From the NCBI RefSeq assembly GCF_002754315.1, contig NZ_PEFE01000001.1, forward strand, positions 1,488,001 to 1,552,000: a stretch of DNA of 64,000 nucleotides, written 5' to 3'. The notes beneath the pieces are model-generated. The model was given only the letters and a program-made list of their open reading frames with translations, was not told the origin of the DNA and ran no database searches. The DNA is from Flavobacterium sp. 11. GTDB lineage: Bacteria; Bacteroidota; Bacteroidia; Flavobacteriales; Flavobacteriaceae. Below are positions 1 through 64,000 of this stretch, one piece after another (the stretch's first letter is position 1; each line of letters opens with the position of its first letter). Both the position numbers and the translations under genes were made by a program.

Positions 1-1452
1 GGAGATAAAATCCCGGTGGATGGAAAAATCACTGATGGTGAAAGTACCATTGATGAATCGATGATAACAGGTGAACCCATTCCTGTTGATAAAAAAATAG
101 GCGACAGCATTAGTTCCGGAACGATAAACGGCAATAAATCTTTTGTGATGATTGCTGAAAAAGTAGGTTCGGAAACCTTGCTTTCGCAAATTATACAAAT
201 GGTCAATAACGCCAGTCGTTCTAAAGCACCGATTCAGAAGCTAGCGGATAAAATCGCTAAATATTTTGTGCCAATTGTGGTTTTTGTATCTGCAATTACT
301 TTTTTTGTTTGGGCACAATTTGGTCCTGAACCCGCAATGGTTTATGGGTTTATCAATGCGATTGCCGTATTGATAATTGCCTGTCCTTGCGCTTTGGGAT
401 TAGCTACGCCCATGTCAGTCATGGTTGGTGTTGGGAAAGGAGCGCAATCGGGAGTTTTGATAAAAAATGCCGAAGCACTGGAAAACATGAACAAAGTAAA
501 TGTTCTGATTACGGATAAAACAGGAACAATTACCGAAGGAAAACCTTCTGTGGAGAAAGTATTTTCCTTGAATAATGAAGAAGATTCTTTGTTGCAAAGC
601 ATCGCATCTTTAAATCAATACAGCGAACATCCTTTGGCGCAAGCCGTAGTCAATTTTGCGAAAGCGAAAGCAGTTTCATTAATCGAAGTCAAGGATTTTG
701 AAGCGATTTCAGGGAAAGGAGTCATTGGAACAGTAACCAACAAAAAAGTGGCGCTCGGAAATAAAAAATTAATGGAGCAAGTAAATGTTTCAGTTTCTGA
801 AGAATTAGAAAATAAAATCACAGCCGAACAAAAACTAGGAAAAACGGTTTCTTACATTTCAGTGGACGGAATCGCGGTAGGATTTGTATCGATAACTGAC
901 GCCATAAAAGCAACAAGTGTCGAAGCCATAAAAGAACTGATGCGCCAAGGAGTTGAGGTGATTATGCTAACGGGAGATAATGAAAATACGGCAAAAGCAG
1001 TGGCTACACAACTGAATCTAAGTTCGTTTAAAGCGAGCTGTTTGCCCGAAGACAAGCTGAAAGAAATTAAACGATTGCAATCCGAAGGGAAAATTGTGGC
1101 TATGGCAGGTGACGGAATCAACGATGCTCCGGCTTTGGCACAAGCCGACATCGGAATTGCGATGGGAACCGGAACAGATGTGGCTATTGAAAGCGCGAAA
1201 ATAACGTTGGTGAAAGGTGATTTGCAAGGCATTGTAAAAGCCAAAAACTTAAGCCATGCCGTGATGAAAAATATCAAGCAAAATCTATTCTTTGCCTTTT
1301 TCTATAATGTGTTGGGAATTCCAATTGCTGCGGGCGTTTTGTATCCGTTTTTTGGAGTGTTGCTTTCGCCAATGATTGCGGCTTTGGCGATGAGTTTTAG
1401 CTCTGTTTCCGTAATTGCAAATGCGTTGCGATTGCGAAATTTAAAATTATAA
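1..1452 (+). CDS. copA: Copper-exporting P1B-type ATPase, 3' part (5' end outside window)
   Basis: Inner-membrane ATPase that pumps monovalent copper (or silver) out of the cytoplasm. The frame is open from base 1, so the N-terminal metal-binding domains and first helices lie outside the window; 483 residues are visible. Seen in order: the actuator TGE motif (SMITGEP), two helices, the metal-selective CPC motif at 382-390 (ACPCALGLATP), the phosphorylated DKTGT at 514-528, the P1B-specific SEHPL histidine-proline motif, TGDN, the hinge GDGINDAP near 1108, and two final helices with the YN and MxxSS residues typical of Cu+ transporters. The next gene is a periplasmic copper oxidase, supporting copper as substrate. 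Family confidence is high; Cu versus Ag is inference. Confidence 0.95.
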   Translation, partial: GDKIPVDGKITDGESTIDESMITGEPIPVDKKIGDSISSGTINGNKSFVMIAEKVGSETLLSQIIQMVNNASRSKAPIQKLADKIAKYFVPIVVFVSAITFFVWAQFGPEPAMVYGFINAIAVLIIACPCALGLATPMSVMVGVGKGAQSGVLIKNAEALENMNKVNVLITDKTGTITEGKPSVEKVFSLNNEEDSLLQSIASLNQYSEHPLAQAVVNFAKAKAVSLIEVKDFEAISGKGVIGTVTNKKVALGNKKLMEQVNVSVSEELENKITAEQKLGKTVSYISVDGIAVGFVSITDAIKATSVEAIKELMRQGVEVIMLTGDNENTAKAVATQLNLSSFKASCLPEDKLKEIKRLQSEGKIVAMAGDGINDAPALAQADIGIAMGTGTDVAIESAKITLVKGDLQGIVKAKNLSHAVMKNIKQNLFFAFFYNVLGIPIAAGVLYPFFGVLLSPMIAALAMSFSSVSVIANALRLRNLKL

Positions 1453-1514
1453 AATGAAATCGGCATGAAGAATGGCGATGCCATGTTCCGCTAAAAAAAA
1501 AACAGTATCTTAAT

Positions 1515-3746
1515 ATGAAAAAATACTCTATAATTATAATCTTGCTTTTTGCTTTGAATGCTGCCGCGCAAAAAGTAGTTCGTTACGATTTATATGTTCG
1601 GGACACGATAGTCACTTTTGGTGATAAACCCAAAAGAGCGATTGCCGTAAACGGACAAATTCCCATGCCAACACTCACGTTTACCGAAGGCGATATTGCC
1701 GAAATTTATGTGCATAATGAATTAAATGAAGATACTTCGTTGCATTGGCACGGATTATTTTTGCCCAATAAAGAAGACGGCGTGCCTAATTTGACACAAA
1801 TGCCCATCAAACCACACACTACGCATAAATATACGTTCCCAATTATCCAGCACGGAACGCATTGGTACCACAGTCACACGGGTTTGCAGGAACAAATTGG
1901 GATGTACGGTTCTTTTGTAATGAATAAAAAATTGGATGATCCAACCTTTAGAAAAGGAATTGATGATTTGCCAACCGTTCCAATTATTCTGAGTGAATGG
2001 ACGGATATGAAACCGGAAAATGTGCATCGAATGTTACACAATGCGACGGATTGGTTTGCGATTCAAAAAGGAACTACGCAAAGTTATTCTGAAGCTATAA
2101 AAGCTGGACATTTCAAGACAAAAGTCACCAACGAATGGAAACGTATGAACGCCATGGACGTAAGTGATGTGTATTACAATAAATTCCTGATCAACGGGAA
2201 AAATGAAAGTCAGCTTTCGCAGTTTAAAGCGGGAGATAAAGTCCGATTGCGAATTTCCAATGGTGGTGCTTCTACCTATTTTTGGTTGAATTATGCCGGA
2301 GGAAAAATCACCGTGGTTGCTAGTGACGGAAATGATGTGGAACCTGTTGAAGTCGACCGATTAATCGTTGCTGTTTCTGAAACCTATGATGTTGTTGTAA
2401 CGATTCCTGCCGATAAAACGGCGTATGAGTTTTTAGTCACTTCGGAGGATAGGACGAAATCGGCTTCGTTGTATTTAGGAGATGGCATCAAGCAATTGAT
2501 TGCGCCTTTGCCTAAATTAAAGTATTTTGAAGGGATGAAAATGATGAACGGTATGATGAAAATGAATGGGGATTTAGATGATATGGGCATGCAAATGTCA
2601 CTCAACCAAATGGACATGAATGTGGTGATGTATCCTGAAATTACTGGAAACAGTCAAAAGGAGAAAGGCGAAAGTCAGAAAAAGGATGAACATGCCAATC
2701 ACAATCAGTACGACTCCAACGCACTTTCGGATATCACGACATTAAATTATGCGATGCTGAAATCACCCACGAAAACAACCTTGCCAAAAGACGCACCCGT
2801 AAAAGAATTGCGGTTTGAATTATCAGGAAACATGAATCGGTATGTTTGGAGTCTGGACAATAAAGTAGTTTCGGAAACCGATAAAATTCTAATTAAAAAA
2901 GGGGAGAATGTTCGAATTGTACTCTTCAATGGCTCCATGATGCGCCACCCGATGCATTTACACGGACACGATTTTAGAGTGCTGAACGGAAAAGAAGCAT
3001 ACGCTCCATTGAAAAATATCATCGATATTATGCCGATGGAAACCGATACGATTGAGTTTAATGCGAATGTTAAAGGCGATTGGTTTTTTCATTGTCACAT
3101 TCTCTATCACATGATGGCGGGAATGGGCAGGGTTTTTAGTTATGAAAATCAAGAGCCAAATCCTTTGATTCCAAATCCAAAATTAGCGCAACGCAAATTG
3201 TTTGCTGATGACAGAGCTTTTCATGTGATGGCCGAAAATGATTTTGCCACCAATGGAAACGATGGAATGTTGATGATTCAAAACACGCGTTGGAGTATTG
3301 GTACCGAATGGCGTTTGGGCTACACCAATCATCACGGGTATGAAACCGAAACGCACATTGGACGCTACATCGGGAAAATGCAATGGCTGATGCCGTTCAT
3401 TGGTTTTGACTGGAGGTATCGAAAAATGGAAATGGGAGAAATGGAAGAGAATCTTTTTGGTCAAACGAATACCAAAGACAATCGCGCTGTTTTCAGTGCC
3501 GGAGTCGAATATACGTTGCCAATGCTCATCAAAGCACAAGCCGAAGTATTTACAGACGGGAATTTCAGATTGCAATTTGAACGCATGGATATTCCGGTTT
3601 CCAAAAGATTGCGCATGAATTTAATGTGGAATACGGACAAAGAATACATGGCGGGTTTGCGCTATATTGTCAAGAGAAATTTCGGAATTACCACGCATTA
3701 CGACAGTGATATGGGAATGGGTTTTGGATTGAGTTTGAATTATTAA
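1515..3746 (+). CDS. Multicopper oxidase with C-terminal outer-membrane-barrel-like domain (CopA/CopB-like fusion)
   Basis: Probable periplasmic copper oxidase for copper detoxification, 743 aa, with a signal peptide at residues 1-19. All copper ligand motifs are visible: HWHG (77-80), HWYHSH (116-121), HPMHLHGH (478-485) and HCHILYH (526-532). A methionine-rich stretch around 340-370 (MKMMNGMMKMNG and similar) resembles the Met-rich loops of CueO/PcoA oxidases. After the last cupredoxin domain, about 190 residues (from ~555) have short alternating aromatic strands (WSIGTEWRLGY, FIGFDWRYRKM) and end in LSLNY, as in outer-membrane barrels of the CopB type. It starts 62 bp after the ATPase on the same strand, so co-expression is likely. 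Enzyme class is certain; the barrel interpretation is inference. Confidence 0.9.
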   Translation: MKKYSIIIILLFALNAAAQKVVRYDLYVRDTIVTFGDKPKRAIAVNGQIPMPTLTFTEGDIAEIYVHNELNEDTSLHWHGLFLPNKEDGVPNLTQMPIKPHTTHKYTFPIIQHGTHWYHSHTGLQEQIGMYGSFVMNKKLDDPTFRKGIDDLPTVPIILSEWTDMKPENVHRMLHNATDWFAIQKGTTQSYSEAIKAGHFKTKVTNEWKRMNAMDVSDVYYNKFLINGKNESQLSQFKAGDKVRLRISNGGASTYFWLNYAGGKITVVASDGNDVEPVEVDRLIVAVSETYDVVVTIPADKTAYEFLVTSEDRTKSASLYLGDGIKQLIAPLPKLKYFEGMKMMNGMMKMNGDLDDMGMQMSLNQMDMNVVMYPEITGNSQKEKGESQKKDEHANHNQYDSNALSDITTLNYAMLKSPTKTTLPKDAPVKELRFELSGNMNRYVWSLDNKVVSETDKILIKKGENVRIVLFNGSMMRHPMHLHGHDFRVLNGKEAYAPLKNIIDIMPMETDTIEFNANVKGDWFFHCHILYHMMAGMGRVFSYENQEPNPLIPNPKLAQRKLFADDRAFHVMAENDFATNGNDGMLMIQNTRWSIGTEWRLGYTNHHGYETETHIGRYIGKMQWLMPFIGFDWRYRKMEMGEMEENLFGQTNTKDNRAVFSAGVEYTLPMLIKAQAEVFTDGNFRLQFERMDIPVSKRLRMNLMWNTDKEYMAGLRYIVKRNFGITTHYDSDMGMGFGLSLNY

Positions 3747-3791
3747 AAACGGAATACTTTGTTTTTGTAATTTTGGGAAAAATATACTGCT

Positions 3792-4610
3792 ATGGTACAA
3801 CTTTCAGAAATCTGGATTTATCCTGTAAAATCATTAGGTGGAATTAAATTGCAAGAAGCTCAAGTGACCGATCGTGGTTTGGAACACGACCGCCGTTGGT
3901 TGTTGGTTGATGAAAACGGATTGTTTCTGTCGCAAAGGGAACATTCGGAATTAGCTCTTTTTCAACCTGAAATTGCAGGGGATTTTCTGAATATTACACA
4001 TCGCGTACAATTAGAAACAATACAACTTCCGTTGCATCAATCTTTTTCGGAGACCAAAACTAAAATTGATGTGATGGTTTGGGAGGACTCCATTCAGGCG
4101 TATGAAGTCGATTCAGTTATTTCAGATTGGTTTTCCAGAATATTGGGATTTTCGGCTCGTTTGGTTTACATGCCCGAAGAAAGTCACCGAAAAGTAGAGG
4201 CTAAATATGCCGTTACGGAAGCTGATATTAATTCTTTTTCGGATGGTTATCCTTTTTTGTTGATTGGTCAATCGTCATTGGATGATTTGAATTCGCGTAT
4301 GAAGGAAGCACTGCCGATGAATCGGTTTCGACCTAATTTTGTTTGTACAGGCGGTGATGCTTATGAAGAAGAATCTTGGAAAGAATTTACAATAGGTGAG
4401 CTAACTTTTTTTGGGGTGAAACCTTGCGGAAGATGTGTAATGACAACTATTGACCAAGAAAAAGGAGTGACCTCAGGAAAAGATCCTTTACGGACTTTGG
4501 CAAAATACAGAACAGTAGGGAATAGCGTGTTGTTTGGGCAAAACTTGATAGGTTCTGGAACTGGTCTTGTAGCTGTTGGTGATGCTATTGCTGTTTTGAT
4601 TTCTATTTAA
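3792..4610 (+). CDS. MOSC domain protein with N-terminal beta-barrel domain
   Basis: 272 aa. The N-terminal half (LSEIWIYPVKSLGGIKL, DRGLEHDRRWLLVD) is the MOSC N-terminal beta-barrel domain; the C-terminal half is a MOSC domain with the conserved cysteine in PCGRC (about residue 214). MOSC proteins bind molybdenum or sulfur carriers; the YcbX/mARC branch reduces N-hydroxylated compounds. No ferredoxin domain follows the MOSC domain here, unlike E. coli YcbX, so an external electron donor would be needed. It lies 45 bp after the copper oxidase but has no evident functional tie to it; a terminator follows at 4656. Family assignment is firm, the substrate is unknown. Confidence 0.85.
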   Translation: MVQLSEIWIYPVKSLGGIKLQEAQVTDRGLEHDRRWLLVDENGLFLSQREHSELALFQPEIAGDFLNITHRVQLETIQLPLHQSFSETKTKIDVMVWEDSIQAYEVDSVISDWFSRILGFSARLVYMPEESHRKVEAKYAVTEADINSFSDGYPFLLIGQSSLDDLNSRMKEALPMNRFRPNFVCTGGDAYEEESWKEFTIGELTFFGVKPCGRCVMTTIDQEKGVTSGKDPLRTLAKYRTVGNSVLFGQNLIGSGTGLVAVGDAIAVLISI

Positions 4611-4655
4611 GTTTCCCAATTTCTTACTCAAATTTATAGCTTTTTGAAATAGCTA

Positions 4656-4691
4656 AAAAGTCGGGAGACGCCGTAGCGCAACCCGACTTTT
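4656..4691 (+). terminator. Rho-independent terminator after the MOSC gene
   Basis: A perfect 10-bp stem (AAAAGTCGGG with CCCGACTTTT) closes a 16-nt loop and ends in a T run. It lies 46 bp after the MOSC stop. The opposite strand also ends in T residues, so it may serve the convergent small gene that stops at 4746. Confidence 0.75.
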
Positions 4692-4745
4692 AATACTATT
4701 CTCGTTTATAGCTTTTGTGTTATAACGTATTTATGAGCAATCAAA

Positions 4746-4925
4746 TTAATCTTTTTTATGTTGTTCCGTATGATTTTGATTTCCGTGAATCGTATGATCT
4801 CCCACATTCATTCCGTTTGACATCCCGATCATAAAGGCGGTAATAATTAGCATAATTTTTCTTTTTGCCCAATGAATAGGGCGTTTAGATTCTTCTAAAC
4901 GTGTTTTAGTTTTGTGTTTATACAT
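4746..4925 (-). CDS. Small His/Met-rich membrane peptide, 59 aa, probably copper-related
   Basis: Found by reading the minus strand. The frame runs from ATG at 4925 to TAA at 4746, 59 codons plus stop. It has a basic N-terminus (KHKTKTRLEESKRPIHWAKRK), one hydrophobic segment (IMLIITAFMIG) and a polar tail with four histidines and two methionines (MSNGMNVGDHTIHGNQNH and onward), so it looks like a single-pass membrane peptide with a metal-binding tail facing the periplasm. It lies next to the copper ATPase and oxidase genes on the opposite strand and 76 bp downstream of a 123-aa unknown, probably in one transcript. No homologue is recognised with certainty; the copper link rests on composition and location. 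Confidence 0.6.
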   Translation of the reverse strand: MYKHKTKTRLEESKRPIHWAKRKIMLIITAFMIGMSNGMNVGDHTIHGNQNHTEQHKKD

Positions 4926-5001
4926 TTTGTAAATGATAAATGATTAGACATTTGGTATCATCTTTATGCATGGAATTGCATAAATGCGTAGAAAGAAATT
5001 T

Positions 5002-5373
5002 CTAGGCTGTGTATAAACTTTTATAGGAATTTCGGGAAGTAATCATCTCATTTATAAAAATGTGTTGAGATGCAAATGAACATACTTTTTGATAAAGCTG
5101 CGTTTGTAATTTTAGAAGAATCGGAATTTGAAGACTAAAAATATCTTGAAATTGGAGATAAGCTAACTGAAATAGGAATGCCGTTTTTTCAGATGAATTT
5201 ATCTGATGGAACACATATAATTTCGAACCCTTATGGTTTAATTCTCGTCTTAGAATTACGTTCGAGAATCGGTAATAATCTGCTGAATTTGATGGAGAAT
5301 CTAAAGCACCATCATTCACCATCTGGCCAAAAGCCAGAAAGAGAGAAAGGAGATATTTTAGATACTTTGTCAA
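5002..5373 (-). CDS. Hypothetical protein with hydrophobic leader, 123 aa
   Basis: Open frame on the minus strand with a hydrophobic leader (YLKYLLSLFLAFG). The 5'-most possible start is TTG at 5373; in-frame stops lie just upstream and the first ATG comes 16 codons later, which would remove the leader, so TTG is preferred. No domain is recognised. The middle and C-terminus (FLFQLAYLQFQDIFSLQIP, ending KSLYTA) read like a real protein. Two overlapping -7-like TACTTTTG boxes lie about 25-40 bp upstream on the same strand, and the 59-aa His/Met-rich gene follows after 76 bp. A 78-aa plus-strand frame overlaps it and is judged a shadow. Function unknown; a copper-locus accessory role is inference. 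Confidence 0.5.
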   Translation of the reverse strand: MTKYLKYLLSLFLAFGQMVNDGALDSPSNSADYYRFSNVILRRELNHKGSKLYVFHQINSSEKTAFLFQLAYLQFQDIFSLQIPILLKLQTQLYQKVCSFASQHIFINEMITSRNSYKSLYTA

Positions 5374-5397
5374 TCTATTTAGTTTTAATTATTATTT

Positions 5398-5413
5398 CAA
5401 AAGTACAAAAGTA
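5398..5413 (-). promoter_or_regulatory. Candidate -7 elements upstream of the 123-aa gene
   Basis: On the minus strand TACTTTTG occurs twice back to back, matching the Bacteroidota -7 consensus TAnnTTTG. The distance to the TTG start at 5373 is 24-32 bp. No convincing -33 TTTG is seen at the right distance, so support is partial. Confidence 0.35.
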
Positions 5414-5604
5414 ACGTTGAATTAAGGACTATTTTATTATTATTTGTGTTTACAAACGTTGCCTTTCATTAGATTTTAGATTTGTTCTTTGAAAAATCAG
5501 CTTGTTTTAAAAAAAACTTATTTGTGGTAGCTGTTAGTTCTGAATTGATTACAATTTACAAGTTCAATACAGGCTATTTTTATTTGAAGGTTTTTGGGTT
5601 TGGC

Positions 5605-5635
5605 TTTGAGCATCTCAAAAATAGTGCTATTTTTG
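5605..5635 (+). promoter_or_regulatory. Promoter of tRNA-Glu
   Basis: TTTG at 5605-5608 and TATTTTTG at 5628-5635, separated by 19 nt, match the Bacteroidota sigma-ABfr consensus TTTG-N19-TAnnTTTG exactly. The tRNA begins 20 bp downstream. Confidence 0.8.
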
Positions 5636-5655
5636 CACCCGAAATAGAAAAACAA

Positions 5656-5727
5656 GGCCCGTTCGTCTATCGGTTAGGACGCATGGTTTTCATCCATGTA
5701 AGAGCGGTTCGATTCCGCTACGGGCTA
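5656..5727 (+). tRNA. tRNA-Glu (anticodon TTC)
   Basis: A cloverleaf can be folded by eye. The acceptor is GGCCCGT with ACGGGCT (first pair G-U). The anticodon stem is CATGG/CCATG around the 7-nt loop TTTTCAT, giving anticodon TTC. The T arm is GCGGTTCGATTCCGC. The discriminator is A at 5727; CCA is not encoded. A perfect promoter precedes it and a terminator follows, so it is transcribed alone. It borders the accessory region to its right. Confidence 0.93.
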
Positions 5728-5749
5728 CAACTCATAAACAATTATCTTA

Positions 5750-5785
5750 AAAAGCCTCGAAAATTATTTTTCGAGGCTTTTTTTG
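5750..5785 (+). terminator. Terminator after tRNA-Glu
   Basis: An AAAAGCCTCGAAAA stem pairs with TTTTCGAGGCTTTT and is followed by a T run, 23 bp after the tRNA. Confidence 0.85.
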
Positions 5786-5843
5786 TTGGTTATGGATTTT
5801 ATGAAATAAGAGAGTAATTGAGCTTTCGGAGCAGAGGTAAATA

Positions 5844-6068
5844 TTAAATTCTATTTAGCAATTCTTTTACAGTAGCAAATAGTCCAATCAATATTATTAT
5901 AAATATTCCGCGTATTCTAAATTTTGATAAGGAATCTCTATATTCATTTTTTTTCTCGCTTTTTCTCTTTTCGTATAAATCCCATTTGACAATTAAAAAA
6001 GCAACAAAAATCCAGAAAAAGAAATAAAAAATTAATGTATTTGTACTTTCTTCTTGTATGTATTCCAT
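5844..6068 (-). CDS. Small two-helix membrane protein, 74 aa
   Basis: Starts at ATG 6068. Two hydrophobic segments (LIFYFFFWIFVAFLIVKW near residues 12-29 and GIFIIILIGLFATV near 54-67) flank a highly charged linker (EKRKSEKKNEYRDS), predicting a small inner-membrane protein. No family is recognised. It is the first gene right of tRNA-Glu and the base composition is very A/T-rich like the two unknown genes further right, so it may belong to the same accessory patch. It could also be a chance frame, but the orderly hydrophobic/charged pattern speaks for a gene. Confidence 0.5.
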   Translation of the reverse strand: MEYIQEESTNTLIFYFFFWIFVAFLIVKWDLYEKRKSEKKNEYRDSLSKFRIRGIFIIILIGLFATVKELLNRI

Positions 6069-6377
6069 TGATATTAATTTATACTTATTTACAATATATT
6101 ACGCTGCGCAAAGTCTCCCGACTTTGTGCCAAATCCTATATGCCGTTTACGTTTTACACTTATTATATTTTATTTGCTCATTATTGTGGGCGCAAAGTCA
6201 GAGACGTTTGCGCAGCTTGTGCGACAACTTTATTCTTTGAATGAATACTTTGCGGAGCTGGTTTTGGAGTTTATACGACAAATTTATTCTTTTAATTAAC
6301 ATTTTGCGGAGCGGGAGTAATTTCCACCTGAGAAAAACTGAACAAGACATTGCGCCAAACTGCCATTAAGAGAAGTT
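6069..6377. other. Gene-poor 309-bp stretch with an imperfect direct repeat
   Basis: No convincing gene. Two ~37-bp copies of one sequence lie 54 bp apart (6222-6258 and 6276-6312). Both contain CGACAA.TTTATTCTTT followed by TTTGCGGAGC. Short plus-strand frames here are poor in protein-like features. The stretch lies between two minus-strand unknown genes and is probably decayed accessory DNA. Confidence 0.5.
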
Positions 6378-7151
6378 TTACAGCATTGATTCATGATGCT
6401 TAACCAATCTATTTTCATCGCTTTCAAGTTTCTTACTTATAATCTTTGCAATTTCAAACATATTATAAATATCAGGAAACTCTATGCTACTAATTACATC
6501 AAATATGTCATCACCTTTTTTTAAAGGACTTGTAAGACTTCTCAACTTTAATTGGTGAAGATAAACTTGATTTACAATACCATTATTGTGAGTTAATAGA
6601 TTTCTATTTAATGATGTCAGAAAGAGCATATCTAATTGTTCATTTGACAATTCGAAATTGAGATTGAATAGTTTTTCAATTTTCGTTATAATTTCAATAA
6701 TATTATTACTTTGAATTATCTTTTTTACGCGAAATGTTACCATAAAGTCTTTAATATCTTCAATACTACTATCATCATTAAAGATTTTGTCATAAGGGAT
6801 GTCATTTTTTGAATCAACAGAATTCATAAATTTTGGAAACTTACTAAAGCATAAATACAGAAAATTGGACAAATATTCTTCAAAGGTTTGAAAATGTAAT
6901 TTATAAATTAGCTCATGATTAATCGTTTCATAAGCTCTCTTTTTAGTAATTATATCTTTGGAATTTTTAAAACCCCTATAAGTTGCAGAAGCGTTTTTCG
7001 ATTTTTCTATTGCTTTTTTTATTTCCGAAACACTAAGGCTACCAATAATTAAATTAGTATATTCATTATATATATTGTAGTTCACAATTTCTTGCGTTTT
7101 TTTTAAATATATTAAATGAATTTCTGAAACTTGTTTAGCGAATGGTATCAT
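6378..7151 (-). CDS. HEPN-motif-containing hypothetical protein, 257 aa
   Basis: Soluble, A/T-rich, Lys/Asn/Ile-rich protein with no recognised full-length family. The clearest feature is R183-N-L-L-T-H188 followed by NNGIVNQVY: an Rx4H motif with a polar residue after Arg and a following helix, the signature of HEPN-fold ribonucleases common in toxin-antitoxin, abortive-infection and other defence proteins. Long predicted helices surround it, as expected for a HEPN bundle. It starts at ATG 7151, directly after an inverted-repeat element (7159-7293) that separates it from the nuclease-like gene on the same strand. The motif is seen; RNase activity and a defence role are inference. Confidence 0.65.
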   Translation of the reverse strand: MIPFAKQVSEIHLIYLKKTQEIVNYNIYNEYTNLIIGSLSVSEIKKAIEKSKNASATYRGFKNSKDIITKKRAYETINHELIYKLHFQTFEEYLSNFLYLCFSKFPKFMNSVDSKNDIPYDKIFNDDSSIEDIKDFMVTFRVKKIIQSNNIIEIITKIEKLFNLNFELSNEQLDMLFLTSLNRNLLTHNNGIVNQVYLHQLKLRSLTSPLKKGDDIFDVISSIEFPDIYNMFEIAKIISKKLESDENRLVKHHESML

Positions 7152-7158
7152 AAAATTT

Positions 7159-7293
7159 CTGTTAACATCCCGTTGCTTTAAGCAGGTGGGAACTTTTATT
7201 ACTTAATTTTCGGTTTAGAACGGAAGCCAAATATACAAAAAGAACTTTCAGTTAAGCCTTAAGCTTCCACTTGCTTAAAACCACTGTTAGCGG
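7159..7293. repeat. 135-bp imperfect inverted-repeat element between two accessory genes
   Basis: The left arm (7159-7189, starting CTGTTAACATCC and ending AGCAGGTGG) is the imperfect reverse complement of the right arm (7267-7293, starting CCACTTGCTTAAAACC and ending GTTAGCGG). The centre is ~77 bp of A/T-rich DNA without a gene. The element fills the whole space between the stop of the nuclease-like gene (7297) and the start of the HEPN-like gene (7151). A TTTCTGTTAA sequence like its left end recurs just outside the start of the nuclease-like gene (8118-8127). It looks like a recombination or mobility boundary, or a transcript hairpin between cassettes; the role is inference. Confidence 0.6.
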
Positions 7294-7296
7294 TAG

Positions 7297-8112
7297 TTAT
7301 TGGGCAATTTCATCATTAGATGCCAAAGTCATTATCAAAATTCCATATAGATTTTCATCAGGAGGCTGAATTTCTGCGCTTTCATTTTTAAATAAACTAA
7401 GAACGTAATCGGGAGGGTTTTCTGTAATAAAACTTTCTGGAATATTTAGATTTAGTTCTTTGATAATATTATTATCTAATGGAAAATTTGCTTTAGCGTA
7501 ATTTTCCATTTGCTGAATCTTGTCATTGCCATGATATCCAGAGCAACATACTAAGCAGTGCCAAGGTCTTATTAACATTTCCAAATCTCGTAAATGTTTG
7601 ATATTAGATGAACGCAATTTTTGCACATCAAAAGCATTAATTAGTGAGCAACCCCAAAATTTTCTATCTAATGTGAATGTTTTGCAAAACCACCTTTTGA
7701 GTAACGATTTATCATTAGTACTTAGGAAAAGTGAATATAAAGGAATTTTTGGAGGTGAAGTTGTTAATGCATTATGTATTAAAGTATCACATTGGTGCAT
7801 TACTGCTTTTTTTCCTTTATAATGTAAATGTTCGAATTCATTACTTTTGTTATTAATTATTTTTGCCTGAATTCTAAATCCTATCCATTTTCCATTATTA
7901 TTAAACCACCATTCCCAATCTGCTCCATTCTTAGATTCATAATATTTTGAAAAAGTATGGGTTATCACTTGATGACCATGTTTTCTCTTTAATTCTAAAA
8001 CAATCATGTCAGTAAGAGTTTCTTCTTTAAGCTGGTAGTTTACTTTTCGGCTACGGTTTATCTGTGTCCAAGTATAAACAGCTAATTGCTGAAAAGTGTT
8101 ACAAACTGTCAT
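7297..8112 (-). CDS. PD-(D/E)xK nuclease-like protein, possibly DUF6615, 271 aa
   Basis: The N-terminal third carries a restriction-endonuclease-like pattern: a helix with conserved acid (KEETLTDMIVLELKRKHG, E30/E31), then GADWEWWF (D65, E67), then WIGFRIQAK (Q82-A-K84). A D-x(n)-QxK arrangement with Gln is a known variant of the PD-(D/E)xK site (for example in Mrr-type enzymes). The motif set reminds me of DUF6615, from memory only. The C-terminal part has a CLVCCSG stretch, possibly structural cysteines. It is the upstream gene of a minus-strand pair with the HEPN-like protein. A nucleic-acid-cleaving defence role is inference. Confidence 0.6.
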   Translation of the reverse strand: MTVCNTFQQLAVYTWTQINRSRKVNYQLKEETLTDMIVLELKRKHGHQVITHTFSKYYESKNGADWEWWFNNNGKWIGFRIQAKIINNKSNEFEHLHYKGKKAVMHQCDTLIHNALTTSPPKIPLYSLFLSTNDKSLLKRWFCKTFTLDRKFWGCSLINAFDVQKLRSSNIKHLRDLEMLIRPWHCLVCCSGYHGNDKIQQMENYAKANFPLDNNIIKELNLNIPESFITENPPDYVLSLFKNESAEIQPPDENLYGILIMTLASNDEIAQ

Positions 8113-8304
8113 ATGTTTTCTGTTAAGATTATGTTTCTATTATAATTATCGCTAACTTGTTTATAGGTCTGATAACGTACAACTTATCCACCCATAGCTG
8201 GCTAGCTTTGCATGATAAAAGTGATACATTATTAGTAATCCAAATATATAATAATTATCTTATAAATTATCAAAGCAATTTTATATTATTGAAAACCTCG
8301 AGCC

Positions 8305-8420
8305 GCGTGAAGGATGGCAGTGGAAATCCTTTTATGAAGCGAAGCGCAATAAAAGATTATAACGGACAGCCTGACCCAAAGTTGCGAGGAGGAACGACAA
8401 GTAATCTGCAGGGACACGCC
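8305..8420. repeat. Intergenic palindromic repeat, copy A
   Basis: Begins GCGTGAAGGATGGCAGTGGA, then AATCCTTTTA pairs with TAAAAGATT around a short G/C-rich loop, then continues through ACGGACAGCCTGACCC to GGGACACGCC. The first half and the stem match copy C at 48463-48561 base for base at most positions. It lies between genes with no coding potential. Its architecture resembles structured intergenic repeats I associate with Flavobacterium genomes. Confidence 0.65.
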
Positions 8421-8526
8421 CAAATTATTTTCCTTTTCCGGCCTGTGATTTTGTCAAATAACAGCCTAAAATTCAATCCCGTCCCGTCCCGAAGCTTCGG
8501 GATCAGGATCGTGAATAAAAAGCTTG

Positions 8527-8560
8527 TTTGGGTTGCAAAAATTTTATAATTTTGCAACCC
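8527..8560 (+). promoter_or_regulatory. tig promoter overlapped by a perfect 11-bp inverted repeat
   Basis: TTTG at 8527-8530 and TAATTTTG at 8547-8554 form a Bacteroidota-type promoter with a shorter 16-nt spacer. A perfect inverted repeat, GGGTTGCAAAA (8530-8540) and TTTTGCAACCC (8550-8560), covers the spacer and the -7 box, 28 bp before the tig start. It could be an operator for a dimeric regulator or a terminator-like hairpin. Confidence 0.55.
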
Positions 8561-8588
8561 AATTTTATTATGTAAATTAAAGAAGAAG

Positions 8589-9914
8589 ATGGATATCAAA
8601 AGAGTAGCAATAGACGCTGTGAATGAAACAATTGTAATGACTGTTGTTCACATGGATTACAAAGGACAAGTTGCAAAAAGAATAAACGAAAAAATGCCTT
8701 TGGCAACTGTTAAGGGATTTAGAAAAGGAGCGGTGCCTAAAGATCTTGTTGAAAAACAATACGGTAAAGCTATTAAACAAGAAGAAGTTCAGAAAGTTGT
8801 TGATTTGGCTCTAGAGCGTTTCGTACAATCAGAAAGATTAAACCTTCTTGGAACGCCACTTCCTAAAGTAAACGAAGATTTTTCTTGGGATGCTGAAGAA
8901 TTGGTTTTTGAATATGAAATTGGATTGGTTCCAAACTTCACTTTAGACTTAGATGCTAAAAACGACATCGTAAAATATGTGGTTACTGCTGACGATAAAT
9001 TAATCGACGGTCAAGTGGAAAGAATCCAAAAACAATTTGGAACTGCAATTCCTCAAGAGGTTGTTGCTGCAGATTCAGATGTAACGGGAACATTCACTAA
9101 CGAAGAAAAAGGAATTAATAACGCTACCACTATTGCTGCTGATCTTTTCAAAGACAAAGCGACTTTTGACTTGTTCATAGGTAAAAAAGTAGGTGATGTA
9201 GTGACTGTAAATACTAAAGGTTTATTTGAAGACGACCACCAATTGATGGACGTGATGAAAGTAAGTCATGATGACGTTCACGGTTTAGATGTTGATGTAA
9301 ACTTCACAATCGAAGCTATCAACACTGCTGAATTAGCAGAATTGAACCAAGAATTGTTCGATAAATTGTTTGGAGCTGGAACTGTTTCTTCACTTGAAGA
9401 ATTGAAAGCAAAAATCAAAGAAGATGCTGAAAATCAATTTGCACAACAAGCTGACCAAAAATTATTAGGTGATGTAACGGAGTTCTTAATCGAAAGCACA
9501 AAATTTGATTTACCAGCTGAATTCCTTAAAAAATGGTTGCAAACTGTTGGTGAGAAAAAATTATCTCCTGAGGAAGCTGAAGTGGAATATGCACGTTCTG
9601 AAAAAGGATTGCGTTTTCAATTGATCGAAGGTAGAGCAATGGCTCAATCTGATATCAAAATCACTTTTGAAGACTTGAAAACATTCACTACAAAAAATAT
9701 TCGTCAACAAATGGCGCAATTCGGGCAAACAAATCCTACTGACGAAGAAGTTCAAGGAATTGTAGCTAGAGTTTTGTCTAACCAAGACGAAGTGAAAAGA
9801 CTTTCTGACCAAGTTGTTGCTGAGAAATTATTGGAATTGTTCAAAGAAAAAGCAAATCCTACTACTAAAGAAGTGACTTACGAAGAATTTATTGCTGCTT
9901 CTTACGGAGAATAA
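8589..9914 (+). CDS. tig: Trigger factor, ribosome-associated chaperone
   Basis: Ribosome-bound folding chaperone for nascent chains, 441 aa. The N-terminal ribosome-binding domain includes the conserved GFRKGAVP loop (consensus GFRxGxxP) that docks on ribosomal protein L23. The middle region corresponds to the PPIase/FKBP-like domain, much diverged from proteobacterial proteins as is usual in Bacteroidota, and the C-terminal half is the helical chaperone domain (EELKAKIKEDAENQFAQQADQKL). Followed by clpP and clpX in the same order as in many bacteria, but with a 408-bp gap. Starts at ATG 8589, just after its promoter. Confidence 0.95.
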   Translation: MDIKRVAIDAVNETIVMTVVHMDYKGQVAKRINEKMPLATVKGFRKGAVPKDLVEKQYGKAIKQEEVQKVVDLALERFVQSERLNLLGTPLPKVNEDFSWDAEELVFEYEIGLVPNFTLDLDAKNDIVKYVVTADDKLIDGQVERIQKQFGTAIPQEVVAADSDVTGTFTNEEKGINNATTIAADLFKDKATFDLFIGKKVGDVVTVNTKGLFEDDHQLMDVMKVSHDDVHGLDVDVNFTIEAINTAELAELNQELFDKLFGAGTVSSLEELKAKIKEDAENQFAQQADQKLLGDVTEFLIESTKFDLPAEFLKKWLQTVGEKKLSPEEAEVEYARSEKGLRFQLIEGRAMAQSDIKITFEDLKTFTTKNIRQQMAQFGQTNPTDEEVQGIVARVLSNQDEVKRLSDQVVAEKLLELFKEKANPTTKEVTYEEFIAASYGE

Positions 9915-10042
9915 AGTATTGTCGTAAAGTCAAAAGTCATAAAGTCAAAAGTTGAAAAATGGGAATCAAATTTCGTTAGTTGTTTCAAATTTTAAGATTT
10001 TATTACAAAGACAAAACAATAAAAAATAGTTATATTTGAGCG

Positions 10043-10076
10043 TCAGAAAAAATATTTTTTGGCGCTCTTTTGTTTG
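10043..10076 (+). terminator. Probable terminator after tig
   Basis: GAGCGTC pairs imperfectly with GGCGCTC around an A/T loop and is followed by TTTTGTTT. It lies ~130 bp after tig and is the only terminator-like structure before the larger repeat. Confidence 0.5.
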
Positions 10077-10085
10077 AATTAATTT

Positions 10086-10232
10086 CAGGAGCTAATCCAG
10101 CTGTACGTTTCAAGTTTTTTCTTCCGTTTCTGTTTTTTAAATTCCTGCAAGAGCTTCTTTCAGTCGCTTTGCAAGAATAAAAAAACTAAAAAACGGAATT
10201 CAAAAAGCTTTTTACTCCCATCTGGGCTAAAA
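10086..10232. repeat. Long hairpin-forming intergenic repeat, copy B
   Basis: The left end is CAGGAGCTAATCCAGCTGTA; the right end is CTCCCATCTGGGCTAAAAAT. Inside, a stem starts CCGTTTCTGTTTTTTAAATT and closes with AATAAAAAAACTAAAAAACGG. The internal loop has its own pairing, CTTGCAAAG against the opposite TGCAAG. Read on the other strand it has the same general layout as copies A and C (GATGG.AG, a T/A stem, then CG.ACAGC) but low identity, so it is probably a second subfamily of intergenic repeat. Confidence 0.55.
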
Positions 10233-10322
10233 ATAAGACATATTGACATCATTTGTAAATAGGTATGACCTTTGCATTAAATCGAATCACAAGATATTAC
10301 GTAAAACTTAGAACAAAAAAAT

Positions 10323-10997
10323 ATGAACTACGGTAAAGAATTTAAAAAATTTGCTACAAAGGACCACGGCGTAAACTCCATGTATTACGATAAAATCGTA
10401 GGCGCAATGACTCCTAAAAACATGACTCCATATATCATTGAAGAACGTCAGTTGAATATTTCACAATTAGACGTTTTCTCAAGGCTGATGATGGACAGAA
10501 TTATATTCCTTGGAACAGGAATTGATGACCAAATCGCAAACATCGTTCAAGCACAGTTATTGTTCCTTGAAAGCGCCGATGCTTCTAAGGATATTCAAAT
10601 TTATTTGAATTCTCCAGGAGGAAGCGTTTACGCAGGATTAGGAATTTATGACACCATGCAATACATCAAACCAGATGTAGCCACTATTTGTACAGGAATG
10701 GCAGCTTCTATGGGAGCAGTGCTTTTATGTGCAGGAGCAGCAGGAAAACGTTCAGCATTGCCACATTCAAGAGTAATGATTCACCAACCATCAGGTGGAG
10801 CTCAAGGAGTTGCAACAGATATGGAAATCAACTTACGCGAAATGTTGAAACTGAAAGATGAGTTATACAAAATCATCTCTCACCACTCTGGACAAACTTT
10901 CGAGAAAGTACACAATGACAGCGAGCGTGATTATTGGATGATTGCCGAAGAAGCAAAAGCATACGGAATGATTGATGAAGTTTTAATAAGAGGATAA
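10323..10997 (+). CDS. clpP: ATP-dependent Clp protease proteolytic subunit
   Basis: Serine peptidase of the ClpXP complex, 224 aa. The catalytic Ser lies in AASMGAVLLCAG, the His in PHSRVMIHQP, and the Asp is expected in the next segment. The substrate-channel motif LNSPGGSVYAGLGIYDTM is intact. An N-terminal extension of roughly 30 residues precedes the usual ClpP core and may be a propeptide. clpX follows after 86 bp on the same strand; the spacer holds an inverted repeat. Start ATG 10323. Confidence 0.97.
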   Translation: MNYGKEFKKFATKDHGVNSMYYDKIVGAMTPKNMTPYIIEERQLNISQLDVFSRLMMDRIIFLGTGIDDQIANIVQAQLLFLESADASKDIQIYLNSPGGSVYAGLGIYDTMQYIKPDVATICTGMAASMGAVLLCAGAAGKRSALPHSRVMIHQPSGGAQGVATDMEINLREMLKLKDELYKIISHHSGQTFEKVHNDSERDYWMIAEEAKAYGMIDEVLIRG

Positions 10998-11006
10998 AAA
11001 TAGTTA

Positions 11007-11074
11007 CAAGTTTAAGGTTTGAGGTTTAAGGTTGCTGCGGGAACTTTAAACTTTAAACTTTTTAAACTTTAAAC
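11007..11074. repeat. Inverted AGTTTAAGGTTT-type repeat in the clpP-clpX spacer
   Basis: Tandem A/G-rich units (AAGTTTAAGGTTTGAGGTTT) are followed by the complementary units (AACTTTAAACTTTAAAC) after an 8-nt G/C-rich loop. The transcript could form a long weak hairpin between the two genes. The same kind of unit appears upstream of purT at 48388-48405. Confidence 0.6.
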
Positions 11075-11083
11075 AAAAAAAGA

Positions 11084-12316
11084 ATGGCAAAAGTAGTATT
11101 AGAGTGTTCGTTTTGTGGAAGAAAGAAGCCAGAAACCAATTTATTGATTGCTGGTATCAATGCACATATTTGTGATAAATGTATCGAACAAGCACACGGA
11201 ATTGTTTTAGAAGAATTAAAATCCAGCGGGAGTTCAAAACTGGTTGGTGATTTGATTTTGAAAAAACCAAAAGAAATCAGAGCGTTCTTAGATCAATATG
11301 TAATTGGACAAGACCAAACTAAAAAAGTAATGTCGGTTGCAGTTTACAATCACTACAAACGTTTGATGCAACAGCAATTAGACGATGAGGTTGAGATTGA
11401 AAAAAGTAACATCATCATGGTGGGACAAACAGGAACAGGAAAAACATTGGTGGCTAAAACCATTGCAAAAATGTTGGATGTGCCTTTGGCTATTGTTGAT
11501 GCAACGGTATTAACTGAAGCAGGTTATGTAGGAGAAGATGTCGAAAGTATTTTGACTCGTCTACTTCAAGCTGCTGATTATGATGTTGCCAAAGCGGAAC
11601 GCGGAATTGTATTCATTGATGAAATAGATAAAATTGCACGTAAAAGTGATAATCCGTCTATTACGCGTGACGTTTCTGGTGAAGGGGTGCAACAAGCATT
11701 ATTGAAATTATTGGAAGGAACGGTTGTGAATGTACCACCAAAAGGAGGACGCAAGCACCCGGACCAAAAATTTGTGGAGGTCAATACACAAAACATTTTG
11801 TTTATAGCCGGTGGTGCTTTTGATGGAATCGAAAGAATTATTTCGAAACGATTGAACCGTCAGGCCGTGGGTTATTCGACTTCAAAAAATGTGGATAATA
11901 TTGACAAAGACAATTTGTTGCAATACATTATCCCAAAAGACATCAAAGATTTTGGATTGATTCCTGAGATTATTGGTCGTTTGCCAGTATTGACACACAT
12001 GGATCCTTTAGACAGAGAAACCTTGCGTGCGATTTTGACACAACCTAAAAATGCGTTAATCAAGCAATACGAAAAATTGTTTTTGATGGATGAGGTAACT
12101 TTTACCATCACAGACGAAGCCTTGGATTTTATTGTGGATAAAGCATTAGAATATAAATTAGGTGCTCGTGGATTGCGTTCTTTATGCGAAGCTATCTTAA
12201 CCGATGCGATGTATGAACTGCCAAGTTCTGATGATAAAATCTTAGAAATTGATAGAGAATATGCCAAAGAAACGTTGAATAAAAATTTATTGAAACGTTT
12301 GGAAATTGCTTCGTAA
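11084..12316 (+). CDS. clpX: ATP-dependent Clp protease ATPase subunit ClpX
   Basis: AAA+ unfoldase that feeds substrates to ClpP, 410 aa. The N-terminal zinc-binding domain has C8, C11, C30 and C33 (CSFCGRK and CDKC). Walker A is GQTGTGKT, Walker B is VFIDEIDKI, and sensor and IGF-type ClpP-contact regions follow within the expected length. It sits directly after clpP, and a hairpin terminator at 12362 closes the pair. Confidence 0.97.
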
Positions 12317-12361
12317 TTTGAATTCTGATAAAGATTAATTGTAATCTTTTCTAAAAATAGT

Positions 12362-12394
12362 AAACCTGTTCATTCATTTGAGCAGGTTTTTTTA
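12362..12394 (+). terminator. Terminator after clpX, twin 1
   Basis: AAACCTG pairs with CAGGTTT across a loop containing TTCATTCATTTG, followed by a T run. Nearly identical to the terminator at 14310-14343. Confidence 0.85.
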
Positions 12395-12434
12395 TGTATT
12401 ATTTTAAAGTTATATTCTTGATTATAAAAGAGAA

Positions 12435-12467
12435 CCGACTTTAAATATTTTGTAAATTTATAGTCGG
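12435..12467. promoter_or_regulatory. Inverted repeat in front of the SRPBCC/VOC module
   Basis: CCGACTTTAAAT (12435-12446) and ATTTATAGTCGG (12456-12467) are inverted copies with one mismatch, 22 bp before the first ATG of the module. It could be an operator or a leader hairpin; no T run follows, so it is not a typical terminator. Confidence 0.45.
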
Positions 12468-12489
12468 AAATTTAAAAAGGGAACTTTAA

Positions 12490-12900
12490 ATGATAACAGT
12501 ACAAAGTACAATAAACGCTTCAATTGAGAAAATCTGGGAATTATGGACTGCTCCGGAACATGTCATGAAGTGGAACAATGCCTCAGAGGATTGGCATACT
12601 CCTTTTGCGGAAAATGACTTGAAAGTGGGAGGGAAATTCAAATACACCATGGCTTCAACAGACGGTACAATGCGTTTTGATTTCGAAGGAGTTTATACGA
12701 ATGTGGTGAATCTTTCATTAATAGAATACGAAATGGCAGATGGGAGAAAAGTGAAAATTGTTTTTGAAAAAGATGCAGAAGGCATAAAAGTGATAGAAAG
12801 TTTTGATCCGGAAACAGTAAATCCTGAAGAAATGCAGAAAAATGGCTGGCAGGCAATTTTGGATAATTTTAAAAAATATGTTGAAAATGCAATCCTTTAA
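12490..12900 (+). CDS. SRPBCC (AHSA1-like) domain protein
   Basis: 136 aa, a single START/SRPBCC-fold domain of the activator-of-Hsp90 homology 1 type. It opens with the typical beta-strand and Trp pattern (INASIEKIWELWTAPEHVMKWNNA) and closes with the C-terminal helix containing GWQAILDNFKKYVE. These proteins bind hydrophobic ligands in a deep pocket; some act on small toxic compounds. First of four short genes (two SRPBCC, two VOC) transcribed together with 11-29-bp gaps. No ligand can be predicted. Confidence 0.88.
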   Translation: MITVQSTINASIEKIWELWTAPEHVMKWNNASEDWHTPFAENDLKVGGKFKYTMASTDGTMRFDFEGVYTNVVNLSLIEYEMADGRKVKIVFEKDAEGIKVIESFDPETVNPEEMQKNGWQAILDNFKKYVENAIL

Positions 12901-12911
12901 AAACGTACAAA

Positions 12912-13325
12912 ATGACAAAGCAAATATGGCTTAATTTGCCTGTAAAAGAGGTGGCTAGATCAAAAGCATTTTTCGCCAAAATAGGTTTTTCTTTTAATGA
13001 ACAATACGCTACTCCGCAATCAACATGCTTGTCAGTTGGAGCTACTCATTTTGCAGTCATGCTTTTTGAGGAAGCGGTATTTGAAGGTTTTGTGCGAAAT
13101 AAAATTACAGATACACAATCAAGTTCTGAAGTGTTAATTTCAATTGATGCAGAAAGCAGGGAGGAAGTGGATGAATTCGCCAAGAAAGTAGAAGAAGCCG
13201 GAGGTATAGTTTTTGACAAGCCAGCCGAAATTCAAGGGTGGATGTATGGCTGTGGTTTTGCGGATTTAGACGGGCATCGCTGGAATATGTTATACATGGA
13301 TTTTAGTAAAATGCCCAAACAGTAG
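12912..13325 (+). CDS. VOC family (glyoxalase/bleomycin resistance-like) protein
   Basis: 137 aa with the paired beta-alpha-beta-beta-beta modules of the vicinal oxygen chelate fold (IWLNLPVKEVARSKAFFAKIGF; then FADLDGHRWNMLYMD at the end). The final GxDxDGHxW-like sequence includes a conserved His that can bind a divalent metal. Such proteins act as lyases, dioxygenases or resistance binders. 11 bp after the SRPBCC gene, same operon. Substrate unknown. Confidence 0.85.
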   Translation: MTKQIWLNLPVKEVARSKAFFAKIGFSFNEQYATPQSTCLSVGATHFAVMLFEEAVFEGFVRNKITDTQSSSEVLISIDAESREEVDEFAKKVEEAGGIVFDKPAEIQGWMYGCGFADLDGHRWNMLYMDFSKMPKQ

Positions 13326-13354
13326 GATTTAAGTCAATTTAAAAAACAAACAAA

Positions 13355-13795
13355 ATGACAACACTGGAATTTAAAATCGAGATAAATGCTCCCAAAGAAA
13401 AAGTTTGGGACGTTTTATGGAATGAAGAAACATACAAACAATGGACCTCTATTTTTTGTGAAGGGTCTTATGCAGAAAGCGATTGGAAAGAAGGGAGTAG
13501 AATTCATTTTTTATCTCCAAACGGAGACGGGATGAACAGCATTATTTTCAAGAAAATTGATAATGAATACATGGCTTTTAAACATTTGAGTGAAATCAAA
13601 AAATTTCAGGAAATGCCTGTTGATGATGCGACTCAAGAATGGACGGGTGCTATGGAAATGTACCGTTTGACCGAAGACAATGGAGTTACTGTTTTAGAAG
13701 CAAAAATGGATGCAGTCGAAAAATACATCGATTATTTCAAAACGACATGGCCAAAAGCATTAGATTTGGTAAAGAAACTTTCAGAAGAAAAATAA
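13355..13795 (+). CDS. SRPBCC (AHSA1-like) domain protein
   Basis: 146 aa. The N-terminus IEINAPKEKVWDVLWNEETYKQWTSIF is the standard SRPBCC opening and TTWPKALDLVKKLSEEK the C-terminal helix that closes the pocket. It is clearly a different protein from the SRPBCC gene two positions upstream, not a recent copy. Third gene in the module. Confidence 0.88.
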   Translation: MTTLEFKIEINAPKEKVWDVLWNEETYKQWTSIFCEGSYAESDWKEGSRIHFLSPNGDGMNSIIFKKIDNEYMAFKHLSEIKKFQEMPVDDATQEWTGAMEMYRLTEDNGVTVLEAKMDAVEKYIDYFKTTWPKALDLVKKLSEEK

Positions 13796-13819
13796 TATAT
13801 TAATTTAAAAATTACAATC

Positions 13820-14254
13820 ATGGCAGCAATTAATCCGTACTTAGTTTTTAATGGAAACTGCGAAGAAGCATTTCTATTTTATAAATCAGTATTTGGTGGG
13901 GAATTCCCTTATATTGGAAAATTTAAAGACATGCCGCCGGCAGAATGGAATCCCGTGCTTTCTGAAGCGGAAGGCAATAAGATTATGCATGTTACTTTGC
14001 CTATCGGTGACGGGACAATCCTGATGGGAAGCGACAGTAATTCGGCAAGTGGAGAAGTTGCTTTTGGACAAAATATTTCACTTTCAATTAATACTGCGAG
14101 TAAAGAAGAAGCAGATAAATTGTTTAACGGACTTTCGGCAGGAGGAACGGTGACGATGCCAATGAATCAAACCTTTTGGGGTGCTTATTTTGGAATGTTT
14201 GCTGATAAATTTGGAATCAATTGGATGGTGAATTTTGACGAAAATGAAAAATAA
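13820..14254 (+). CDS. VOC family protein, PhnB-like
   Basis: 144 aa. The sequence YLVFNGNCEEAFLFYKSVFGGEF followed later by MHVTLPIGDGTILMGSD and QTFWGAYFGMFADKFGINW is characteristic of the PhnB/YjdN branch of VOC proteins. That branch lacks a full set of metal ligands in many members. Last gene of the four-gene module, followed 56 bp later by the second twin terminator. The name PhnB does not imply a role in phosphonate metabolism. Confidence 0.9.
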   Translation: MAAINPYLVFNGNCEEAFLFYKSVFGGEFPYIGKFKDMPPAEWNPVLSEAEGNKIMHVTLPIGDGTILMGSDSNSASGEVAFGQNISLSINTASKEEADKLFNGLSAGGTVTMPMNQTFWGAYFGMFADKFGINWMVNFDENEK

Positions 14255-14309
14255 TTAGCGTTAAAACAAATTCGGGCGTACTCTTGGATTGCGTTTTTCT
14301 CATAAAAAT

Positions 14310-14343
14310 AAACCTGTTCATTCATTTGGACAGGTTTTTTTAT
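14310..14343 (+). terminator. Terminator after the SRPBCC/VOC module, twin 2
   Basis: AAACCTG and CAGGTTT arms, a loop with TTCATTCATTTG, then a T run. It differs from the terminator after clpX (12362-12394) at only a couple of bases over about 30. Confidence 0.85.
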
Positions 14344-14447
14344 AGGTAATTTAAACTATTTGTTATTGTTTAAAAAAAGGAACATTATTTTTTTTTATCA
14401 ACTTCAGATTGACGATTTTTGTCCATTCTAAATCAAATAATTATAAA

Positions 14448-15686
14448 ATGCAGGTACAAGACATAGAGGTTATTTTATTAAAAGTTTCTGGTCAGGATAA
14501 ACCAGGGGTAACAGCTGGTTTAACATCCATCTTGGCGACTTATGATGCCATTATTTTAGATATTGGACAAGCAGATATTCATGATACACTATCTTTAGGT
14601 ATTTTATTTGAAATAAAAGCGGGGTCTTCCTCTGGACCTGTTTTAAAAGATTTATTGTTTAAAGCCTATGAATTAGGTGTTAAAGTTAAGTTTATTCCGA
14701 TTTCTATTGCTGATTACGAAATTTGGGTAAAAGCACAACGCAAACAGCGCTATATCATCAATGTTTTGGGAGAAACACTAACAGCGGTACAATTAGCGGC
14801 TGTGACTAGAATTTTGTCCAACCAAAATTTAAATATTGACGCTATCAAAAGATTAACGGGTAGGGTTTCTATCATTGATAAAGAAGAGTTTCCTCGTTCA
14901 TGCATACAATTATCGGTAACGGGAACGATTGTCGATAAAACGTTCATGACGGCCAGTTTTATGGAGATTTCCAGAACATTGGATGTGGATATTTCTTTTC
15001 AAGAAGACAATATGTACAGAAGAAACAGACGCTTGGTGTGTTTTGATATGGATTCGACCTTGATTCAAACGGAAGTAATTGATGAATTGGCTGAGTTAGC
15101 GGGTGTGGGTGAGCAAGTAAAAGCCATCACGGAAGCAGCGATGAATGGCGAAATTGATTTTAGCGAAAGCTTCAAACAACGTATGGCTTTGTTAGAAGGT
15201 TTGAGTGAAGAGGTACTGCAAAGTGTTGCTGAAAATTTGCCTATAACAAAAGGAGCGCATCGCTTGATGAAAGCCTTGAAATATTACGGCTATAAAACGG
15301 CTATATTATCAGGAGGATTCACCTATTTTGGTCATTATTTGCAAAAAGAACTAGGAATTGATTACGTTCACGCCAATGAATTGGAAATTAAAGACGGGAA
15401 ATTGACGGGTAACTATCTTGGCGAAATTGTGGATGGTAAAAAGAAAGCAGAATATCTAAAAGCCATAGCGCTAAAAGAAGGCATTCACATCAATCAAACT
15501 ATTGCTGTGGGTGATGGAGCCAATGATTTACCAATGTTGAATTTAGCAGGTTTAGGAATTGCTTTTCATGCCAAACCTACGGTAAAAGAAAAAGCAGAAA
15601 GTTCTATTTCCAGTTTAGGCCTCGATGGTGTTTTATACCTATTAGGGTATCACGACAGACATATTGATATGATGGAGGAGGAATAA
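14448..15686 (+). CDS. serB: Phosphoserine phosphatase with N-terminal ACT region
   Basis: Last step of serine synthesis: phosphoserine to serine plus phosphate. 412 aa from ATG 14448; an upstream in-frame TTG at 14409 would add 13 unlikely residues. Residues 1-170 form ACT-type regulatory sequence (VSGQDKPGVTAGLTSIL; a second unit around YIINVLGETLTAVQLAAV). The HAD domain has the nucleophile motif FDMDSTLIQTEVIDELA, motif II Ser in AILSGGF and motif IV GDGANDLPML. Double-ACT SerB proteins are common in Bacteroidota and actinobacteria and can be inhibited by serine, but that is not shown here. A terminator follows. Confidence 0.93.
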   Translation: MQVQDIEVILLKVSGQDKPGVTAGLTSILATYDAIILDIGQADIHDTLSLGILFEIKAGSSSGPVLKDLLFKAYELGVKVKFIPISIADYEIWVKAQRKQRYIINVLGETLTAVQLAAVTRILSNQNLNIDAIKRLTGRVSIIDKEEFPRSCIQLSVTGTIVDKTFMTASFMEISRTLDVDISFQEDNMYRRNRRLVCFDMDSTLIQTEVIDELAELAGVGEQVKAITEAAMNGEIDFSESFKQRMALLEGLSEEVLQSVAENLPITKGAHRLMKALKYYGYKTAILSGGFTYFGHYLQKELGIDYVHANELEIKDGKLTGNYLGEIVDGKKKAEYLKAIALKEGIHINQTIAVGDGANDLPMLNLAGLGIAFHAKPTVKEKAESSISSLGLDGVLYLLGYHDRHIDMMEEE

Positions 15687-15703
15687 AAGATTCCAATAAT
15701 TAT

Positions 15704-15746
15704 AAAAAAAGGCTGTCCAAAAAGTAATTTTCGGACAGCCTTTTTT
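15704..15746. terminator. Bidirectional terminator between serB and a small lipoprotein gene
   Basis: GGCTGTCC (15711-15718) pairs with GGACAGCC (15733-15740), with A run on one side and T run on the other, so it can stop transcription from both convergent genes. Confidence 0.85.
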
Positions 15747-15894
15747 ATGCTTTAACGGTAAACCCTTTTTCAGGTTTTTCCAGTGTTTGTTTTTCGGGAG
15801 ATTTACAAATTCCTCTGGCGCCACAACTCATTCTATGCGGTCCACAGGAACTCAACAAAAAAAGTGTAATCAAGATGTAGAAAGTATTTTTCAT
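15745..15894 (-). CDS. Small lipoprotein, 49 aa
   Basis: Found by reading the minus strand: ATG at 15894, TAA at 15745. MKNTFYILITLFLLSSCGPH is a signal peptide with lipobox LLSSC, Cys at residue 17. The mature peptide is only about 33 residues, with two further cysteines (SCGARGIC) and a basic/acidic tail. It starts 12 bp after the stop of the GH3-like gene on the same strand, so it is probably the last gene of that transcript. Function unknown. Confidence 0.7.
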   Translation of the reverse strand: MKNTFYILITLFLLSSCGPHRMSCGARGICKSPEKQTLEKPEKGFTVKA

Positions 15895-15906
15895 CTTCTC
15901 GTTTTT

Positions 15907-17430
15907 TTATACAGTTTGAAACTGCATGGTTTTCAGTTGTTCCAGATAATCTCTTTGGTTTGATAATCTTGGAATTTTATGTTGTCCGCCGAGTTTATCT
16001 TTGTCTTTTAACCAATCATAAAACAAATTTTTCCGGGCTACATTTATTACTAACGGGTTTAGTGTCATGTTGTTGTAGCGCTTTGCTTCGTAATCTGAAT
16101 TTAAAGATTGTATGGATTCATCCAGTGCTTTCTGGAATTGAGATACATCCGCTGGATTGTCTTTGAATTCAATCATCCATTCATGGGCGCCTTTTTCTTT
16201 GCCTTCCATAAATATAGGCGCAACAGTGTAATCAACTACTTCCATTTGGGTCATTTTACACGCTTTGGCAATAGCCTGATCCGTGTTTTCGACCATCAAT
16301 TCTTCTCCAAAAACATTGATGTGATGCTTTGTTCTTCCCGTTACCCGAATTCGGTATGGATTTAATGAGGTGAAACGGACGGTGTCGCCAATCAAATAGC
16401 GCCACAAACCAGAATTGGTTGTAATCACCAAAGCATAATTTTTGAACAGTTCCACATCTGCCAATCGAATTACTTTTTGTTCCGGTGTCCCAAAAGTATC
16501 CATTGGAATAAATTCATAGAAAATTCCATAATCCAACATCAATAATAAATCACTGGAATAATTTAAATCCTGAATGGCAAAAAATCCTTCGGAGGCATTG
16601 TATATTTCGTAATATTTAAAATCTTTTTTCGGGAGTATTTTTTTGTATTGGTCTCGGTAGGGTTCAAAATTTACACCTCCATGAAAGTACACTTCCAGAT
16701 TAGGCCAAAGTTCAAATAAATTTCCCTTTCCGGTTTCTTCCAGCATTTTATTCATTAAAACCAACATCCAGGAAGGAACTCCGGCAAAACTGGTTACATT
16801 TTCGTTTTTTGTTTCGTTTATAATCGCAGCAATTTTAGTTTCCCATTCGCTCATCAAAGAAATTTTGTTGCTTGGCGTACTGCTGAACTCCGCCCAAATA
16901 GGCATGTTTTCGATTAGTATTGCGGATAAATCCCCAAAGAACGTATTGTTGTCTTCATAGATTTGGGAACTTCCGCCAAGACGCAGACTTTTTCCAAGAA
17001 ACAGTTCTGAATCTTCGTTGTTATTTAGATACAAGCATAACAAATCCTTACTTCCTTTATAATGACAATCTTCCAGCGCTTCATTGCTCACTGGAATAAA
17101 TTTACTTTTGGCGTTGGTTGTTCCGCTTGATTTGGCAAACCATTTTATAGGTGTTTCCCAAAAAACATTTTGCTCTCCTTTGCGGGTTCTTTCAATCAAC
17201 GGCTGTAATTCTTCGTAGGTCGAAATAGGGATTCTTTCGGCAAAAGTCGCATAGGAATGTATCGAAGCATACTCATATTCTTTGCCTAATGCAGTGTTTT
17301 TTGATGACTGAATTAAATTCATAAGCAATTCTTCCTGAACCTCATTCGGGTATTTTAGGAAAAGTTCAATCTGATGGATTCTTTGTTTTAGAACCCAAGA
17401 GGCAAACGAATTGATTATGGTTAGAGGCAT
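15907..17430 (-). CDS. GH3 auxin-responsive promoter family protein (acyl-adenylate-forming fold)
   Basis: 507 aa from ATG 17430 (MPLTIINSFASWVLKQR); an upstream in-frame start at 17523 would add 31 residues that do not look conserved. GH3 proteins in plants adenylate acyl acids and join them to amino acids. Bacterial members share the fold: seen here are the ATP-binding stretch AKSSGTTNAKSKFIPVS, the YNASEGFFAIQ motif, and GLWRYLIGDTVRF with the hinge region RVTGRTKHHINVFGEEL. The substrate in Bacteroidota is unknown. A 49-aa lipoprotein gene follows after 12 bp. A DUF2797 gene is divergent. Confidence 0.88.
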   Translation of the reverse strand: MPLTIINSFASWVLKQRIHQIELFLKYPNEVQEELLMNLIQSSKNTALGKEYEYASIHSYATFAERIPISTYEELQPLIERTRKGEQNVFWETPIKWFAKSSGTTNAKSKFIPVSNEALEDCHYKGSKDLLCLYLNNNEDSELFLGKSLRLGGSSQIYEDNNTFFGDLSAILIENMPIWAEFSSTPSNKISLMSEWETKIAAIINETKNENVTSFAGVPSWMLVLMNKMLEETGKGNLFELWPNLEVYFHGGVNFEPYRDQYKKILPKKDFKYYEIYNASEGFFAIQDLNYSSDLLLMLDYGIFYEFIPMDTFGTPEQKVIRLADVELFKNYALVITTNSGLWRYLIGDTVRFTSLNPYRIRVTGRTKHHINVFGEELMVENTDQAIAKACKMTQMEVVDYTVAPIFMEGKEKGAHEWMIEFKDNPADVSQFQKALDESIQSLNSDYEAKRYNNMTLNPLVINVARKNLFYDWLKDKDKLGGQHKIPRLSNQRDYLEQLKTMQFQTV

Positions 17431-17666
17431 ATAGATTTCAGATTGTTGATTAACGATTTTAAATTTCAGATTTTTTTCTATTGTAAAAAGGTTGAAATTT
17501 AAGATTTGAATATCGATTGACAAATACTAACTTTGTCAAAGTATCAAAAATAGTGTTTTTTTATAAAAAACAATTCTATATTATAGTAAAGATTTTAACT
17601 CAGAAATGGGCTTCTAATAATCGGATTCTAAAATCATAAATCGTTAATCAACAATCTAAAATCGCA

Positions 17667-18461
17667 ATGACATACGAAGGTGTACTTACAAAAATGCAAA
17701 CGGAATTTGGAGACCCGATTCAATATTATTTGGTTTTTGAGAATAGTTTTTTGAATGTGAATCAGTTGCTGAATAAAGAACTCGAAATCAATTTTGTGGG
17801 ATACCAATGTTTGAATTGTGGCAAGAAGAAAAAAATATTCCGTCAGGGATTTTGTTATGATTGCTTCTATTCTAGTGCGGCTGTTGGAGATTGGATTATG
17901 AAACCGGAGTTAAGTACGGCTCATCTTGGGATTCAGGACAGGGATTTAGCGTATGAAGAAAAAGTACAACTGCAACCGCACATTGTATATTTGGCTTTAT
18001 CTAGCGAAGTCAAAGTAGGAGTGACCAGAAAAACGCAGATGCCCACCCGATGGATTGATCAAGGCGCAACCCAAGCCATTTCAATTGTGGAAGTTCCTAA
18101 CCGATACTTGGCTGGAATTACCGAGGTGGCGCTGAAAAATCATTATGCCGATAAAACCAATTGGAGAAAAATGTTGACCAACAATGTGGAGCAAATTGAT
18201 TTGGTTGCAGAACGATTGAAAGTAGAAAATTTGATTCCAGCAGAAGTTCAGGAATACTTTTATTCGCAGAAAAATGATTTGTACGAGATGCATTATCCCG
18301 TTTTACAGTATCCAAATAAAGTAAACAGTTTGAGCTTGGATAAAAAACCACAGTTTCAAGGAAAGCTCACCGGAATAAAAGGGCAATATTTACTTTTTGA
18401 AGACGGAACAGTTTTCAATATCCGCGGTTCAGAAGGATATGTAGTACAGATTAATATATAA
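17667..18461 (+). CDS. DUF2797 domain protein
   Basis: 264 aa. It contains two cysteine pairs in a likely zinc site (CLNCGKKKKIFRQGFCYDC), then HIVYLALSSEVKVGVTRKTQMPTRWIDQGA, which resembles the core strands of the GIY-YIG nuclease fold (YLxxxxxxKVGxTR), and a C-terminal beta-rich segment (KLTGIKGQYLLFEDGTVFN). This combination matches DUF2797, a family without established function. Divergent from the GH3-like gene with a 236-bp shared upstream region; a terminator follows at once. Confidence 0.82.
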   Translation: MTYEGVLTKMQTEFGDPIQYYLVFENSFLNVNQLLNKELEINFVGYQCLNCGKKKKIFRQGFCYDCFYSSAAVGDWIMKPELSTAHLGIQDRDLAYEEKVQLQPHIVYLALSSEVKVGVTRKTQMPTRWIDQGATQAISIVEVPNRYLAGITEVALKNHYADKTNWRKMLTNNVEQIDLVAERLKVENLIPAEVQEYFYSQKNDLYEMHYPVLQYPNKVNSLSLDKKPQFQGKLTGIKGQYLLFEDGTVFNIRGSEGYVVQINI

Positions 18462-18470
18462 AATTCAATA

Positions 18471-18509
18471 AAAAAGCAGGAATCTCATGTTAGAAATTCC
18501 TGCTTTTTA
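18471..18509 (+). terminator. Terminator after the DUF2797 gene
   Basis: AAAAAGCAGGAAT pairs with ATTCCTGCTTTTT around a short loop, 10 bp after the stop. Confidence 0.85.
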
Positions 18510-18560
18510 GAATGTATAAAATCTACCATTTTGATTCTACTGGCTTTTTTGTAATTTTTT

Positions 18561-18629
18561 TTAACCATTAAGAAATTAAGTTTCATTAAGATTTAAGGCT
18601 TAATTTTTCTTAATTTCTTAATGGTTTAA
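18561..18629. repeat. 20-bp inverted repeat between convergent genes
   Basis: TTAACCATTAAGAAATTAAG (18561-18580) and its reverse complement with one extra T (18609-18629) flank 28 bp that also contain CATTAAG-type units. It lies between DUF2797 and AsmA genes that converge; no T run, so a structured intergenic repeat is more likely than a terminator. Confidence 0.6.
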
Positions 18630-18686
18630 TTGTAAATAGAAGTTGTTTTTATAACACATTTAGTAAAGCCTTTATTTTAATTTAAA

Positions 18687-21302
18687 TTATTCTTGTTGCA
18701 CTTTAGGCTCTTCTGCTTTTTTCTTTTTATTTAAAAATCCATTTAATAAATCTTTAGCCTTAGTTTTTACCTCTTCCTTAGTTGCAGGAGTTGTAGGAGT
18801 CGCCGTTTTTGTGGTATCTCCCGGTTTCTTGTTTTTATTAATGAAATCAGTCAAAGCCGAAGTTCCTTGTTTCACCAATCTGTCTTTTTGTTGGTTTACT
18901 AATTGAGTCGTCAATTTGGTTACTGCACTGTTGATGTCAGTTGTGATTTTTGGATTCGTGAAATTCCCAACTAATATCGCATTTATCGGAATGCTTTGCA
19001 CTTTAGCAGCATCTGCAGGAGATAATTTTGCAATTAGCGCATTCGCTTCTGAACCCAAATATTTTGCGGGAACATCAAATTTTAAATTGTAATTCATACT
19101 TTGGTCAAAACCATGCGTTCCTCCAATAGTGGCTTTGATGTCTTTGTACTTAATATCAAATGGTTTTACATTTACTTTTCCATCTTTGAACGTAACCGCC
19201 GCTTTCAAATCATTCAAATTGATTTTACGCACATCAATGAATTTCAAGTTAGATCCTAATGCTGTCAGTAAAGTCGAATTTGTAGAGTTTACTGTCGTAG
19301 AAAGCAATTGTCCCAATAAATCTCCGGTAAGCGTTTTCAAATCAGGAGTCAGTTCTGTTGCATCAAGATTTCCGTTCAATTTGATACTTGAATTTAATTT
19401 TCCGTTGATGATTCCGGCAATTGGCGCGATTTTTTTCAGCATGTCCAGTTGAGTGAAAGACTGTGCGATATCGACTTGATTTAATTTTAAATCCATATTG
19501 AAGACTGGTGTTTTTCCTTTTGTGGAAACAGCCCCATTCACGCCAATTGTTCCTCCGAAAATAGATGTTTTTACATTTTCTAAAGTTACTTTTTCGTCTT
19601 TCACAATCAGTTTTCCCGATACATCTTTCAAGGTTAAATTATCGTATAAAACCGTAGTCGCTTTTGCGGTAAGCGTACAATTTAAGAAAGCAGGAATCTT
19701 CATTGCGTCTGCTTTTTTAGTTGCCGTTTTAGTAGTTTCACCGGTTGTCATAAAATCATCAACGGCCAATTGTTTAGAATTCATGTTGAAGTTTCCTTTC
19801 AATTCTTGATTTCTAAAGATAAAGCCGTAAAAATTTTCTAAAATTCCCGTTACACTAATGTCGCTTTTTCCTGTAGTCGCGTTCAGTTCTTTCAAATTGA
19901 CCTGACTAGGATTAAATTGTACCAAAGCATTGCTAATGTTCATTGTTTTACCGTTTTCATCCACATAGTTGAAACCGGACAAACTCATGGTTCCTGCATT
20001 ATTGATGTTTTGATACTGACTTTTCTCTACAGATTGCATGTCAAATTTCGTTGTCACATCGGCCTTTAAAATCCCTGACAATGGCTTATCAAGCTTTATT
20101 GGATATGCTTTCGAAAGGTTGGCTAAATTTATAGTTCCTTTTAAAGCGGCATCAACAATTGCATTTTGAGTGATGTTTCTAATGTTTGCTTTCGCATTAA
20201 AAACATCTTGGTCAATTTTGAAAGAGAGCTTATCCAAGTTGACATAAGTGTCGTTTAGAATCCCTGTTTCATTTATAATTTTAGTGTCAATAACGATGTT
20301 TTGAACTGATTTTGGTAAATTAGGATATTGAAATGAAGCGTTATTGGAAGCAATTTCAATATTAAATTTTGGCACCGTTGTGTCTGAATACAAGCCTTTT
20401 GCAAAACCCGCCACAGTAAAATCTCCGGTGGTTTTCACGTTGTCCAAACTCGATGCATAAGCTGCGGGAATAATTCCCAAGAAATTTTTGAAAGAAGAAG
20501 TTGGCGTTTTAAATTTCAAATCATATTGTTGGCCCGTTTCCACCATTTGAATAAAACCATCAAATTCCAGCGGCAATTGATTGATTAACGCTTTATTTTC
20601 TTTGAAGGTGTATTTGCTTTTTTCTAAATCGATTCCCAAAACTGCGTCCAGCGTCAAGGCGACATTATTCATGTAATTGACTTTGTCCATGTCCAGCGAT
20701 ACTTTTGCAGTTGATTTGGTAACCAAATCTAATTTTTGGGCTGCAAAATCTCCTGTTCCTTCATGGTTTAGACTGTCGATTACCATTTTTATTTTTGAAC
20801 TTTCGTCAAAATAGCGAAACTTGAAATTCTCGATTTTATACTCTTGGATTTTTAAGGATAACGGACTGCTTTTTCCATCGTCTTTGGCTTTGTCATCTTT
20901 CAATGCAATGTCGTAATTCCCGATTCCGTCTTTATTAAAAATGATATTGATTAATCCATTTTTCGAAGTGATTCCGTCAATAGACATCGCTTCGTCTTTA
21001 CCTTTAAAAAGTTCTTTGATAGACATTTTTAAATTCAATTCGCCTAATGAAATCAATGTGTCACCTTCAAAAGGAGCTTTGTTTATAATGACTAATTTTT
21101 CCAATGTCACATTCGCATTTGGAAAATTTTTGAATAAGCTTAAATCTGCTTCTGCAAAAGAGACTTTGGCATCTACTTTGGCATTAATGGCTTCAGAAAT
21201 TTTAGCTTTTATTTGATCTTTAAATAGATAAGGCGCAGCAAATAAAGTCACGACGAGCAGGATAATCAGAATTCCAATGATTTTTAAAACTTTCTTTACC
21301 AT
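18687..21302 (-). CDS. AsmA family protein
   Basis: 871 aa. One N-terminal transmembrane helix (VLKIIGILIILLVVTLFAAPYLF) anchors a long periplasmic beta-rich region made of repeated amphipathic strands. The N-terminal AsmA signature (KISEAINAKVDAKVSFAEADLSLFKNFPN) and the C-terminal AsmA-like domain (GKVNVKPFDIKYKDIKATIGGT) are both recognisable, as is a Pro/Thr/Lys-rich tail. AsmA-like proteins are proposed to form bridges that move phospholipids between inner and outer membranes. The length is typical for Bacteroidota members. It is transcribed separately from sppA upstream, which has its own terminator. Confidence 0.88.
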   Translation of the reverse strand: MVKKVLKIIGILIILLVVTLFAAPYLFKDQIKAKISEAINAKVDAKVSFAEADLSLFKNFPNANVTLEKLVIINKAPFEGDTLISLGELNLKMSIKELFKGKDEAMSIDGITSKNGLINIIFNKDGIGNYDIALKDDKAKDDGKSSPLSLKIQEYKIENFKFRYFDESSKIKMVIDSLNHEGTGDFAAQKLDLVTKSTAKVSLDMDKVNYMNNVALTLDAVLGIDLEKSKYTFKENKALINQLPLEFDGFIQMVETGQQYDLKFKTPTSSFKNFLGIIPAAYASSLDNVKTTGDFTVAGFAKGLYSDTTVPKFNIEIASNNASFQYPNLPKSVQNIVIDTKIINETGILNDTYVNLDKLSFKIDQDVFNAKANIRNITQNAIVDAALKGTINLANLSKAYPIKLDKPLSGILKADVTTKFDMQSVEKSQYQNINNAGTMSLSGFNYVDENGKTMNISNALVQFNPSQVNLKELNATTGKSDISVTGILENFYGFIFRNQELKGNFNMNSKQLAVDDFMTTGETTKTATKKADAMKIPAFLNCTLTAKATTVLYDNLTLKDVSGKLIVKDEKVTLENVKTSIFGGTIGVNGAVSTKGKTPVFNMDLKLNQVDIAQSFTQLDMLKKIAPIAGIINGKLNSSIKLNGNLDATELTPDLKTLTGDLLGQLLSTTVNSTNSTLLTALGSNLKFIDVRKINLNDLKAAVTFKDGKVNVKPFDIKYKDIKATIGGTHGFDQSMNYNLKFDVPAKYLGSEANALIAKLSPADAAKVQSIPINAILVGNFTNPKITTDINSAVTKLTTQLVNQQKDRLVKQGTSALTDFINKNKKPGDTTKTATPTTPATKEEVKTKAKDLLNGFLNKKKKAEEPKVQQE

Positions 21303-21430
21303 AATTTATTTCTTTAGATTCTATTAGTGTAACAAAAATAATGCCTTCTGTTCTTTTACAAAAATAGTATTTTTAGGACAGAGTGATTTTTTTGACGTTT
21401 TTTATAAACAATAATTTAACTTTATGATAT

Positions 21431-21470
21431 AAAAAAATCCGTTTTAGTAATTTCTAAAACGGATTTTTTA
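21431..21470 (-). terminator. Terminator after sppA
   Basis: AAATCCGTTTTAG pairs with CTAAAACGGATTT, with A and T runs on either side, 16 bp past the sppA stop on the minus strand. Confidence 0.85.
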
Positions 21471-21485
21471 ATGAGTTATAAAATT

Positions 21486-23246
21486 TTAATGAATATTAAT
21501 TTCAAAAGGCATTAGGGCCTGAACTCCTTTCTGTGCTTGCAATTTTTTTATTTGTTGCATGATTCTATAGTTTTCTTCACCGATTTCTTCTTTTATAAAG
21601 TCTTCTTTAGATTTTGCAAAAGGAAGATTTGCTAAAAGATCATCGAATTTTTTCTCGTATTCCGGGTAATTTTGGGTACTGTAGCTTTTTATTTTTGCCA
21701 ATGAAGCTGCTTTTGCAATAGCATCATCTAAACCTCCAATTTTATCTACAAGTCCAATTTTCAATGCTTCGGAACCGGTCCAAACTCTTCCTTGTGCGAT
21801 AGCATCTACTTGTGCAAATGTCATTTTGCGACCTTGTGCTACATGTGTAACAAATGTTTTGTAAATGTGTTCAACACCTTCTAAGGTAACTGCTTTGAAA
21901 TTTTCATCGATTGGTACAAAAGGACTGTAATTTGCTGAGTTTTGATGTGTTTTAACTTGCTCGGTATGAATTCCAATTTTAGTGGCCAATGGTGTAAAAT
22001 TAGGTAATATTCCAAAAACACCGATAGAACCCGTAATTGTGTTTTCTTCAGCAAAAATGGTGTTGGCGTTACACGCAATGTAATACCCGCCAGAAGCAGC
22101 GTAATTCCCCATAGAAACAACTACTGGTTTTACTTTTTTAGTCAATTCAATTTCTCTCCAAATTAAATCAGAAGTCAAAGCACTTCCGCCTGGACTATCA
22201 ATTCGAAGTACAATGGCTTTTACATTTTTGTTTTTTCGAGCCTCTTGAAAGGAACGACGCATAGAACCTTCGCCAATAACGTTCACATCGCCTTCACCAC
22301 CCATAATTTCTCCTTGGGCATAAATAATGGCGATTTCGTCATTACTGTCAAAATTTTGTGAAGTTGTAGCAATTTTTTGAGCATAATCTACAACAGATAC
22401 TTTGTTGTAATCTTCGTCATTGGCTACTTTAAGTGCTTTTCGGATGGCATTGTGATACACATCTTCATAGGCAATAATGTCAACTAATTTTTGTGATTTT
22501 GCCATTTCTGGAGTTCGAGCAAGAAGTCCATTGGCAATTTCATTCAATTTAGCTACAGATATATTTCGGCTTTTAGAAATGTCAGCAGTAATAGAATTCC
22601 AAACTGAATTTAATAATGCAGTAGTTTGCTCTCTGTTGGCATCGCTCATTTTATTTTCTAAAAATGGCTCAACAGCACTTTTGTATTTTCCGTGACGGAT
22701 TACTTCCATTTTCAACCCTGATTTTTCCTGAAAATCTTTAAAAAACATAAGTTCAGCAGAAAGACCTTTGAAATCCATATCTCCAACAGGATTTAAGTAA
22801 ATTGGGCTGGCAACAGAATTTAGGTAATATTCTTTTTGTGAATACGAATTGGCATAAGCCATGACGAATTTCCCTGATTTTTTAAAGCTTTCCAAAGCAT
22901 CTCTCAATGCCTTACTTTGTGCCATTCCCAGTGAGGAATCGTTGTTTAGAATAGAAATACCTTTAATGTCGGTATCCGTTTTTGCTTCTTCAATGGCGTT
23001 GATAATGTCTGATAAACCTACTTTTTTGTTTTCTGAAAAAATCGTTACCCAAGGATCTTTATATTTTCCTGCATAATCGTTTCTGATGTCTTCCAAATTC
23101 AATTCAATAACAGAATTGTTTTTCACCGTAACGCCTTCAGATTCACCACCAAAAATGGCTCCGATGAGGATGATTCCAAAAAAGAACAACATGAAAAAAA
23201 CAAAAATACCTATAATGGTCGCCAATACATTTCCTAAAAATCTCAT
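21486..23246 (-). CDS. sppA: Signal peptide peptidase SppA, 67K type
   Basis: Membrane-bound serine protease that degrades cleaved signal peptides, 586 aa, the long tandem-domain form. An N-terminal helix (ATIIGIFVFFMLFFFGIILIGAIFG) anchors it. The catalytic Ser is in the C-terminal repeat, GNYAASGGYYIACNA; the catalytic Lys is expected in the N-terminal repeat, in the RHGKYKSAVEPF region. The DSPGGSALTSDLIWREI strand builds the active site. ATG 23246. The divergent folK-dNK gene starts 138 bp away. Confidence 0.95.
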   Translation of the reverse strand: MRFLGNVLATIIGIFVFFMLFFFGIILIGAIFGGESEGVTVKNNSVIELNLEDIRNDYAGKYKDPWVTIFSENKKVGLSDIINAIEEAKTDTDIKGISILNNDSSLGMAQSKALRDALESFKKSGKFVMAYANSYSQKEYYLNSVASPIYLNPVGDMDFKGLSAELMFFKDFQEKSGLKMEVIRHGKYKSAVEPFLENKMSDANREQTTALLNSVWNSITADISKSRNISVAKLNEIANGLLARTPEMAKSQKLVDIIAYEDVYHNAIRKALKVANDEDYNKVSVVDYAQKIATTSQNFDSNDEIAIIYAQGEIMGGEGDVNVIGEGSMRRSFQEARKNKNVKAIVLRIDSPGGSALTSDLIWREIELTKKVKPVVVSMGNYAASGGYYIACNANTIFAEENTITGSIGVFGILPNFTPLATKIGIHTEQVKTHQNSANYSPFVPIDENFKAVTLEGVEHIYKTFVTHVAQGRKMTFAQVDAIAQGRVWTGSEALKIGLVDKIGGLDDAIAKAASLAKIKSYSTQNYPEYEKKFDDLLANLPFAKSKEDFIKEEIGEENYRIMQQIKKLQAQKGVQALMPFEINIH

Positions 23247-23384
23247 AATTATATTTTTTTAATATGTCGCAAAAAAGATAGAAATGTTACAAACAATTGT
23301 TTCGTATTTCCGAGTTTAATTATCAACACAGGATACAAATATATTGCTAATTCTAAAATTCTTTTAGTTAATTTGCACCTAATT

Positions 23385-24521
23385 ATGAAATCACAACATC
23401 AGGTCATTTTATCTATAGGCAGTAATCAAGGCAATCGTTTGGAAAATATCGAGCGTTCCTTAGAATTGATACATCAAGAAATTGGTACTGTAATCAAAGT
23501 TTCCAGATTATATGAAACACCAGCCTGGGGTTTTGAAAGTGATGCTTTTTATAATTGCGCTTTGGTTTTGCATACTTTTTCCTCTGCACATAAAATTCTG
23601 ACTCAGGTTTTAAAAATCGAAAAACGATTGGGTCGTTTGCGAAGCAAAACTCAAGAATACCAATCACGTACGATTGATATTGATTTGATTGCTTTCGATT
23701 CAGAAATTATTACTACCGAAAAACTGCAAATTCCACATCCTTTGATGCAAAACAGAAATTTTGTTTTGTTACCCATTCAGGATTTGAATTTAGATTGGGA
23801 ACATCCCGTTCTTCAAAAAAATATTTCAGAATTATTGTCAGTATCGCCAGATGACAGTGTTTGTACAGTCGTTCAGAATTTAGTTAATCCTTTGCAGAAT
23901 ATTTCTTTGGAGCAATTTAATTATGTTGCTTTTGAAGGGAATATCGGAGCGGGAAAAACCACTTTGGCCATGAAAATTTCTGAGGATTTTAATGCAAAAA
24001 CAGTATTAGAACGTTTTGCTGATAATCCTTTCTTGCCTAAATTTTATAAAGATCAAAACCGATATGCGTTTCCACTTGAAATGTCGTTTTTGGCTGATAG
24101 ATACCAACAATTATCAGATGATTTAGCACAATTTGATTTGTTTAAAGATTTTCTAGTTGCTGATTATCATATTTTTAAATCTTTGATTTTTGCCAAAATC
24201 ACACTGGCTGAAGATGAATATCGTTTGTATCGCAATCTCTTTGATATCATTTACAGAGAAATGCCAAAACCGGATTTGTACATTTATTTGTATCAAAATT
24301 CAGAAAGGCTGTTGCAAAATATAAAGAAACGAGGCAGAAGCTACGAACAAAAAATACCGGCTGAATATTTGGATAAAATCAATAGCGGTTATCTCGATTA
24401 TATTAAATCCCAAACCGATTTGAATGTTCTCATCATTGATGTTTCAGATAAAGATTTTGTGAAAAATCAAGAAGATTATCTCTATATTTTGGAAGAAATA
24501 CAGAAGAAGATTAATCAATAA
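23385..24521 (+). CDS. folK: HPPK (FolK) fused to a deoxynucleoside kinase
   Basis: 378 aa bifunctional protein. Residues 1-~150 are 2-amino-4-hydroxy-6-hydroxymethyldihydropteridine pyrophosphokinase for folate synthesis: SIGSNQGNRLENI, SRLYETPAWG, YQSRTIDIDLIAFD, IPHPLMQNRNFVLLPI. Residues ~175-378 are a deoxynucleoside kinase: Walker A EGNIGAGKTTLAM, the ERF/DNPFLPKFY segment, and the lid RGRSYEQKIPAEYL. The start ATG 23385 is chosen over an in-frame TTG 12 bp earlier. This fusion is known in Flavobacteriia and joins folate and nucleotide salvage functions. dNK substrate preference cannot be read from the sequence. Confidence 0.92.
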   Translation: MKSQHQVILSIGSNQGNRLENIERSLELIHQEIGTVIKVSRLYETPAWGFESDAFYNCALVLHTFSSAHKILTQVLKIEKRLGRLRSKTQEYQSRTIDIDLIAFDSEIITTEKLQIPHPLMQNRNFVLLPIQDLNLDWEHPVLQKNISELLSVSPDDSVCTVVQNLVNPLQNISLEQFNYVAFEGNIGAGKTTLAMKISEDFNAKTVLERFADNPFLPKFYKDQNRYAFPLEMSFLADRYQQLSDDLAQFDLFKDFLVADYHIFKSLIFAKITLAEDEYRLYRNLFDIIYREMPKPDLYIYLYQNSERLLQNIKKRGRSYEQKIPAEYLDKINSGYLDYIKSQTDLNVLIIDVSDKDFVKNQEDYLYILEEIQKKINQ

Positions 24522-24557
24522 ATAAGCTGCTGTTTTAAACGATTAAGTTAATGATCG

Positions 24558-26750
24558 TTATCTTTTTAGAGAAAAATGTCCTTTCATTACAGGTCTTGTG
24601 TTGTCAATTTTCAAGACATACCAATAATCGGAAGCAGGCATCAGATTTTTATTAAATGTCCCATTCCATGATTGGTTGTTTGCGCTTAGTTTAGTAATCA
24701 GTTTTCCATACCGATCAAAAATGGTTACCTCTGCTTCAGGATAATTAATTAATCCTTTTATTTCCCATACATCATTATAAGAGTCGTTGTTTGGGGTAAA
24801 GAATTTTGGAGCGATTAAAATTACAAATGTTTCACTATCTGCCCCGCAAGAATTAACTTCTCTTGCATACGCCGTTTGCAAGCCGCTGGGTACATTGAAA
24901 AATACGTTCGAACTTTGATAATTGATTCCGTCAACAGAATATTCAAAATAGTCCTCTGATTTTAATAAATAAATCACGACTGTAGTTCCGTTTACATCAA
25001 TGCGGTCTATTTCAGGAGTAGTATGTTCAATAACAGTAATTTTTTTTCTGCTGGTACAATTTTCAGGCGTGGGACTTGTTACATCAACGGTGTAAATACC
25101 AGAAGTAGCAACGGTAATTGTTGCGGTCGTTTCTCCTGTTGACCATAGATACCTCATATTAGGAATTTGTGCATCAAGGGTAAGAGTGCTGGATTTGCAT
25201 AATGTTAATTCTTGATCCATAACAACTGGTGGGTTGTAAATAGTAACTTCAACCGAAACTCTGTTCCCATTAATGCATCCGTTATTGATGGCTTCTGCAT
25301 AATAGGTTGTATTTTGAGTAACATTGGGGATAGTCAGGCTTGTTTCGGTCCCTATGATAGTGCTTCCGGTTAGAGTTGAATACCAGTTTATGCTTCCGGT
25401 TGAAGCTGTTGCTTCTAGCGTTACAGTTCCTGCTCCACATCTGGAAACAGGAGAATTGGTAGCCGTAATAGTAGGGATTGTATTTATAGTGGCTGTAACT
25501 GCTGTTCTAGATGTTGCGCATCCGGCATCCACATAATAAGTTGTTGTGGTTGTTAAAAATGGTGTTGTATAAGTGTTGCCAGTTGCTAATAAAGTTCCTC
25601 CACTGTTGGTGTCATACCAGTTTACGGTTCCGTTAGAAGCGGTTGCTTGAAGTGTTACGGTGCCTGAATCACATCTTGAAGCTGGAGTTGTTCCTGTTAT
25701 TTGTAATATTGTTATGGTTGTGCTAGTTGCAATTTCAAGTGTTGGATCTCCAGGCATTCCGCCATATTCTACAATATATCCTTTGGGTTGGTAGTTTCCA
25801 GTTGGATCGCCATTTAATTGTAAATCATTCCATGATCCTGGTGTTCCAATACCTGGAGCAGTAATATGTGCATAGTCTTCATTGTTAAGATTGTTTGGTT
25901 CGTTTGAATTCCAAAAAGCAAAATTAGGGGTTGATCCATTCACGGCTCCATTCCAAAAAACAGTACCGTTTTCTGGGCCTGTTACCCATTTCCAAACACC
26001 TTCTGTTTCGGCATCACTTCCGCCAATCCATCCGGCACCTGCGGCTTGTTCTCCAGATATTTTTGCTTCATCAGCTGCTGTGATTGTGGCTAAGTAGCCC
26101 TGCAATCCATAATAAGTACTTGTCTCGGCTGCAGTTTTGGCTGCAGTCCAGTTAATTCCAAGGTTTGGAAAATATAGATAATAATGTCCGTTTCGGGGTA
26201 AATAATTTGCTTGTCCTATGGTGATTGAGAAATTTCGAATCCCTGACGGAGAAGCGGATGAATTGCTAAATTCAATGTCTTTTATTGCTTTTACAAAGTC
26301 GCTGTATAAAACATCTGCTCCGGTTGGGCTGGATAATTTTAATTTTCCTGAGGGAGCATCCCAACTAGAAATAATTGTTGGGTGTAATGTAGGATTAGCT
26401 AATTGTATTAAATCCTGCCCGTTTATATAACCCGAAGAAATCTGAATGTAAATAGCCTCTGTACCTGTATCTGTAATGTCAGAGTTAGTGATGCTTACAT
26501 CGGTTACAATTTTTAATGAAGTTCCGAGGCAGTAGCTTTGATTTCCTGTTGCTGTAATTCGTGGAGCATTATCTGCAATAGATAATGGATTTGGACTTGT
26601 AATAAAATTAAGAGATGATGGATTTATCGGACCTTTTGAGATTATGGCAGTATTTTTCTTTATCGAATAAAAGGAAGTGGCGGAACATTCAGCCATTGGA
26701 ACGAGCGATAAAAAAGCTAAAGATAATTTCAAAAAGTTATAAATTCTCAT
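24558..26750 (-). CDS. Secreted C-type lectin/Ig-like protein with T9SS type B sorting domain
   Basis: 730 aa surface or secreted protein. After a signal peptide (ending near ECSA) comes a C-type lectin domain, about residues 190-335: GHYYLYFPNLGINWTAAK, GGSDAETEGVWKWVTGPENG, FAFWNSNEPNNLNNEDYAHI, GSWNDL. Two Ig-like repeats follow (ASNGTVNWYDTNSGGTLLATG and ASTGSINWYSTLTGSTIIGT), each flanked by conserved Cys (SRCDSGTVTL, SRCGAGTVTL), then another beta domain. The last ~85 residues (FFTPNNDSYNDVWEIKG, FDRYGKLI, WNGTFNKNLMPASDYWYVLK) are the type B C-terminal domain that targets proteins to the type IX secretion system. Ligand unknown. Confidence 0.92.
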   Translation of the reverse strand: MRIYNFLKLSLAFLSLVPMAECSATSFYSIKKNTAIISKGPINPSSLNFITSPNPLSIADNAPRITATGNQSYCLGTSLKIVTDVSITNSDITDTGTEAIYIQISSGYINGQDLIQLANPTLHPTIISSWDAPSGKLKLSSPTGADVLYSDFVKAIKDIEFSNSSASPSGIRNFSITIGQANYLPRNGHYYLYFPNLGINWTAAKTAAETSTYYGLQGYLATITAADEAKISGEQAAGAGWIGGSDAETEGVWKWVTGPENGTVFWNGAVNGSTPNFAFWNSNEPNNLNNEDYAHITAPGIGTPGSWNDLQLNGDPTGNYQPKGYIVEYGGMPGDPTLEIATSTTITILQITGTTPASRCDSGTVTLQATASNGTVNWYDTNSGGTLLATGNTYTTPFLTTTTTYYVDAGCATSRTAVTATINTIPTITATNSPVSRCGAGTVTLEATASTGSINWYSTLTGSTIIGTETSLTIPNVTQNTTYYAEAINNGCINGNRVSVEVTIYNPPVVMDQELTLCKSSTLTLDAQIPNMRYLWSTGETTATITVATSGIYTVDVTSPTPENCTSRKKITVIEHTTPEIDRIDVNGTTVVIYLLKSEDYFEYSVDGINYQSSNVFFNVPSGLQTAYAREVNSCGADSETFVILIAPKFFTPNNDSYNDVWEIKGLINYPEAEVTIFDRYGKLITKLSANNQSWNGTFNKNLMPASDYWYVLKIDNTRPVMKGHFSLKR

Positions 26751-26791
26751 ATGATAAAAGTATTACTTAATTCTTAATTTTATTAAAAAAA

Positions 26792-27328
26792 TCATTTTGG
26801 CCAGTTCAGTTTTTGAAATAAATCCCAAACTACAATTCCTGCACTCACGGATATATTCAAAGAATGTTTGGTGCCTAATTGTGGGATTTCAATACAACCA
26901 TCGCATAATGCAACTGCTTCTTGTGAAACACCATATACTTCGTTTCCAAAAACTAAAGCATATTTTTCTCCCTTTTGAACTTCAAAATTTTGAAGAAAAA
27001 TGGCACTTTCTACCTGTTCTATGGCAAGCGTCATTACATTTTCGGCTTTTAATTTTTCAATAACGGCAAGAACATTTTCATGATGTTCCCAAGTTACTGT
27101 TTCGGTTGCGCCAAGTGCTGTTTTGTGAATTTCTTTGTTTGGTGGAGTGGCGGTAATACCGCATAAATATATTTTTTCAATTAGAAACGCATCAGCTGTT
27201 CTAAATACGGAGCCAATATTATGCAAACTACGGATGTCATCTAATACTAAAATAAGCGGTGTTTTTTCAGATTGTTTGAATGCTTCAATAGATTTTCGAT
27301 CCAGTTCGCTGTTTTCTAGCTTTCTCAT
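26792..27328 (-). CDS. TrmH/SpoU family RNA 2'-O-methyltransferase
   Basis: 178 aa SPOUT methyltransferase. ATG 27328 (MRKLENSELDRKS) is preferred to the TTG six codons upstream. Motif 1 is LDDIRSLHNIGSVFRTADAF, motif 2 YALVFGNEVYGVS and motif 3 IPQLGTKHSLNISVSAGIVVWD, forming the trefoil-knot SAM site. Such enzymes methylate tRNA position 18 or rRNA; the exact target cannot be told. Located 53 bp downstream of the DUF1573 terminator region. Confidence 0.92.
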   Translation of the reverse strand: MRKLENSELDRKSIEAFKQSEKTPLILVLDDIRSLHNIGSVFRTADAFLIEKIYLCGITATPPNKEIHKTALGATETVTWEHHENVLAVIEKLKAENVMTLAIEQVESAIFLQNFEVQKGEKYALVFGNEVYGVSQEAVALCDGCIEIPQLGTKHSLNISVSAGIVVWDLFQKLNWPK

Positions 27329-27348
27329 ATTTTGTAAATTATTCAAAA

Positions 27349-27382
27349 AAAAAGCTTCCGAAGTTAATGGAAGCTTTTTTGT
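27349..27382 (-). terminator. Terminator after the DUF1573 gene
   Basis: AAAGCTTCC pairs with GGAAGCTTT around an 8-nt loop; on the minus strand it ends in a long T run. Confidence 0.85.
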
Positions 27383-27397
27383 CTATTAAGTTAAAAT

Positions 27398-27844
27398 TTA
27401 GCTTTTTGCAGCAGGAGCGGCTAAAACATTTCCTTTTATTGTAAGTGTTTTGGTAGGAACAACAGCATTAGTTGTCAATGTTACTGTTTTAGTAAAAGCT
27501 TGACCACCTCTTGAAGTGTCATATTTTACTCCAATAACTCCTTTTGCTCCTGGAGCAATTGGTTCTTTAGGATAAGTAGGAACTGTGCAACCACAAGATC
27601 CTTGAGCATTAGTAATGATTAAAGGTTTGTTTCCGTTATTTGTAAAAACAAATTCGCGTTTACCATCAGAGTTATAGGCAACTGTACCGTAGTCAATAGT
27701 TTCACTTACGAAAACCATTCCTGCGCCATTCACTTTTGCAGCAACTTTAGCAGTAGTTGCTTTCAATTTTTTTGAAGTTTCTTGTGCAGTAGAAGTAGCA
27801 ACTCCTAAAACAACTAGCATAGCTAGGGTAATTATTTTTTTCAT
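27398..27844 (-). CDS. DUF1573 domain secreted protein
   Basis: 148 aa. A signal peptide (MKKIITLAMLVVLGVATSTAQ) is followed by one Ig-like DUF1573 domain: IDYGTVAYNSDGKREFVFTN, then the hallmark SCGCTVPTYPKEPIAPG, then GVIGVKYDTS. The SCGC pair is typical and may bind metal or form a disulphide. DUF1573 proteins are abundant in Bacteroidota and their function is unsettled. Own terminator 3' of the gene. Confidence 0.9.
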   Translation of the reverse strand: MKKIITLAMLVVLGVATSTAQETSKKLKATTAKVAAKVNGAGMVFVSETIDYGTVAYNSDGKREFVFTNNGNKPLIITNAQGSCGCTVPTYPKEPIAPGAKGVIGVKYDTSRGGQAFTKTVTLTTNAVVPTKTLTIKGNVLAAPAAKS

Positions 27845-27869
27845 ATCTATTTCAATTTAAAAGTATTTA

Positions 27870-27877
27870 CAAATCTA
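27870..27877 (-). promoter_or_regulatory. Candidate -7 box for the DUF1573 gene
   Basis: TAGATTTG on the minus strand matches TAnnTTTG, 26 bp before the ATG. No clear -33 TTTG is seen at 19 nt upstream. Confidence 0.4.
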
Positions 27878-28002
27878 AATAAAAAATAGAAATTATGCCT
27901 TAAATCTTTCTTAAAATAGTTTAATTTTTTGAACTCCTTATTTATTTGTTTTAAAATATATAAATTCGCTGATATTTTTTCATTTTTTAAACATAAATAC
28001 AA

Positions 28003-30609
28003 TTGGCATCTAAAGATAAAGTAGTTAAGGAAACTCCGTTAATGAAGCAATACAATGAGATAAAAAGAAAGTATCCTGATGCTTGTCTTTTATTTCGCGT
28101 TGGAGATTTTTATGAAACATTTGGAGAGGACGCAGTTCGTGCTTCAAAAATATTAGGAATTGTCTTAACGAAGCGTGGTGCAGGTTCTGAAACTGAAACG
28201 GCACTGGCTGGTTTTCCGCATCATTCTTTGAATACATATTTACCAAAATTAGTCAAAGCAGGACTTCGTGTGGCAATTTGTGACCAGCTCGAAGATCCAA
28301 AAATGACTAAGACTATTGTAAAACGGGGTGTTACTGAACTGGTGACTCCTGGTGTTTCCATGAATGATGAGGTTTTGCAATCAAAAACCAATAACTTTCT
28401 AGCATCCATTTTCTTTGCCAATAAATCCATAGGAATTTCATTTTTGGACGTTTCTACAGGAGAGTTTTTAACGGCGCAAGGAAATGCAGAATATATTGAT
28501 AAACTGTTGCAGAATTTTAATCCAAGTGAGGTTCTAATTCCAAAAAATAATAAAAATGATTTCCGTGAAATTTTCGGAGAGGATTATCATAGTTTTTATC
28601 TGGAAGATTGGATTTACAAAGAAGATTACGCATTCGAAACCTTAACCAAGCATTTTCAGACGGTTTCTTTGAAAGGATTTGGAATCGAAGAATTGAAAGA
28701 AGGAATCATTGCTTCGGGAGCTATTTTGTATTATTTATCCGAAACACAACACAATAAAGTACAGCATATAACGGCGATTCAGCGTATTGCCGAAGATGCT
28801 TATGTCTGGATGGATAGATTTACCATTCGCAATCTGGAATTGTATCACAGTTACAATCCAAACGCGGTGACGCTTCTCGATGTTATTGATAAAACGCTTT
28901 CGCCAATGGGTGGTCGTTTGTTAAAAAGATGGTTGGCATTGCCGTTGAAAGACAGTGCTAAAATAAAAAGTCGTCACCAAGTGGTTTCTTATTTAAAAGA
29001 AAATCAGGGTGTGCTGAAAAATATTCAGAATCAAATCAAGCAAATTTCCGACTTGGAACGTTTGATTTCAAAAATTGCAGCCGGAAAAGTATCGCCTCGC
29101 GAAGTGGTTTATCTGAAAGAATCATTGGATGCTATTATTCCGATAAAAACCTTGGCTCTAGAAAGTCCGCAAGAAGCAGTGAAAGTAATCGGCGATAGTT
29201 TGCACAGTTGTGAATTATTGCGTGAAAAAATAAAAACCGTTTTGAATCAAGATGCGCCTGTGGCTATTGCCAAAGGAAATGCTATTGCCAAAGGAATCAA
29301 TGCTGAGTTAGATGATTTACGCGCGATATCAACTTCTGGTAAGGAATTCTTGGAAGGAATTGAAAAAAGAGAATCACAACTGACGGGAATTTCATCATTG
29401 AAAATATCCTTTAATAACGTTTTTGGATATTACATCGAAGTTAGGAATATGCACAAGGATAAAGTTCCTGCGGAATGGATTCGAAAACAAACTTTGGTCA
29501 ATGCGGAGCGTTATATTACGGAGGAATTAAAAGAATATGAAACTAAAATCCTTGGTGCAGAAGAGAAAATCCATAAAATAGAAGTAGAATTATTTGAACA
29601 ATTAGTGAGTTGGATTGCCACGTATATCAAGCCGGTTCAAATGAATGCTAATTTGGTGGCGCAACTCGATTGTTTGTGTTCTTTTACGCAATTGGCTATC
29701 GAAAATAAATACATCTGTCCGGAACTAGACGAAACATTCGAACTAGAAATTAAAAACGGAAGGCATCCTGTTATCGAAAAACAATTGCCTGTTGGTATGC
29801 CTTACATAGCCAATGATGTTTTCTTGGATAGAGAAACGCAGCAGTTGATTATGATCACGGGTCCAAATATGTCTGGAAAGTCCGCTATTTTGCGTCAAAC
29901 GGCGCTGATTGTACTCTTGTCTCAAATGGGAAGTTTTGTTCCTGCAGACAGCGTGAGAATGGGAATTGTAGATAAAATATTCACCAGAGTAGGAGCGAGC
30001 GATAATATTTCGATGGGTGAATCTACTTTTATGGTCGAAATGAATGAAACGGCTTCTATCTTGAATAATATTTCCGATAGAAGTTTAGTGCTTTTGGATG
30101 AAATTGGAAGAGGAACGAGCACCTATGATGGGATTTCCATCGCATGGGCAATTGCTGAATTCTTACACGAACATCCTTCGCAACCGAAGACATTATTTGC
30201 AACGCATTACCACGAGTTGAATGAAATGAGTGAATCATTGCCTAGAATTCAGAATTATAATGTGGCCGTCAAAGAATTGAAAGATACCGTACTTTTTATT
30301 CGAAAATTAGTAAAAGGAGGAAGTGCGCATAGTTTTGGAATACATGTGGCGAAGATGGCCGGAATGCCTCAAATTGTAATTTTGAAAGCGCAAAAGCTTT
30401 TAAAGAAATTAGAAAAGAATCATTCCAGCGATGCACTGAACGGAATTAAAGCTGCAAAAGATGAAATGCAAATGAGTTTCTTTAATCTGGATGATCCTCT
30501 ATTGGAAGAAATCAAAGAGGAGATTATAAGTCTGGATATAAATACCATTACGCCTATGGAGGCGCTGATGAAACTCAATGAAATTAAAAGAATGTTGACC
30601 AGAAAATAA
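28003..30609 (+). CDS. mutS: DNA mismatch repair protein MutS
   Basis: Mismatch recognition ATPase, 868 aa. Domain I carries the mismatch-wedging FRVGDFYETFGEDA (Phe-x-Glu motif, F-Y-E). The lever and clamp domains fill the middle. The ATPase has Walker A GPNMSGKSAILRQ, GASDNISMGESTFMVEM, Walker B LVLLDEIGRGTSTYDG and ATHYHEL. The start is TTG at 28003: an in-frame stop lies three codons upstream and the first ATG comes 13 codons later, inside the conserved start (ASKDKVVKETPLMKQYNEIK). Confidence 0.96.
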   Translation: MASKDKVVKETPLMKQYNEIKRKYPDACLLFRVGDFYETFGEDAVRASKILGIVLTKRGAGSETETALAGFPHHSLNTYLPKLVKAGLRVAICDQLEDPKMTKTIVKRGVTELVTPGVSMNDEVLQSKTNNFLASIFFANKSIGISFLDVSTGEFLTAQGNAEYIDKLLQNFNPSEVLIPKNNKNDFREIFGEDYHSFYLEDWIYKEDYAFETLTKHFQTVSLKGFGIEELKEGIIASGAILYYLSETQHNKVQHITAIQRIAEDAYVWMDRFTIRNLELYHSYNPNAVTLLDVIDKTLSPMGGRLLKRWLALPLKDSAKIKSRHQVVSYLKENQGVLKNIQNQIKQISDLERLISKIAAGKVSPREVVYLKESLDAIIPIKTLALESPQEAVKVIGDSLHSCELLREKIKTVLNQDAPVAIAKGNAIAKGINAELDDLRAISTSGKEFLEGIEKRESQLTGISSLKISFNNVFGYYIEVRNMHKDKVPAEWIRKQTLVNAERYITEELKEYETKILGAEEKIHKIEVELFEQLVSWIATYIKPVQMNANLVAQLDCLCSFTQLAIENKYICPELDETFELEIKNGRHPVIEKQLPVGMPYIANDVFLDRETQQLIMITGPNMSGKSAILRQTALIVLLSQMGSFVPADSVRMGIVDKIFTRVGASDNISMGESTFMVEMNETASILNNISDRSLVLLDEIGRGTSTYDGISIAWAIAEFLHEHPSQPKTLFATHYHELNEMSESLPRIQNYNVAVKELKDTVLFIRKLVKGGSAHSFGIHVAKMAGMPQIVILKAQKLLKKLEKNHSSDALNGIKAAKDEMQMSFFNLDDPLLEEIKEEIISLDINTITPMEALMKLNEIKRMLTRK

Positions 30610-30677
30610 TTTATTTTATTTTAAAGATTACGTTATCAGAATGTTAACTCTGATGTGTGATTTTTTTATGAAAAAGG

Positions 30678-30708
30678 CTTGTATAATTCAATAAATGTCC
30701 TAAATTTG
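30678..30708 (+). promoter_or_regulatory. Promoter of the tRNA-Gly/tRNA-Leu pair
   Basis: CTTG (30678-30681), a 19-nt spacer and TAAATTTG (30701-30708) match the TTG-N19-TAnnTTTG pattern seen at tRNA-Glu. The first tRNA starts 50 bp downstream. Confidence 0.7.
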
Positions 30709-30757
30709 CATCCGCAATACAGAACAAGTATCGCGGTTCTTTCTAAGAATTGAAAAT

Positions 30758-30833
30758 GCGAAAATAGCTCAGTTGGTAGAGCGCGACCTTGCCAAGGTCG
30801 AGGTCGCGGGTTCGAGCCCCGTTTTTCGCTCCA
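30758..30833 (+). tRNA. tRNA-Gly (anticodon GCC)
   Basis: Acceptor GCGAAAA with TTTTCGC, D arm TAGCTCAGTTGGTAGAGC, anticodon stem-loop GACCTTGCCAAGGTC giving GCC, T arm GCGGGTTCGAGCCCCG (last pair G-C standard). Unlike tRNA-Glu, it carries an encoded CCA end (30831-30833). Co-transcribed with tRNA-Leu 11 bp downstream. Confidence 0.95.
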
Positions 30834-30844
30834 CACCACATAAT

Positions 30845-30930
30845 GCTCGGATGGTGAAATTGGTAGACACGCTGGACTTAAAATCCAGTGAACAGCAATG
30901 TTCGTGCGGGTTCAAGTCCCGCTCTGAGTA
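30845..30930 (+). tRNA. tRNA-Leu (anticodon TAA)
   Basis: 86-nt class II tRNA. The acceptor is GCTCGGA with TCTGAGT (two G-U pairs), the anticodon stem is CTGGA/TCCAG with loop CTTAAAA giving TAA, there is a long variable arm (TGAACAGCAATGTTCGT), and the T arm is GCGGGTTCAAGTCCCGC. No encoded CCA. Confidence 0.95.
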
Positions 30931-30932
30931 CT

Positions 30933-30963
30933 AAAGCCTCTTCAATTGAAGAGGCTTTTTTTG
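30933..30963 (+). terminator. Terminator after the tRNA pair
   Basis: AAAGCCTCTTC pairs with GAAGAGGCTTT around AATT, followed by a T run, directly after tRNA-Leu. Confidence 0.9.
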
Positions 30964-31056
30964 TTTTTATGGTTTTTGTATAAAACTAAATCTGTCGAAA
31001 CCAATATCAACTTTTTTTTGTGATTTGTAATTTTAATTTTTGTTATTTAATAAACA

Positions 31057-31404
31057 ATGGGCGCTTTTGTAATTAGTAAAAGGTATAATGATGAGTATAA
31101 ATTTGTTTTTACTTCCAGAAAAGGGAAAGTTGTTTTTACGAGTTTAAGTTATGAGCTCAAGTTTGAGTGCGAAGAAGATATTGAAAAGTTTAAAGCGACA
31201 ATTGAAACCGCTGACTTTTTAAAATTTAAATCTTCTGGCGGGAAATTTTATTTTAAATTAATGCTGGAAGGGAATCATTTTGCTACAAGTAGAAAATATA
31301 CCACTTCGTTGCGTTTGCAAAAAGGAATCGATGAAATTGTTCGGTATGGATCAAATTCAGAGGTGTTGGATTTCTCAGGAAATGATTTTATTTTTTCTGA
31401 TTAA
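31057..31404 (+). CDS. YegP-like (DUF1508) protein
   Basis: 115 aa. The repeated pattern YKFVFTSRKGKVVFTSLSYE and YFKLMLEGNHFATSRKYTT corresponds to the strand-strand-helix repeats of YegP/DUF1508, both somewhat diverged from the usual NGQxIGxSExY form. The E. coli homologue is uncharacterised. Monocistronic: tRNA terminator before it, strong terminator after it. Confidence 0.7.
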   Translation: MGAFVISKRYNDEYKFVFTSRKGKVVFTSLSYELKFECEEDIEKFKATIETADFLKFKSSGGKFYFKLMLEGNHFATSRKYTTSLRLQKGIDEIVRYGSNSEVLDFSGNDFIFSD

Positions 31405-31428
31405 AGGTTTTTGAATTAATTCGTAAAT

Positions 31429-31473
31429 AAAAAAGAGAGTCGTGAAAATTAAATTTTCGCGACTCTCTTTTTT
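31429..31473 (+). terminator. Terminator after the YegP-like gene
   Basis: AAAAGAGAGTCG, then GAAAATT with AATTTTC, then CGACTCTCTTTT: a long stem with A and T runs. Confidence 0.88.
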
Positions 31474-31513
31474 ATTTGTATATCTATTCTTAAAGGAATG
31501 GAAATGTCATAAA

Positions 31514-31549
31514 TTAAAAAAGCCATCTCGCATAGCGGATGGCTTTAAA
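31514..31549 (-). terminator. Terminator after the small Ala/Val-rich lipoprotein gene
   Basis: AAAAGCCATC pairs with GATGGCTTT around TCGCATAGCG. On the minus strand it ends in TTTTTTAATT, 23 bp after the gene's stop. Confidence 0.8.
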
Positions 31550-31571
31550 ATTTTTAGAATTTGAGTTCTAA

Positions 31572-31796
31572 TTATTTTTTTGCAGCTTCAGTAGCAGTTG
31601 CAGCAGCTTCAGTAGCAACAGCAGCAGCAGAATCAACAACAACAGCAGCAGAATCAACTACAGCAGCAGCAGAATCAACTACAGCAGCAGCAGAATCAAC
31701 AACAGCAGCAGCGTCCTCAGCAGGAGCGTCAGCTTTTTTACATGATACAACAGTCAAAACAGCAACAGCAGCTAAACTTAAAAATACTTTTTTCAT
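31572..31796 (-). CDS. Small repetitive lipoprotein, 74 aa
   Basis: Signal peptide with lipobox TVVSC (Cys at residue 19), then an acidic Ala/Val tail with four near-identical VDSAAAV units and TEAAATATEAAKK at the end. At the DNA level the repeats are GCAGCAGAATCAAC-like tandem units on the plus strand, so copy number could vary by slippage. The sequence suggests an amphipathic helix under the outer membrane. A similar small Ala/Lys-rich lipoprotein is at 38344. Function unknown. Confidence 0.75.
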   Translation of the reverse strand: MKKVFLSLAAVAVLTVVSCKKADAPAEDAAAVVDSAAAVVDSAAAVVDSAAVVVDSAAAVATEAAATATEAAKK

Positions 31797-31984
31797 CTTA
31801 ATTTAATATAAAAGGTTAATTATTAATTCGTGGCAAAGATATAAATTTTTTAATATGTAAAATATTTTTTTATTTTTTTTTTAAAAAATAATATTTTTTG
31901 TCAACGCCGAAACAAATAACAATTATTGTGCCAATCCAGCTAAATAATTAATAAATGCTTTATATCGTTGTTGAGTCCTTGGTT

Positions 31985-34153
31985 TTACTTTAAGTTTTTC
32001 TTTTTCAGTGGTTTGCTTTTCTTGGGGTGAACCAGTTTTAGCTCACTTATCAAGTTTTTTGCACCAGCATATTTATCCATAATAAACAGGACGTAGCGTA
32101 TGTCAACCATAATATTTCTACAAATACTTGGGTCATAATAGATATCACTCATGGTTCCTTCCCAAACCCTGTCAAAATTAAGTCCTATTAAGTTTCCGTT
32201 TGCGTCTATCACCGGGCTACCTGAATTGCCTCCTGTGGTGTGATTTGTGCCAATAAAGTTAACTGGCATTTTTCCGTTTTCACCATATGGACCGTAATCT
32301 TTAGTTTTATATAAGTCTAACAATTTAGCTGGAACATCAAATTCATAATCTCCGGGAATGTATTTCTCCATTACCCCATCTAAATAAGTTATTGGCGTAT
32401 AAAGAGTAGCGTCTTTAGGTTCGTATCCTTTTACTTTTCCATAAGTAACTCGTAATGTGCTATTGGCATCTGGAAAAATTCTGCTGTCTTTGTTCAATTC
32501 CAATTGCGCTTTCATGTACGTGCGTTGCAGCGCAGTAATCTTTAAATTGATTTCGTCGTATTTTGGCGCGACTTCTTTCAAATATTTATCAGCTAATTCT
32601 TTTACCAACAGAAAACCTGGATCATTGTTTAAACTCGTTAAAACGGTTCTTGTATCGCCAGTTAATAATTCTTTCAGACCAGTATAATTTTTAAGTCTGG
32701 ATTTGCTGTAAATTTCCGAAGCTAAATTTTTAGCGTTTACATTCATCAAACTTTGGGGTAAAAATTGTTTTGGAGATTTGGCAGCATACAATTCAATCAA
32801 TTGTTCAAAAATTTTTTCATCAACAGTTGCATTAAAATCTTTGTAAAAAGCTTCCTGACCAATTAGCAAATTGTTTTTTCGGTCAGTAAAAGATTGCTCT
32901 CCTTTGGTTTTGTAAACTTGCTCCAGCTGATACAATTTGTAACCAACACTTAATAATTCGGTGTTAAGCTGCACAACTTCTGTAAAATAATCTCTTGCGG
33001 AAGCGTATGGGGCTATTTCTGCGTAGTTTTTTTCGAAATCGACTAAAAGTGTTCCGTATTCTTTTTCTTTGCCTGCTTTTGTTATTTTTTGCTGAAAGGC
33101 TTTTTCAGATTCCCTTTTAACAGCAACGGCATTTGATTTTTTTAATCCTTGGGTTTCACCAATCCATTTTTTCCAATTATTAGCAATTCTGGCATATTTA
33201 GAGGCGTATTGAATTTTAATGGCATTGTCTTTTCTCATGAAACCATCAGCCACTTTCAAGGCTTTGTCTCTGATTTCGATTTTTGCCGGATTTAATTCGT
33301 TTACAATTTGCTCAATCGCAACAGAAGGTAAATATTCATTTGTTTTTCCTGGATAACCAAAAACCAATGTAAAATCATCTTCGGCTACACCGTCAAGTGA
33401 AATCGGTAAGAAGTGTTTAGGTGTGTAAGGAACATTGTCTTTCGAATACGCAGCCGGACGATTGTTCTTGTCAGCATAAATTCTAAACAATGAAAAATCT
33501 CCCGTATGACGCGGCCAAACCCAATTATCAGTATCAGAACCAAATTTCCCTATTGAGGAAGGCGGAGCACCTACCAAACGTACATCGGTAAAAGTTTCTG
33601 TTACAAAAAGCATGTATTGATTGCCTTCGTAAAACGTACGGATTTTATTTTCCTGCCAATTTTCTTTTGGTAAAGAATTAGTAAGTGCCGTAATGTTTTC
33701 TTGAATTTTGTTTTGTTTTTCTGATTCGCTGGTTAGAGCAGCAGTTCCCTCTAAAACTAATGTGGTCACATCTTCGATTTTTACAATAAAAGCGACAGTT
33801 AAGTTTTTATTAGGCAATTCGTCTTCCATTTTGTAAGCCCAAAATCCATCAGTCAGGTAATCATGATCTACCGTAGAGTGCGATTGAATTTGTGAAAATC
33901 CGCAATGATGATTCGTTAAAATCAATCCTTTTGGAGAAATAACTTCGGAGGTACAACCGCCATTAAAATGCGGAACGGCATCTTTCATGCTCGATTGATT
34001 GACATCGTAAATCTCTTTCGCAGACATTTTCATGCCTAAATTTTTCATTTCTGTTTCATTCATTCCTTTCAAAAGTGAAGGAATCCACATGCCACCCTGC
34101 TGCGCTTGCATCTGAATGACAAATAATAATAAGAATAGTTTTAAAAATTTCAT
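31985..34153 (-). CDS. S46 family dipeptidyl-peptidase, DPP11 type
   Basis: 722 aa periplasmic serine exopeptidase that removes dipeptides; signal peptide ends near QMQAQ. The catalytic His is in ILTNHHCGFSQIQ (residues 82-83), the Asp region is GSDTDNWVWPRHTGDF, and the Ser is in GNSGSPVIDANG. The specificity position reads LNFDRVWEGTMSDI: Arg where DPP7 has Gly, pointing to preference for Asp/Glu at P1. The C-terminus may be altered: past LKLV the reading frame ends in a Lys-rich tail, while the +2 frame continues (see finding at 31923). Third in a row with Kdo transferase and GNAT genes, 23 bp after the latter. Confidence 0.92.
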   Translation of the reverse strand: MKFLKLFLLLFVIQMQAQQGGMWIPSLLKGMNETEMKNLGMKMSAKEIYDVNQSSMKDAVPHFNGGCTSEVISPKGLILTNHHCGFSQIQSHSTVDHDYLTDGFWAYKMEDELPNKNLTVAFIVKIEDVTTLVLEGTAALTSESEKQNKIQENITALTNSLPKENWQENKIRTFYEGNQYMLFVTETFTDVRLVGAPPSSIGKFGSDTDNWVWPRHTGDFSLFRIYADKNNRPAAYSKDNVPYTPKHFLPISLDGVAEDDFTLVFGYPGKTNEYLPSVAIEQIVNELNPAKIEIRDKALKVADGFMRKDNAIKIQYASKYARIANNWKKWIGETQGLKKSNAVAVKRESEKAFQQKITKAGKEKEYGTLLVDFEKNYAEIAPYASARDYFTEVVQLNTELLSVGYKLYQLEQVYKTKGEQSFTDRKNNLLIGQEAFYKDFNATVDEKIFEQLIELYAAKSPKQFLPQSLMNVNAKNLASEIYSKSRLKNYTGLKELLTGDTRTVLTSLNNDPGFLLVKELADKYLKEVAPKYDEINLKITALQRTYMKAQLELNKDSRIFPDANSTLRVTYGKVKGYEPKDATLYTPITYLDGVMEKYIPGDYEFDVPAKLLDLYKTKDYGPYGENGKMPVNFIGTNHTTGGNSGSPVIDANGNLIGLNFDRVWEGTMSDIYYDPSICRNIMVDIRYVLFIMDKYAGAKNLISELKLVHPKKSKPLKKKNLK

Positions 34154-34176
34154 GGTATTAAATTTAGGGTGTAATT

Positions 34177-34623
34177 TTATTTGATTTTGTATCGCATCAA
34201 TTTTCTGTTGTGCATCTCAAAATCGTGCGCAAGGTACAATTTTTGTGCTTTTTCGTTGTGTTGTTCCACTTCCAGATAAACCAGTTTTAACGATAGTTTA
34301 TGACTTTCATTTTGAATGAATGCAATGGTTTTACTACCAATTCCTTTGCCTCTAGTTTTTTCGGTCAAAAACAATTCGTCTAAAAAAGCAATTTTTCCTT
34401 GGTATTCAAAACTAAAAACAATGGTTAGGATAACGTAGCCTACAATTTCATTATCGGATAAAATGAGCCATGATTTCCCCAGATTTTCATTGGAAATAAA
34501 TTCTTTAAATAAAGCTTTGGAAACGTCAATGTCAATAGGATAATTGTCAATCGCATAAAACTCTTGCATCATGGACACAATCGTTTCGATATCAGAAATT
34601 ACTAACGGTTTAAATTGAATCAT
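34177..34623 (-). CDS. GNAT family N-acetyltransferase
   Basis: 148 aa. The acetyl-CoA binding motif A is clear (LDELFLTEKTRGKGIGSKTIAFI, consensus RGxGIG), followed by YLEVEQHNEKAQKLYLAHDF. The start ATG overlaps the end of the Kdo transferase gene by 14 bp, so translation is likely coupled. Acceptor substrate unknown. Confidence 0.9.
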   Translation of the reverse strand: MIQFKPLVISDIETIVSMMQEFYAIDNYPIDIDVSKALFKEFISNENLGKSWLILSDNEIVGYVILTIVFSFEYQGKIAFLDELFLTEKTRGKGIGSKTIAFIQNESHKLSLKLVYLEVEQHNEKAQKLYLAHDFEMHNRKLMRYKIK

Positions 34624-35851
34624 TCAAGATGTGTTTCAGAATAATGGCTGTAGCTCCTTTATTCATTTGTACAAAAGTGCTGCACATATGTCCTTTTTCG
34701 TGCCTGATGTCATCGTTCTGGATGAGGTTTTTAAATGCTTCGTCTAGCTCTTTGTTATTGTTGATAGAAATACACGCTTCCATATTTACCAATGCTGTTG
34801 CTTCTGCAAAATGTGAATAGTTGGGACCAATCAGTATTGGAACGCCAAAAGTTGCCGGCTCCAGTAAATTATGAACTCCGGGATTCCCAAAACCACCGCC
34901 CACATATGCAATATCCGCATAACTGTAGATTTTTGTCAGAATACCAATTGTGTCAATGATAAAAACATCGAAATCAGCGAGATTTTGTCCTTCTTTTTCA
35001 GAGAATAAAACGGTTTTTTTGGTAATGCTGTTTTTTAATTGTTGAATTTGTTCTTCTTTGATATTATGTGGCGCAATTATAAACTTGACATTTAAGGTGT
35101 TCGAATTAATAAAATCCACTAATAAATTTTCGTCTTTCGGCCACGAACTTCCCACGACAATCGTTAATGTGTTGTTTTTAAACTGAGCAATAAAATCCAA
35201 GGAATTGTCTTTTTCTAAAATTGCGGCAACTCGGTCAAATCGAGTGTCTCCAGAAACCGAAACATTCGTTTTGCCTACTTCTTGCAGTAATTTTTTTGAA
35301 GTTTCATTTTGTACAAAAAAGTAAGTGAATGTATTTAATGCTTCTCTGTAAAAGCCGCCGTACCATTTGAAAAACAGTTGATTTTTTCTAAGAATTCCAG
35401 AAATTAAATAGGTTTTGGTGTACCTTTTTTTGAGCTCAGCTAAATAATTGGGCCAATACTCATATTTAATAAAAAACACCAAATCCGGATGAACGATTTT
35501 TAAAAAATTCTGAGCATTTTTCTGGGTGTCCAAAGGCAAATAAACCGTAACATCAGCAACGGTATTGTTTTTCCTAACTTCATAACCAGAAGGCGAAAAA
35601 AAAGTAAGTACAATTTTGTGAGAAGGGAATTGCTCTTTTATTTTTTCAATTACGGGCAAGCCTTGCTCATACTCGCCTAAGGAAGCAGCATGAAACCATA
35701 TTGTTTTATCGGTAAGTTTTATTTTTTGTTCCAAAACAGGAAAAACCAGTTTGCGGCCTTCTACAAAAAGTTTCATTTTTGGGCTGAAAAGAGCTGCGAT
35801 TTTTAATAAAAAACCAGCTATCTGAACAATTAGATTATAGAGAAAAAGCAT
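34610..35851 (-). CDS. waaA: 3-deoxy-D-manno-octulosonic acid transferase (Kdo transferase)
   Basis: 413 aa inner-membrane-associated glycosyltransferase that adds Kdo to lipid A precursor (also called KdtA). A hydrophobic N-terminal segment, then IWFHAASLGEYEQGLPVI (WxHAxSxGE motif of the GT30 family), the GDTRFDRV motif, and the C-terminal nucleotide-sugar site YVGGGFGNPGVHNLLEPATFGVPILIGP. First of a minus-strand group with a GNAT and an S46 peptidase; divergent from the DegT-type gene. Confidence 0.93.
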   Translation of the reverse strand: MLFLYNLIVQIAGFLLKIAALFSPKMKLFVEGRKLVFPVLEQKIKLTDKTIWFHAASLGEYEQGLPVIEKIKEQFPSHKIVLTFFSPSGYEVRKNNTVADVTVYLPLDTQKNAQNFLKIVHPDLVFFIKYEYWPNYLAELKKRYTKTYLISGILRKNQLFFKWYGGFYREALNTFTYFFVQNETSKKLLQEVGKTNVSVSGDTRFDRVAAILEKDNSLDFIAQFKNNTLTIVVGSSWPKDENLLVDFINSNTLNVKFIIAPHNIKEEQIQQLKNSITKKTVLFSEKEGQNLADFDVFIIDTIGILTKIYSYADIAYVGGGFGNPGVHNLLEPATFGVPILIGPNYSHFAEATALVNMEACISINNNKELDEAFKNLIQNDDIRHEKGHMCSTFVQMNKGATAIILKHILNDSI

Positions 35852-35979
35852 CGTTGAAATTTTGGGCTAAAATACGTTTTCTTTAGGTTTTTTGTTTCAG
35901 CATCAATATATAAATTTTGGTTGTCAGGAATCCACTTTTTATTTCATTGGAATAATATCGTTTTTTAATGTGGGTTGCA

Positions 35980-36009
35980 TTGGTTTAAACTCATAAATAA
36001 CTATTTTTG
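35980..36009 (+). promoter_or_regulatory. Promoter of the DegT-type aminotransferase gene
   Basis: TTG (35980-35982), a 19-nt spacer and TATTTTTG (36002-36009) match the Bacteroidota promoter. The predicted start of transcription (~36016) leaves a leader of about 60 nt containing the palindrome at 36028-36053. Confidence 0.65.
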
Positions 36010-36027
36010 TTCTTCGTTTTAAGAAAG

Positions 36028-36053
36028 TGTTTATGGTTTCTGGAAACCATAAA
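36028..36053. promoter_or_regulatory. Perfect 12-bp palindrome in the leader of the DegT-type gene
   Basis: GTTTATGGTTTC and GAAACCATAAAC are exact reverse complements separated by TG, lying between the promoter and the ATG at 36079. No T run follows. It could be a leader hairpin or a regulator binding site. Confidence 0.6.
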
Positions 36054-36078
36054 CTTTCGAACTTTAACAAAAATTTCA

Positions 36079-37209
36079 ATGAAAAAAATCCAAATGGTTG
36101 ACTTGAAAAGTCAATATGATAAAATTGCAACCACTGTAAATGCTTCTATTCAGGAGGTTCTGAACACAAATACTTACATTAATGGGCCTCAAGTTCATCA
36201 GTTTCAAAAATCTTTAGAAGAATATCTTGACGTAAAACACGTAATTCCATGTGCTAATGGAACCGACGCGTTGCAAATTGCTATGATGGGATTGGATTTA
36301 AAACCAGGAGATGAGGTAATTACAGCCGATTTTACTTTTGCAGCGACAGTAGAAGTTATTGCTTTACTGCAATTGACACCAGTTTTAGTCGATGTGGATA
36401 TGTATAACATGAACATTTCTATCGAAGGAATTAAAAAAGCGATTACGCCAAAAACAAAAGCAATAGTTCCAGTACATTTGTTTGGCCGTGCTGCCAATAT
36501 GGAAGCTATTATGGCTATCGCCAAAGAATATAATTTATATGTTATTGAAGATAATGCGCAAGCGATTGGTGCCAATTGTAAATTTTTTGACGGAACAAAA
36601 AAGAAAGCAGGAACGATTGGACATGTAGGGGCTACATCCTTTTTTCCTTCCAAAAACCTTGGATGTTACGGAGACGGTGGAGCCATTTTTACAAATGATG
36701 ATGCATTGGCCCACAAACTTCGCGGAATTGTAAACCACGGAATGTACGAACGCTATCACCATGATGTCGTAGGTGTAAATTCACGTTTAGACAGTATTCA
36801 AGCAGCAGTTTTGAATGCTAAATTGCCTTTGTTAGACGAGTACAGTAAAGCAAGACAAGATGCAGCCAGAAAATATTCAACTGCTTTTGAAGGACATAAA
36901 AATATAATTGCACCAAGTATTTGTGATATTTGTGATTGTCACGTTTTTCATCAATATACATTGCGAATTGTTGATGCTGACAGAAATGGTTTAATGCAAC
37001 ATTTGTTGGACAAAGGAATTCCATGTGCTATTTATTATCCAATTCCATTGCATTCGCAAAAAGCATATTTGGATTCCAGATATAAAGAGGAAGATTTCCC
37101 AGTTACCAATCAGTTGGTTAAAGAAGTGATTTCGTTACCGATGCATACAGAATTAGATGACGAACAAATTAAATTCATTACGGATAGCGTTTTAGAGTTT
37201 TTAAAATAA
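36079..37209 (+). CDS. DegT/DnrJ/EryC1 family sugar aminotransferase
   Basis: 376 aa PLP enzyme that aminates keto-sugar nucleotides for LPS, capsule or protein glycans. ATG 36079 (MKKIQMVDLKSQYDKI) matches the family start. Seen: CANGTDALQIAMMGLDLKPGDEV, the PLP-contacting EDNAQAIGA, the Schiff-base Lys in SFFPSKNLGCYGDGGA, and VNSRLDSIQAAVL. Followed by its own terminator, then galE, another nucleotide-sugar enzyme. Which sugar is made cannot be said. Confidence 0.93.
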   Translation: MKKIQMVDLKSQYDKIATTVNASIQEVLNTNTYINGPQVHQFQKSLEEYLDVKHVIPCANGTDALQIAMMGLDLKPGDEVITADFTFAATVEVIALLQLTPVLVDVDMYNMNISIEGIKKAITPKTKAIVPVHLFGRAANMEAIMAIAKEYNLYVIEDNAQAIGANCKFFDGTKKKAGTIGHVGATSFFPSKNLGCYGDGGAIFTNDDALAHKLRGIVNHGMYERYHHDVVGVNSRLDSIQAAVLNAKLPLLDEYSKARQDAARKYSTAFEGHKNIIAPSICDICDCHVFHQYTLRIVDADRNGLMQHLLDKGIPCAIYYPIPLHSQKAYLDSRYKEEDFPVTNQLVKEVISLPMHTELDDEQIKFITDSVLEFLK

Positions 37210-37212
37210 TAG

Positions 37213-37240
37213 AAAGACGCAATTTATTGCGTCTTTTTTA
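37213..37240 (+). terminator. Terminator after the DegT-type gene
   Basis: AAAGACGCAA pairs with TTGCGTCTTT around TTTA, followed by a T run. Confidence 0.85.
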
Positions 37241-37294
37241 TGTGGTATAAATATTAAGAGATGCTATAAATCGCGTCTGTATAAAAAAGTAATC

Positions 37295-38308
37295 ATGAAA
37301 ATATTAGTTACAGGAGGTTTGGGTTTTATTGGTTCGCATACTGTTGTCGAATTACAAAATGAGGGTTTTGAAGTAGTAATTGTAGATAATTTATCGAATA
37401 CATCATTGAGTGTGTTGGATGGAATTCAGAATATTACCGGAAAAATTCCCGCTTTCGAAAAATTAGATTTGCGCGAAAAGGATAAGGTTCAGGACTTTTT
37501 TAAAAGGCATCATGATATTTCTGGTGTTATACATTTTGCAGCTTCAAAAGCAGTAGGCGAAAGCGTAGAAAATCCATTGTTGTATTATGAAAATAACATC
37601 AATGCATTAGTTTATATTTTGCAGGAATTACAACAAAAAACAGAAGCAAATTTTATTTTCAGTTCGTCTTGTACGGTTTATGGTCAAGCTGAAACAATGC
37701 CAATTACCGAAAATGCGCCAGTACAGCAGCCAATTTCCCCTTATGGAAACACCAAAAAAATTGGAGAAGAAATTATCATTGATACCGTCAAAGTAACGAA
37801 TGTGAATGCGATTTTATTGCGTTATTTTAATCCAATTGGGGCGCATCCATCCACTGAAATTGGAGAATTGCCTATTGGAGTTCCTCAAAATTTAGTGCCG
37901 TTTATTACGCAGACTGGTTTTGGATTGCGTAAAGAATTAGCGGTTTATGGAGATGATTACCCAACTCCAGACGGAACAGCGGTACGTGATTATATTCATG
38001 TAGTAGATTTGGCGAAAGCCCATGTGATTGCTTTGCAACGATTATTGAATAAAAAAAATACAGCTAAAGTGGAAACTTTTAATCTGGGAACCGGAACCGG
38101 AAGTTCTGTTTTAGAAGTGATACATACTTTCGAAAAGGTAAGCGGTAAAAAATTGCCTTACAAAATTGTAGGACGTAGAGAAGGAGATATTACTTCGGCT
38201 TACGCCAATACGGATAAAGCTAATACTGTTCTGGGATGGAAAGCACAATCCACGCTTGAAGAAGCAATGGCCAGTGCCTGGAAATGGGAACAGAAAATTA
38301 GAAAATAA
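37295..38308 (+). CDS. galE: UDP-glucose 4-epimerase
   Basis: 337 aa SDR epimerase interconverting UDP-glucose and UDP-galactose. NAD-binding GGLGFIGSH at the N-terminus, catalytic SSSCTVYG (Ser/Thr) and SPYGNTKKIGE (YxxxK), then RYFNPIGAHPSTEIGE and DGTAVRDYIHVVDLA, all typical of GalE. It may supply galactose for surface polysaccharide together with the neighbouring aminotransferase. Confidence 0.95.
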   Translation: MKILVTGGLGFIGSHTVVELQNEGFEVVIVDNLSNTSLSVLDGIQNITGKIPAFEKLDLREKDKVQDFFKRHHDISGVIHFAASKAVGESVENPLLYYENNINALVYILQELQQKTEANFIFSSSCTVYGQAETMPITENAPVQQPISPYGNTKKIGEEIIIDTVKVTNVNAILLRYFNPIGAHPSTEIGELPIGVPQNLVPFITQTGFGLRKELAVYGDDYPTPDGTAVRDYIHVVDLAKAHVIALQRLLNKKNTAKVETFNLGTGTGSSVLEVIHTFEKVSGKKLPYKIVGRREGDITSAYANTDKANTVLGWKAQSTLEEAMASAWKWEQKIRK

Positions 38309-38341
38309 AAAAAGGGCTGTCATTGACAGCCCTTTTTTTAA
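38307..38341. terminator. Bidirectional terminator between galE and a lipoprotein gene
   Basis: AAAAAAAGGGCTGTC pairs with GACAGCCCTTTTTTT around ATT; it starts within the galE stop and ends 3 bp before the stop of the convergent gene. Confidence 0.88.
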
Positions 38342-38343
38342 AA

Positions 38344-38604
38344 TTATTTTTTTGCTGCTTCTTTCAATTTTTCAGCGGCTTGATTCATTTTGTCAGCTCC
38401 TTTTTCAAGAACTTCTCCTGCTTTAACCTTGGTAGAATCAGCTGCAGCATCCACTTTTACAGCTGCTGTGTCTATAGCTTCTTCCATTTCATTACCAACG
38501 GCTTCGGTAGCCTCTTTTACTTCGTCTTTTGTTTCTTTTTTGCAAGAAGTCATTAAAGTTGCAATATATGCTAATCCTAAAAGTGCTTTTTTCATTTTTT
38601 TCAT
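38344..38604 (-). CDS. Small Ala/Lys/Glu-rich lipoprotein
   Basis: 86 aa (83 if the ATG at 38595 is used). Signal peptide with lipobox LMTSC, then an almost entirely helical charged tail (KKETKDEVKEATEAVGNEME, ADSTKVKAGEVLEKGADKMN). Similar in style to the lipoprotein at 31572. Function unknown; possibly an outer-membrane helical stress protein. Confidence 0.75.
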   Translation of the reverse strand: MKKMKKALLGLAYIATLMTSCKKETKDEVKEATEAVGNEMEEAIDTAAVKVDAAADSTKVKAGEVLEKGADKMNQAAEKLKEAAKK

Positions 38605-38644
38605 TTTAAAAATTAAAATTGATTTTAACTCATTTTATAAAGAT

Positions 38645-38680
38645 AAAAAAAATCCTCATAAACAAGAGTTTATGAGGATA
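38645..38680 (-). terminator. Terminator after fabD
   Basis: ATCCTCATAAAC pairs exactly with GTTTATGAGGAT around AAGA; on the minus strand a run of eight T residues follows. Confidence 0.9.
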
Positions 38681-38703
38681 CTATTTTGAACACTAAATGC
38701 TAA

Positions 38704-39579
38704 TTATGCATTCGCAGTAACTGCTTCTTTATCAATTTTTCCAATCAATCCTGCTAATACTTTTCCAGGACCTACTTCAGTAAATAAAGTTGCTCCGTCT
38801 TTTATCATTTGTTGTACAGATTGTGTCCATTTTACTGGAGCTGTCAATTGAATGATTAGGTTTTTCTTGATTTCGGCCGGATCTGAAACTGCGCTTGCCG
38901 TTACATTTTGATATACCGGACAAATAGGAGCAGAAAACGTAGTTGCTTCAATAGCTGCAGCCAGTTCTTCACGAGCCGGCTCCATCATTGGAGAGTGAAA
39001 AGCACCTCCAACAGGTAACAATAATGCGCGTTTTGCACCAGCGGCTTTCATCGCTTCACATGCTTTTTCTACTGCTGATGTTTCTCCTGAAATCACTAAT
39101 TGTCCTGGGCAGTTGTAATTTGCAGCTACTACAATTCCGTCGATAGAAGCGCAAACTTCTTCTACGATATTGTCAGCCAACCCTAAAACTGCTGCCATTG
39201 TAGATGGTTTTATTTCGCAGGCTTTTTGCATTGCCAAGGCTCTTTGTGAAACCAGTTTTAATCCGTCTTCAAAAGACAAAGCGCCATTTGCTACTAAAGC
39301 TGAAAATTCACCCAATGAATGTCCCGCTACCATTTCTGGTTTGAAATCTTCACCAAGCGTTTTTGCCAAAATCACAGAATGCAAGAAAACTGCTGGTTGA
39401 GTAACTTTGGTTTCTTTCAATTCCTCGGCAGTTCCTTCAAACATGATGTCTGTGATGCGGAAACCTAAAATTTCGTTTGCTTTCTCGAATAATTCTTTTG
39501 CAAGAGCAGAATTTTCATATAAGTCTTTACCCATTCCTGTGAATTGTGCGCCTTGACCTGGAAATACGTATGCTTTCAT
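38704..39579 (-). CDS. fabD: Malonyl-CoA:ACP transacylase
   Basis: 291 aa; loads malonyl groups onto acyl carrier protein for fatty acid synthesis. FPGQGAQFTGMG at the N-terminus, the nucleophile Ser in AGHSLGEFSALVA, then FHSPMMEPAREEL with the catalytic His, and a C-terminal VGPGKVLAGL. Monocistronic with its own promoter and terminator. Confidence 0.96.
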   Translation of the reverse strand: MKAYVFPGQGAQFTGMGKDLYENSALAKELFEKANEILGFRITDIMFEGTAEELKETKVTQPAVFLHSVILAKTLGEDFKPEMVAGHSLGEFSALVANGALSFEDGLKLVSQRALAMQKACEIKPSTMAAVLGLADNIVEEVCASIDGIVVAANYNCPGQLVISGETSAVEKACEAMKAAGAKRALLLPVGGAFHSPMMEPAREELAAAIEATTFSAPICPVYQNVTASAVSDPAEIKKNLIIQLTAPVKWTQSVQQMIKDGATLFTEVGPGKVLAGLIGKIDKEAVTANA

Positions 39580-39637
39580 GTGTCTAATTTAAAGATTGAA
39601 AAATGTAAGGATTGAAATATTAGTATCAATCGGAATG

Positions 39638-39645
39638 CAAAAATA
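39638..39645 (-). promoter_or_regulatory. -7 box of the fabD promoter
   Basis: TATTTTTG on the minus strand, a perfect TAnnTTTG, 59 bp before the fabD ATG. TTTC lies about 18 nt upstream as a near-match -33 element. Confidence 0.6.
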
Positions 39646-39732
39646 CTATTTTTTGCGGTATTTGAAACTATCTGTTAGGGTTCCTTTTTCTATTGAAGGG
39701 TTGGTCCATTTATAAAATAGTAGATTCAATCC

Positions 39733-39768
39733 AAAAAAAAATCCACTCAAATTAATGAGTGGATTTTC
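39733..39768 (-). terminator. Terminator after the bestrophin-type gene
   Basis: AATCCACTCA pairs with TGAGTGGATT around AATTAA; on the minus strand it ends in TTTTTTTT. Confidence 0.85.
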
Positions 39769-39782
39769 ACCAAAATCAAAAA

Positions 39783-40733
39783 CTAAAGAACGAAATAAGC
39801 ATTGTTTAAAGGTTGTATATGATGTGCTTTTGCTCCATAAACTGGTAGTTCTTCATCAAATTCATCTCGATATTCGTTAACCATTTGCATAAGGTTTTTT
39901 TCAATTGTATTCGAAATCGCACTTACAGGAGTATCTGTAGGTCTGTTTTCAAATGGATCTTGCAAATGAATGGCCATTTTTTCGATTAAGAAAAAAGCTG
40001 CGGCAATGGTTGTCACCAATGGAATTTGAAGCCAGCCAATAATGTTAATTAATCCAAAAGGCAATAGAATTATAAATAAACACAGCGCAAATCGAATGTA
40101 CATGCTATATGTTGTTGGGAAAATGGTGTTTTTTATACGCTCACATTTGCCCATTGAATCACACAGTCGCGATAATGTATTGTCTATTTCTACTTGTTGG
40201 TAAACATTAATTTTATCCGCATTAAGTGCTTTTTTTAAATCTTTGGCGTGCAGCATTAAAATGGCATTTGGTACATGTTTATGTTTTTTTACAAAGCGTA
40301 ACTCATCTTCGTCTAGTAAATCTCTTATTGGTTTAATAGGATCTTTTTCTCGAAGTGCTTGTCCAAGACTGTAACACCAAGCAGCTTGTCTTTTTGCGAA
40401 TTTTTCCTTGAAATCGTTTGCCTCTACGGAGAAATTAGGGTCGTTATAAAAGATAATAATTTGGCGTAATAATGTTCTGGAATCATTTACAATTGAGCCC
40501 CATATTATTCTTGCTTCCCACCAACGGTCATAAGCTTGGTTGGATTTGAAGGCCAATAATAATGAAATAATAGTACCAATAATAGTAGGGATTGCGATAG
40601 GAATATTAACAGAAGCTGTTTTGAAAAAATAATGAAAAATTTCAAATGCAATACAAAACAGAATCACCAATGTCAATTCAGTTTTTATCTTACCCAGCAC
40701 ATATTTCATGGGAATTTTCTTTTTTAGTAACAT
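39783..40733 (-). CDS. Bestrophin-type ion channel (UPF0187)
   Basis: 316 aa integral membrane protein. The bestrophin signature is visible: LLLAFKSNQAYDRWWEARIIWGSIVNDSRTL after the second helix, and LPFGLINIIGWLQIPLVTTIAAAFFLIEKMA with DPFENRPTDTPVSAISNTIE near the C-terminus. Bacterial bestrophins form pentameric channels conducting cations (KpBest) or anions. Last gene of an apparent minus-strand group: response regulator, histidine kinase, USP-like protein, bestrophin, with gaps of 3, 80 and 38 bp. Ion selectivity unknown. Confidence 0.92.
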   Translation of the reverse strand: MLLKKKIPMKYVLGKIKTELTLVILFCIAFEIFHYFFKTASVNIPIAIPTIIGTIISLLLAFKSNQAYDRWWEARIIWGSIVNDSRTLLRQIIIFYNDPNFSVEANDFKEKFAKRQAAWCYSLGQALREKDPIKPIRDLLDEDELRFVKKHKHVPNAILMLHAKDLKKALNADKINVYQQVEIDNTLSRLCDSMGKCERIKNTIFPTTYSMYIRFALCLFIILLPFGLINIIGWLQIPLVTTIAAAFFLIEKMAIHLQDPFENRPTDTPVSAISNTIEKNLMQMVNEYRDEFDEELPVYGAKAHHIQPLNNAYFVL

Positions 40734-40771
40734 ATGTTTTAGGTTTAAATTTTAAACAATTATTTATTTTA

Positions 40772-41479
40772 CTAAGAAATCTCTTCGTATAGAGAAAGAA
40801 CAGGCAGGCCTAAGGTTTCGTTAAGTGCTTTTTTTTCTGTTTTAAGTAATTTTAATTTTTTAGGTTTTCTGGTTTCAATCAAAATATCAATGTTGTTTTT
40901 TGATATCGTATCCGTCAAAAAAGGTTTGTTTTCGTTTGTTTTGGTTTCACCTACAATTTTCAAGGAAAGAATTGTATTAATGTACGTTTGCAGATCTTCC
41001 GCATGAAGGTTTGAATCTGAATTTTTAATATACAATGCTTGGCTTAAGATTTCTTCTTCAAAGTTTGCGTTTGTATGTAAAATGGGGCATTTGCTGTTAG
41101 AAATAATTTGGACACAATAAGTGTTGATTTTCTTTTTTGAAGCTTTAAAAGAAGGTGTAATAATAGTTAGTCCAATAGTAAAATGCTCCATTAGATTTTT
41201 AAAAACAGGAGAAGAAATACCATATTGATGGTGAATTTTTAAGCTGCAATTTTTAGATTCTGAAATAATTTGTCGGCACATCTGCAAAACATTTTCTTGC
41301 GAAGTGCTTAAACCTTTATTGATGTTTCTTAATAAACTGGCAGAAGAAAAGGTGTCAGGAATATCTGCAAGTAACATCAATACGAGCTGGCATTGAGTAC
41401 CATTAGATGAGTTTATAGCAGTTTTTACCGCATTGATGGTGTCACTTTGTAATGTCGATGGGATAAGAATATTTTTCAT
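40772..41479 (-). CDS. Universal stress protein-like, two weak Usp halves
   Basis: 235 aa. The N-terminal half opens like a Usp domain (NILIPSTLQSDTINAVKTAINSS) with a core strand QLVLMLLAD; the nucleotide-binding GxxGxxxxxxxxG(S/T) motif is not visible. The C-terminal half is more divergent. It is 80 bp after the kinase gene and 38 bp before the bestrophin gene, so it is probably controlled by the same two-component system. The Usp call rests on fold-level resemblance. Confidence 0.6.
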   Translation of the reverse strand: MKNILIPSTLQSDTINAVKTAINSSNGTQCQLVLMLLADIPDTFSSASLLRNINKGLSTSQENVLQMCRQIISESKNCSLKIHHQYGISSPVFKNLMEHFTIGLTIITPSFKASKKKINTYCVQIISNSKCPILHTNANFEEEILSQALYIKNSDSNLHAEDLQTYINTILSLKIVGETKTNENKPFLTDTISKNNIDILIETRKPKKLKLLKTEKKALNETLGLPVLSLYEEIS

Positions 41480-41559
41480 ATGTATTAAATTTGATTTATT
41501 TATACATACAAAATAACAGTACCCAGTTTATAGCAATCTTAAATTAAAATTAGAATATT

Positions 41560-42948
41560 CTAAGAATTCACATTAGAATTTCTAATCTTGGCGGTATTAA
41601 AAGTAATATTTACAATAGTGCCTTTGTCGGGTTCAGATTGTATTTGAAGTTCTCCATTGTGCATCCTGATTATTTTCATGGCTAGAGGAAGCCCTAATCC
41701 ATAACCATTGTATTTTGATGCTTTTTTGCCCCGAAAAAACGGCTCATAAAGATGTGGAATATCTTCTGCCGGAATACCAATGCCAATATCAGTAATAGAA
41801 ATTTTGATGCTTGAACTGTTTACGAATAAAGTAACAAAAACAGTCTCGTTATCAGAATATTTGACACCATTAGCGATAATGTTATTCAATGAAAGTTCCA
41901 GTAAGGATTTGTTACAAGGGATTTCCAGAAAACTTGGGTCAGTCGGGATTTTCTTGATCTTGATCGTTACTCTGTTATTGGGGTAAATTTTATCAACATC
42001 TGATTTTACATCCATTAGAAGTTCATCAATCCTGACAATATCTAATAATTGTTTTTTACCGTCATAACCAGTTTGTGTCAGTTTCAAAAGACTTTCCGTA
42101 AGATCTCCTAATCTTGATGCCTGACTGTGAATGTTTTCTAATGAAGAGATATATTCCGAAACATTTCGTTCTTTTAAAAGCATGATTTCTGCTTCGGCAA
42201 TAATAGTTGTCACGGGTGTTTTTAGCTCATGAGAAGCATTATTGATGAAGTTTGCCTGGATTTCAAAGGAGGTTTCCAGACGGTCCAGCATGTTGTTAAA
42301 TGTCTTTGTCAAATCGGCAATTTCATCAGTGCTGTTGGTCTCGGGAAGTCTATTGTGAAGGTTTGATGCGCTTATTATTTTTACTTCATCCGTAATTCGG
42401 GCTACTGGATTGATCACTCTTCTTGCCAAAAATCTACCAAGAAAATAAGCCAATAATACAAAAGCCAATCCTCCAAAAAAGAGAATTTGAATAATGTAAA
42501 TGCTGCTGACATTTCCCCTTCGGTCTATTGCGGTGATGATTACGATATATTTTTGATTGGATTCCGTAAAAGTCTGGGCATAAAAATAACGATTGCTGTT
42601 TTCAATCCAATTAGAACCATTAGCCATTACTTTTGTATAAAAATCAGCTGGTAAATCAAGATTGGTATTGTATTCAAATGTATTTTTCCCACTGACTTTA
42701 AGAACAAAATCTTGTTCATCAATCAGTTCTTCCAGTCCATTTGCTTTAAATTCTTTGAAATAACGGGTTTTTACTGGGTCATTTTGATAATGAATAGATG
42801 CTACAATTTTAGCCCTATCTTGTAATCGTTTCAAAAAATGATATTGATTATTTTGTTTGAACAAAAAGAAAACCACCAAACTCAATAAAAGGGTGCTGAG
42901 GGTTGAAAGCGCAATATAGGTAAAGGTAATTTTTTTCTTAATCTGCAT
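41560..42948 (-). CDS. Sensor histidine kinase (two-component system)
   Basis: 462 aa. Two transmembrane helices (near residues 8-28 and 152-172) flank a periplasmic sensor of ~120 aa. Then a HAMP domain (ARRVINPVARITDEVKIISA), DHp with phosphorylated His in NNASHELKTPVTTIIAEAEI, N box NIIANGVKYSD, G boxes DIGIGIPAEDIPHLYEPFFRG and GYGLGLPLAMKI. The architecture is like CusS/ArlS-type kinases. 3 bp after the response regulator gene. The signal is unknown. Confidence 0.95.
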   Translation of the reverse strand: MQIKKKITFTYIALSTLSTLLLSLVVFFLFKQNNQYHFLKRLQDRAKIVASIHYQNDPVKTRYFKEFKANGLEELIDEQDFVLKVSGKNTFEYNTNLDLPADFYTKVMANGSNWIENSNRYFYAQTFTESNQKYIVIITAIDRRGNVSSIYIIQILFFGGLAFVLLAYFLGRFLARRVINPVARITDEVKIISASNLHNRLPETNSTDEIADLTKTFNNMLDRLETSFEIQANFINNASHELKTPVTTIIAEAEIMLLKERNVSEYISSLENIHSQASRLGDLTESLLKLTQTGYDGKKQLLDIVRIDELLMDVKSDVDKIYPNNRVTIKIKKIPTDPSFLEIPCNKSLLELSLNNIIANGVKYSDNETVFVTLFVNSSSIKISITDIGIGIPAEDIPHLYEPFFRGKKASKYNGYGLGLPLAMKIIRMHNGELQIQSEPDKGTIVNITFNTAKIRNSNVNS

Positions 42949-42951
42949 TTT

Positions 42952-43632
42952 TTATGGTTTCAGTACATAACCCAAGCCTTTCATGGTGTGAATTAATTTA
43001 GTGTCGTACGGTTTGTCAATTTTTTTTCTCAAATAGTTAATGTAGACATCAATTACATTGGTATTCATGTCAAAATTAATGTCCCAAACATTGTCTAAAA
43101 GTTGTTCGCGGGATAAAATATTCTCAGAGTTGATGGCTAAATAATGTAAGAGTTTAAATTCTTTGGCTGTTAATATAATGGAATCTCCATTTCTGGTTAC
43201 CGATTTTGTTTTTGAATTAATTTGAAGATCGGCAATAGTGATGATTTCATTTGGTTTTTGTATTTGACCGGCTCTTCTGGAAAGGGCATTGACTCTTGCG
43301 TCAAGTTCAAGGAATTTGAACGGTTTTAATAAGTAGTCATCGGCTCCGGAATTCAATCCGTTTATTATATTTTCAGTACTTCCCAATGCAGTTAATAGCA
43401 AAATGGGAACAAAGTTTTTAGCAGCTCTCAAACGTCTGCAAATTTCAATACCATTGATGTCAGGTAGCATTACGTCTAGAATCACCACATCAAAATTATG
43501 ATTAGAGAGTAAATCTAACGCTGTGGTACCATCAAGTGCAACACTTACTTCATGATTTTTTTCTGAAAACCCTTTGCGGATAATTGACGAAAGATTAGGT
43601 TCATCTTCAACGATTAATAACTTCATTAACAT
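42952..43632 (-). CDS. OmpR/PhoB-family response regulator
   Basis: 226 aa. Receiver domain with phosphorylated Asp in VVILDVMLPDINGIEI, acidic pocket in IVEDEPN, Lys in LLKPFKF. C-terminal winged helix (LTAKEFKLLHYLAINSENILSREQLLDNVWD...NVIDVYINYLRKKID). Start may be ATG 43632 or, two codons on, ATG 43626 (MKLLIVEDEPN), which fits the family better. Pairs with the kinase directly downstream. Confidence 0.95.
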   Translation of the reverse strand: MLMKLLIVEDEPNLSSIIRKGFSEKNHEVSVALDGTTALDLLSNHNFDVVILDVMLPDINGIEICRRLRAAKNFVPILLLTALGSTENIINGLNSGADDYLLKPFKFLELDARVNALSRRAGQIQKPNEIITIADLQINSKTKSVTRNGDSIILTAKEFKLLHYLAINSENILSREQLLDNVWDINFDMNTNVIDVYINYLRKKIDKPYDTKLIHTMKGLGYVLKP

Positions 43633-43855
43633 TACTATTTCTACAAATCTAATGTTTAAACTTTTATTTTTTTTCCAAAATACAGCTGCTAAACTAATAT
43701 TAACAAAATCTTATAATTTGTTGAAAGTTTCATTTTGTGTTTTTATATCCAAATCGTAGAATTGTTTTTAGGCTTCATTATTAATTTATTAGGGTTTTGT
43801 TTTGTAACATTTTTTGTTTCTTGGTTACTAATGAAGTATAAAAATAAACAGCTTT

Positions 43856-45499
43856 ATGAAAAAAATATTCTCCATTGTTTTCTTACTCCTTTTTGGATTT
43901 TTCCTTTTTTATATCAACCTGCCGGTAATTAATTATGGATTTACGGGTTTTGCTATTGTTTTGTTGTTATTAGTTATTCTTGGGATTTTATTTTCTTTGG
44001 GACTTACAGTTTCACAGCAAACGAAGCAAGTCAAGATTATTTCAAGACCGAGCAAGGTTTTGTATATTCTGGCAGGAATACTTTTAGTGTATTGTATCGC
44101 GCTTCCTTTTGTAACAAGCTTAAAAATGTTCAGAAGCGATTCGTACCAAAAATTAATAGGTGAGGTTAAAAACGGTCAAAAAATAACCAATCATATTGCT
44201 CCAATTTCTATTGATAAAATCCGTGTGGTCGATGAGGAGTTAGCGCATCTTTTGGGTGAAAAAATATTAGGTTCACAACCAGCTTTGGGAAGTCAGGTAG
44301 AATTAGGGGATTTTTGTATCCAAAAAGTAAATGACAACTTGTATTGGGTTGCTCCATTATTGCATTCTGGTTTTTTAAAATGGTTCAATAACCAAGAAGG
44401 AACTGCGGGATATGTTATGGTTTCTGCAACCAATGAACGCGATGTGAAATTAGTTCAGAGTGTAGGAGGGAAAGCCATTAAGATTAAGTACCAGCAAGGG
44501 GCTTATTTTCAAAGTGATATTCATAGACATGTTTATTTTAATGGAAACGCTACGGTTGGTTTGGCTGATTTTAGTTTTGAAATTGATGATGCTGGAAATC
44601 CATTTTGGATTGTCACTAAATATGTGAAAAAAATTGGTTTCTCAGGAAAAGAAGCGACTGGTGTTATTGTTGTTGATGCCCAATCTGGAGCTATAAATGA
44701 ATATTCGATTGCTGAAACACCAAAATGGGTAGATCGAATTCAGCCTTTGGATTTCATAGAAGATCAATTGAACGATTGGGGAGAATATGTTCACGGGTAT
44801 TGGAATTTTTCTAATGCGGATAAACTTCAAATCACGGAAGGATTGACGCTGGTGTACGGAAAAGACAATAAATCCTATTGGTATACGGGATTGACTTCGG
44901 TGGGGAAAGAAGAATCTGCGGTAGGCTTTGTATTGGTGGATACCAGAACCAAAGAAATTACCTTTTATAAGCAAGGTGGCGCAACAGAATTTGCAGCTCA
45001 GAGTTCAGCACAAGGGAAAGTTCAGGAAAAAGGTTATAAGGCTTCGTTGCCTATTCCGTACAATATCAACAATATTCCCACCTATGTAATGACGCTTAAA
45101 GATGACGGTGGATTAGTTAAAATGTTTGCGATGGTTGCCATCTCAGATTATACGATTGTGGGCGTAGGCAATACGATGCGAGAAACGTTGACTTCATTTA
45201 AAAACGTCTATAATATGGCTGATAATAAAATAAATCCGAACAGTGTTTCCAATAAAAAATCGCTGAAATCAGTGGTAACCCGAATCCAGAATGATGTTAA
45301 AAACGGAAATAGTTTTTATTATTTTAAAGTCAAAGATTATCCTAATATTTTTGTGGGTTCTTCACAAATATCCAATCAATTGCCCGTAACAATGGTGGGT
45401 GACAGTATAAAAATTTCTTTTGATGTAGACTTAGAAGAAGTAATTGATGTTTCGAGTTTTGAGAATATCAATCTGAAAATGAGCATGAAAACGAAATAA
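43856..45499 (+). CDS. Large membrane-anchored protein of unknown function, 547 aa
   Basis: Two or three N-terminal helices (IFSIVFLLLFGFFLFYI, FAIVLLLLVILGILFSLGL, VLYILAGILLVYCIALPFVTSL) followed by a ~450-aa soluble domain rich in beta strands. Two segments resemble each other and PepSY-like strands: ATGVIVVDAQSGAINEYSI and AVGFVLVDTRTKEITFYK, suggesting an internal duplication. No family is recognised with confidence. Divergent from the two-component genes, with 223 bp between the starts, so possibly part of the same regulon. Confidence 0.7.
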   Translation: MKKIFSIVFLLLFGFFLFYINLPVINYGFTGFAIVLLLLVILGILFSLGLTVSQQTKQVKIISRPSKVLYILAGILLVYCIALPFVTSLKMFRSDSYQKLIGEVKNGQKITNHIAPISIDKIRVVDEELAHLLGEKILGSQPALGSQVELGDFCIQKVNDNLYWVAPLLHSGFLKWFNNQEGTAGYVMVSATNERDVKLVQSVGGKAIKIKYQQGAYFQSDIHRHVYFNGNATVGLADFSFEIDDAGNPFWIVTKYVKKIGFSGKEATGVIVVDAQSGAINEYSIAETPKWVDRIQPLDFIEDQLNDWGEYVHGYWNFSNADKLQITEGLTLVYGKDNKSYWYTGLTSVGKEESAVGFVLVDTRTKEITFYKQGGATEFAAQSSAQGKVQEKGYKASLPIPYNINNIPTYVMTLKDDGGLVKMFAMVAISDYTIVGVGNTMRETLTSFKNVYNMADNKINPNSVSNKKSLKSVVTRIQNDVKNGNSFYYFKVKDYPNIFVGSSQISNQLPVTMVGDSIKISFDVDLEEVIDVSSFENINLKMSMKTK

Positions 45500-45501
45500 T
45501 T

Positions 45502-45540
45502 AAAAAGGGCCTAAAGAAATTTCTTTAGGCCCTTTTTTTA
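45502..45540. terminator. Bidirectional terminator
   Basis: AAAAAGGGCCTAAAGAAA pairs with TTTCTTTAGGCCCTTTTT; a nearly loopless long palindrome between convergent genes. Confidence 0.88.
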
Positions 45541-45858
45541 TTTTTTTGGCAGTAATTTGAATGAGGTGACTTTGAATTTATTGTCAACCACTTTACCAAC
45601 CACTTCCGCTTTTCTAATGGCAGAACAAAAACCATCGCTGGCATGCGCATCACCATGAGAGTCGATAGAACTTCCGTCAACAAAATAGGATTTTCCGTCA
45701 ATGCGAACGGCTAATTCGCAACCGTGTCCTTCCATCCCAAATTGGCATTGTCCGCATGAAGCTTCTACAATTTGAGGTTTTTTTGGTTCTTCTTTCTTAT
45801 CCTGAGCGCTTGCAAGTGTTGCAGAGAACAAAATAGCTAAGTATAGTAACTTTTTCAT
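45538..45858 (-). CDS. DUF6370-like secreted Cys-rich protein
   Basis: 106 aa with a signal peptide (MKKLLYLAILFSATLASAQ). The mature part has SCGQCQFGMEGHGCELAVRIDGKSYFVDG, then DSHGDAHASDGFCSAIRKAEVVG: four cysteines and several His/Asp residues that look like a metal site or disulphides. I recall this pattern as DUF6370, without a known function. 41 bp after the DUF983 gene on the same strand. Confidence 0.75.
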   Translation of the reverse strand: MKKLLYLAILFSATLASAQDKKEEPKKPQIVEASCGQCQFGMEGHGCELAVRIDGKSYFVDGSSIDSHGDAHASDGFCSAIRKAEVVGKVVDNKFKVTSFKLLPKK

Positions 45859-45899
45859 AAATGATTAAATTTTTTACTTCAGCTAAGATACTAGTTTTT

Positions 45900-46262
45900 T
45901 TATATCGAATAATTTTTAAACATATAAATCCACAATAATCTGGAAAAACGAATGTTGAAAGAAGACATTGCAATAATGACAACAGCAATAATTGGAATGA
46001 TTCTCAAATCAAAATTTTCGGTAAAGAAGAATTGCGCTACAGCATATGTCGCTATACCTTGCGCTACTGTTAAACCATAATTGACATACATGGCGCCAAA
46101 GAAATAGCCAGGTTCTTTTTCGAATTTAAACTGGCAATTCGAGCAATACTGGTTCATTTTAGGAAATCCAATGTTTAAGAAAATATTCTTTTCATTGAAA
46201 ACTTTGCCTTTAAGACAGTGTGGGCAATCATTATTCAGGATGTGTACAATAGAATTTGACAT
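45900..46262 (-). CDS. DUF983 family membrane protein
   Basis: 120 aa from ATG 46262; a TTG six codons upstream is disregarded. N-terminal zinc-ribbon-like pairs CPHCLKGKVF and CSNCQFKFEKEPGYFFGAMYVNYG, the latter the DUF983 hallmark (PGYFFGAMYVSYG type), then two helices. Function unknown. Likely co-transcribed with the DUF6370-like gene. Confidence 0.85.
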   Translation of the reverse strand: MSNSIVHILNNDCPHCLKGKVFNEKNIFLNIGFPKMNQYCSNCQFKFEKEPGYFFGAMYVNYGLTVAQGIATYAVAQFFFTENFDLRIIPIIAVVIIAMSSFNIRFSRLLWIYMFKNYSI

Positions 46263-46354
46263 CGTTATTATTTTTATCAAAGGTATTTCTTATTCATGTC
46301 ATGGATGTTTTCTATATTCGCTTATTATAGCACAATAAAGACATTTAGAGCGAG

Positions 46355-47218
46355 ATGAAAAAATATCCGATTTATAACATCCAGCGGTTTAACTGTAATT
46401 CAGTGAATAGTGATTTGTATATTAATACTTTTAAAAATCACTTAATCGACCATAGTTTTGTTGAGGAACCACACCGCCATAATTCGTATGTTTTGGTTTT
46501 TTTTACGAAAGGTTCCGGAACACATGAAATCGATTTTGATGTATTTACGATTCAGCCGGGAAGTATGTTTTTCTTGCAACCCGGACAAATGCACCATTGG
46601 AATTTATCCGATGATGTAGAAGGTTTTGTGATTTTCTATTCGCAGGAAATGTATAATCTTTATTTTGGACAAAAAACCATTGGCGATTATCCTTTTTATT
46701 CTTCGGTGGATAATAAGCCTGAAATGTTTTTTGATGCAACCGAATCGAAATTGATTCTCCCTTATTTTGAGAGTTTAATTTTAGAAACTCAGGCAAATCA
46801 GCTGTTGAAACAGGATAAAATCATGAATCTGTTAGACATCATTCACATTGAAATTGCCAGAAAATATAGTGAAACACATCTCCACGAAGCCCATTCGTAT
46901 AATGTGAAAATCAAAACATTTGAATTGGTTTTAGAACATAATTTTAAAAAAGAAAAAGCACCTTCTTTCTATGCTTCGCAACTTGCTATTACTTTAAAAC
47001 ATTTGAACAGGATTTGCAATGAAATGTTGCAAAAAACCACAACCGAGGTAATTACAGATAGAATTATACTCGAAGCGAAACGCATGCTGATGGATAAAAA
47101 GTTTACCGTTAATGAAATTGCAACGGAATTAGGCTATGATGATTATTCTTATTTTACACGATTATTCAAAAAAAATACCCTAATGACTCCAACAGATTTT
47201 CGTATTTCTAAAAAGTAA
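46355..47218 (+). CDS. AraC family transcriptional regulator
   Basis: 287 aa. An N-terminal cupin-like sensing domain (VEEPHRHNSYVLVFFTKGSGTHEIDF, IQPGSMFFLQPGQMHHW) and a C-terminal double helix-turn-helix (YASQLAITLKHLNRICNEML, KKFTVNEIATELGYDDYSYFTRLFKKNTLMTPTDFR). The effector is unknown. It is divergent from DUF983 (92 bp apart) and its stop codon abuts the stop of purT. Confidence 0.93.
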   Translation: MKKYPIYNIQRFNCNSVNSDLYINTFKNHLIDHSFVEEPHRHNSYVLVFFTKGSGTHEIDFDVFTIQPGSMFFLQPGQMHHWNLSDDVEGFVIFYSQEMYNLYFGQKTIGDYPFYSSVDNKPEMFFDATESKLILPYFESLILETQANQLLKQDKIMNLLDIIHIEIARKYSETHLHEAHSYNVKIKTFELVLEHNFKKEKAPSFYASQLAITLKHLNRICNEMLQKTTTEVITDRIILEAKRMLMDKKFTVNEIATELGYDDYSYFTRLFKKNTLMTPTDFRISKK

Positions 47219-48379
47219 TTACGAATTTACGGTAACTAAACTGGCTGCTTTTTTCGCTTTTTCTACCACTTCCTCAATTGGAGTTTCTAAACTGTCATTG
47301 ATTAAAGCTACCCCCATTCTTCTATACGGTCTTGAAGTTGGTTTTCCAAAGATTCTGAAATCAGTTTTAGGTAAGGAAGCAATGTTTTCGATGCCGGAAT
47401 AAGTCGGGTTTGTTGAGTTTTCCGAAGCTAAAATTACAGCACTCGCTCCCGCTTTTTCTAATGTAATTTCGAAAATAGGCAAACTCAAAATGGCTCGTAA
47501 ATGTAATTCGAATTCATTGAAGTTTTGTGTTCCAGCTAATGTTACCATTCCAGTATCATGCGGACGAGGTGATAATTCCGAGAAATAAACGCCGTCATCA
47601 GCCAAGAAAAATTCTACTCCAAAAAGTCCTGCGCCACCCAAAGCTTCAGTTACTTTTTCGGCCATGTCTTGTGCTTCGTATAAATCCTTGTCGGATATTC
47701 TGGTGGGTTGCCAGCTTTCTTGATAATCACCTCTTTCTTGTCTATGACCAATTGGTGCGCAAAACAATGTTGGATTGTTATTTTGAACCACGGTCAATAA
47801 AGTAATTTCGGAATTGAATTTTACAAAGGCTTCCACAATCACTTCTACAACATCGCCTCGGGAACCTTCAACGGCATAATTCCATGCTTTTTCGATATCG
47901 GCTTCGGTTTTTATCGTCGATTGTCCTTTTCCGGACGAAGACATTAATGGTTTTACGACACAAGGCATTCCTACGGCTTCAACACCTTTTTTTAATTCAT
48001 CGGCAGTTGTGGCATAGCGGTAATTTGCGGTTTTTAATCCTAATTCTTTGGCAGCCAAATCCCGAATCGCTTTTCTATTCATGGTGAAGTTTGCCGCTTT
48101 CGCTGAGGGAACTACGGTAATTCCTTGCTTTTCGTAATCATAAAAGCGCACGGTTCTGATGGCTTCAATTTCCGGAACAATAAAATCAGGTTTGTGTTTG
48201 GCAACGATTCTATCTAAAGCGTCACCATCCAGCATATTGATAACTTCAAAATCATGGGCAACTTGCATGGCGGGCGCATTTTCGTAACTGTCAACCGCAA
48301 TTACGATTTGTCCGATGCGTTGTGCAGCGATTGTAAATTCTTTTCCTAATTCGCCTGAGCCTAGCAATAGTATTTTCAT
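47219..48379 (-). CDS. purT: Formate-dependent phosphoribosylglycinamide formyltransferase (PurT)
   Basis: 386 aa ATP-grasp ligase in purine synthesis: GAR plus formate plus ATP to [24 protein letters not shown] (preATP-grasp), [25 protein letters not shown] (ATP-grasp core), [27 protein letters not shown] (metal-binding acids). Converges with the AraC gene: bases 47218 and 47219 are the adjoining stops. No terminator is visible between them, so antisense read-through is possible. Confidence 0.95.
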
Positions 48380-48462
48380 GAAAAAAAGTTTAATGTTTGA
48401 AGTTTAAAGTTGCGTAAGGTTAGGAATGCAATTTAAAACGGAAACAAAAATAGTGTTTTTTT

Positions 48463-48561
48463 GCGTGAGGGATTAAAGTGAAAATCCTTTTTATTTTTGA
48501 AGTGATAACGGAGAAATAAAAAGATTGCAGCGTAAAGCCCGACCCTTGTGGTCACGCTCAA
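48463..48561. repeat. Intergenic palindromic repeat, copy C
   Basis: Begins GCGTGAGGGATTAAAGTGAA, then AATCCTTTTTATTT pairs with AAATAAAAAGATT, then GCAGCGTAAAGCCCGACCC and GGTCACGCTC. The left 30 bp and the stem match copy A at 8305-8420 at most positions. It lies upstream of purT and downstream of the class I aminotransferase. Confidence 0.65.
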
Positions 48562-48566
48562 ATACT

Positions 48567-48597
48567 AAAAAGCCCCAAGAAAATCTTGAGGCTTTGT
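48567..48597 (-). terminator. Terminator after the class I aminotransferase gene
   Basis: AAAAGCC-CCAAGA pairs imperfectly with TCTTGAGGCTTT; on the minus strand TTTTTAG follows. Confidence 0.7.
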
Positions 48598-48617
48598 TTG
48601 TATATTGGAAGTTGGAT

Positions 48618-48670
48618 TTTTGACTTTCCAACTTTTGACTTTCCAACTTTTGACTTTATGACTTTTGACT
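48618..48670. repeat. 15-bp tandem repeat overlapping an aminotransferase stop
   Basis: TTTTGACTTTCCAAC occurs twice exactly (48618-48632, 48633-48647), then TTTTGACTTTATGAC (48648-48662) and a partial unit. The 27 bp at 48644-48670 are the exact reverse complement of 9928-9954 downstream of tig. The last unit includes the stop codon of the aminotransferase gene. Confidence 0.8.
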
Positions 48671-49856
48671 ATAAAGCTACTGCTTCTTTGATTCTGCGTA
48701 AGGCTTCTTTCAATAATTCTTCGCTAGTTGCGTAAGAGAAACGGATACAGTCTGGGTTTCCAAATGCGTCACCGGTTACAGTTGCTACATTAGCTTCGCC
48801 CAAAAGGTACATAGAGAAATCATTAGCATCTTTGATAAAAGTTCCTTTTAATGTTTTTCCGAAAAAAGATGAAATGTCTGGGAATACATAAAAAGCACCT
48901 TCTGGAACGTTGATTTTGATTCCAGGAATGTCTTTTAATAATCCAACCACTAAATCTCTACGGCTATGGAAAGCGTCAACCATGTGTTTTAAAACACTTG
49001 GGTCCGCATCAACAGCAGTAATTGTAGCACGTTGTGCAATGCTGTTAGCACCACTTGTTACTTGTCCTTGAATTTTTGTACATGCTTTTGCAATGAATTC
49101 TGGTGCGCCAATATATCCAATTCTCCATCCTGTCATGGCGAAAGCTTTTGCTACTCCATTTACGGTAATTGTTCTTTCTAACATTCCCGGGATAGATGCG
49201 ATGCTGCAAAAAGTTCCTGAGAAATTGATGTGCTCATAGATTTCATCAGCAACAACATAAACGTTTGGATATTTCTCCAATACTTTTGCTAATGCCGTTA
49301 ATTCTTCTCTGCTGTATACAGATCCACTTGGGTTACAAGGAGAACTGAACCACATCATTTTTGTTTTTGGTGTAATCGCTGCTTCTAATTGTTCTGGTGT
49401 GATTTTGAAATCAGTATCTACAGAAGTTGGAACTTCTACAGGAACTCCACCAGATAATTTTACAATTTCGAAATAAGAAACCCAGTAAGGTGCCGGTAAA
49501 ATCACTTCGTCACCATCGTTTAGCATTACTTGTGCAATGTTGTATAACGATTGTTTTGCTCCTGTTGAAACTACAATTTGAGACGGTTTGTACTCTAAAT
49601 CATTGTCTCTTTTGAATTTTCTACAGATGGCTTCTTTTAATTCTAAATATCCTTCTACTGGAGAATAAGTGCTGTAATTTTCGTCAATTGCTTTTTTAGC
49701 CGCTTCTTTAATAAAGTCTGGCGTATTGAAATCAGGTTCGCCTAAGCTTAAACTGATGATGTCTTTTCCTTGTGATTTTAATTCTCTGGCCAAAGCTGCC
49801 ATTGCTAATGTTTGAGACGTAGATAAATTGTTTATTCTATCTGATAATGGATTCAT
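48669..49856 (-). CDS. Class I pyridoxal-phosphate aminotransferase (aspartate aminotransferase-like)
   Basis: 395 aa. ISLSLGEPDFNTPDFIKEAA, STGAKQSLYNIAQVMLNDGDEV (PLP phosphate), SSPCNPSGSVYSREEL, the Schiff-base Lys in NGVAKAFAMTGWRIGYIG and RFSYATSEE with the carboxylate-binding Arg. Class I, subgroup gamma layout, which often is aspartate or broad aromatic/aspartate aminotransferase. The start ATG 49856 fits (MNPLSDRINNLSTSQTLAMA). Confidence 0.93.
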   Translation of the reverse strand: MNPLSDRINNLSTSQTLAMAALARELKSQGKDIISLSLGEPDFNTPDFIKEAAKKAIDENYSTYSPVEGYLELKEAICRKFKRDNDLEYKPSQIVVSTGAKQSLYNIAQVMLNDGDEVILPAPYWVSYFEIVKLSGGVPVEVPTSVDTDFKITPEQLEAAITPKTKMMWFSSPCNPSGSVYSREELTALAKVLEKYPNVYVVADEIYEHINFSGTFCSIASIPGMLERTITVNGVAKAFAMTGWRIGYIGAPEFIAKACTKIQGQVTSGANSIAQRATITAVDADPSVLKHMVDAFHSRRDLVVGLLKDIPGIKINVPEGAFYVFPDISSFFGKTLKGTFIKDANDFSMYLLGEANVATVTGDAFGNPDCIRFSYATSEELLKEALRRIKEAVAL

Positions 49857-49900
49857 TTTTTAATAGGTTGTAGTTAGTTTTTATTAAATTCATTCTGTTG

Positions 49901-49926
49901 GTAGAGATGCACTGCAGCATCTTTAC
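49901..49926. repeat. GTAGAGATGC-type intergenic palindrome
   Basis: GTAGAGATGC and GCATCTTTAC are inverted with one mismatch around ACTGCA, between the desaturase and aminotransferase genes. This resembles the GTAGAGACGCAC palindromes I know from Bacteroidota intergenic regions. No T run, so not a standard terminator. Confidence 0.5.
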
Positions 49927-49944
49927 ACGTTGTGTTTTTTATGA

Positions 49945-51042
49945 TTATACAGTAAGAGCAGGGTTTTGTCCCAAATCTTTCAAATGCTTAAAATGTGCAA
50001 TAACGGCGCTTCGCATTGTTTTGTATTCATAATACGGCAAGTTGCATTCCTGCGCAGTTTCTTTCACAATTTTAGCAATTTTACCATAATGGATGTGGCT
50101 GATATTTGGAAAAATATGGTGCTCAATTTGGTGATTCAATCCGCCTGTGTACCAGTTAACGATTTTGTTTTTTGGAGCAAAATTAGTTGTGGTAAACAAT
50201 TGATGAATAGCCCAAGTATTGTCCATTTCACCTAATTCATTTGGAGATGGATTAGTCGTTTCTTCAACAACGTGTGCCAATTGGAACACAACACTTAGAA
50301 TTAATCCAGCAGTGTAATGCATCACGAAGAAACCAATTAATACTTTCCACCAAGTGATTCCAATAACGATTGGTAATACGATCCAGATAGAAACATAAAT
50401 TACTTTGGTGATAATTAAAGTCGTCCAAAGTATTTTTGGGCTTTTTGCTTCTCCGTAAGATAATTTTCTTTTCAAGTAGCTTCTCATCTGTTTGAAATCA
50501 GTTGTGATAGCCCAGTTGAAAGTTAGTAATCCGTATAAGAATACAGAATAATATTGCTGAAAACGGTGGAAATTATACCATTTTGCTTCTTTAGTAAAAC
50601 GGATAACACGTCCGGCATCTAAATCCTCATCGTGACCCGGAATGTTTGTGTAGGTGTGGTGTAAAACATTATGTTGCACTTGCCAGTTGTATACATTTCC
50701 TGCCAAAACATAAATAGTTCCACCCATGAATTTGTTGACCCAAGTTTTATTGGAATAAGAACCATGATTTCCATCGTGCATCACATTCATTCCTACTCCA
50801 GCCATTCCAATTCCCATAACTATTGTCAACAGAAGATGTGCCCAAAATGGCATACCAAGTGTCAGAATTAAAAAATAAGGCGCTAGAAAAACTGAAAACA
50901 GAATTATAGTTTTCAAATATAGTTTCCAATTGCCGGTCTTTTGGATGTTGTTTTCTTTGAAGTAATTGTTAACCCGTGAGTTAAGTGTTCTAAAAAACTT
51001 TAGGCTATCTTGCTTAGCAAATGTTGGAGCATTATTATTCAT
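49945..51042 (-). CDS. Membrane fatty acid desaturase
   Basis: 365 aa di-iron membrane enzyme that inserts a double bond into acyl chains. The three histidine boxes are present: HDGNHGS, HNVLHHTYTNIPGHDEDLDAG and the C-terminal GGLNHQIEHHIFPNISHIHY, with the QxxHH form of front-end/linoleoyl-type desaturases. Four or more helices (ILFSVFLAPYFLILTLGM and others). No cytochrome b5 domain. Regiospecificity cannot be read. 88 bp upstream of the aminotransferase gene. Confidence 0.93.
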   Translation of the reverse strand: MNNNAPTFAKQDSLKFFRTLNSRVNNYFKENNIQKTGNWKLYLKTIILFSVFLAPYFLILTLGMPFWAHLLLTIVMGIGMAGVGMNVMHDGNHGSYSNKTWVNKFMGGTIYVLAGNVYNWQVQHNVLHHTYTNIPGHDEDLDAGRVIRFTKEAKWYNFHRFQQYYSVFLYGLLTFNWAITTDFKQMRSYLKRKLSYGEAKSPKILWTTLIITKVIYVSIWIVLPIVIGITWWKVLIGFFVMHYTAGLILSVVFQLAHVVEETTNPSPNELGEMDNTWAIHQLFTTTNFAPKNKIVNWYTGGLNHQIEHHIFPNISHIHYGKIAKIVKETAQECNLPYYEYKTMRSAVIAHFKHLKDLGQNPALTV

Positions 51043-51124
51043 ATATTTTCAATAAAGTTCAAAGGTAATTATTATAAATTTTTGGATATACAAAATTGAG
51101 ATAAATATTTTAACTCTAAAGTAT

Positions 51125-51132
51125 TACTTTTG
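51125..51132 (+). promoter_or_regulatory. Candidate -7 box of rsmG
   Basis: TACTTTTG matches TAnnTTTG, 15 bp before the rsmG ATG, implying a very short leader. No clear -33 at the usual distance. Confidence 0.4.
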
Positions 51133-51147
51133 TTAAAAAATTAATAG

Positions 51148-51777
51148 ATGGACGAGATTCTTAAGTATTTTCCTAATTTAACTGATATTCAGAAAGAACA
51201 GTTCGAAAAACTGGATTTTTTATACCATGATTGGAATGAAAAAATCAATGTTATTTCGAGAAAAGATATTGATGCTTTGTACACCAAACATATTTTACAT
51301 TCTTTAGGAATAGCCAAAATCATAAAATTCGAACCAGGAACGTATGTTCTTGATGTTGGAACTGGCGGAGGATTTCCTGGGATTCCATTGGCGATTCTTT
51401 TTCCGGAAACGCGTTTTTATTTAATTGATGTTATTGCCAAGAAAATAAAAGTGGTTCAGGCTGTTGCCGAAGGATTGGGGTTGAAAAATGTAAAAGCCGA
51501 ACAAATGCGTGCCGAAAATGTAAAAGGAGATTTCGACTTTATCGTGAGTCGTGCCGTAACAAATATGCCGGATTTTGTTTCTTGGGTGAAAACCAAAATC
51601 AAAAAGAACAACAAACACGAATTGAAAAACGGAATTCTGTATCTAAAAGGGGGTGATTTAACCGAAGAATTAAAGGATTTTCCAAAAGCCACTGAATATA
51701 ATCTTGCTGATTTCTTTGAAGATGAATTCTTTGAAACCAAAAAAGTAGTGCATTTGCCGTTGAAGTTTCAATCGTAG
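51148..51777 (+). CDS. rsmG: 16S rRNA (guanine-N7)-methyltransferase RsmG
   Basis: 209 aa SAM methyltransferase for G527 of 16S rRNA. N-terminal NEKINVISRKDIDALYTKHILHSLG, SAM motif YVLDVGTGGGFPGIPLAI, and SRAVTNMPDFVSWV. Loss gives low-level streptomycin resistance in other bacteria. Followed by a terminator shared with pruA. Confidence 0.95.
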   Translation: MDEILKYFPNLTDIQKEQFEKLDFLYHDWNEKINVISRKDIDALYTKHILHSLGIAKIIKFEPGTYVLDVGTGGGFPGIPLAILFPETRFYLIDVIAKKIKVVQAVAEGLGLKNVKAEQMRAENVKGDFDFIVSRAVTNMPDFVSWVKTKIKKNNKHELKNGILYLKGGDLTEELKDFPKATEYNLADFFEDEFFETKKVVHLPLKFQS

Positions 51778-51814
51778 TCATAAGATCGAAAGATAGAATT
51801 GACTAGAAAAAAGA

Positions 51815-51853
51815 TAAAAAAGCCGAATCTAAATTTTAGATTCGGCTTTTTTA
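51815..51853. terminator. Bidirectional terminator between rsmG and pruA
   Basis: AAAAAAGCCGAATCTAAA pairs with TTTAGATTCGGCTTTTTT; long stem with A/T runs, between convergent genes. Confidence 0.88.
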
Positions 51854-51905
51854 CTATTTGTATGTTCTTTAAGACTTTCGAATTTCGAACTTTACGACTA
51901 ATTTA

Positions 51906-53531
51906 TTATCCTAAAAACGGGTATCTGTAATTCTCTGGAGTAACAAATGTTTCTTTGATGGTTCTTGGAGAAACCCAACGCAATAAATTCAATACTGAAC
52001 CTGCTTTGTCATTTGTTCCTGAACCTCTAGCTCCACCAAATGGTTGTTGTCCTACAACAGCACCTGTAGGTTTGTCGTTGATGTAGAAATTACCAGCGGC
52101 ATTTTCTAAAACTTTCATCGCATATTCAATGGCATAACGGTCTTGGCTCAAGACAGCTCCTGTCAATGCATACTCAGAAGTCGAATCTACTAATACAAGA
52201 GTTTCTTCCCATTTAGCATCTTCGTAAACGTAAATTGTCAATACTGGTCCGAATAATTCGGTTTCCATTGTACTGTATTTTGGATTAGTAGTTACGATAA
52301 CGGTAGGCTCAATAAAATAACCAACAGACTTGTCGTAATTTCCTCCTGCAATAATTTCGGCATCAGCATCTTTTTTAGCTTGGTCAATAAAACCGGCTAA
52401 TTTGTCAAATGAACCTTCTGAAATTACAGATGAAACGAAATTATTGGTGTCTCCTGGCGATCCCATTTTCATAGAAGCTAAATCAGCAACTAATAATTTT
52501 TTTACTTCTGGCCATATAGATTTTGGTACATATGCTCTTGAAGCTGCTGAACATTTTTGACCTTGGTATTCGAAAGCTCCTCTGGAAAGTGCCGTAGCAA
52601 CTTGAGCCGGAATAGCGGATGAATGCGCCACAACAAAATCTTTACCTCCAGTTTCTCCTACGATTCTTGGATATGTTTTGTAGTTGCTGATGTTTTGTCC
52701 AATTTTTCCCCAAATGTCATTGAAAACACGAGTTGAACCTGTAAAGTGAATTCCTGCGAAATCACGACTTCCTAATAACGTTTCAGAAATCATGGCAGAG
52801 TCTCCATAAACTACATTGATTACACCGTCCGGTAAACCTGCTAGTTTGAATACCTCTACAATTACATTTGCAGAATAAATTTGTGTAGCACTTGGTTTCC
52901 AAACTACAACATTCCCCATTAATGCTGGAGCTGCAGGTAAATTACCGGCAATTGCTGTAAAGTTAAACGGAGTGATGGCATATATAAATCCTTCAAGAGG
53001 TCTGTGTTCTAATCTGTTCCAAACACCTTCTGATGAAGCGGGTTGTTCAGCATAAATTTGAGACATAAATTGCACATTGAAACGCAAAAAGTCTATAAAT
53101 TCACAGGCTGCATCAATTTCAGCTTGGTGTACTGTTTTTGCCTGAGCAATCATAGTTGCTGCATTTATTTTGGCACGGTATGGTCCGGCAAGCAATTCAG
53201 CAGCTTTTAAAAAGATGGATGCTCTGTGTTCCCAAGCTAAATTAGCCCACTTCTTTTTAGCTTCCAGAGCTGTTGAAATGGCTTTTTCTATATGTTCTTT
53301 ATCAGCTTCGTGATACTGTCCTACAGTGTGTTTGTGGTCGAAAGGAGGATTTATTGATTGAGTTTTTCCTGTACGGATTTCTTCTCCTCCAATATATAAA
53401 GGAACATCAACTGTTTCATTATACATTTTATTGAAAGTGGCTAGAACTTCTTCTCTTTCCGGACTTCCTGGAGCGTAGGACTTAACGGTTTCGTTAAACG
53501 CTTTTGGGACGTTGTAAATTCCTTTTGGCAT
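51906..53531 (-). CDS. pruA: L-glutamate gamma-semialdehyde (1-pyrroline-5-carboxylate) dehydrogenase
   Basis: 541 aa, the single-function form: oxidises the proline breakdown intermediate to glutamate with NAD+. GVWNRLEHRPLEGFIYAITPFNF, the glycine strand HFTGSTRVFNDIW, Glu in VGETGGKDFVVAH, the catalytic Cys in YQGQKCSAASRAYVP, and FYINDKPTGAVVGQQPFGGARGSGTNDKAG near the end, as in eukaryotic-like ALDH4A1 and Bacteroidota PruA. Third gene of a minus-strand series plug-apaG-pruA. Confidence 0.95.
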   Translation of the reverse strand: MPKGIYNVPKAFNETVKSYAPGSPEREEVLATFNKMYNETVDVPLYIGGEEIRTGKTQSINPPFDHKHTVGQYHEADKEHIEKAISTALEAKKKWANLAWEHRASIFLKAAELLAGPYRAKINAATMIAQAKTVHQAEIDAACEFIDFLRFNVQFMSQIYAEQPASSEGVWNRLEHRPLEGFIYAITPFNFTAIAGNLPAAPALMGNVVVWKPSATQIYSANVIVEVFKLAGLPDGVINVVYGDSAMISETLLGSRDFAGIHFTGSTRVFNDIWGKIGQNISNYKTYPRIVGETGGKDFVVAHSSAIPAQVATALSRGAFEYQGQKCSAASRAYVPKSIWPEVKKLLVADLASMKMGSPGDTNNFVSSVISEGSFDKLAGFIDQAKKDADAEIIAGGNYDKSVGYFIEPTVIVTTNPKYSTMETELFGPVLTIYVYEDAKWEETLVLVDSTSEYALTGAVLSQDRYAIEYAMKVLENAAGNFYINDKPTGAVVGQQPFGGARGSGTNDKAGSVLNLLRWVSPRTIKETFVTPENYRYPFLG

Positions 53532-53638
53532 ATTAAATAGATTTTAATTATAATCAAAAATTGAGCTGTAAAGGTAACAATAATTCATCAATCAGAGAAT
53601 CTGATTGGAAGTTAAAATTCTAATAAAAGAGTTGTAAT

Positions 53639-54025
53639 TTAATTCAAAGCAAAAGGCGCACATAACCTAAAAGTAGGTACGATAACTTTGAAGTTTTTTG
53701 TAGAGGTGAAGTTAATCATGTTGAAATATCCTTTCATGGCGCCATAAGGCGAAGAAAGTAAACAGCCAGAACTGTAGGTATGAAATTCACCAGGTTTTAA
53801 AACTGGTTTTTTTCCAATTACGCCTTCTCCATCAACTATTTCTATTGCATTTAGAGAATCAAAGATTTCCCAATGGCGAGAAATCAACTGAACAGAATCT
53901 TTACTGTGATTTTCAATTGTGATTACATAACTAAAGGCAAAGTGAATCTTGTAGTTTTTGAAGTAGGTTCCTTCAAAACTAGTCAAAACTGAAATTTTTA
54001 TACCTCTTGTTATTTGAGAAACCAT
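53639..54025 (-). CDS. apaG: ApaG (DUF525) domain protein
   Basis: 128 aa immunoglobulin-like fold. GIKISVLTSFEGTYF, FAFSYVITIENHSKDSVQLISRHWEI, the Gly-rich VDGEGVIGKKPVLKPGEFHTYSSGCLLSSPYGAMKGYF all match ApaG. In enterobacteria it is linked to Co2+ resistance and Mg2+ efflux phenotypes, but the biochemical role is not settled. Lies 107 bp before pruA and 82 bp after the T9SS plug gene. Confidence 0.92.
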   Translation of the reverse strand: MVSQITRGIKISVLTSFEGTYFKNYKIHFAFSYVITIENHSKDSVQLISRHWEIFDSLNAIEIVDGEGVIGKKPVLKPGEFHTYSSGCLLSSPYGAMKGYFNMINFTSTKNFKVIVPTFRLCAPFALN

Positions 54026-54107
54026 GATTAAATGGATGAATATGTGTTTATTATTGACAAATTTACAAAAAATTGAACTCGTTTTGCTAAATTTTTGAAA
54101 AGTTTTT

Positions 54108-55373
54108 TTAGTTGGTAATATTTAAGGAATTTGCTATTCCTTTCCCAACTACTCTATCGTATCGATCTGTGTTTTCTCTGTAATAAACGAGTACGGTGTA
54201 ATCATTTTCCGTTTGATAAAAATTCCCGTCAATTGCATTTTCATAGTCAATAACTCCTTTGTCATCAGCAACAATATATTGATAGTTTGTAAATCCCTGT
54301 TTGACTAAAATTGCTTTTTCATAAATACCCTTTTGGGAGTTATACTCCATTTTGTATTCTGGGGACAGATTATAATTATTGAACATTCCACCAACATAAA
54401 TATTTTTTTTCAATCTAAAAGTAGGGGCAGAGAGACTAAAATAAACCCATACATAATCCGCTTCGATTTCGGGATTAGTGGCATTTATGTTATTAACAAC
54501 GAAATCACCATTAACATCTTGGGTAAATGAATAAGGGAAATTTGTTCGTGCGCCGTTGGTGTATAAATAAGAGCCATAAATTGCCGTATTAGAATCTATA
54601 CGAGCGATGTTGTTACTTGCGGATCGTATGTCTTTGTTTTCAAAAAACAAAAACTCATTTCCTGCCCAAAATTGTGTTTCAGGGTCATATTTGTAAATCA
54701 AGTCATTTCCAATGGTATATTGTGGGACCACATTTTTTATGGCAGTGTTAAATTGTCCGTTTTGAAGTAAGACTACTTTAACGTTCTTCATTGGATTTTG
54801 AAATGTAATTACGCTTGATTTTATAGAGAATTCTAAATTGTGTTTCAGTTCTATATTGCTGACTGTTCGTGCTCGCTTCACCTGCATTGGAACCGTAACA
54901 AGATCTTCACTTAAAATGAATTTTCTGGAAAATACCACTTCTTTATTTTCGTCTAAAACTTTAATGATATAATTTCCGCTGATTCGCAACTGCTGTGTAA
55001 ACTGATTGGGAATTGATAATTTGTAGTGCGAATAGATTTGTAATGTATTAAAGGAATTAGTGTAATTTTGGATTCTTTGATTGTCAAAACCTTCTAAATA
55101 TTCGTTTTTTGGAATTCCAGAAGGAACCCAGTTGTAATCGCAATGGATTATTTCGTAGTAATAATTGGCTTCATTGCCAAAAAGGTCATCAAACTGCAAT
55201 TGAAATCCTTCTCCTAATTTAAAAATTGGAATCACATTTCGATCACTCTGTAAAAAAGAAATCGTTTTGATATTGTAAGGCGCGGCTACTTCTTTTTCTG
55301 CTTGTGCAGAGGAAGAATTAGCTGTGAATACAAAAAGAAAAAAGAAGACTATTTTAAAAAAAGATTTTATCAT
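54108..55373 (-). CDS. Type IX secretion system plug protein (DUF5103)
   Basis: 421 aa with signal peptide (ending near SSSAQ). The N-terminal DUF5103 region is recognisable: YNIKTISFLQSDRNVIPIFKLGEGFQLQFDDL, YYYEIIHCDYNWVPSGIPKNEYLEGFDNQRI, then beta-rich domains. In Flavobacterium johnsoniae the DUF5103 protein Plug closes the periplasmic end of the SprA translocon of T9SS. The T9SS cargo-like protein at 24558-26750 and this gene together show that the cell has a T9SS. Assignment is by motif memory; function by homology. Confidence 0.85.
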   Translation of the reverse strand: MIKSFFKIVFFFLFVFTANSSSAQAEKEVAAPYNIKTISFLQSDRNVIPIFKLGEGFQLQFDDLFGNEANYYYEIIHCDYNWVPSGIPKNEYLEGFDNQRIQNYTNSFNTLQIYSHYKLSIPNQFTQQLRISGNYIIKVLDENKEVVFSRKFILSEDLVTVPMQVKRARTVSNIELKHNLEFSIKSSVITFQNPMKNVKVVLLQNGQFNTAIKNVVPQYTIGNDLIYKYDPETQFWAGNEFLFFENKDIRSASNNIARIDSNTAIYGSYLYTNGARTNFPYSFTQDVNGDFVVNNINATNPEIEADYVWVYFSLSAPTFRLKKNIYVGGMFNNYNLSPEYKMEYNSQKGIYEKAILVKQGFTNYQYIVADDKGVIDYENAIDGNFYQTENDYTVLVYYRENTDRYDRVVGKGIANSLNITN

Positions 55374-55542
55374 TTTGCAGCGCTTAAAGATTTTGTAAAT
55401 ATAAGGAATACTCCCCGTTTTTATCCGATAATGTAATTCAAAGAGTAAATATATTTTGTATGTAATTTCTGTTAATTAAAATACAATATTTTTAAAAGTT
55501 AGGAGTTATCTTATTATTTTTACTTCAAATATATCTAACCTT

Positions 55543-58353
55543 ATGAAAAAAATCAACAATTTAGTATTCGGGATCATGCTGTTTCCTTTTGCTGTTTTTG
55601 CACAGCAAATGGATTACTCAAAAGCAATTCCTTTTGATCCTAGCGTAAAAACAGGTAAGCTTGAAAATGGCTTAACCTATTACATCAAGAAAAATGCCAA
55701 ACCAGAAAAAAAAGTAGATCTTAGGCTGGTTGTCAATGCTGGTTCTATCCTTGAGGAGAATGACCAACAAGGATTGGCTCACTTTATGGAGCACATGTGT
55801 TTTAATGGAACCAAGCGCTTTCCTAAAAATCAATTAGTTGATTATTTGCAAAGTATTGGTGTAAAGTTTGGGCAACACTTAAATGCGTATACCAGTTTTG
55901 ATGAAACGGTTTATTTTTTACCAATTCCATCTGACAGTCCTGAAAAATTAGAAAAAGGATTTCAAATTATTGAAGACTGGGCTTTTAACACGGTTTTGAC
56001 ACCAGAAGAAATCGATAAAGAAAGAGGCGTAGTTTTAGAAGAATACAGATTGGGTTTAGGTGCTCAAAAAAGAATGTTGGGTCGCTACATTTCAAAAATG
56101 ATGCATGAGTCACACTATGCAGAGCGTTTGCCAATTGGTCAAAAAGAAATTTTAGAGAAATTTAAACACCAATCGTTAATTAATTTCTATAAAGATTGGT
56201 ATCGTCCAAATTTAATGAGCGTAATTGTTGTTGGTGATATTGACGTAGCAGAAATGGAGAAGAAAATCATTTCTCATTTTTCAAGTTATAAAAATCCAGC
56301 CAAAGAAAAACCTAGAAAATTTTATGACGTTCCTAATCACAAGGAAACTTTTGTAGCTGTTGAAAGTGATAAAGAAGCTTCAAGTGCTCAAGTACAATTG
56401 ATTTACAAAGATTATGGAGCTCCAAAACCTATCGTAAATATTGGAGATTTCAAAAATTACATTGTTGAAGGATTGTTCTCTACGCTTTTAAATACGCGAT
56501 TGGATGAACTTACAAATTCATCTACACCTCCATTTACCTATGGATATTCGTATTATGGCGGAACTTTTGCCAGAAATAAAAAAGCATATCAGTCTGTGGC
56601 TATGTCTCAAGAAGATAAGCAATTAAGTGCTTTGAAAGTATTGATAACTGAAAATGAAAGAGCTAAGAAATTTGGATTTACACAAGGTGAATTAGATCGT
56701 TCAAAATTAGAATTTCTTGCTTCTATTGAAAAAGCATACAACGACAGAGATAAAACGAATTCAGTAAATTTTGTTGGAGAATACCAAGCTAATTTCTTAG
56801 AAAAAGAACCAGTTCCCGGAATTGAATGGACGTATCAAACCATGAAACAATTGATGCCTTTGATTGATTTAAAGGATGTAAATAGCTTAATTAAAGATTA
56901 CGTAAAAGAAGACAACCGTGTCATTATTCTTACTGGCCCTGAAAAAGAAGGTTTGAAAAAAGTTACAGAACAACAAGTTCTTGATGCTTTGAAAATTAAT
57001 ACTGATGATATTAAGCCTTATGAAGATGCTGCAGTTGCGACAAGTTTGATAAGAAACGAAGTTAAACCAGGTACAATTGTTAGTCGTGAAAGCAATGCTA
57101 AAATTGGAACAAAAACATTAGTATTGTCCAATGGTGTGAAAGTAACGTATAAGAATACAGATTTCAAAAATGATGAGGTTCTTTTTGAGGCAGTGAGTCT
57201 TGGAGGAACTAATTTATACTCTAATGAGGATATGAAAAAAGTTCAATTTGCTAACGGAGCCTTGGCGGAAGCCGGATTCTCAGGATTGAAATTGAACGAT
57301 ATCAATAAATTCATGACGGGTAAAATAGCAAGAGTAAATCCATATATAGGTGGAAGTACTGAAGGTTTAAGAGGAAATTCTACTCCGAAGGATTTAGAAT
57401 ATTTGTTCCAAATGACGCATGCGTATTTCACAGATTTAAATATGGATGTGACCGCTTTTGAAGGCTACAAACAAAAGCAATCGGCTTTCTTTAACAATAT
57501 GGCTTCACAACCTAGTTTTTATTTTCAACAAGAGTTTTATACGTATTTGAATAAAGAGAATCCTAGATTTAATGGATTGATTCCTTCTGAAAAAACTTGG
57601 GGAGAAACAGATTATGCATTAGCGTACAAAAAATACAAAGAGCGTTTTGCCAATGCTGCTGATTTTGAGTTTTATTTCGTTGGAAACATTGATGATAAAA
57701 CTATGGAAGCGTATTCTATTAAATATTTAGCGTCTTTACCTGCGACTGATAAAAAAGAGAAAGCCGTAGATTTAGGTTATAGAATGCTAAAAGGAGATTT
57801 GAAAAAAGTCGTTAATAAAGGAACAGATCCTAAAAGTAACGTAACGATCATGTATTATGGAGATGCAAAATATTCTGCAAAAGATGCGATGAGTATGCAA
57901 GCATTAGGAGAAGTTTTGACTATAAAACTAATCGAGCAATTGCGTGAAAATGAAAGCGGTGTTTATGGTGTTTCTGCAAGAGGAAGCATGAATAAAGTTC
58001 CAAATGGATCGTACAGTTTTACAATTGGTTTCCCATGTGGACCAGATAATGCTGAAAAATTGACAGCTTCTGCTTTAAAAGAACTTCAAAATATTATCGA
58101 TAAAGGACCAGATGAAAAAGATGTGGCTAAATTTAAAGAAGGAGAATTAGCTGATTTCAGAAAAGATAGTAAAGAAAACAGATATTGGTTGTCTAATTTC
58201 ACTAGATCATACACCAATGGAAGTAGCGCTGAAGAAGTCTTGAAATTTGAAGAAACTGTAAATGCAGTAACGGCTAAGGATATTCAAGATATTGCAAAAA
58301 AATATCTTACAAAAGATAAAGTAATTGGAATGTTGATGCCAGAAAAAAAATAA
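55543..58353 (+). CDS. M16 family zinc metallopeptidase (pitrilysin-like), secreted
   Basis: 936 aa with signal peptide (NLVFGIMLFPFAVFAQQ). The N-terminal M16 unit has the inverted zinc motif HFMEH and the distal Glu in ERGVVLEEYRLG; the C-terminal half repeats the fold without a zinc site, as in tandem-domain M16 enzymes that form a closed peptide chamber. Likely a periplasmic peptidase degrading short peptides. Divergent from plug, ends at a shared terminator. Confidence 0.94.
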   Translation: MKKINNLVFGIMLFPFAVFAQQMDYSKAIPFDPSVKTGKLENGLTYYIKKNAKPEKKVDLRLVVNAGSILEENDQQGLAHFMEHMCFNGTKRFPKNQLVDYLQSIGVKFGQHLNAYTSFDETVYFLPIPSDSPEKLEKGFQIIEDWAFNTVLTPEEIDKERGVVLEEYRLGLGAQKRMLGRYISKMMHESHYAERLPIGQKEILEKFKHQSLINFYKDWYRPNLMSVIVVGDIDVAEMEKKIISHFSSYKNPAKEKPRKFYDVPNHKETFVAVESDKEASSAQVQLIYKDYGAPKPIVNIGDFKNYIVEGLFSTLLNTRLDELTNSSTPPFTYGYSYYGGTFARNKKAYQSVAMSQEDKQLSALKVLITENERAKKFGFTQGELDRSKLEFLASIEKAYNDRDKTNSVNFVGEYQANFLEKEPVPGIEWTYQTMKQLMPLIDLKDVNSLIKDYVKEDNRVIILTGPEKEGLKKVTEQQVLDALKINTDDIKPYEDAAVATSLIRNEVKPGTIVSRESNAKIGTKTLVLSNGVKVTYKNTDFKNDEVLFEAVSLGGTNLYSNEDMKKVQFANGALAEAGFSGLKLNDINKFMTGKIARVNPYIGGSTEGLRGNSTPKDLEYLFQMTHAYFTDLNMDVTAFEGYKQKQSAFFNNMASQPSFYFQQEFYTYLNKENPRFNGLIPSEKTWGETDYALAYKKYKERFANAADFEFYFVGNIDDKTMEAYSIKYLASLPATDKKEKAVDLGYRMLKGDLKKVVNKGTDPKSNVTIMYYGDAKYSAKDAMSMQALGEVLTIKLIEQLRENESGVYGVSARGSMNKVPNGSYSFTIGFPCGPDNAEKLTASALKELQNIIDKGPDEKDVAKFKEGELADFRKDSKENRYWLSNFTRSYTNGSSAEEVLKFEETVNAVTAKDIQDIAKKYLTKDKVIGMLMPEKK

Positions 58354-58373
58354 ACCAACTCAATTTATAAACT

Positions 58374-58411
58374 AAAAACCTGCTAAAATAAACTTTAGCA
58401 GGTTTTTTTAT
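58374..58411. terminator. Bidirectional terminator after the M16 gene
   Basis: AAAAACCTGCTAAA pairs with TTTAGCAGGTTTTT around ATAAAC, between convergent genes. Confidence 0.88.
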
Positions 58412-58419
58412 AGTGTGAA

Positions 58420-59190
58420 TTATTTAAAACAAACCGGAATAATTTCCCCTTTGGCTAAACAATATTTCTCTACTAATTCAGGTGCAATTTTATTTGTGTA
58501 ATCTTCTTCAATTACTTTAAACCCAATGCTTCGTAATTTGTCAAAATAATCACGGCCATAAATACGAACGTGATCGTATTGACCAAAGATTTTAGCTCGT
58601 TCTTTTTGATCTGTAATGGAATCATCGGCAAAAGTTGTTGCTCTGGATAAATCCTGCGGAATTTGTAAAATAGCCATTCCGCCTGGTTTCAAAACCCGAT
58701 ACAATTCCTGCATGGCTTTCGTGTCATCCGGAATGTGTTCTAAAACATGATTGCACAGAATAACATCATATTGATTGTCTTCAAAAGGCAAATTACAAAT
58801 ATCAGCTTTTACATCCGCCAACGGTGAAAACAAATCCGTTGTTGTATAGTCCAGATTTTTCTGGTTTCTAAACAATTTATAAAAAGCTTGTTCTGGCGCA
58901 AAATGCAATACTTTCTTTTTTGCTGCCGAAGTAAAAAAGTCAGTTTCGTTATTTAAATACAACCACAATAAACGATGTCTTTCCAGGGAAAGTGTACTTG
59001 GCGAAAGCACATTATTTCTTTGTGTTTCGTACCCATAAGGCAACATCGATTTGAAGCTTTTTCCATCGATTGGGTCGGTGAAATTAGTTCCTCTTAATGA
59101 AAAAGCAATAATAGGACGCGCTACATAACTTAAACGAATAAGTATAGGACGCGGAATAGTATTGAGTACAAGTTTAAATAGTTTTTTCAT
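58420..59190 (-). CDS. Class I SAM-dependent methyltransferase
   Basis: 256 aa. A basic/hydrophobic N-terminus precedes a methyltransferase domain: KKVLHFAPEQAFYKLF (motif I, diverged), DLFSPLADVKADICNLPFEDNQYDVILCNHVLEHIPDDTKAMQELYRVLKPGGMAILQIPQ. The HVLEHIPDD sequence is typical of methyltransferase type 11. The ATG overlaps the stop of map by one base (TAATG), so it is co-translated. Substrate unknown. Confidence 0.88.
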   Translation of the reverse strand: MKKLFKLVLNTIPRPILIRLSYVARPIIAFSLRGTNFTDPIDGKSFKSMLPYGYETQRNNVLSPSTLSLERHRLLWLYLNNETDFFTSAAKKKVLHFAPEQAFYKLFRNQKNLDYTTTDLFSPLADVKADICNLPFEDNQYDVILCNHVLEHIPDDTKAMQELYRVLKPGGMAILQIPQDLSRATTFADDSITDQKERAKIFGQYDHVRIYGRDYFDKLRSIGFKVIEEDYTNKIAPELVEKYCLAKGEIIPVCFK

Positions 59191-60008
59191 TACAGCACTA
59201 AAGGTGTTTGTCTAAACTCATCTTCTTCATCACTCACAATTCCTAACGCTTTGTAGATGTATCCAAAAGTCGATAAAATCTCTGGTTTTCCATCAATAAT
59301 CGCAACATCATGCTCAAAATGCGCACTTGGTTTTCCATCGGCAGTAAGGATTGTCCAGCCGTCTTTTAATTGTTTGATGTTTCGGGTTCCCATATTAATC
59401 ATCGGTTCAATAGCGACAACCATTCCTTCTACAAAAAGTTTTCCTCTTCCTTTTTTACCATAATTAGGCATTTCAGGATCTTCATGCATTTTTTGTCCTA
59501 CGCCATGACCTACTAATTCACGAACAACGCCATAACCATGCGCTTCTGTATATTTTTGAATTGCATTTCCTACGTCTTCTACACGATTTCCTAATTTGAA
59601 TTCGCGGATTCCAACATATAAAGATTCTTTGGTTACCTGCAATAATTTTTTTGTTTCAGGAGCGACTTCACCTATTTCAAAAGAATAAGCATGATCGCCA
59701 TGGTATCCATTTTTATATGCGCCACAATCTACGGAGATTACATCACCACTTTTTAAAGGTGTATTGTTTGGGATTCCATGAACTACTTGTGCGTTTGGAC
59801 TCATGCAAAGTGAATTTGGGAAGCCATATAATCCAAGAAAACTTGGTTCAGCTCCATGGTCACGAATGAATGTTTCGGCTAATTTATCCAGGTATAAAGT
59901 CGTAACTCCTTCTTTTATTTCAGAAGCAATCATTCCTAATGTTTTTGATACGATTAAGGCACTTTCGCGCATTAATTCTATTTCTTCACGTGATTTTACT
60001 ATAATCAT
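59190..60008 (-). CDS. map: Methionine aminopeptidase, type I
   Basis: 272 aa metal-dependent enzyme removing N-terminal Met. Metal ligands: VDCGAYKNGYHGDHAYSF (two Asp), VGHGVGQKMHEDPEMPNYG (His), AIEPMINMG (Glu) and HFEHDVAI (Glu). The catalytic His region ...NAQVVHGIPN is present. First gene of a two-gene operon with the methyltransferase. Confidence 0.96.
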   Translation of the reverse strand: MIIVKSREEIELMRESALIVSKTLGMIASEIKEGVTTLYLDKLAETFIRDHGAEPSFLGLYGFPNSLCMSPNAQVVHGIPNNTPLKSGDVISVDCGAYKNGYHGDHAYSFEIGEVAPETKKLLQVTKESLYVGIREFKLGNRVEDVGNAIQKYTEAHGYGVVRELVGHGVGQKMHEDPEMPNYGKKGRGKLFVEGMVVAIEPMINMGTRNIKQLKDGWTILTADGKPSAHFEHDVAIIDGKPEILSTFGYIYKALGIVSDEEDEFRQTPLVL

Positions 60009-60052
60009 AATTTCGAATTTTCAGTTTGCAAAAGTACAATTTTATAAATTAT

Positions 60053-61441
60053 TTAATCCGGATTAGCCATTATTTTAAAAAGCTCTGAATTTGAAATGTA
60101 AAAACGGTTCTCCAAAGCTATCTTTGAAAGCTGTGCACTAACTAAATTATTCTCTCTGGTGTTAATTAAAAATAAGGAACTTTCTCCAAAAGAAAATAAT
60201 CTTTCCTCTGAATTTAACATCGTGAGATTATCCTGAACCAAACCTTTGATTAGTTCCTTTTGTCTTAGCAAGGATTCAATTTCCATCCTTTGTGCATTTA
60301 TTTTATTGGTCAGTTGTACTTTTTCTAAATCCAATGTAAATTCAGTTTCCTGTACTTTATACTTCGCTAGTTTCAAACTTCCGCGTTCTTTTCGAAGAAA
60401 TAAAGGGAAGTAAAAATCCAATCCAATTTTATAATCCTCAAACTGATAATTATCAATATAGCTGGGTTCTGAAATATAGGAGTAACCGACATCAATTTTT
60501 GGCAAAAGCATGTTGGCTTTCAGTTTTCGTTCTACATTGAGCATGTCAATTTTGCTTTGTAATGCATTAATTTTTGGATGATTGGTGATGGAGAAATCCG
60601 TATTCAATAAATCATTTGTTTTTAAACTTTCCTGAATCGTGAATTCCAATTGGGTTTCAGGAATCAACTCATCGGATAATTCTAGCGGAATATTGTTTTC
60701 CAACCAAAGAAAATTAGCGAGTTCTAATTTGGCTTTAGCCAATTTCAGATTCGAATCTTCCAAGCTCAGTTTTCTGTTTTTTACAATAATTCCGGCCTCA
60801 ACACTATCAATTGAGGGTTTGTCACCTTGATTGATTAAAGATTGAATTCCTTTAAATCTAATTTGTGCATTTTTATTATATTCTTCATACAACTGCACTT
60901 CATTGAAGTTTTTTTTCCAATTAAAATAGGCCTGCGAAGCATCATACAAAACTGCAATAGCCTGAAGTTTTCGTTCTGCCTGACTCAATTGCATTTGCAT
61001 TTTTGCCTTTCTTACATCAGCCATTCTTTGGTTGATAAACAGTCCTTGTCCAAGTGGAACGGTCACTCCTAAGGAAGTTAATCCTTGATTGGGAAGTGTG
61101 TTTTGCGGATTCAAGTATACGCCGTCACTATTGTCAAAACCCGCTTTAATCTCGATTCCGTACCAAGTTGGGATTTTGAAACTGCTGTTCAAAATGGAAT
61201 AATACTCTTTGTCTTTGAATTGTTTTTTGCTGAAATCGACCTCGATTTTTGGATCAAATCCACCTCGGGCCATCATCAAATTTGCTTGTGCTTTATTGAT
61301 TTCCAAATTGGCATTCTTAACCAAGGGATGGTACTTTTTCACATAACCCAAAAACTCGTTGTAGGTAAGTTCTTTTGAGGCGATATCTTGGGCAGTTGCA
61401 GCAAAACTCAAAAATAAAAATGCTAAAAATAGTTGTTTCAT
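60053..61441 (-). CDS. TolC-family outer-membrane efflux protein
   Basis: 462 aa with signal peptide (FLAFLFLSFAATAQ). Two helical-coil halves of TolC type are seen as long heptad-rich stretches (EINKAQANLMMARGGFDPKIEV; ESLLRQKELIKGLVQDNLTMLNSEERL) with short beta barrels between. Partner of the HlyD-type adaptor upstream, whose stop overlaps this ATG by one base, and the ABC exporter before that. Together they form a three-part export complex across both membranes. Confidence 0.92.
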   Translation of the reverse strand: MKQLFLAFLFLSFAATAQDIASKELTYNEFLGYVKKYHPLVKNANLEINKAQANLMMARGGFDPKIEVDFSKKQFKDKEYYSILNSSFKIPTWYGIEIKAGFDNSDGVYLNPQNTLPNQGLTSLGVTVPLGQGLFINQRMADVRKAKMQMQLSQAERKLQAIAVLYDASQAYFNWKKNFNEVQLYEEYNKNAQIRFKGIQSLINQGDKPSIDSVEAGIIVKNRKLSLEDSNLKLAKAKLELANFLWLENNIPLELSDELIPETQLEFTIQESLKTNDLLNTDFSITNHPKINALQSKIDMLNVERKLKANMLLPKIDVGYSYISEPSYIDNYQFEDYKIGLDFYFPLFLRKERGSLKLAKYKVQETEFTLDLEKVQLTNKINAQRMEIESLLRQKELIKGLVQDNLTMLNSEERLFSFGESSLFLINTRENNLVSAQLSKIALENRFYISNSELFKIMANPD

Positions 61442-62787
61442 TATTTTTTATCTGTTGTTGGTTTTACCGCAGGTTTGTAATAATTAGGAGGGAATCCGTT
61501 CAAGGATCTCCACAATTCAAACCATACTGGCACATTTTCTAGTAAAGCAATAGTTTGCGCTCCAGCTCCAATACTCAGTTGATTGGGCCATTTTTCATCA
61601 TTTTTATCAGGTGATATTAAGACCCGATATTTTCCATTGACGCTAATGAAATTTTCAATGGCTACAATTTCACCGCCAAAGGTACCGTATGACATGTTTG
61701 GCCATCCGGAGAATACAATTGTTGGCCAGCCATCAAACCACACTCTGACTTTTTCTCCCTTGCGTAATAGCGGCAGGTCAATTGGGTTTACAAAAGTTTC
61801 TACGGCAATATCATATTTTGAAGGCATTATGGTTGCAATTGGCGTTCCTTCTTTGATGGTTTCTCCTATACCGGACTGCAATGCCCTGTTGATGTAGCCG
61901 TTTTGCGAGGCTTTGATATAATACATTCCATTGCGAATGCTGTAATTTGCATACTGATTTTCAAGTTTATTCACTTGCGCATCAGTGTCGTACTGACTGC
62001 TAAGCGCTGTAAATTTGTCACTGTTGGCTTTTGATACCTTTTCTGCATACTCTGCGCTTATTCTGTTTATTTCAACTTTGGCATTGATAAATTCGTTTTT
62101 ACTCGTTAAAAATTTGTTTTCTTGAGTGATAATTTTCGCTTCTACTTCTTGTAATTTCAGTCTTTTTTCTTCAATATCAGTAAGCGGTTTCAGTCCTTCC
62201 TTATTCAGTTGAACAGAACGATTGTATTGCGTATTGGCTATCTTTAGCTGGGTTCTTACGGCAACTAAATCTATACTGTCGCTCTTTATTTTCAAAACGG
62301 ATTGTTTGATTTTATTTTGCGCTTGTTCCAGTTTCAAAACTTTTTCTCTTTCAATGTTCTGAATTTGCCCGGTAAGCGTACTTACTTTTGAACCGTACGA
62401 TTGTAAAGATTGTTTTTTTGCATCTATTTGATTCTTTGTATTTTGAACTAAATTTGGATCCATATAATCCTCTTTTATTTCTGAAATGAATAGAATCGTG
62501 TCGCCTTTCTTTACAAAATCACCTTCTTGAACATACCATTTTTCAAGTCGCCCAGAAATCACACTCTGAATGGACTGTGGTCTTTGGTCAGGTCTTAAGG
62601 TGGTAACGCTTCCGCTACCTGAAATGTTTTGTGTCCAAGGCAGGAAAAGTGCTATTATACCAATAATTGAAACCCCTACAATAATTTTATTTAAAATTTT
62701 ATAGTGTGGTCTGTTTACCAGGTTTTTCACCGTACTAAAACGATCTAATTTCGGCAGTTTTGTTTTATTGTCAGAGATGTTTAGCAT
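61441..62787 (-). CDS. HlyD-family efflux/secretion adaptor
   Basis: 448 aa. One N-terminal transmembrane helix (IIVGVSIIGIIALFLPWTQNI), a lipoyl-like domain (SVISGRLEKWYVQEGDFVKKGDTILFISE), a long coiled coil at about 125-275, and a beta-barrel part (YDIAVETFVNPIDLPLLRKGEKVRVWFDGW). The lipoyl half at the end of the coil includes YIKASQNGYINRAL. Starts 2 bp after the ABC gene and overlaps the TolC gene by one base. Confidence 0.93.
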   Translation of the reverse strand: MLNISDNKTKLPKLDRFSTVKNLVNRPHYKILNKIIVGVSIIGIIALFLPWTQNISGSGSVTTLRPDQRPQSIQSVISGRLEKWYVQEGDFVKKGDTILFISEIKEDYMDPNLVQNTKNQIDAKKQSLQSYGSKVSTLTGQIQNIEREKVLKLEQAQNKIKQSVLKIKSDSIDLVAVRTQLKIANTQYNRSVQLNKEGLKPLTDIEEKRLKLQEVEAKIITQENKFLTSKNEFINAKVEINRISAEYAEKVSKANSDKFTALSSQYDTDAQVNKLENQYANYSIRNGMYYIKASQNGYINRALQSGIGETIKEGTPIATIMPSKYDIAVETFVNPIDLPLLRKGEKVRVWFDGWPTIVFSGWPNMSYGTFGGEIVAIENFISVNGKYRVLISPDKNDEKWPNQLSIGAGAQTIALLENVPVWFELWRSLNGFPPNYYKPAVKPTTDKK

Positions 62788-62789
62788 GA

Positions 62790-64000
62790 CTATTTATTTT
62801 TTAAATCAAGTTGAATAGTTCCATTTTCCATAGTGATAATACGACTGCATTTGGTTTTCCAATATGGGTTTTTTGAGGAAACTATTATCGTCCAGTTGTT
62901 CTTTTCGGATGTAAGGAAATCAATAATTTCATTAGCAACTTTAATGTCCATCATGTCCGTAGGATCTTCATAAAAAAGGATTTTTGGTTTGTGTATGATA
63001 CTTCTAGCTAACAGTACTTTTTCAGCATCTGAAGATGACAATTGCTTGCCTTCCGGAAAAATGCGTGTTTCGAGACCCTTCGGCAGCGTTTTTACAAAGC
63101 TGGAAAGTTGGACTCCTTCAATAGCCCATTTTAGATTTTCAGTTGTTATTGAGCTGTCATTGAACGTAATGTTTTCTAACAGCGTTCCTTCAAATGGTGT
63201 TTCACCGTGAATAATACCGCCAATTTGCGAACGATATTGCTTCAGGTTAATTTTTCTATACGTATCGTCATTAATGTAAAAAGTACCAGATGTAGGTTGC
63301 AATAAACCGGACAATATGCGAATTAGGGTTGTTTTCCCAGAACCATTAGGTCCTTCAATTGCTATTTTTTCTCCCTGTTCTATTTTAAGAGATAAATTAC
63401 TTAATATTTCCTTGTTTGAATCTGGAAATTTAAACGTAAGATTTTCTATTTCCAATGAAATATTAGCATAGCAAGTATCGCTGTTAAATGCGGTATCGTC
63501 TTCTAATTCCATGTCAGTCACTTGACCAATTTTTTCAATTGAGGTCAGTACATCGTAGAATGTTTCAAGTCCAATGATAATTTTTTCGACAGAAGTTATA
63601 ACTAATAAAATAATGATTTCTGCCGCTACGAATTGGCCAATATTCATTTGTTCTGAAAGTACCAAAAAACCTCCAATAGACAATAAGCCACCAGTTATTA
63701 AAATTTTAAAAATGATTAATTGGGTAAATTGTCTTTGGATAACATTGAAATGTTTTTCGCGATAATTCAAGTAAGCAGCCGCTATATTGTTGTTTTTTTG
63801 GAGTCCAAAATTGTAGTGAAGGTCATTTTTGAAACTGTAATTATTCCGAGCTAATTCTTGTAACCAGCCTGCTACTTTATATTTGAATTTTGATTCTTTC
63901 AAACTTGTTTCCAAACCCGATTTAAAAGAAAATCTGAAAATAAAATACAAAAGAAAAAATAGTAGTACTCCAAATATTATAAAGTAAGGATGATACAAAG
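62790..64000 (-). CDS. ABC exporter with degenerate ATPase domain, C-terminal part (N-terminus outside window)
   Basis: About 403 residues visible. The transmembrane part with helices around visible residues 95-150 precedes a nucleotide-binding domain (about 180-402). Walker A is intact (GPNGSGKTTL, 216-225). But the Q-loop Gln is replaced by His (IIHGETPF), the signature LSGGQ reads LSSSD (320-324), Walker B with the catalytic Glu reads LFYEDP (E344-D345 instead of D-E) and the switch His region reads IIVSSKNPYW. With HlyD and TolC partners it should form a three-part exporter of type I kind, without a C39 peptidase domain in the visible part. It may bind ATP but cleave it poorly, or need a partner. 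Substrate unknown. Confidence 0.88.
   Translation of the reverse strand, partial: LYHPYFIIFGVLLFFLLYFIFRFSFKSGLETSLKESKFKYKVAGWLQELARNNYSFKNDLHYNFGLQKNNNIAAAYLNYREKHFNVIQRQFTQLIIFKILITGGLLSIGGFLVLSEQMNIGQFVAAEIIILLVITSVEKIIIGLETFYDVLTSIEKIGQVTDMELEDDTAFNSDTCYANISLEIENLTFKFPDSNKEILSNLSLKIEQGEKIAIEGPNGSGKTTLIRILSGLLQPTSGTFYINDDTYRKINLKQYRSQIGGIIHGETPFEGTLLENITFNDSSITTENLKWAIEGVQLSSFVKTLPKGLETRIFPEGKQLSSSDAEKVLLARSIIHKPKILFYEDPTDMMDIKVANEIIDFLTSEKNNWTIIVSSKNPYWKTKCSRIITMENGTIQLDLKNK

Follow-up and report, generated by a model that had tools for sequence, protein, structure and literature searches.

An integron cassette extends from the TT of the preceding recombination site to the G of its own site, and its two terminal boxes are complementary to each other. 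The attC sites of canonical integrons measure 57 to 142 nt and carry extrahelical bases in their L stem, as given in the part of PMC2727003 available to us. The canonical integrase, IntI, has an additional domain (the I2 region, about 40 residues); in the accessible portion of PMC7790495, the ability to recombine single-stranded attC is ascribed to the gain of the I2 helix, and deletion of I2 abolishes the function of IntI1. In Treponema integrons, the recombinase gene is transcribed toward attI and the cassettes (PMC3607928, available text). Moreover, within simple tyrosine recombinases there is an "integron-like" subgroup in which the insertion is not fully conserved, and the available part of its description (PMC8138268) mentions no cassettes, attI, or attC for the members that lack it.

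The locus considered here lies in a window of 64,000 nucleotides from Flavobacterium sp. 11, by which we mean the whole stretch of DNA that was analyzed; its features are collected in Table 1. An element at 7159-7293 occupies the space from one minus-strand gene (7297-8112) to the next (6378-7151), as an earlier note on this DNA had claimed and as the gene coordinates confirm. Because both neighbors are on the minus strand, the element is to be read on that strand too, where its letters run CGCTAAC-AGTGGTTTTAAGCAAGTGG ... CCACCTGCTTAAAGCAACGGGAT-GTTAACA; in this reading, the imperfect inverted copies that the note had seen at its ends are evident. A second CGCTAAC, at 8150, which the note had taken for a recurring boundary, is the start box of the same cassette, with 13 of 15 positions complementary to the end box. 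On the other hand, TTTCTGTTAA at 8118 had been assigned to the boundary wrongly: it belongs to a 30-nt leader, 73% alike between its copies, that precedes both genes. Read on the minus strand, the element is an attC-like cassette recombination site, and we consider it very likely that the system to which it belongs is an integron-like one of Bacteroidota, run by a recombinase that is related to IntI and has no I2.

Table 1. Features of the cassette platform and its flanks (window coordinates)
Feature	Position	Strand	Evidence or remark
attC-like site 1, core AAC (7288-7286) to GTT (7166-7164)	7164..7288	-	nhmmer 72.3 bits, E 5.6e-21; covariance model R1 107 bits
attC-like site 1 with outer boxes	~7150-7303	-	covariance model R1 107 bits
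Cassette-end box ATAACTACCGCTAAC (R''-like), cassette 1	7286..7300	-	13/15 complementary to start box 8156-8142
Cassette-start box GTTAGCGATAATTAT; crossover predicted at G 8156|T 8155	8142..8156	-	rule of 54 + 71 pairs elsewhere
Cassette 1, 990 nt	7166..8155	-	delimited by G|TT on either side
Cassette 1 gene, 271 aa, DUF6615 (PF20320, E 3.3e-15)	7297..8112	-	
attI-like site GGGTGGATAAG...TTATCAGACC TATAAAC A AG|TT	8150..8193	-	layout as attI of recombinase-bearing relatives
Candidate cassette promoter TATATTTG	8241..8248	-	14 nt from putative recombinase stop codon
Putative last codons of lost recombinase gene, TTTGATAATTTATAA (F D N L stop)	8260..8274	-	spacing as in relatives
Probable cassette 2, end uncertain	6300..7165	-	G|TT 7166/7165 as start
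Cassette 2 gene, 257 aa	6378..7151	-	
tRNA-Glu, other flank of variable interval	5656..5728	+	
Trigger factor gene tig, platform flank	8589..9914	+	TIGR00115, 170.9 bits, just below cut-off 180.2

Taken alone, the element does not stand out from chance. Single-strand folding, which the earlier note had proposed as a test, gave z = -0.71 for the minus strand and -1.60 for the plus strand, neither beyond shuffles. BLAST found no second copy in the element's own genome, and no Rfam family matched over the site at E <= 0.1. A search of the window for the core pattern returned 1 match against 0.82 expected (2 mismatches allowed), which is uninformative by itself. What lifts the element above chance is its homologues, together with the rule by which their boxes pair.

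The element is neither unique to this locus nor tied to its two genes. With BLAST, the element matched 8 of 100 genomes, one of them the window's own, with several matches per contig in some, and a site profile was positive in 241 of 299 genus genomes and 173 of 395 class genomes; the window genome is included in these tallies, for which scoring was limited to the 11 or 8 best candidates of each genome, making the per-genome numbers floors. Some of the genomes were placed in the genus or class through named records that are identical or near to them. The window site itself is among the copies used to build both the nhmmer model and the covariance model that score it. In an alignment of seventeen copies, which extends from AAC to GTT, the arms are conserved, and the boxes outside vary. 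On contigs of genomes G009 and G011, adjacent full-length sites lie 328 to 2842 nt apart and point in one direction per contig; contig 43 of G011 has 19 consecutive sites, 18 of them full-length. The genes beside the sites are diverse, with 95 protein clusters among 110 cassette open reading frames (ORFs), and their orientation is nearly uniform: the longest ORF was on the strand of the site in 103 of 117 cases and on the opposite strand in 7, while 7 had no ORF of 50 aa. The earlier note's proposal, a unit repeated at cassette boundaries that resembles attC without matching it exactly, is supported. To judge from their sequences, the gene cassettes of these arrays form a system that functions in the manner of an integron, and it is widely distributed among Flavobacterium and related bacteria. 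A literature search found no description of such arrays in Flavobacterium in the texts it covered, which were sources other than subscription papers and preprints.

In the genome of the window, the profile identified 12 sites at E < 1e-4, the window site included. All 12 are on the minus strand, scattered between 0.76 and 2.98 Mb, and two weaker ones are on the plus strand. A trio of sites at 2118541-2119983 of this genome, in which no family recombinase was found at E <= 1e-60, indicates that cassettes persist there without one.

The cassette rule of integrons holds across the arrays. Between 54 pairs of neighboring sites, the end box and the start box of the intervening cassette pair at 348 of 378 positions, as compared with 174 +/- 10 after shuffling (maximum, 204 in 2000); 69 full-length sites were kept for this test and partial matches dropped, so that a few neighbors skip a site. 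The two boxes of any single site pair less well than do those of neighbors. In arrays outside model building, 65 of 71 neighbors pair at >= 6/7, with a spacing of 236 to 7208 nt (median, 889); this set comprises three single-contig genomes and the trio of the window's own genome, and, since some of its cassettes are duplicates, the pairs are not all independent. Six of the 71 break the rule, five of them with nearly the same odd end box. These five (arrays L166-L172) have the nearly identical end box AATTTATCAATTGTA. At the eighth position outside AAC/GTT, there is no pairing at all (0 of 54 in the first set, 0 of 71 in the second): the start-box letter there is A in 125 of 125, and the end-box letter is C in 92, G in 31, and A in 2. 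A description of this position as always C versus A was therefore wrong. Beyond it, about four further positions pair.

Duplicated cassettes point to the same units. Thirteen cassette pairs were matched, of which eight near-identical ones were examined (481 to 754 nt, 0 to 2 mismatches); they occupy different places within G011, G045, and G238, and three of them are pairs among three copies of one cassette. In four of the eight, both sides lose identity 2 to 4 nt from the predicted G|TT; in the other four, one side does so, and the other remains alike for a further 11 to 28 nt. Two cassettes are shared by different genomes, at 84% and 91%. The cassette units and the predicted crossover point are borne out by sequence, and, as in canonical integrons, cassettes with an attC-like site, a crossover at G|TT, and R''/R' complementarity within the cassette are found. 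With respect to cargo, Pfam and PADLOC matches among 80 of 96 listed cassette proteins (the best 25 families) included Shedu, GmrSD, restriction enzymes, MutH, beta-lactamase-fold proteins, erythromycin esterase, a Cass2/GyrI-like protein, and many DUFs; many cassette genes are defense-like (Shedu, GmrSD, and restriction enzymes).

The arms of the site appear to be kept for pairing. Among 40 sites, hand-picked from 69 for diversity, 11 of 20 arm pairs have changes on both sides, and the covariation score is 0.338, as compared with 0.082 +/- 0.011 for shuffled alignments and at most 0.111 for slid versions, with a structure that was drawn from the same sequences; further pair types are no commoner than in shuffled alignments (19 versus 18.1). 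These changes bear out covarying arms. When the boxes are joined as in the excised form, the bottom strand is predicted to be the more stable one in 104 of 125 sites and equal in 3, with an average advantage of 2.7 kcal/mol (Wilcoxon 1.6e-15, a value that is too good because related sites are not independent). A hairpin with a bottom-strand bias, a hallmark of canonical integrons, is accordingly present by prediction. By analogy with integrons, the folded bottom strand of the site would be the substrate. The extrahelical bases of the canonical L stem are a different matter: they are mostly, though not wholly, absent, inasmuch as the arms are equal in length in 31 of 40 sites, which forces no extrahelical base, and unequal in 9, and a bulge of 1 to 2 nt appears in 15 of 67 predicted folds. 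There is instead a constant asymmetry, a spacer of 3 nt on one side and 7 to 8 nt on the other, which gives a one-sided 4-nt bulge 58 times in 67 folds. We propose that this one-sided spacer of about 4 nt may set polarity in place of extrahelical bases.

The same cassettes and the same recombinase could also work on double strands, with sites that act as duplex and arms that are ordinary binding sites for a recombinase dimer. We give this reading some weight, while thinking it rather unlikely. It would suit a recombinase without the region that in IntI docks extrahelical bases, as well as the equal arms of 31 of 40 sites, and Xer-type enzymes, which have no I2, recombine double strands (PMC7790495, accessible portion). 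Against it stand the compensatory changes that keep the arms pairing and the better folding of the bottom strand in 104 of 125 joined sites; moreover, the full stem exists only in the excised circle, because the box that pairs with a site's end box is at the far end of the cassette.

Evidence that links the sites to a recombinase comes from the gene neighborhoods. A tyrosine recombinase gene directly precedes the array in G023 and G011. Among 80 named loci with a recombinase gene of this family, a site at E <= 1e-5 leads away from the gene in 32, and none was found at that level in 48. The 32 loci comprise 23 in which the site is downstream and codirectional and 9 in which it is upstream and divergent, with one best site per locus entered in this count and the other rows checked by eye; two matches run against the polarity rule, at L245:1648 (E 6.5e-6) and L257:1965 (partial, E 0.0025). 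Of 59 further recombinase loci, 28 have a match, 26 downstream and codirectional and 2 upstream and divergent. These arrangements bear out the polarity of the arrays and their association with the recombinase family. In the class sample, 125 genomes have both site and recombinase, 48 the site only, 74 the recombinase only, and 148 neither (recombinase at E <= 1e-60; odds ratio, 5.2, kinship ignored); the corresponding numbers for G000-G060 (28/21/4/8) are not significant (p 0.2).

A candidate attI was evident beside the recombinase gene. The motif TATAWRY..AGTT follows the stop codon, at no more than 300 nt from its first base, in 44 of 56 loci and is absent in 12, as compared with 1.3% of shuffled sequences and 2 of 56 upstream windows, and in 28 of the 44 it lies at 103-106 nt. 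In 18 of 22 loci, or in 20 of 22 if a second motif copy is allowed, at least 6 of the seven nucleotides that come after the GTT of the motif pair with the first site's end box; all 28 site-bearing loci were used, of which 22 were usable, 4 had no motif, and 2 were divergent. With a shuffle control, into which 21 of the 28 were entered, pairing at >= 6/7 was seen in 16 of 20 loci, with a sum of 116 of 140 positions versus 58 for shuffled sequences (maximum, 79). In view of its position and its pairing with the end box of the first cassette, we read the motif as attI. As in canonical integrons, this attI adjoins the recombinase gene, and the first cassette is inserted in it. A perfect inverted repeat precedes the motif in 27 of 44 loci (shuffled, 1.5%). 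In addition, a candidate promoter, TAnnTTTG, is found no farther than 60 nt from where the recombinase stop codon begins in 35 of the 44 attI loci, most commonly at 14 nt (shuffled, 2.6%), and may drive the cassettes from a position after the recombinase gene.

We infer that the family recombinase carries out the recombination. It would join circular cassettes to the attI-like site by its own gene; with the joint between G and TT, each cassette would keep its start box and its site as one unit, and cassettes could be excised, duplicated, and exchanged.

XerC/XerD-dif shares the tyrosine recombinase fold with this system and has, to our knowledge, no cassettes. That host XerC and XerD act on the sites, the neighboring recombinase gene being incidental, seems improbable to us. 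In its favor, the window's genome has 12 sites and no family recombinase at E <= 1e-60, and XerC/D-like proteins are present in the 7 genomes from which they were fetched. Nevertheless, the arrays run away from the family recombinase in the 32 named and 28 other loci, its attI and the first cassette have matching boxes in 18 of 22, its 53 rows form a clade apart from 15 Xer, and clusters without an integrase (CALIN) are known for ordinary integrons too (PMC9024848, available text).

The recombinase that we prefer as the agent resembles IntI without being one. Its best match among solved structures is Vibrio IntI4 (2a3v, 142.6 bits), followed by an archaeal Xer (130.4), and it has no counterpart to IntI4 residues 206-245. 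Measured between the KGKKDR motif and HxLRH, the stretch is 64-67 residues long in 53 of 53 recombinases of the family, 106 in 19 of 19 IntI of the phylum, and 70-72 in 15 of 15 Xer; this comparison started from 20 IntI loci and from 57 loci of the family, sampled at every second or third, of which 19 and 53, respectively, passed a length filter. A structure model from 60 sequences (pLDDT 82.6), which replaced a first one from 5 sequences (pLDDT 73.7), has no helix at the place of the IntI insertion. These observations bear out the lack of the additional domain that defines IntI. R214, K239, H303, R306, H329, and Y338 are invariant in 60 recombinases and are taken for a putative active site.

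Models of known families are divided over the recombinase. Six recombinases scored 173-212 bits with the IntI model TIGR02249, below its cut-off of 265. The archaeal XerA model NF040815, the name of which also includes "site-specific tyrosine recombinase/integron integrase," scored at least as high as TIGR02249 for five of the six; L050 (220.7) and L051 (222.1) are above its cut-off of 220, and L052 (216.4), L049 (212.3), L032 (197.6), and L053 (185.4) are below it. In the VIA-align ranking, XerC-like 4a8e (Z 23.3, rmsd 8.4) is at the top and IntI4 2a3v (Z 21.7, rmsd 3.0) comes next, so that structure does not decide kinship. In a tree whose Xer were members of the genus only, the 53 family rows form one clade (96/89), outside that of XerC/XerD: a branch with 100/98 support has the family, IntI, and an IS91-linked recombinase on one side and the 15 Xer on the other, with long branches flagged. 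We do not use the designation "sister to IntI," because IntI, the family, and the IS91-linked recombinase make an unresolved fork with a long branch and only genus Xer beside it.

At E <= 1e-60, the family recombinase is found in 180 of 299 genus genomes and 199 of 395 class genomes, counts into which members of the family with different functions may have entered. The top 80 named loci include those of Flavobacterium saliperosum, F. cauense, F. enshiense, F. limnosediminis, and F. columnare, and also of Kaistella, Mucilaginibacter, Runella, and Odoribacter. Many family recombinases have an N-terminal alpha/beta extension. A variant of about 600 aa with a long N-terminal part is encoded at L032:3268-5076, and open frames of similar length occur in other genomes. 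At L053:8622-10587, a tyrosine recombinase without the IntI insertion (72 residues) stands directly before an ORF like an IS91-type transposase (by eye); this recombinase falls near IntI on a long branch.

Given the lack of the insertion in all 53 measured recombinases, the sites are very improbable remnants of a canonical IntI integron that was formerly in the genus. Classical IntI does occur in the phylum, over the cut-off in 105 of 395 genomes, but among those marked as the window's class only G476 is over it, none of 20 listed own-genus genomes has a match at E <= 1e-40, and no match to TIGR02249 exceeds the cut-off in 8 site-bearing genus genomes. A dispersed, nonautonomous (MITE-like) repeat, or a structured RNA or terminator downstream of genes, would fit an intergenic hairpin after stop codons, but it is refuted as a sole explanation by the cassette-wise box pairing and the duplicates that end at G|TT, leaves the attI link unexplained, and has no Rfam match over the site, so that we give it next to no credence.

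How do these integron-like arrays compare with described systems? With sedentary chromosomal integrons (IntI), they share tandem, one-orientation arrays of diverse genes, attI beside the recombinase, a crossover at G|TT, boxes of the R''/R' type, and hairpin sites with a bottom strand that is predicted to fold better. They differ in a recombinase without the IntI additional domain, in many cases with the N-terminal extension; in site cores of 118-159 nt (69 sites) versus the 57-142 nt given for attC in the available part of PMC2727003; in pairing that spans AAC/GTT plus 7 nt and then 4 more past the never-pairing position; and in the 31 of 40 sites that force no extrahelical base. The direction of transcription in Treponema integrons recurs in 23 of 32 named loci; in contrast to Treponema, there is no insertion here, the phylum is different, and 9 of the 32 loci are divergent. 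Like CALIN, the window locus is a site without a recombinase gene, but it keeps an attI-like site, and its site is of a new type. With XerC/XerD-dif, the family shares a similar motif spacing (70-72 residues there, 64-67 here), but it constitutes a separate clade. Unlike the insertion-less members of the "integron-like" subgroup, as far as the available description of these goes, the recombinases here come with cassettes, attI, and attC-like sites.

The system is integron-like in nearly every feature that sequence can show and is not a canonical integron by the IntI definition; we do not file it as one because the IntI insertion is absent and the extrahelical bases are mostly absent. We lean toward the view that a second lineage of cassette-capture recombinases, related to IntI and without I2, runs arrays throughout the class Bacteroidia by one of two substrate routes. 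In the first, folded single-stranded sites would be recognized via the one-sided spacer, the constant unpaired position, or the N-terminal extension. In the second, cassettes would be captured as duplex DNA; if true, this would give a picture of how integrons may have looked before I2. The claim about I2 becomes directly testable in so large a natural family, which shares the cassette logic but has no I2, and which is a candidate for an earlier or alternative state of integrons.

The window contains what can be read as a remnant of such a platform between tig and tRNA-Glu: an attI, one clear cassette with a DUF6615 gene, and probably a second, decayed cassette. No recombinase gene is present in the remnant. 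The attI stretch runs, on the minus strand, GGGTGGATAAG...TATAAACAAG|TTAGCG (8193-8150) and is alike at 22 of 23 nt to the attI of locus L151 (by eye). From the first base of the putative stop codon to the G of GTT there are 106 nt, as compared with 103-106 nt in 28 of 44 relatives. From the promoter-like box at 14 nt and the GTT at 106 nt, as in gene-bearing platforms, we infer an integron-like platform whose recombinase gene would have been lost. The box TATATTTG is presumably of the -7 promoter type of Bacteroidota. The codon match of TTTGATAATTTATAA is by itself weak, being only 15 nt, and stretches like it also occur upstream of tig in relatives without a platform shown. An internal deletion of the recombinase gene, suggested by a 72-bp match in the 5' flank, was discarded: the match is the known Flavo-1 RNA (RF01705) and hence gives no information on the fate of the gene. 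This RNA is at window 8297-8380 on the plus strand (59.1 bits; gathering threshold, 42), and Flavo-1-like stretches are found upstream of the recombinase gene in L110, L113, L115, L129, and L132.

For the second cassette, the best end-box complement is at 6382-6365 (13 of 18), a score that chance gives in 26% of trials, and an end placed by complementarity alone was therefore rejected as not significant. An attC-like arm, GGCAGTTTGGCGCAATG, comes after this end box (by eye), and no Pfam family matched the 257-aa protein at E <= 1. The interval from tRNA-Glu to tig differs among relatives: of 11 tig loci, L211 has a site at E 4.8e-16, L214 has weak matches only (E 0.03), and the rest have none at E <= 0.1. 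Those of L213 and L219 resemble attI (by eye), and none of the 11 is a clean empty site. Other observations concern the remainder of the interval. Two tandem 54-nt copies, 74% alike, occupy 6201-6308 beside an inverted repeat (6103-6130 and 6189-6216) and may be the remains of further decayed sites. A 74-aa ORF at 5844-6068 on the minus strand, between the decayed second site and tRNA-Glu, is possibly a third cassette gene. Finally, a near-perfect palindrome, TTGGGTTGCAAAA...TTTTGCAACCCAA, lies upstream of tig at 8528-8562 and is kept in many relatives.
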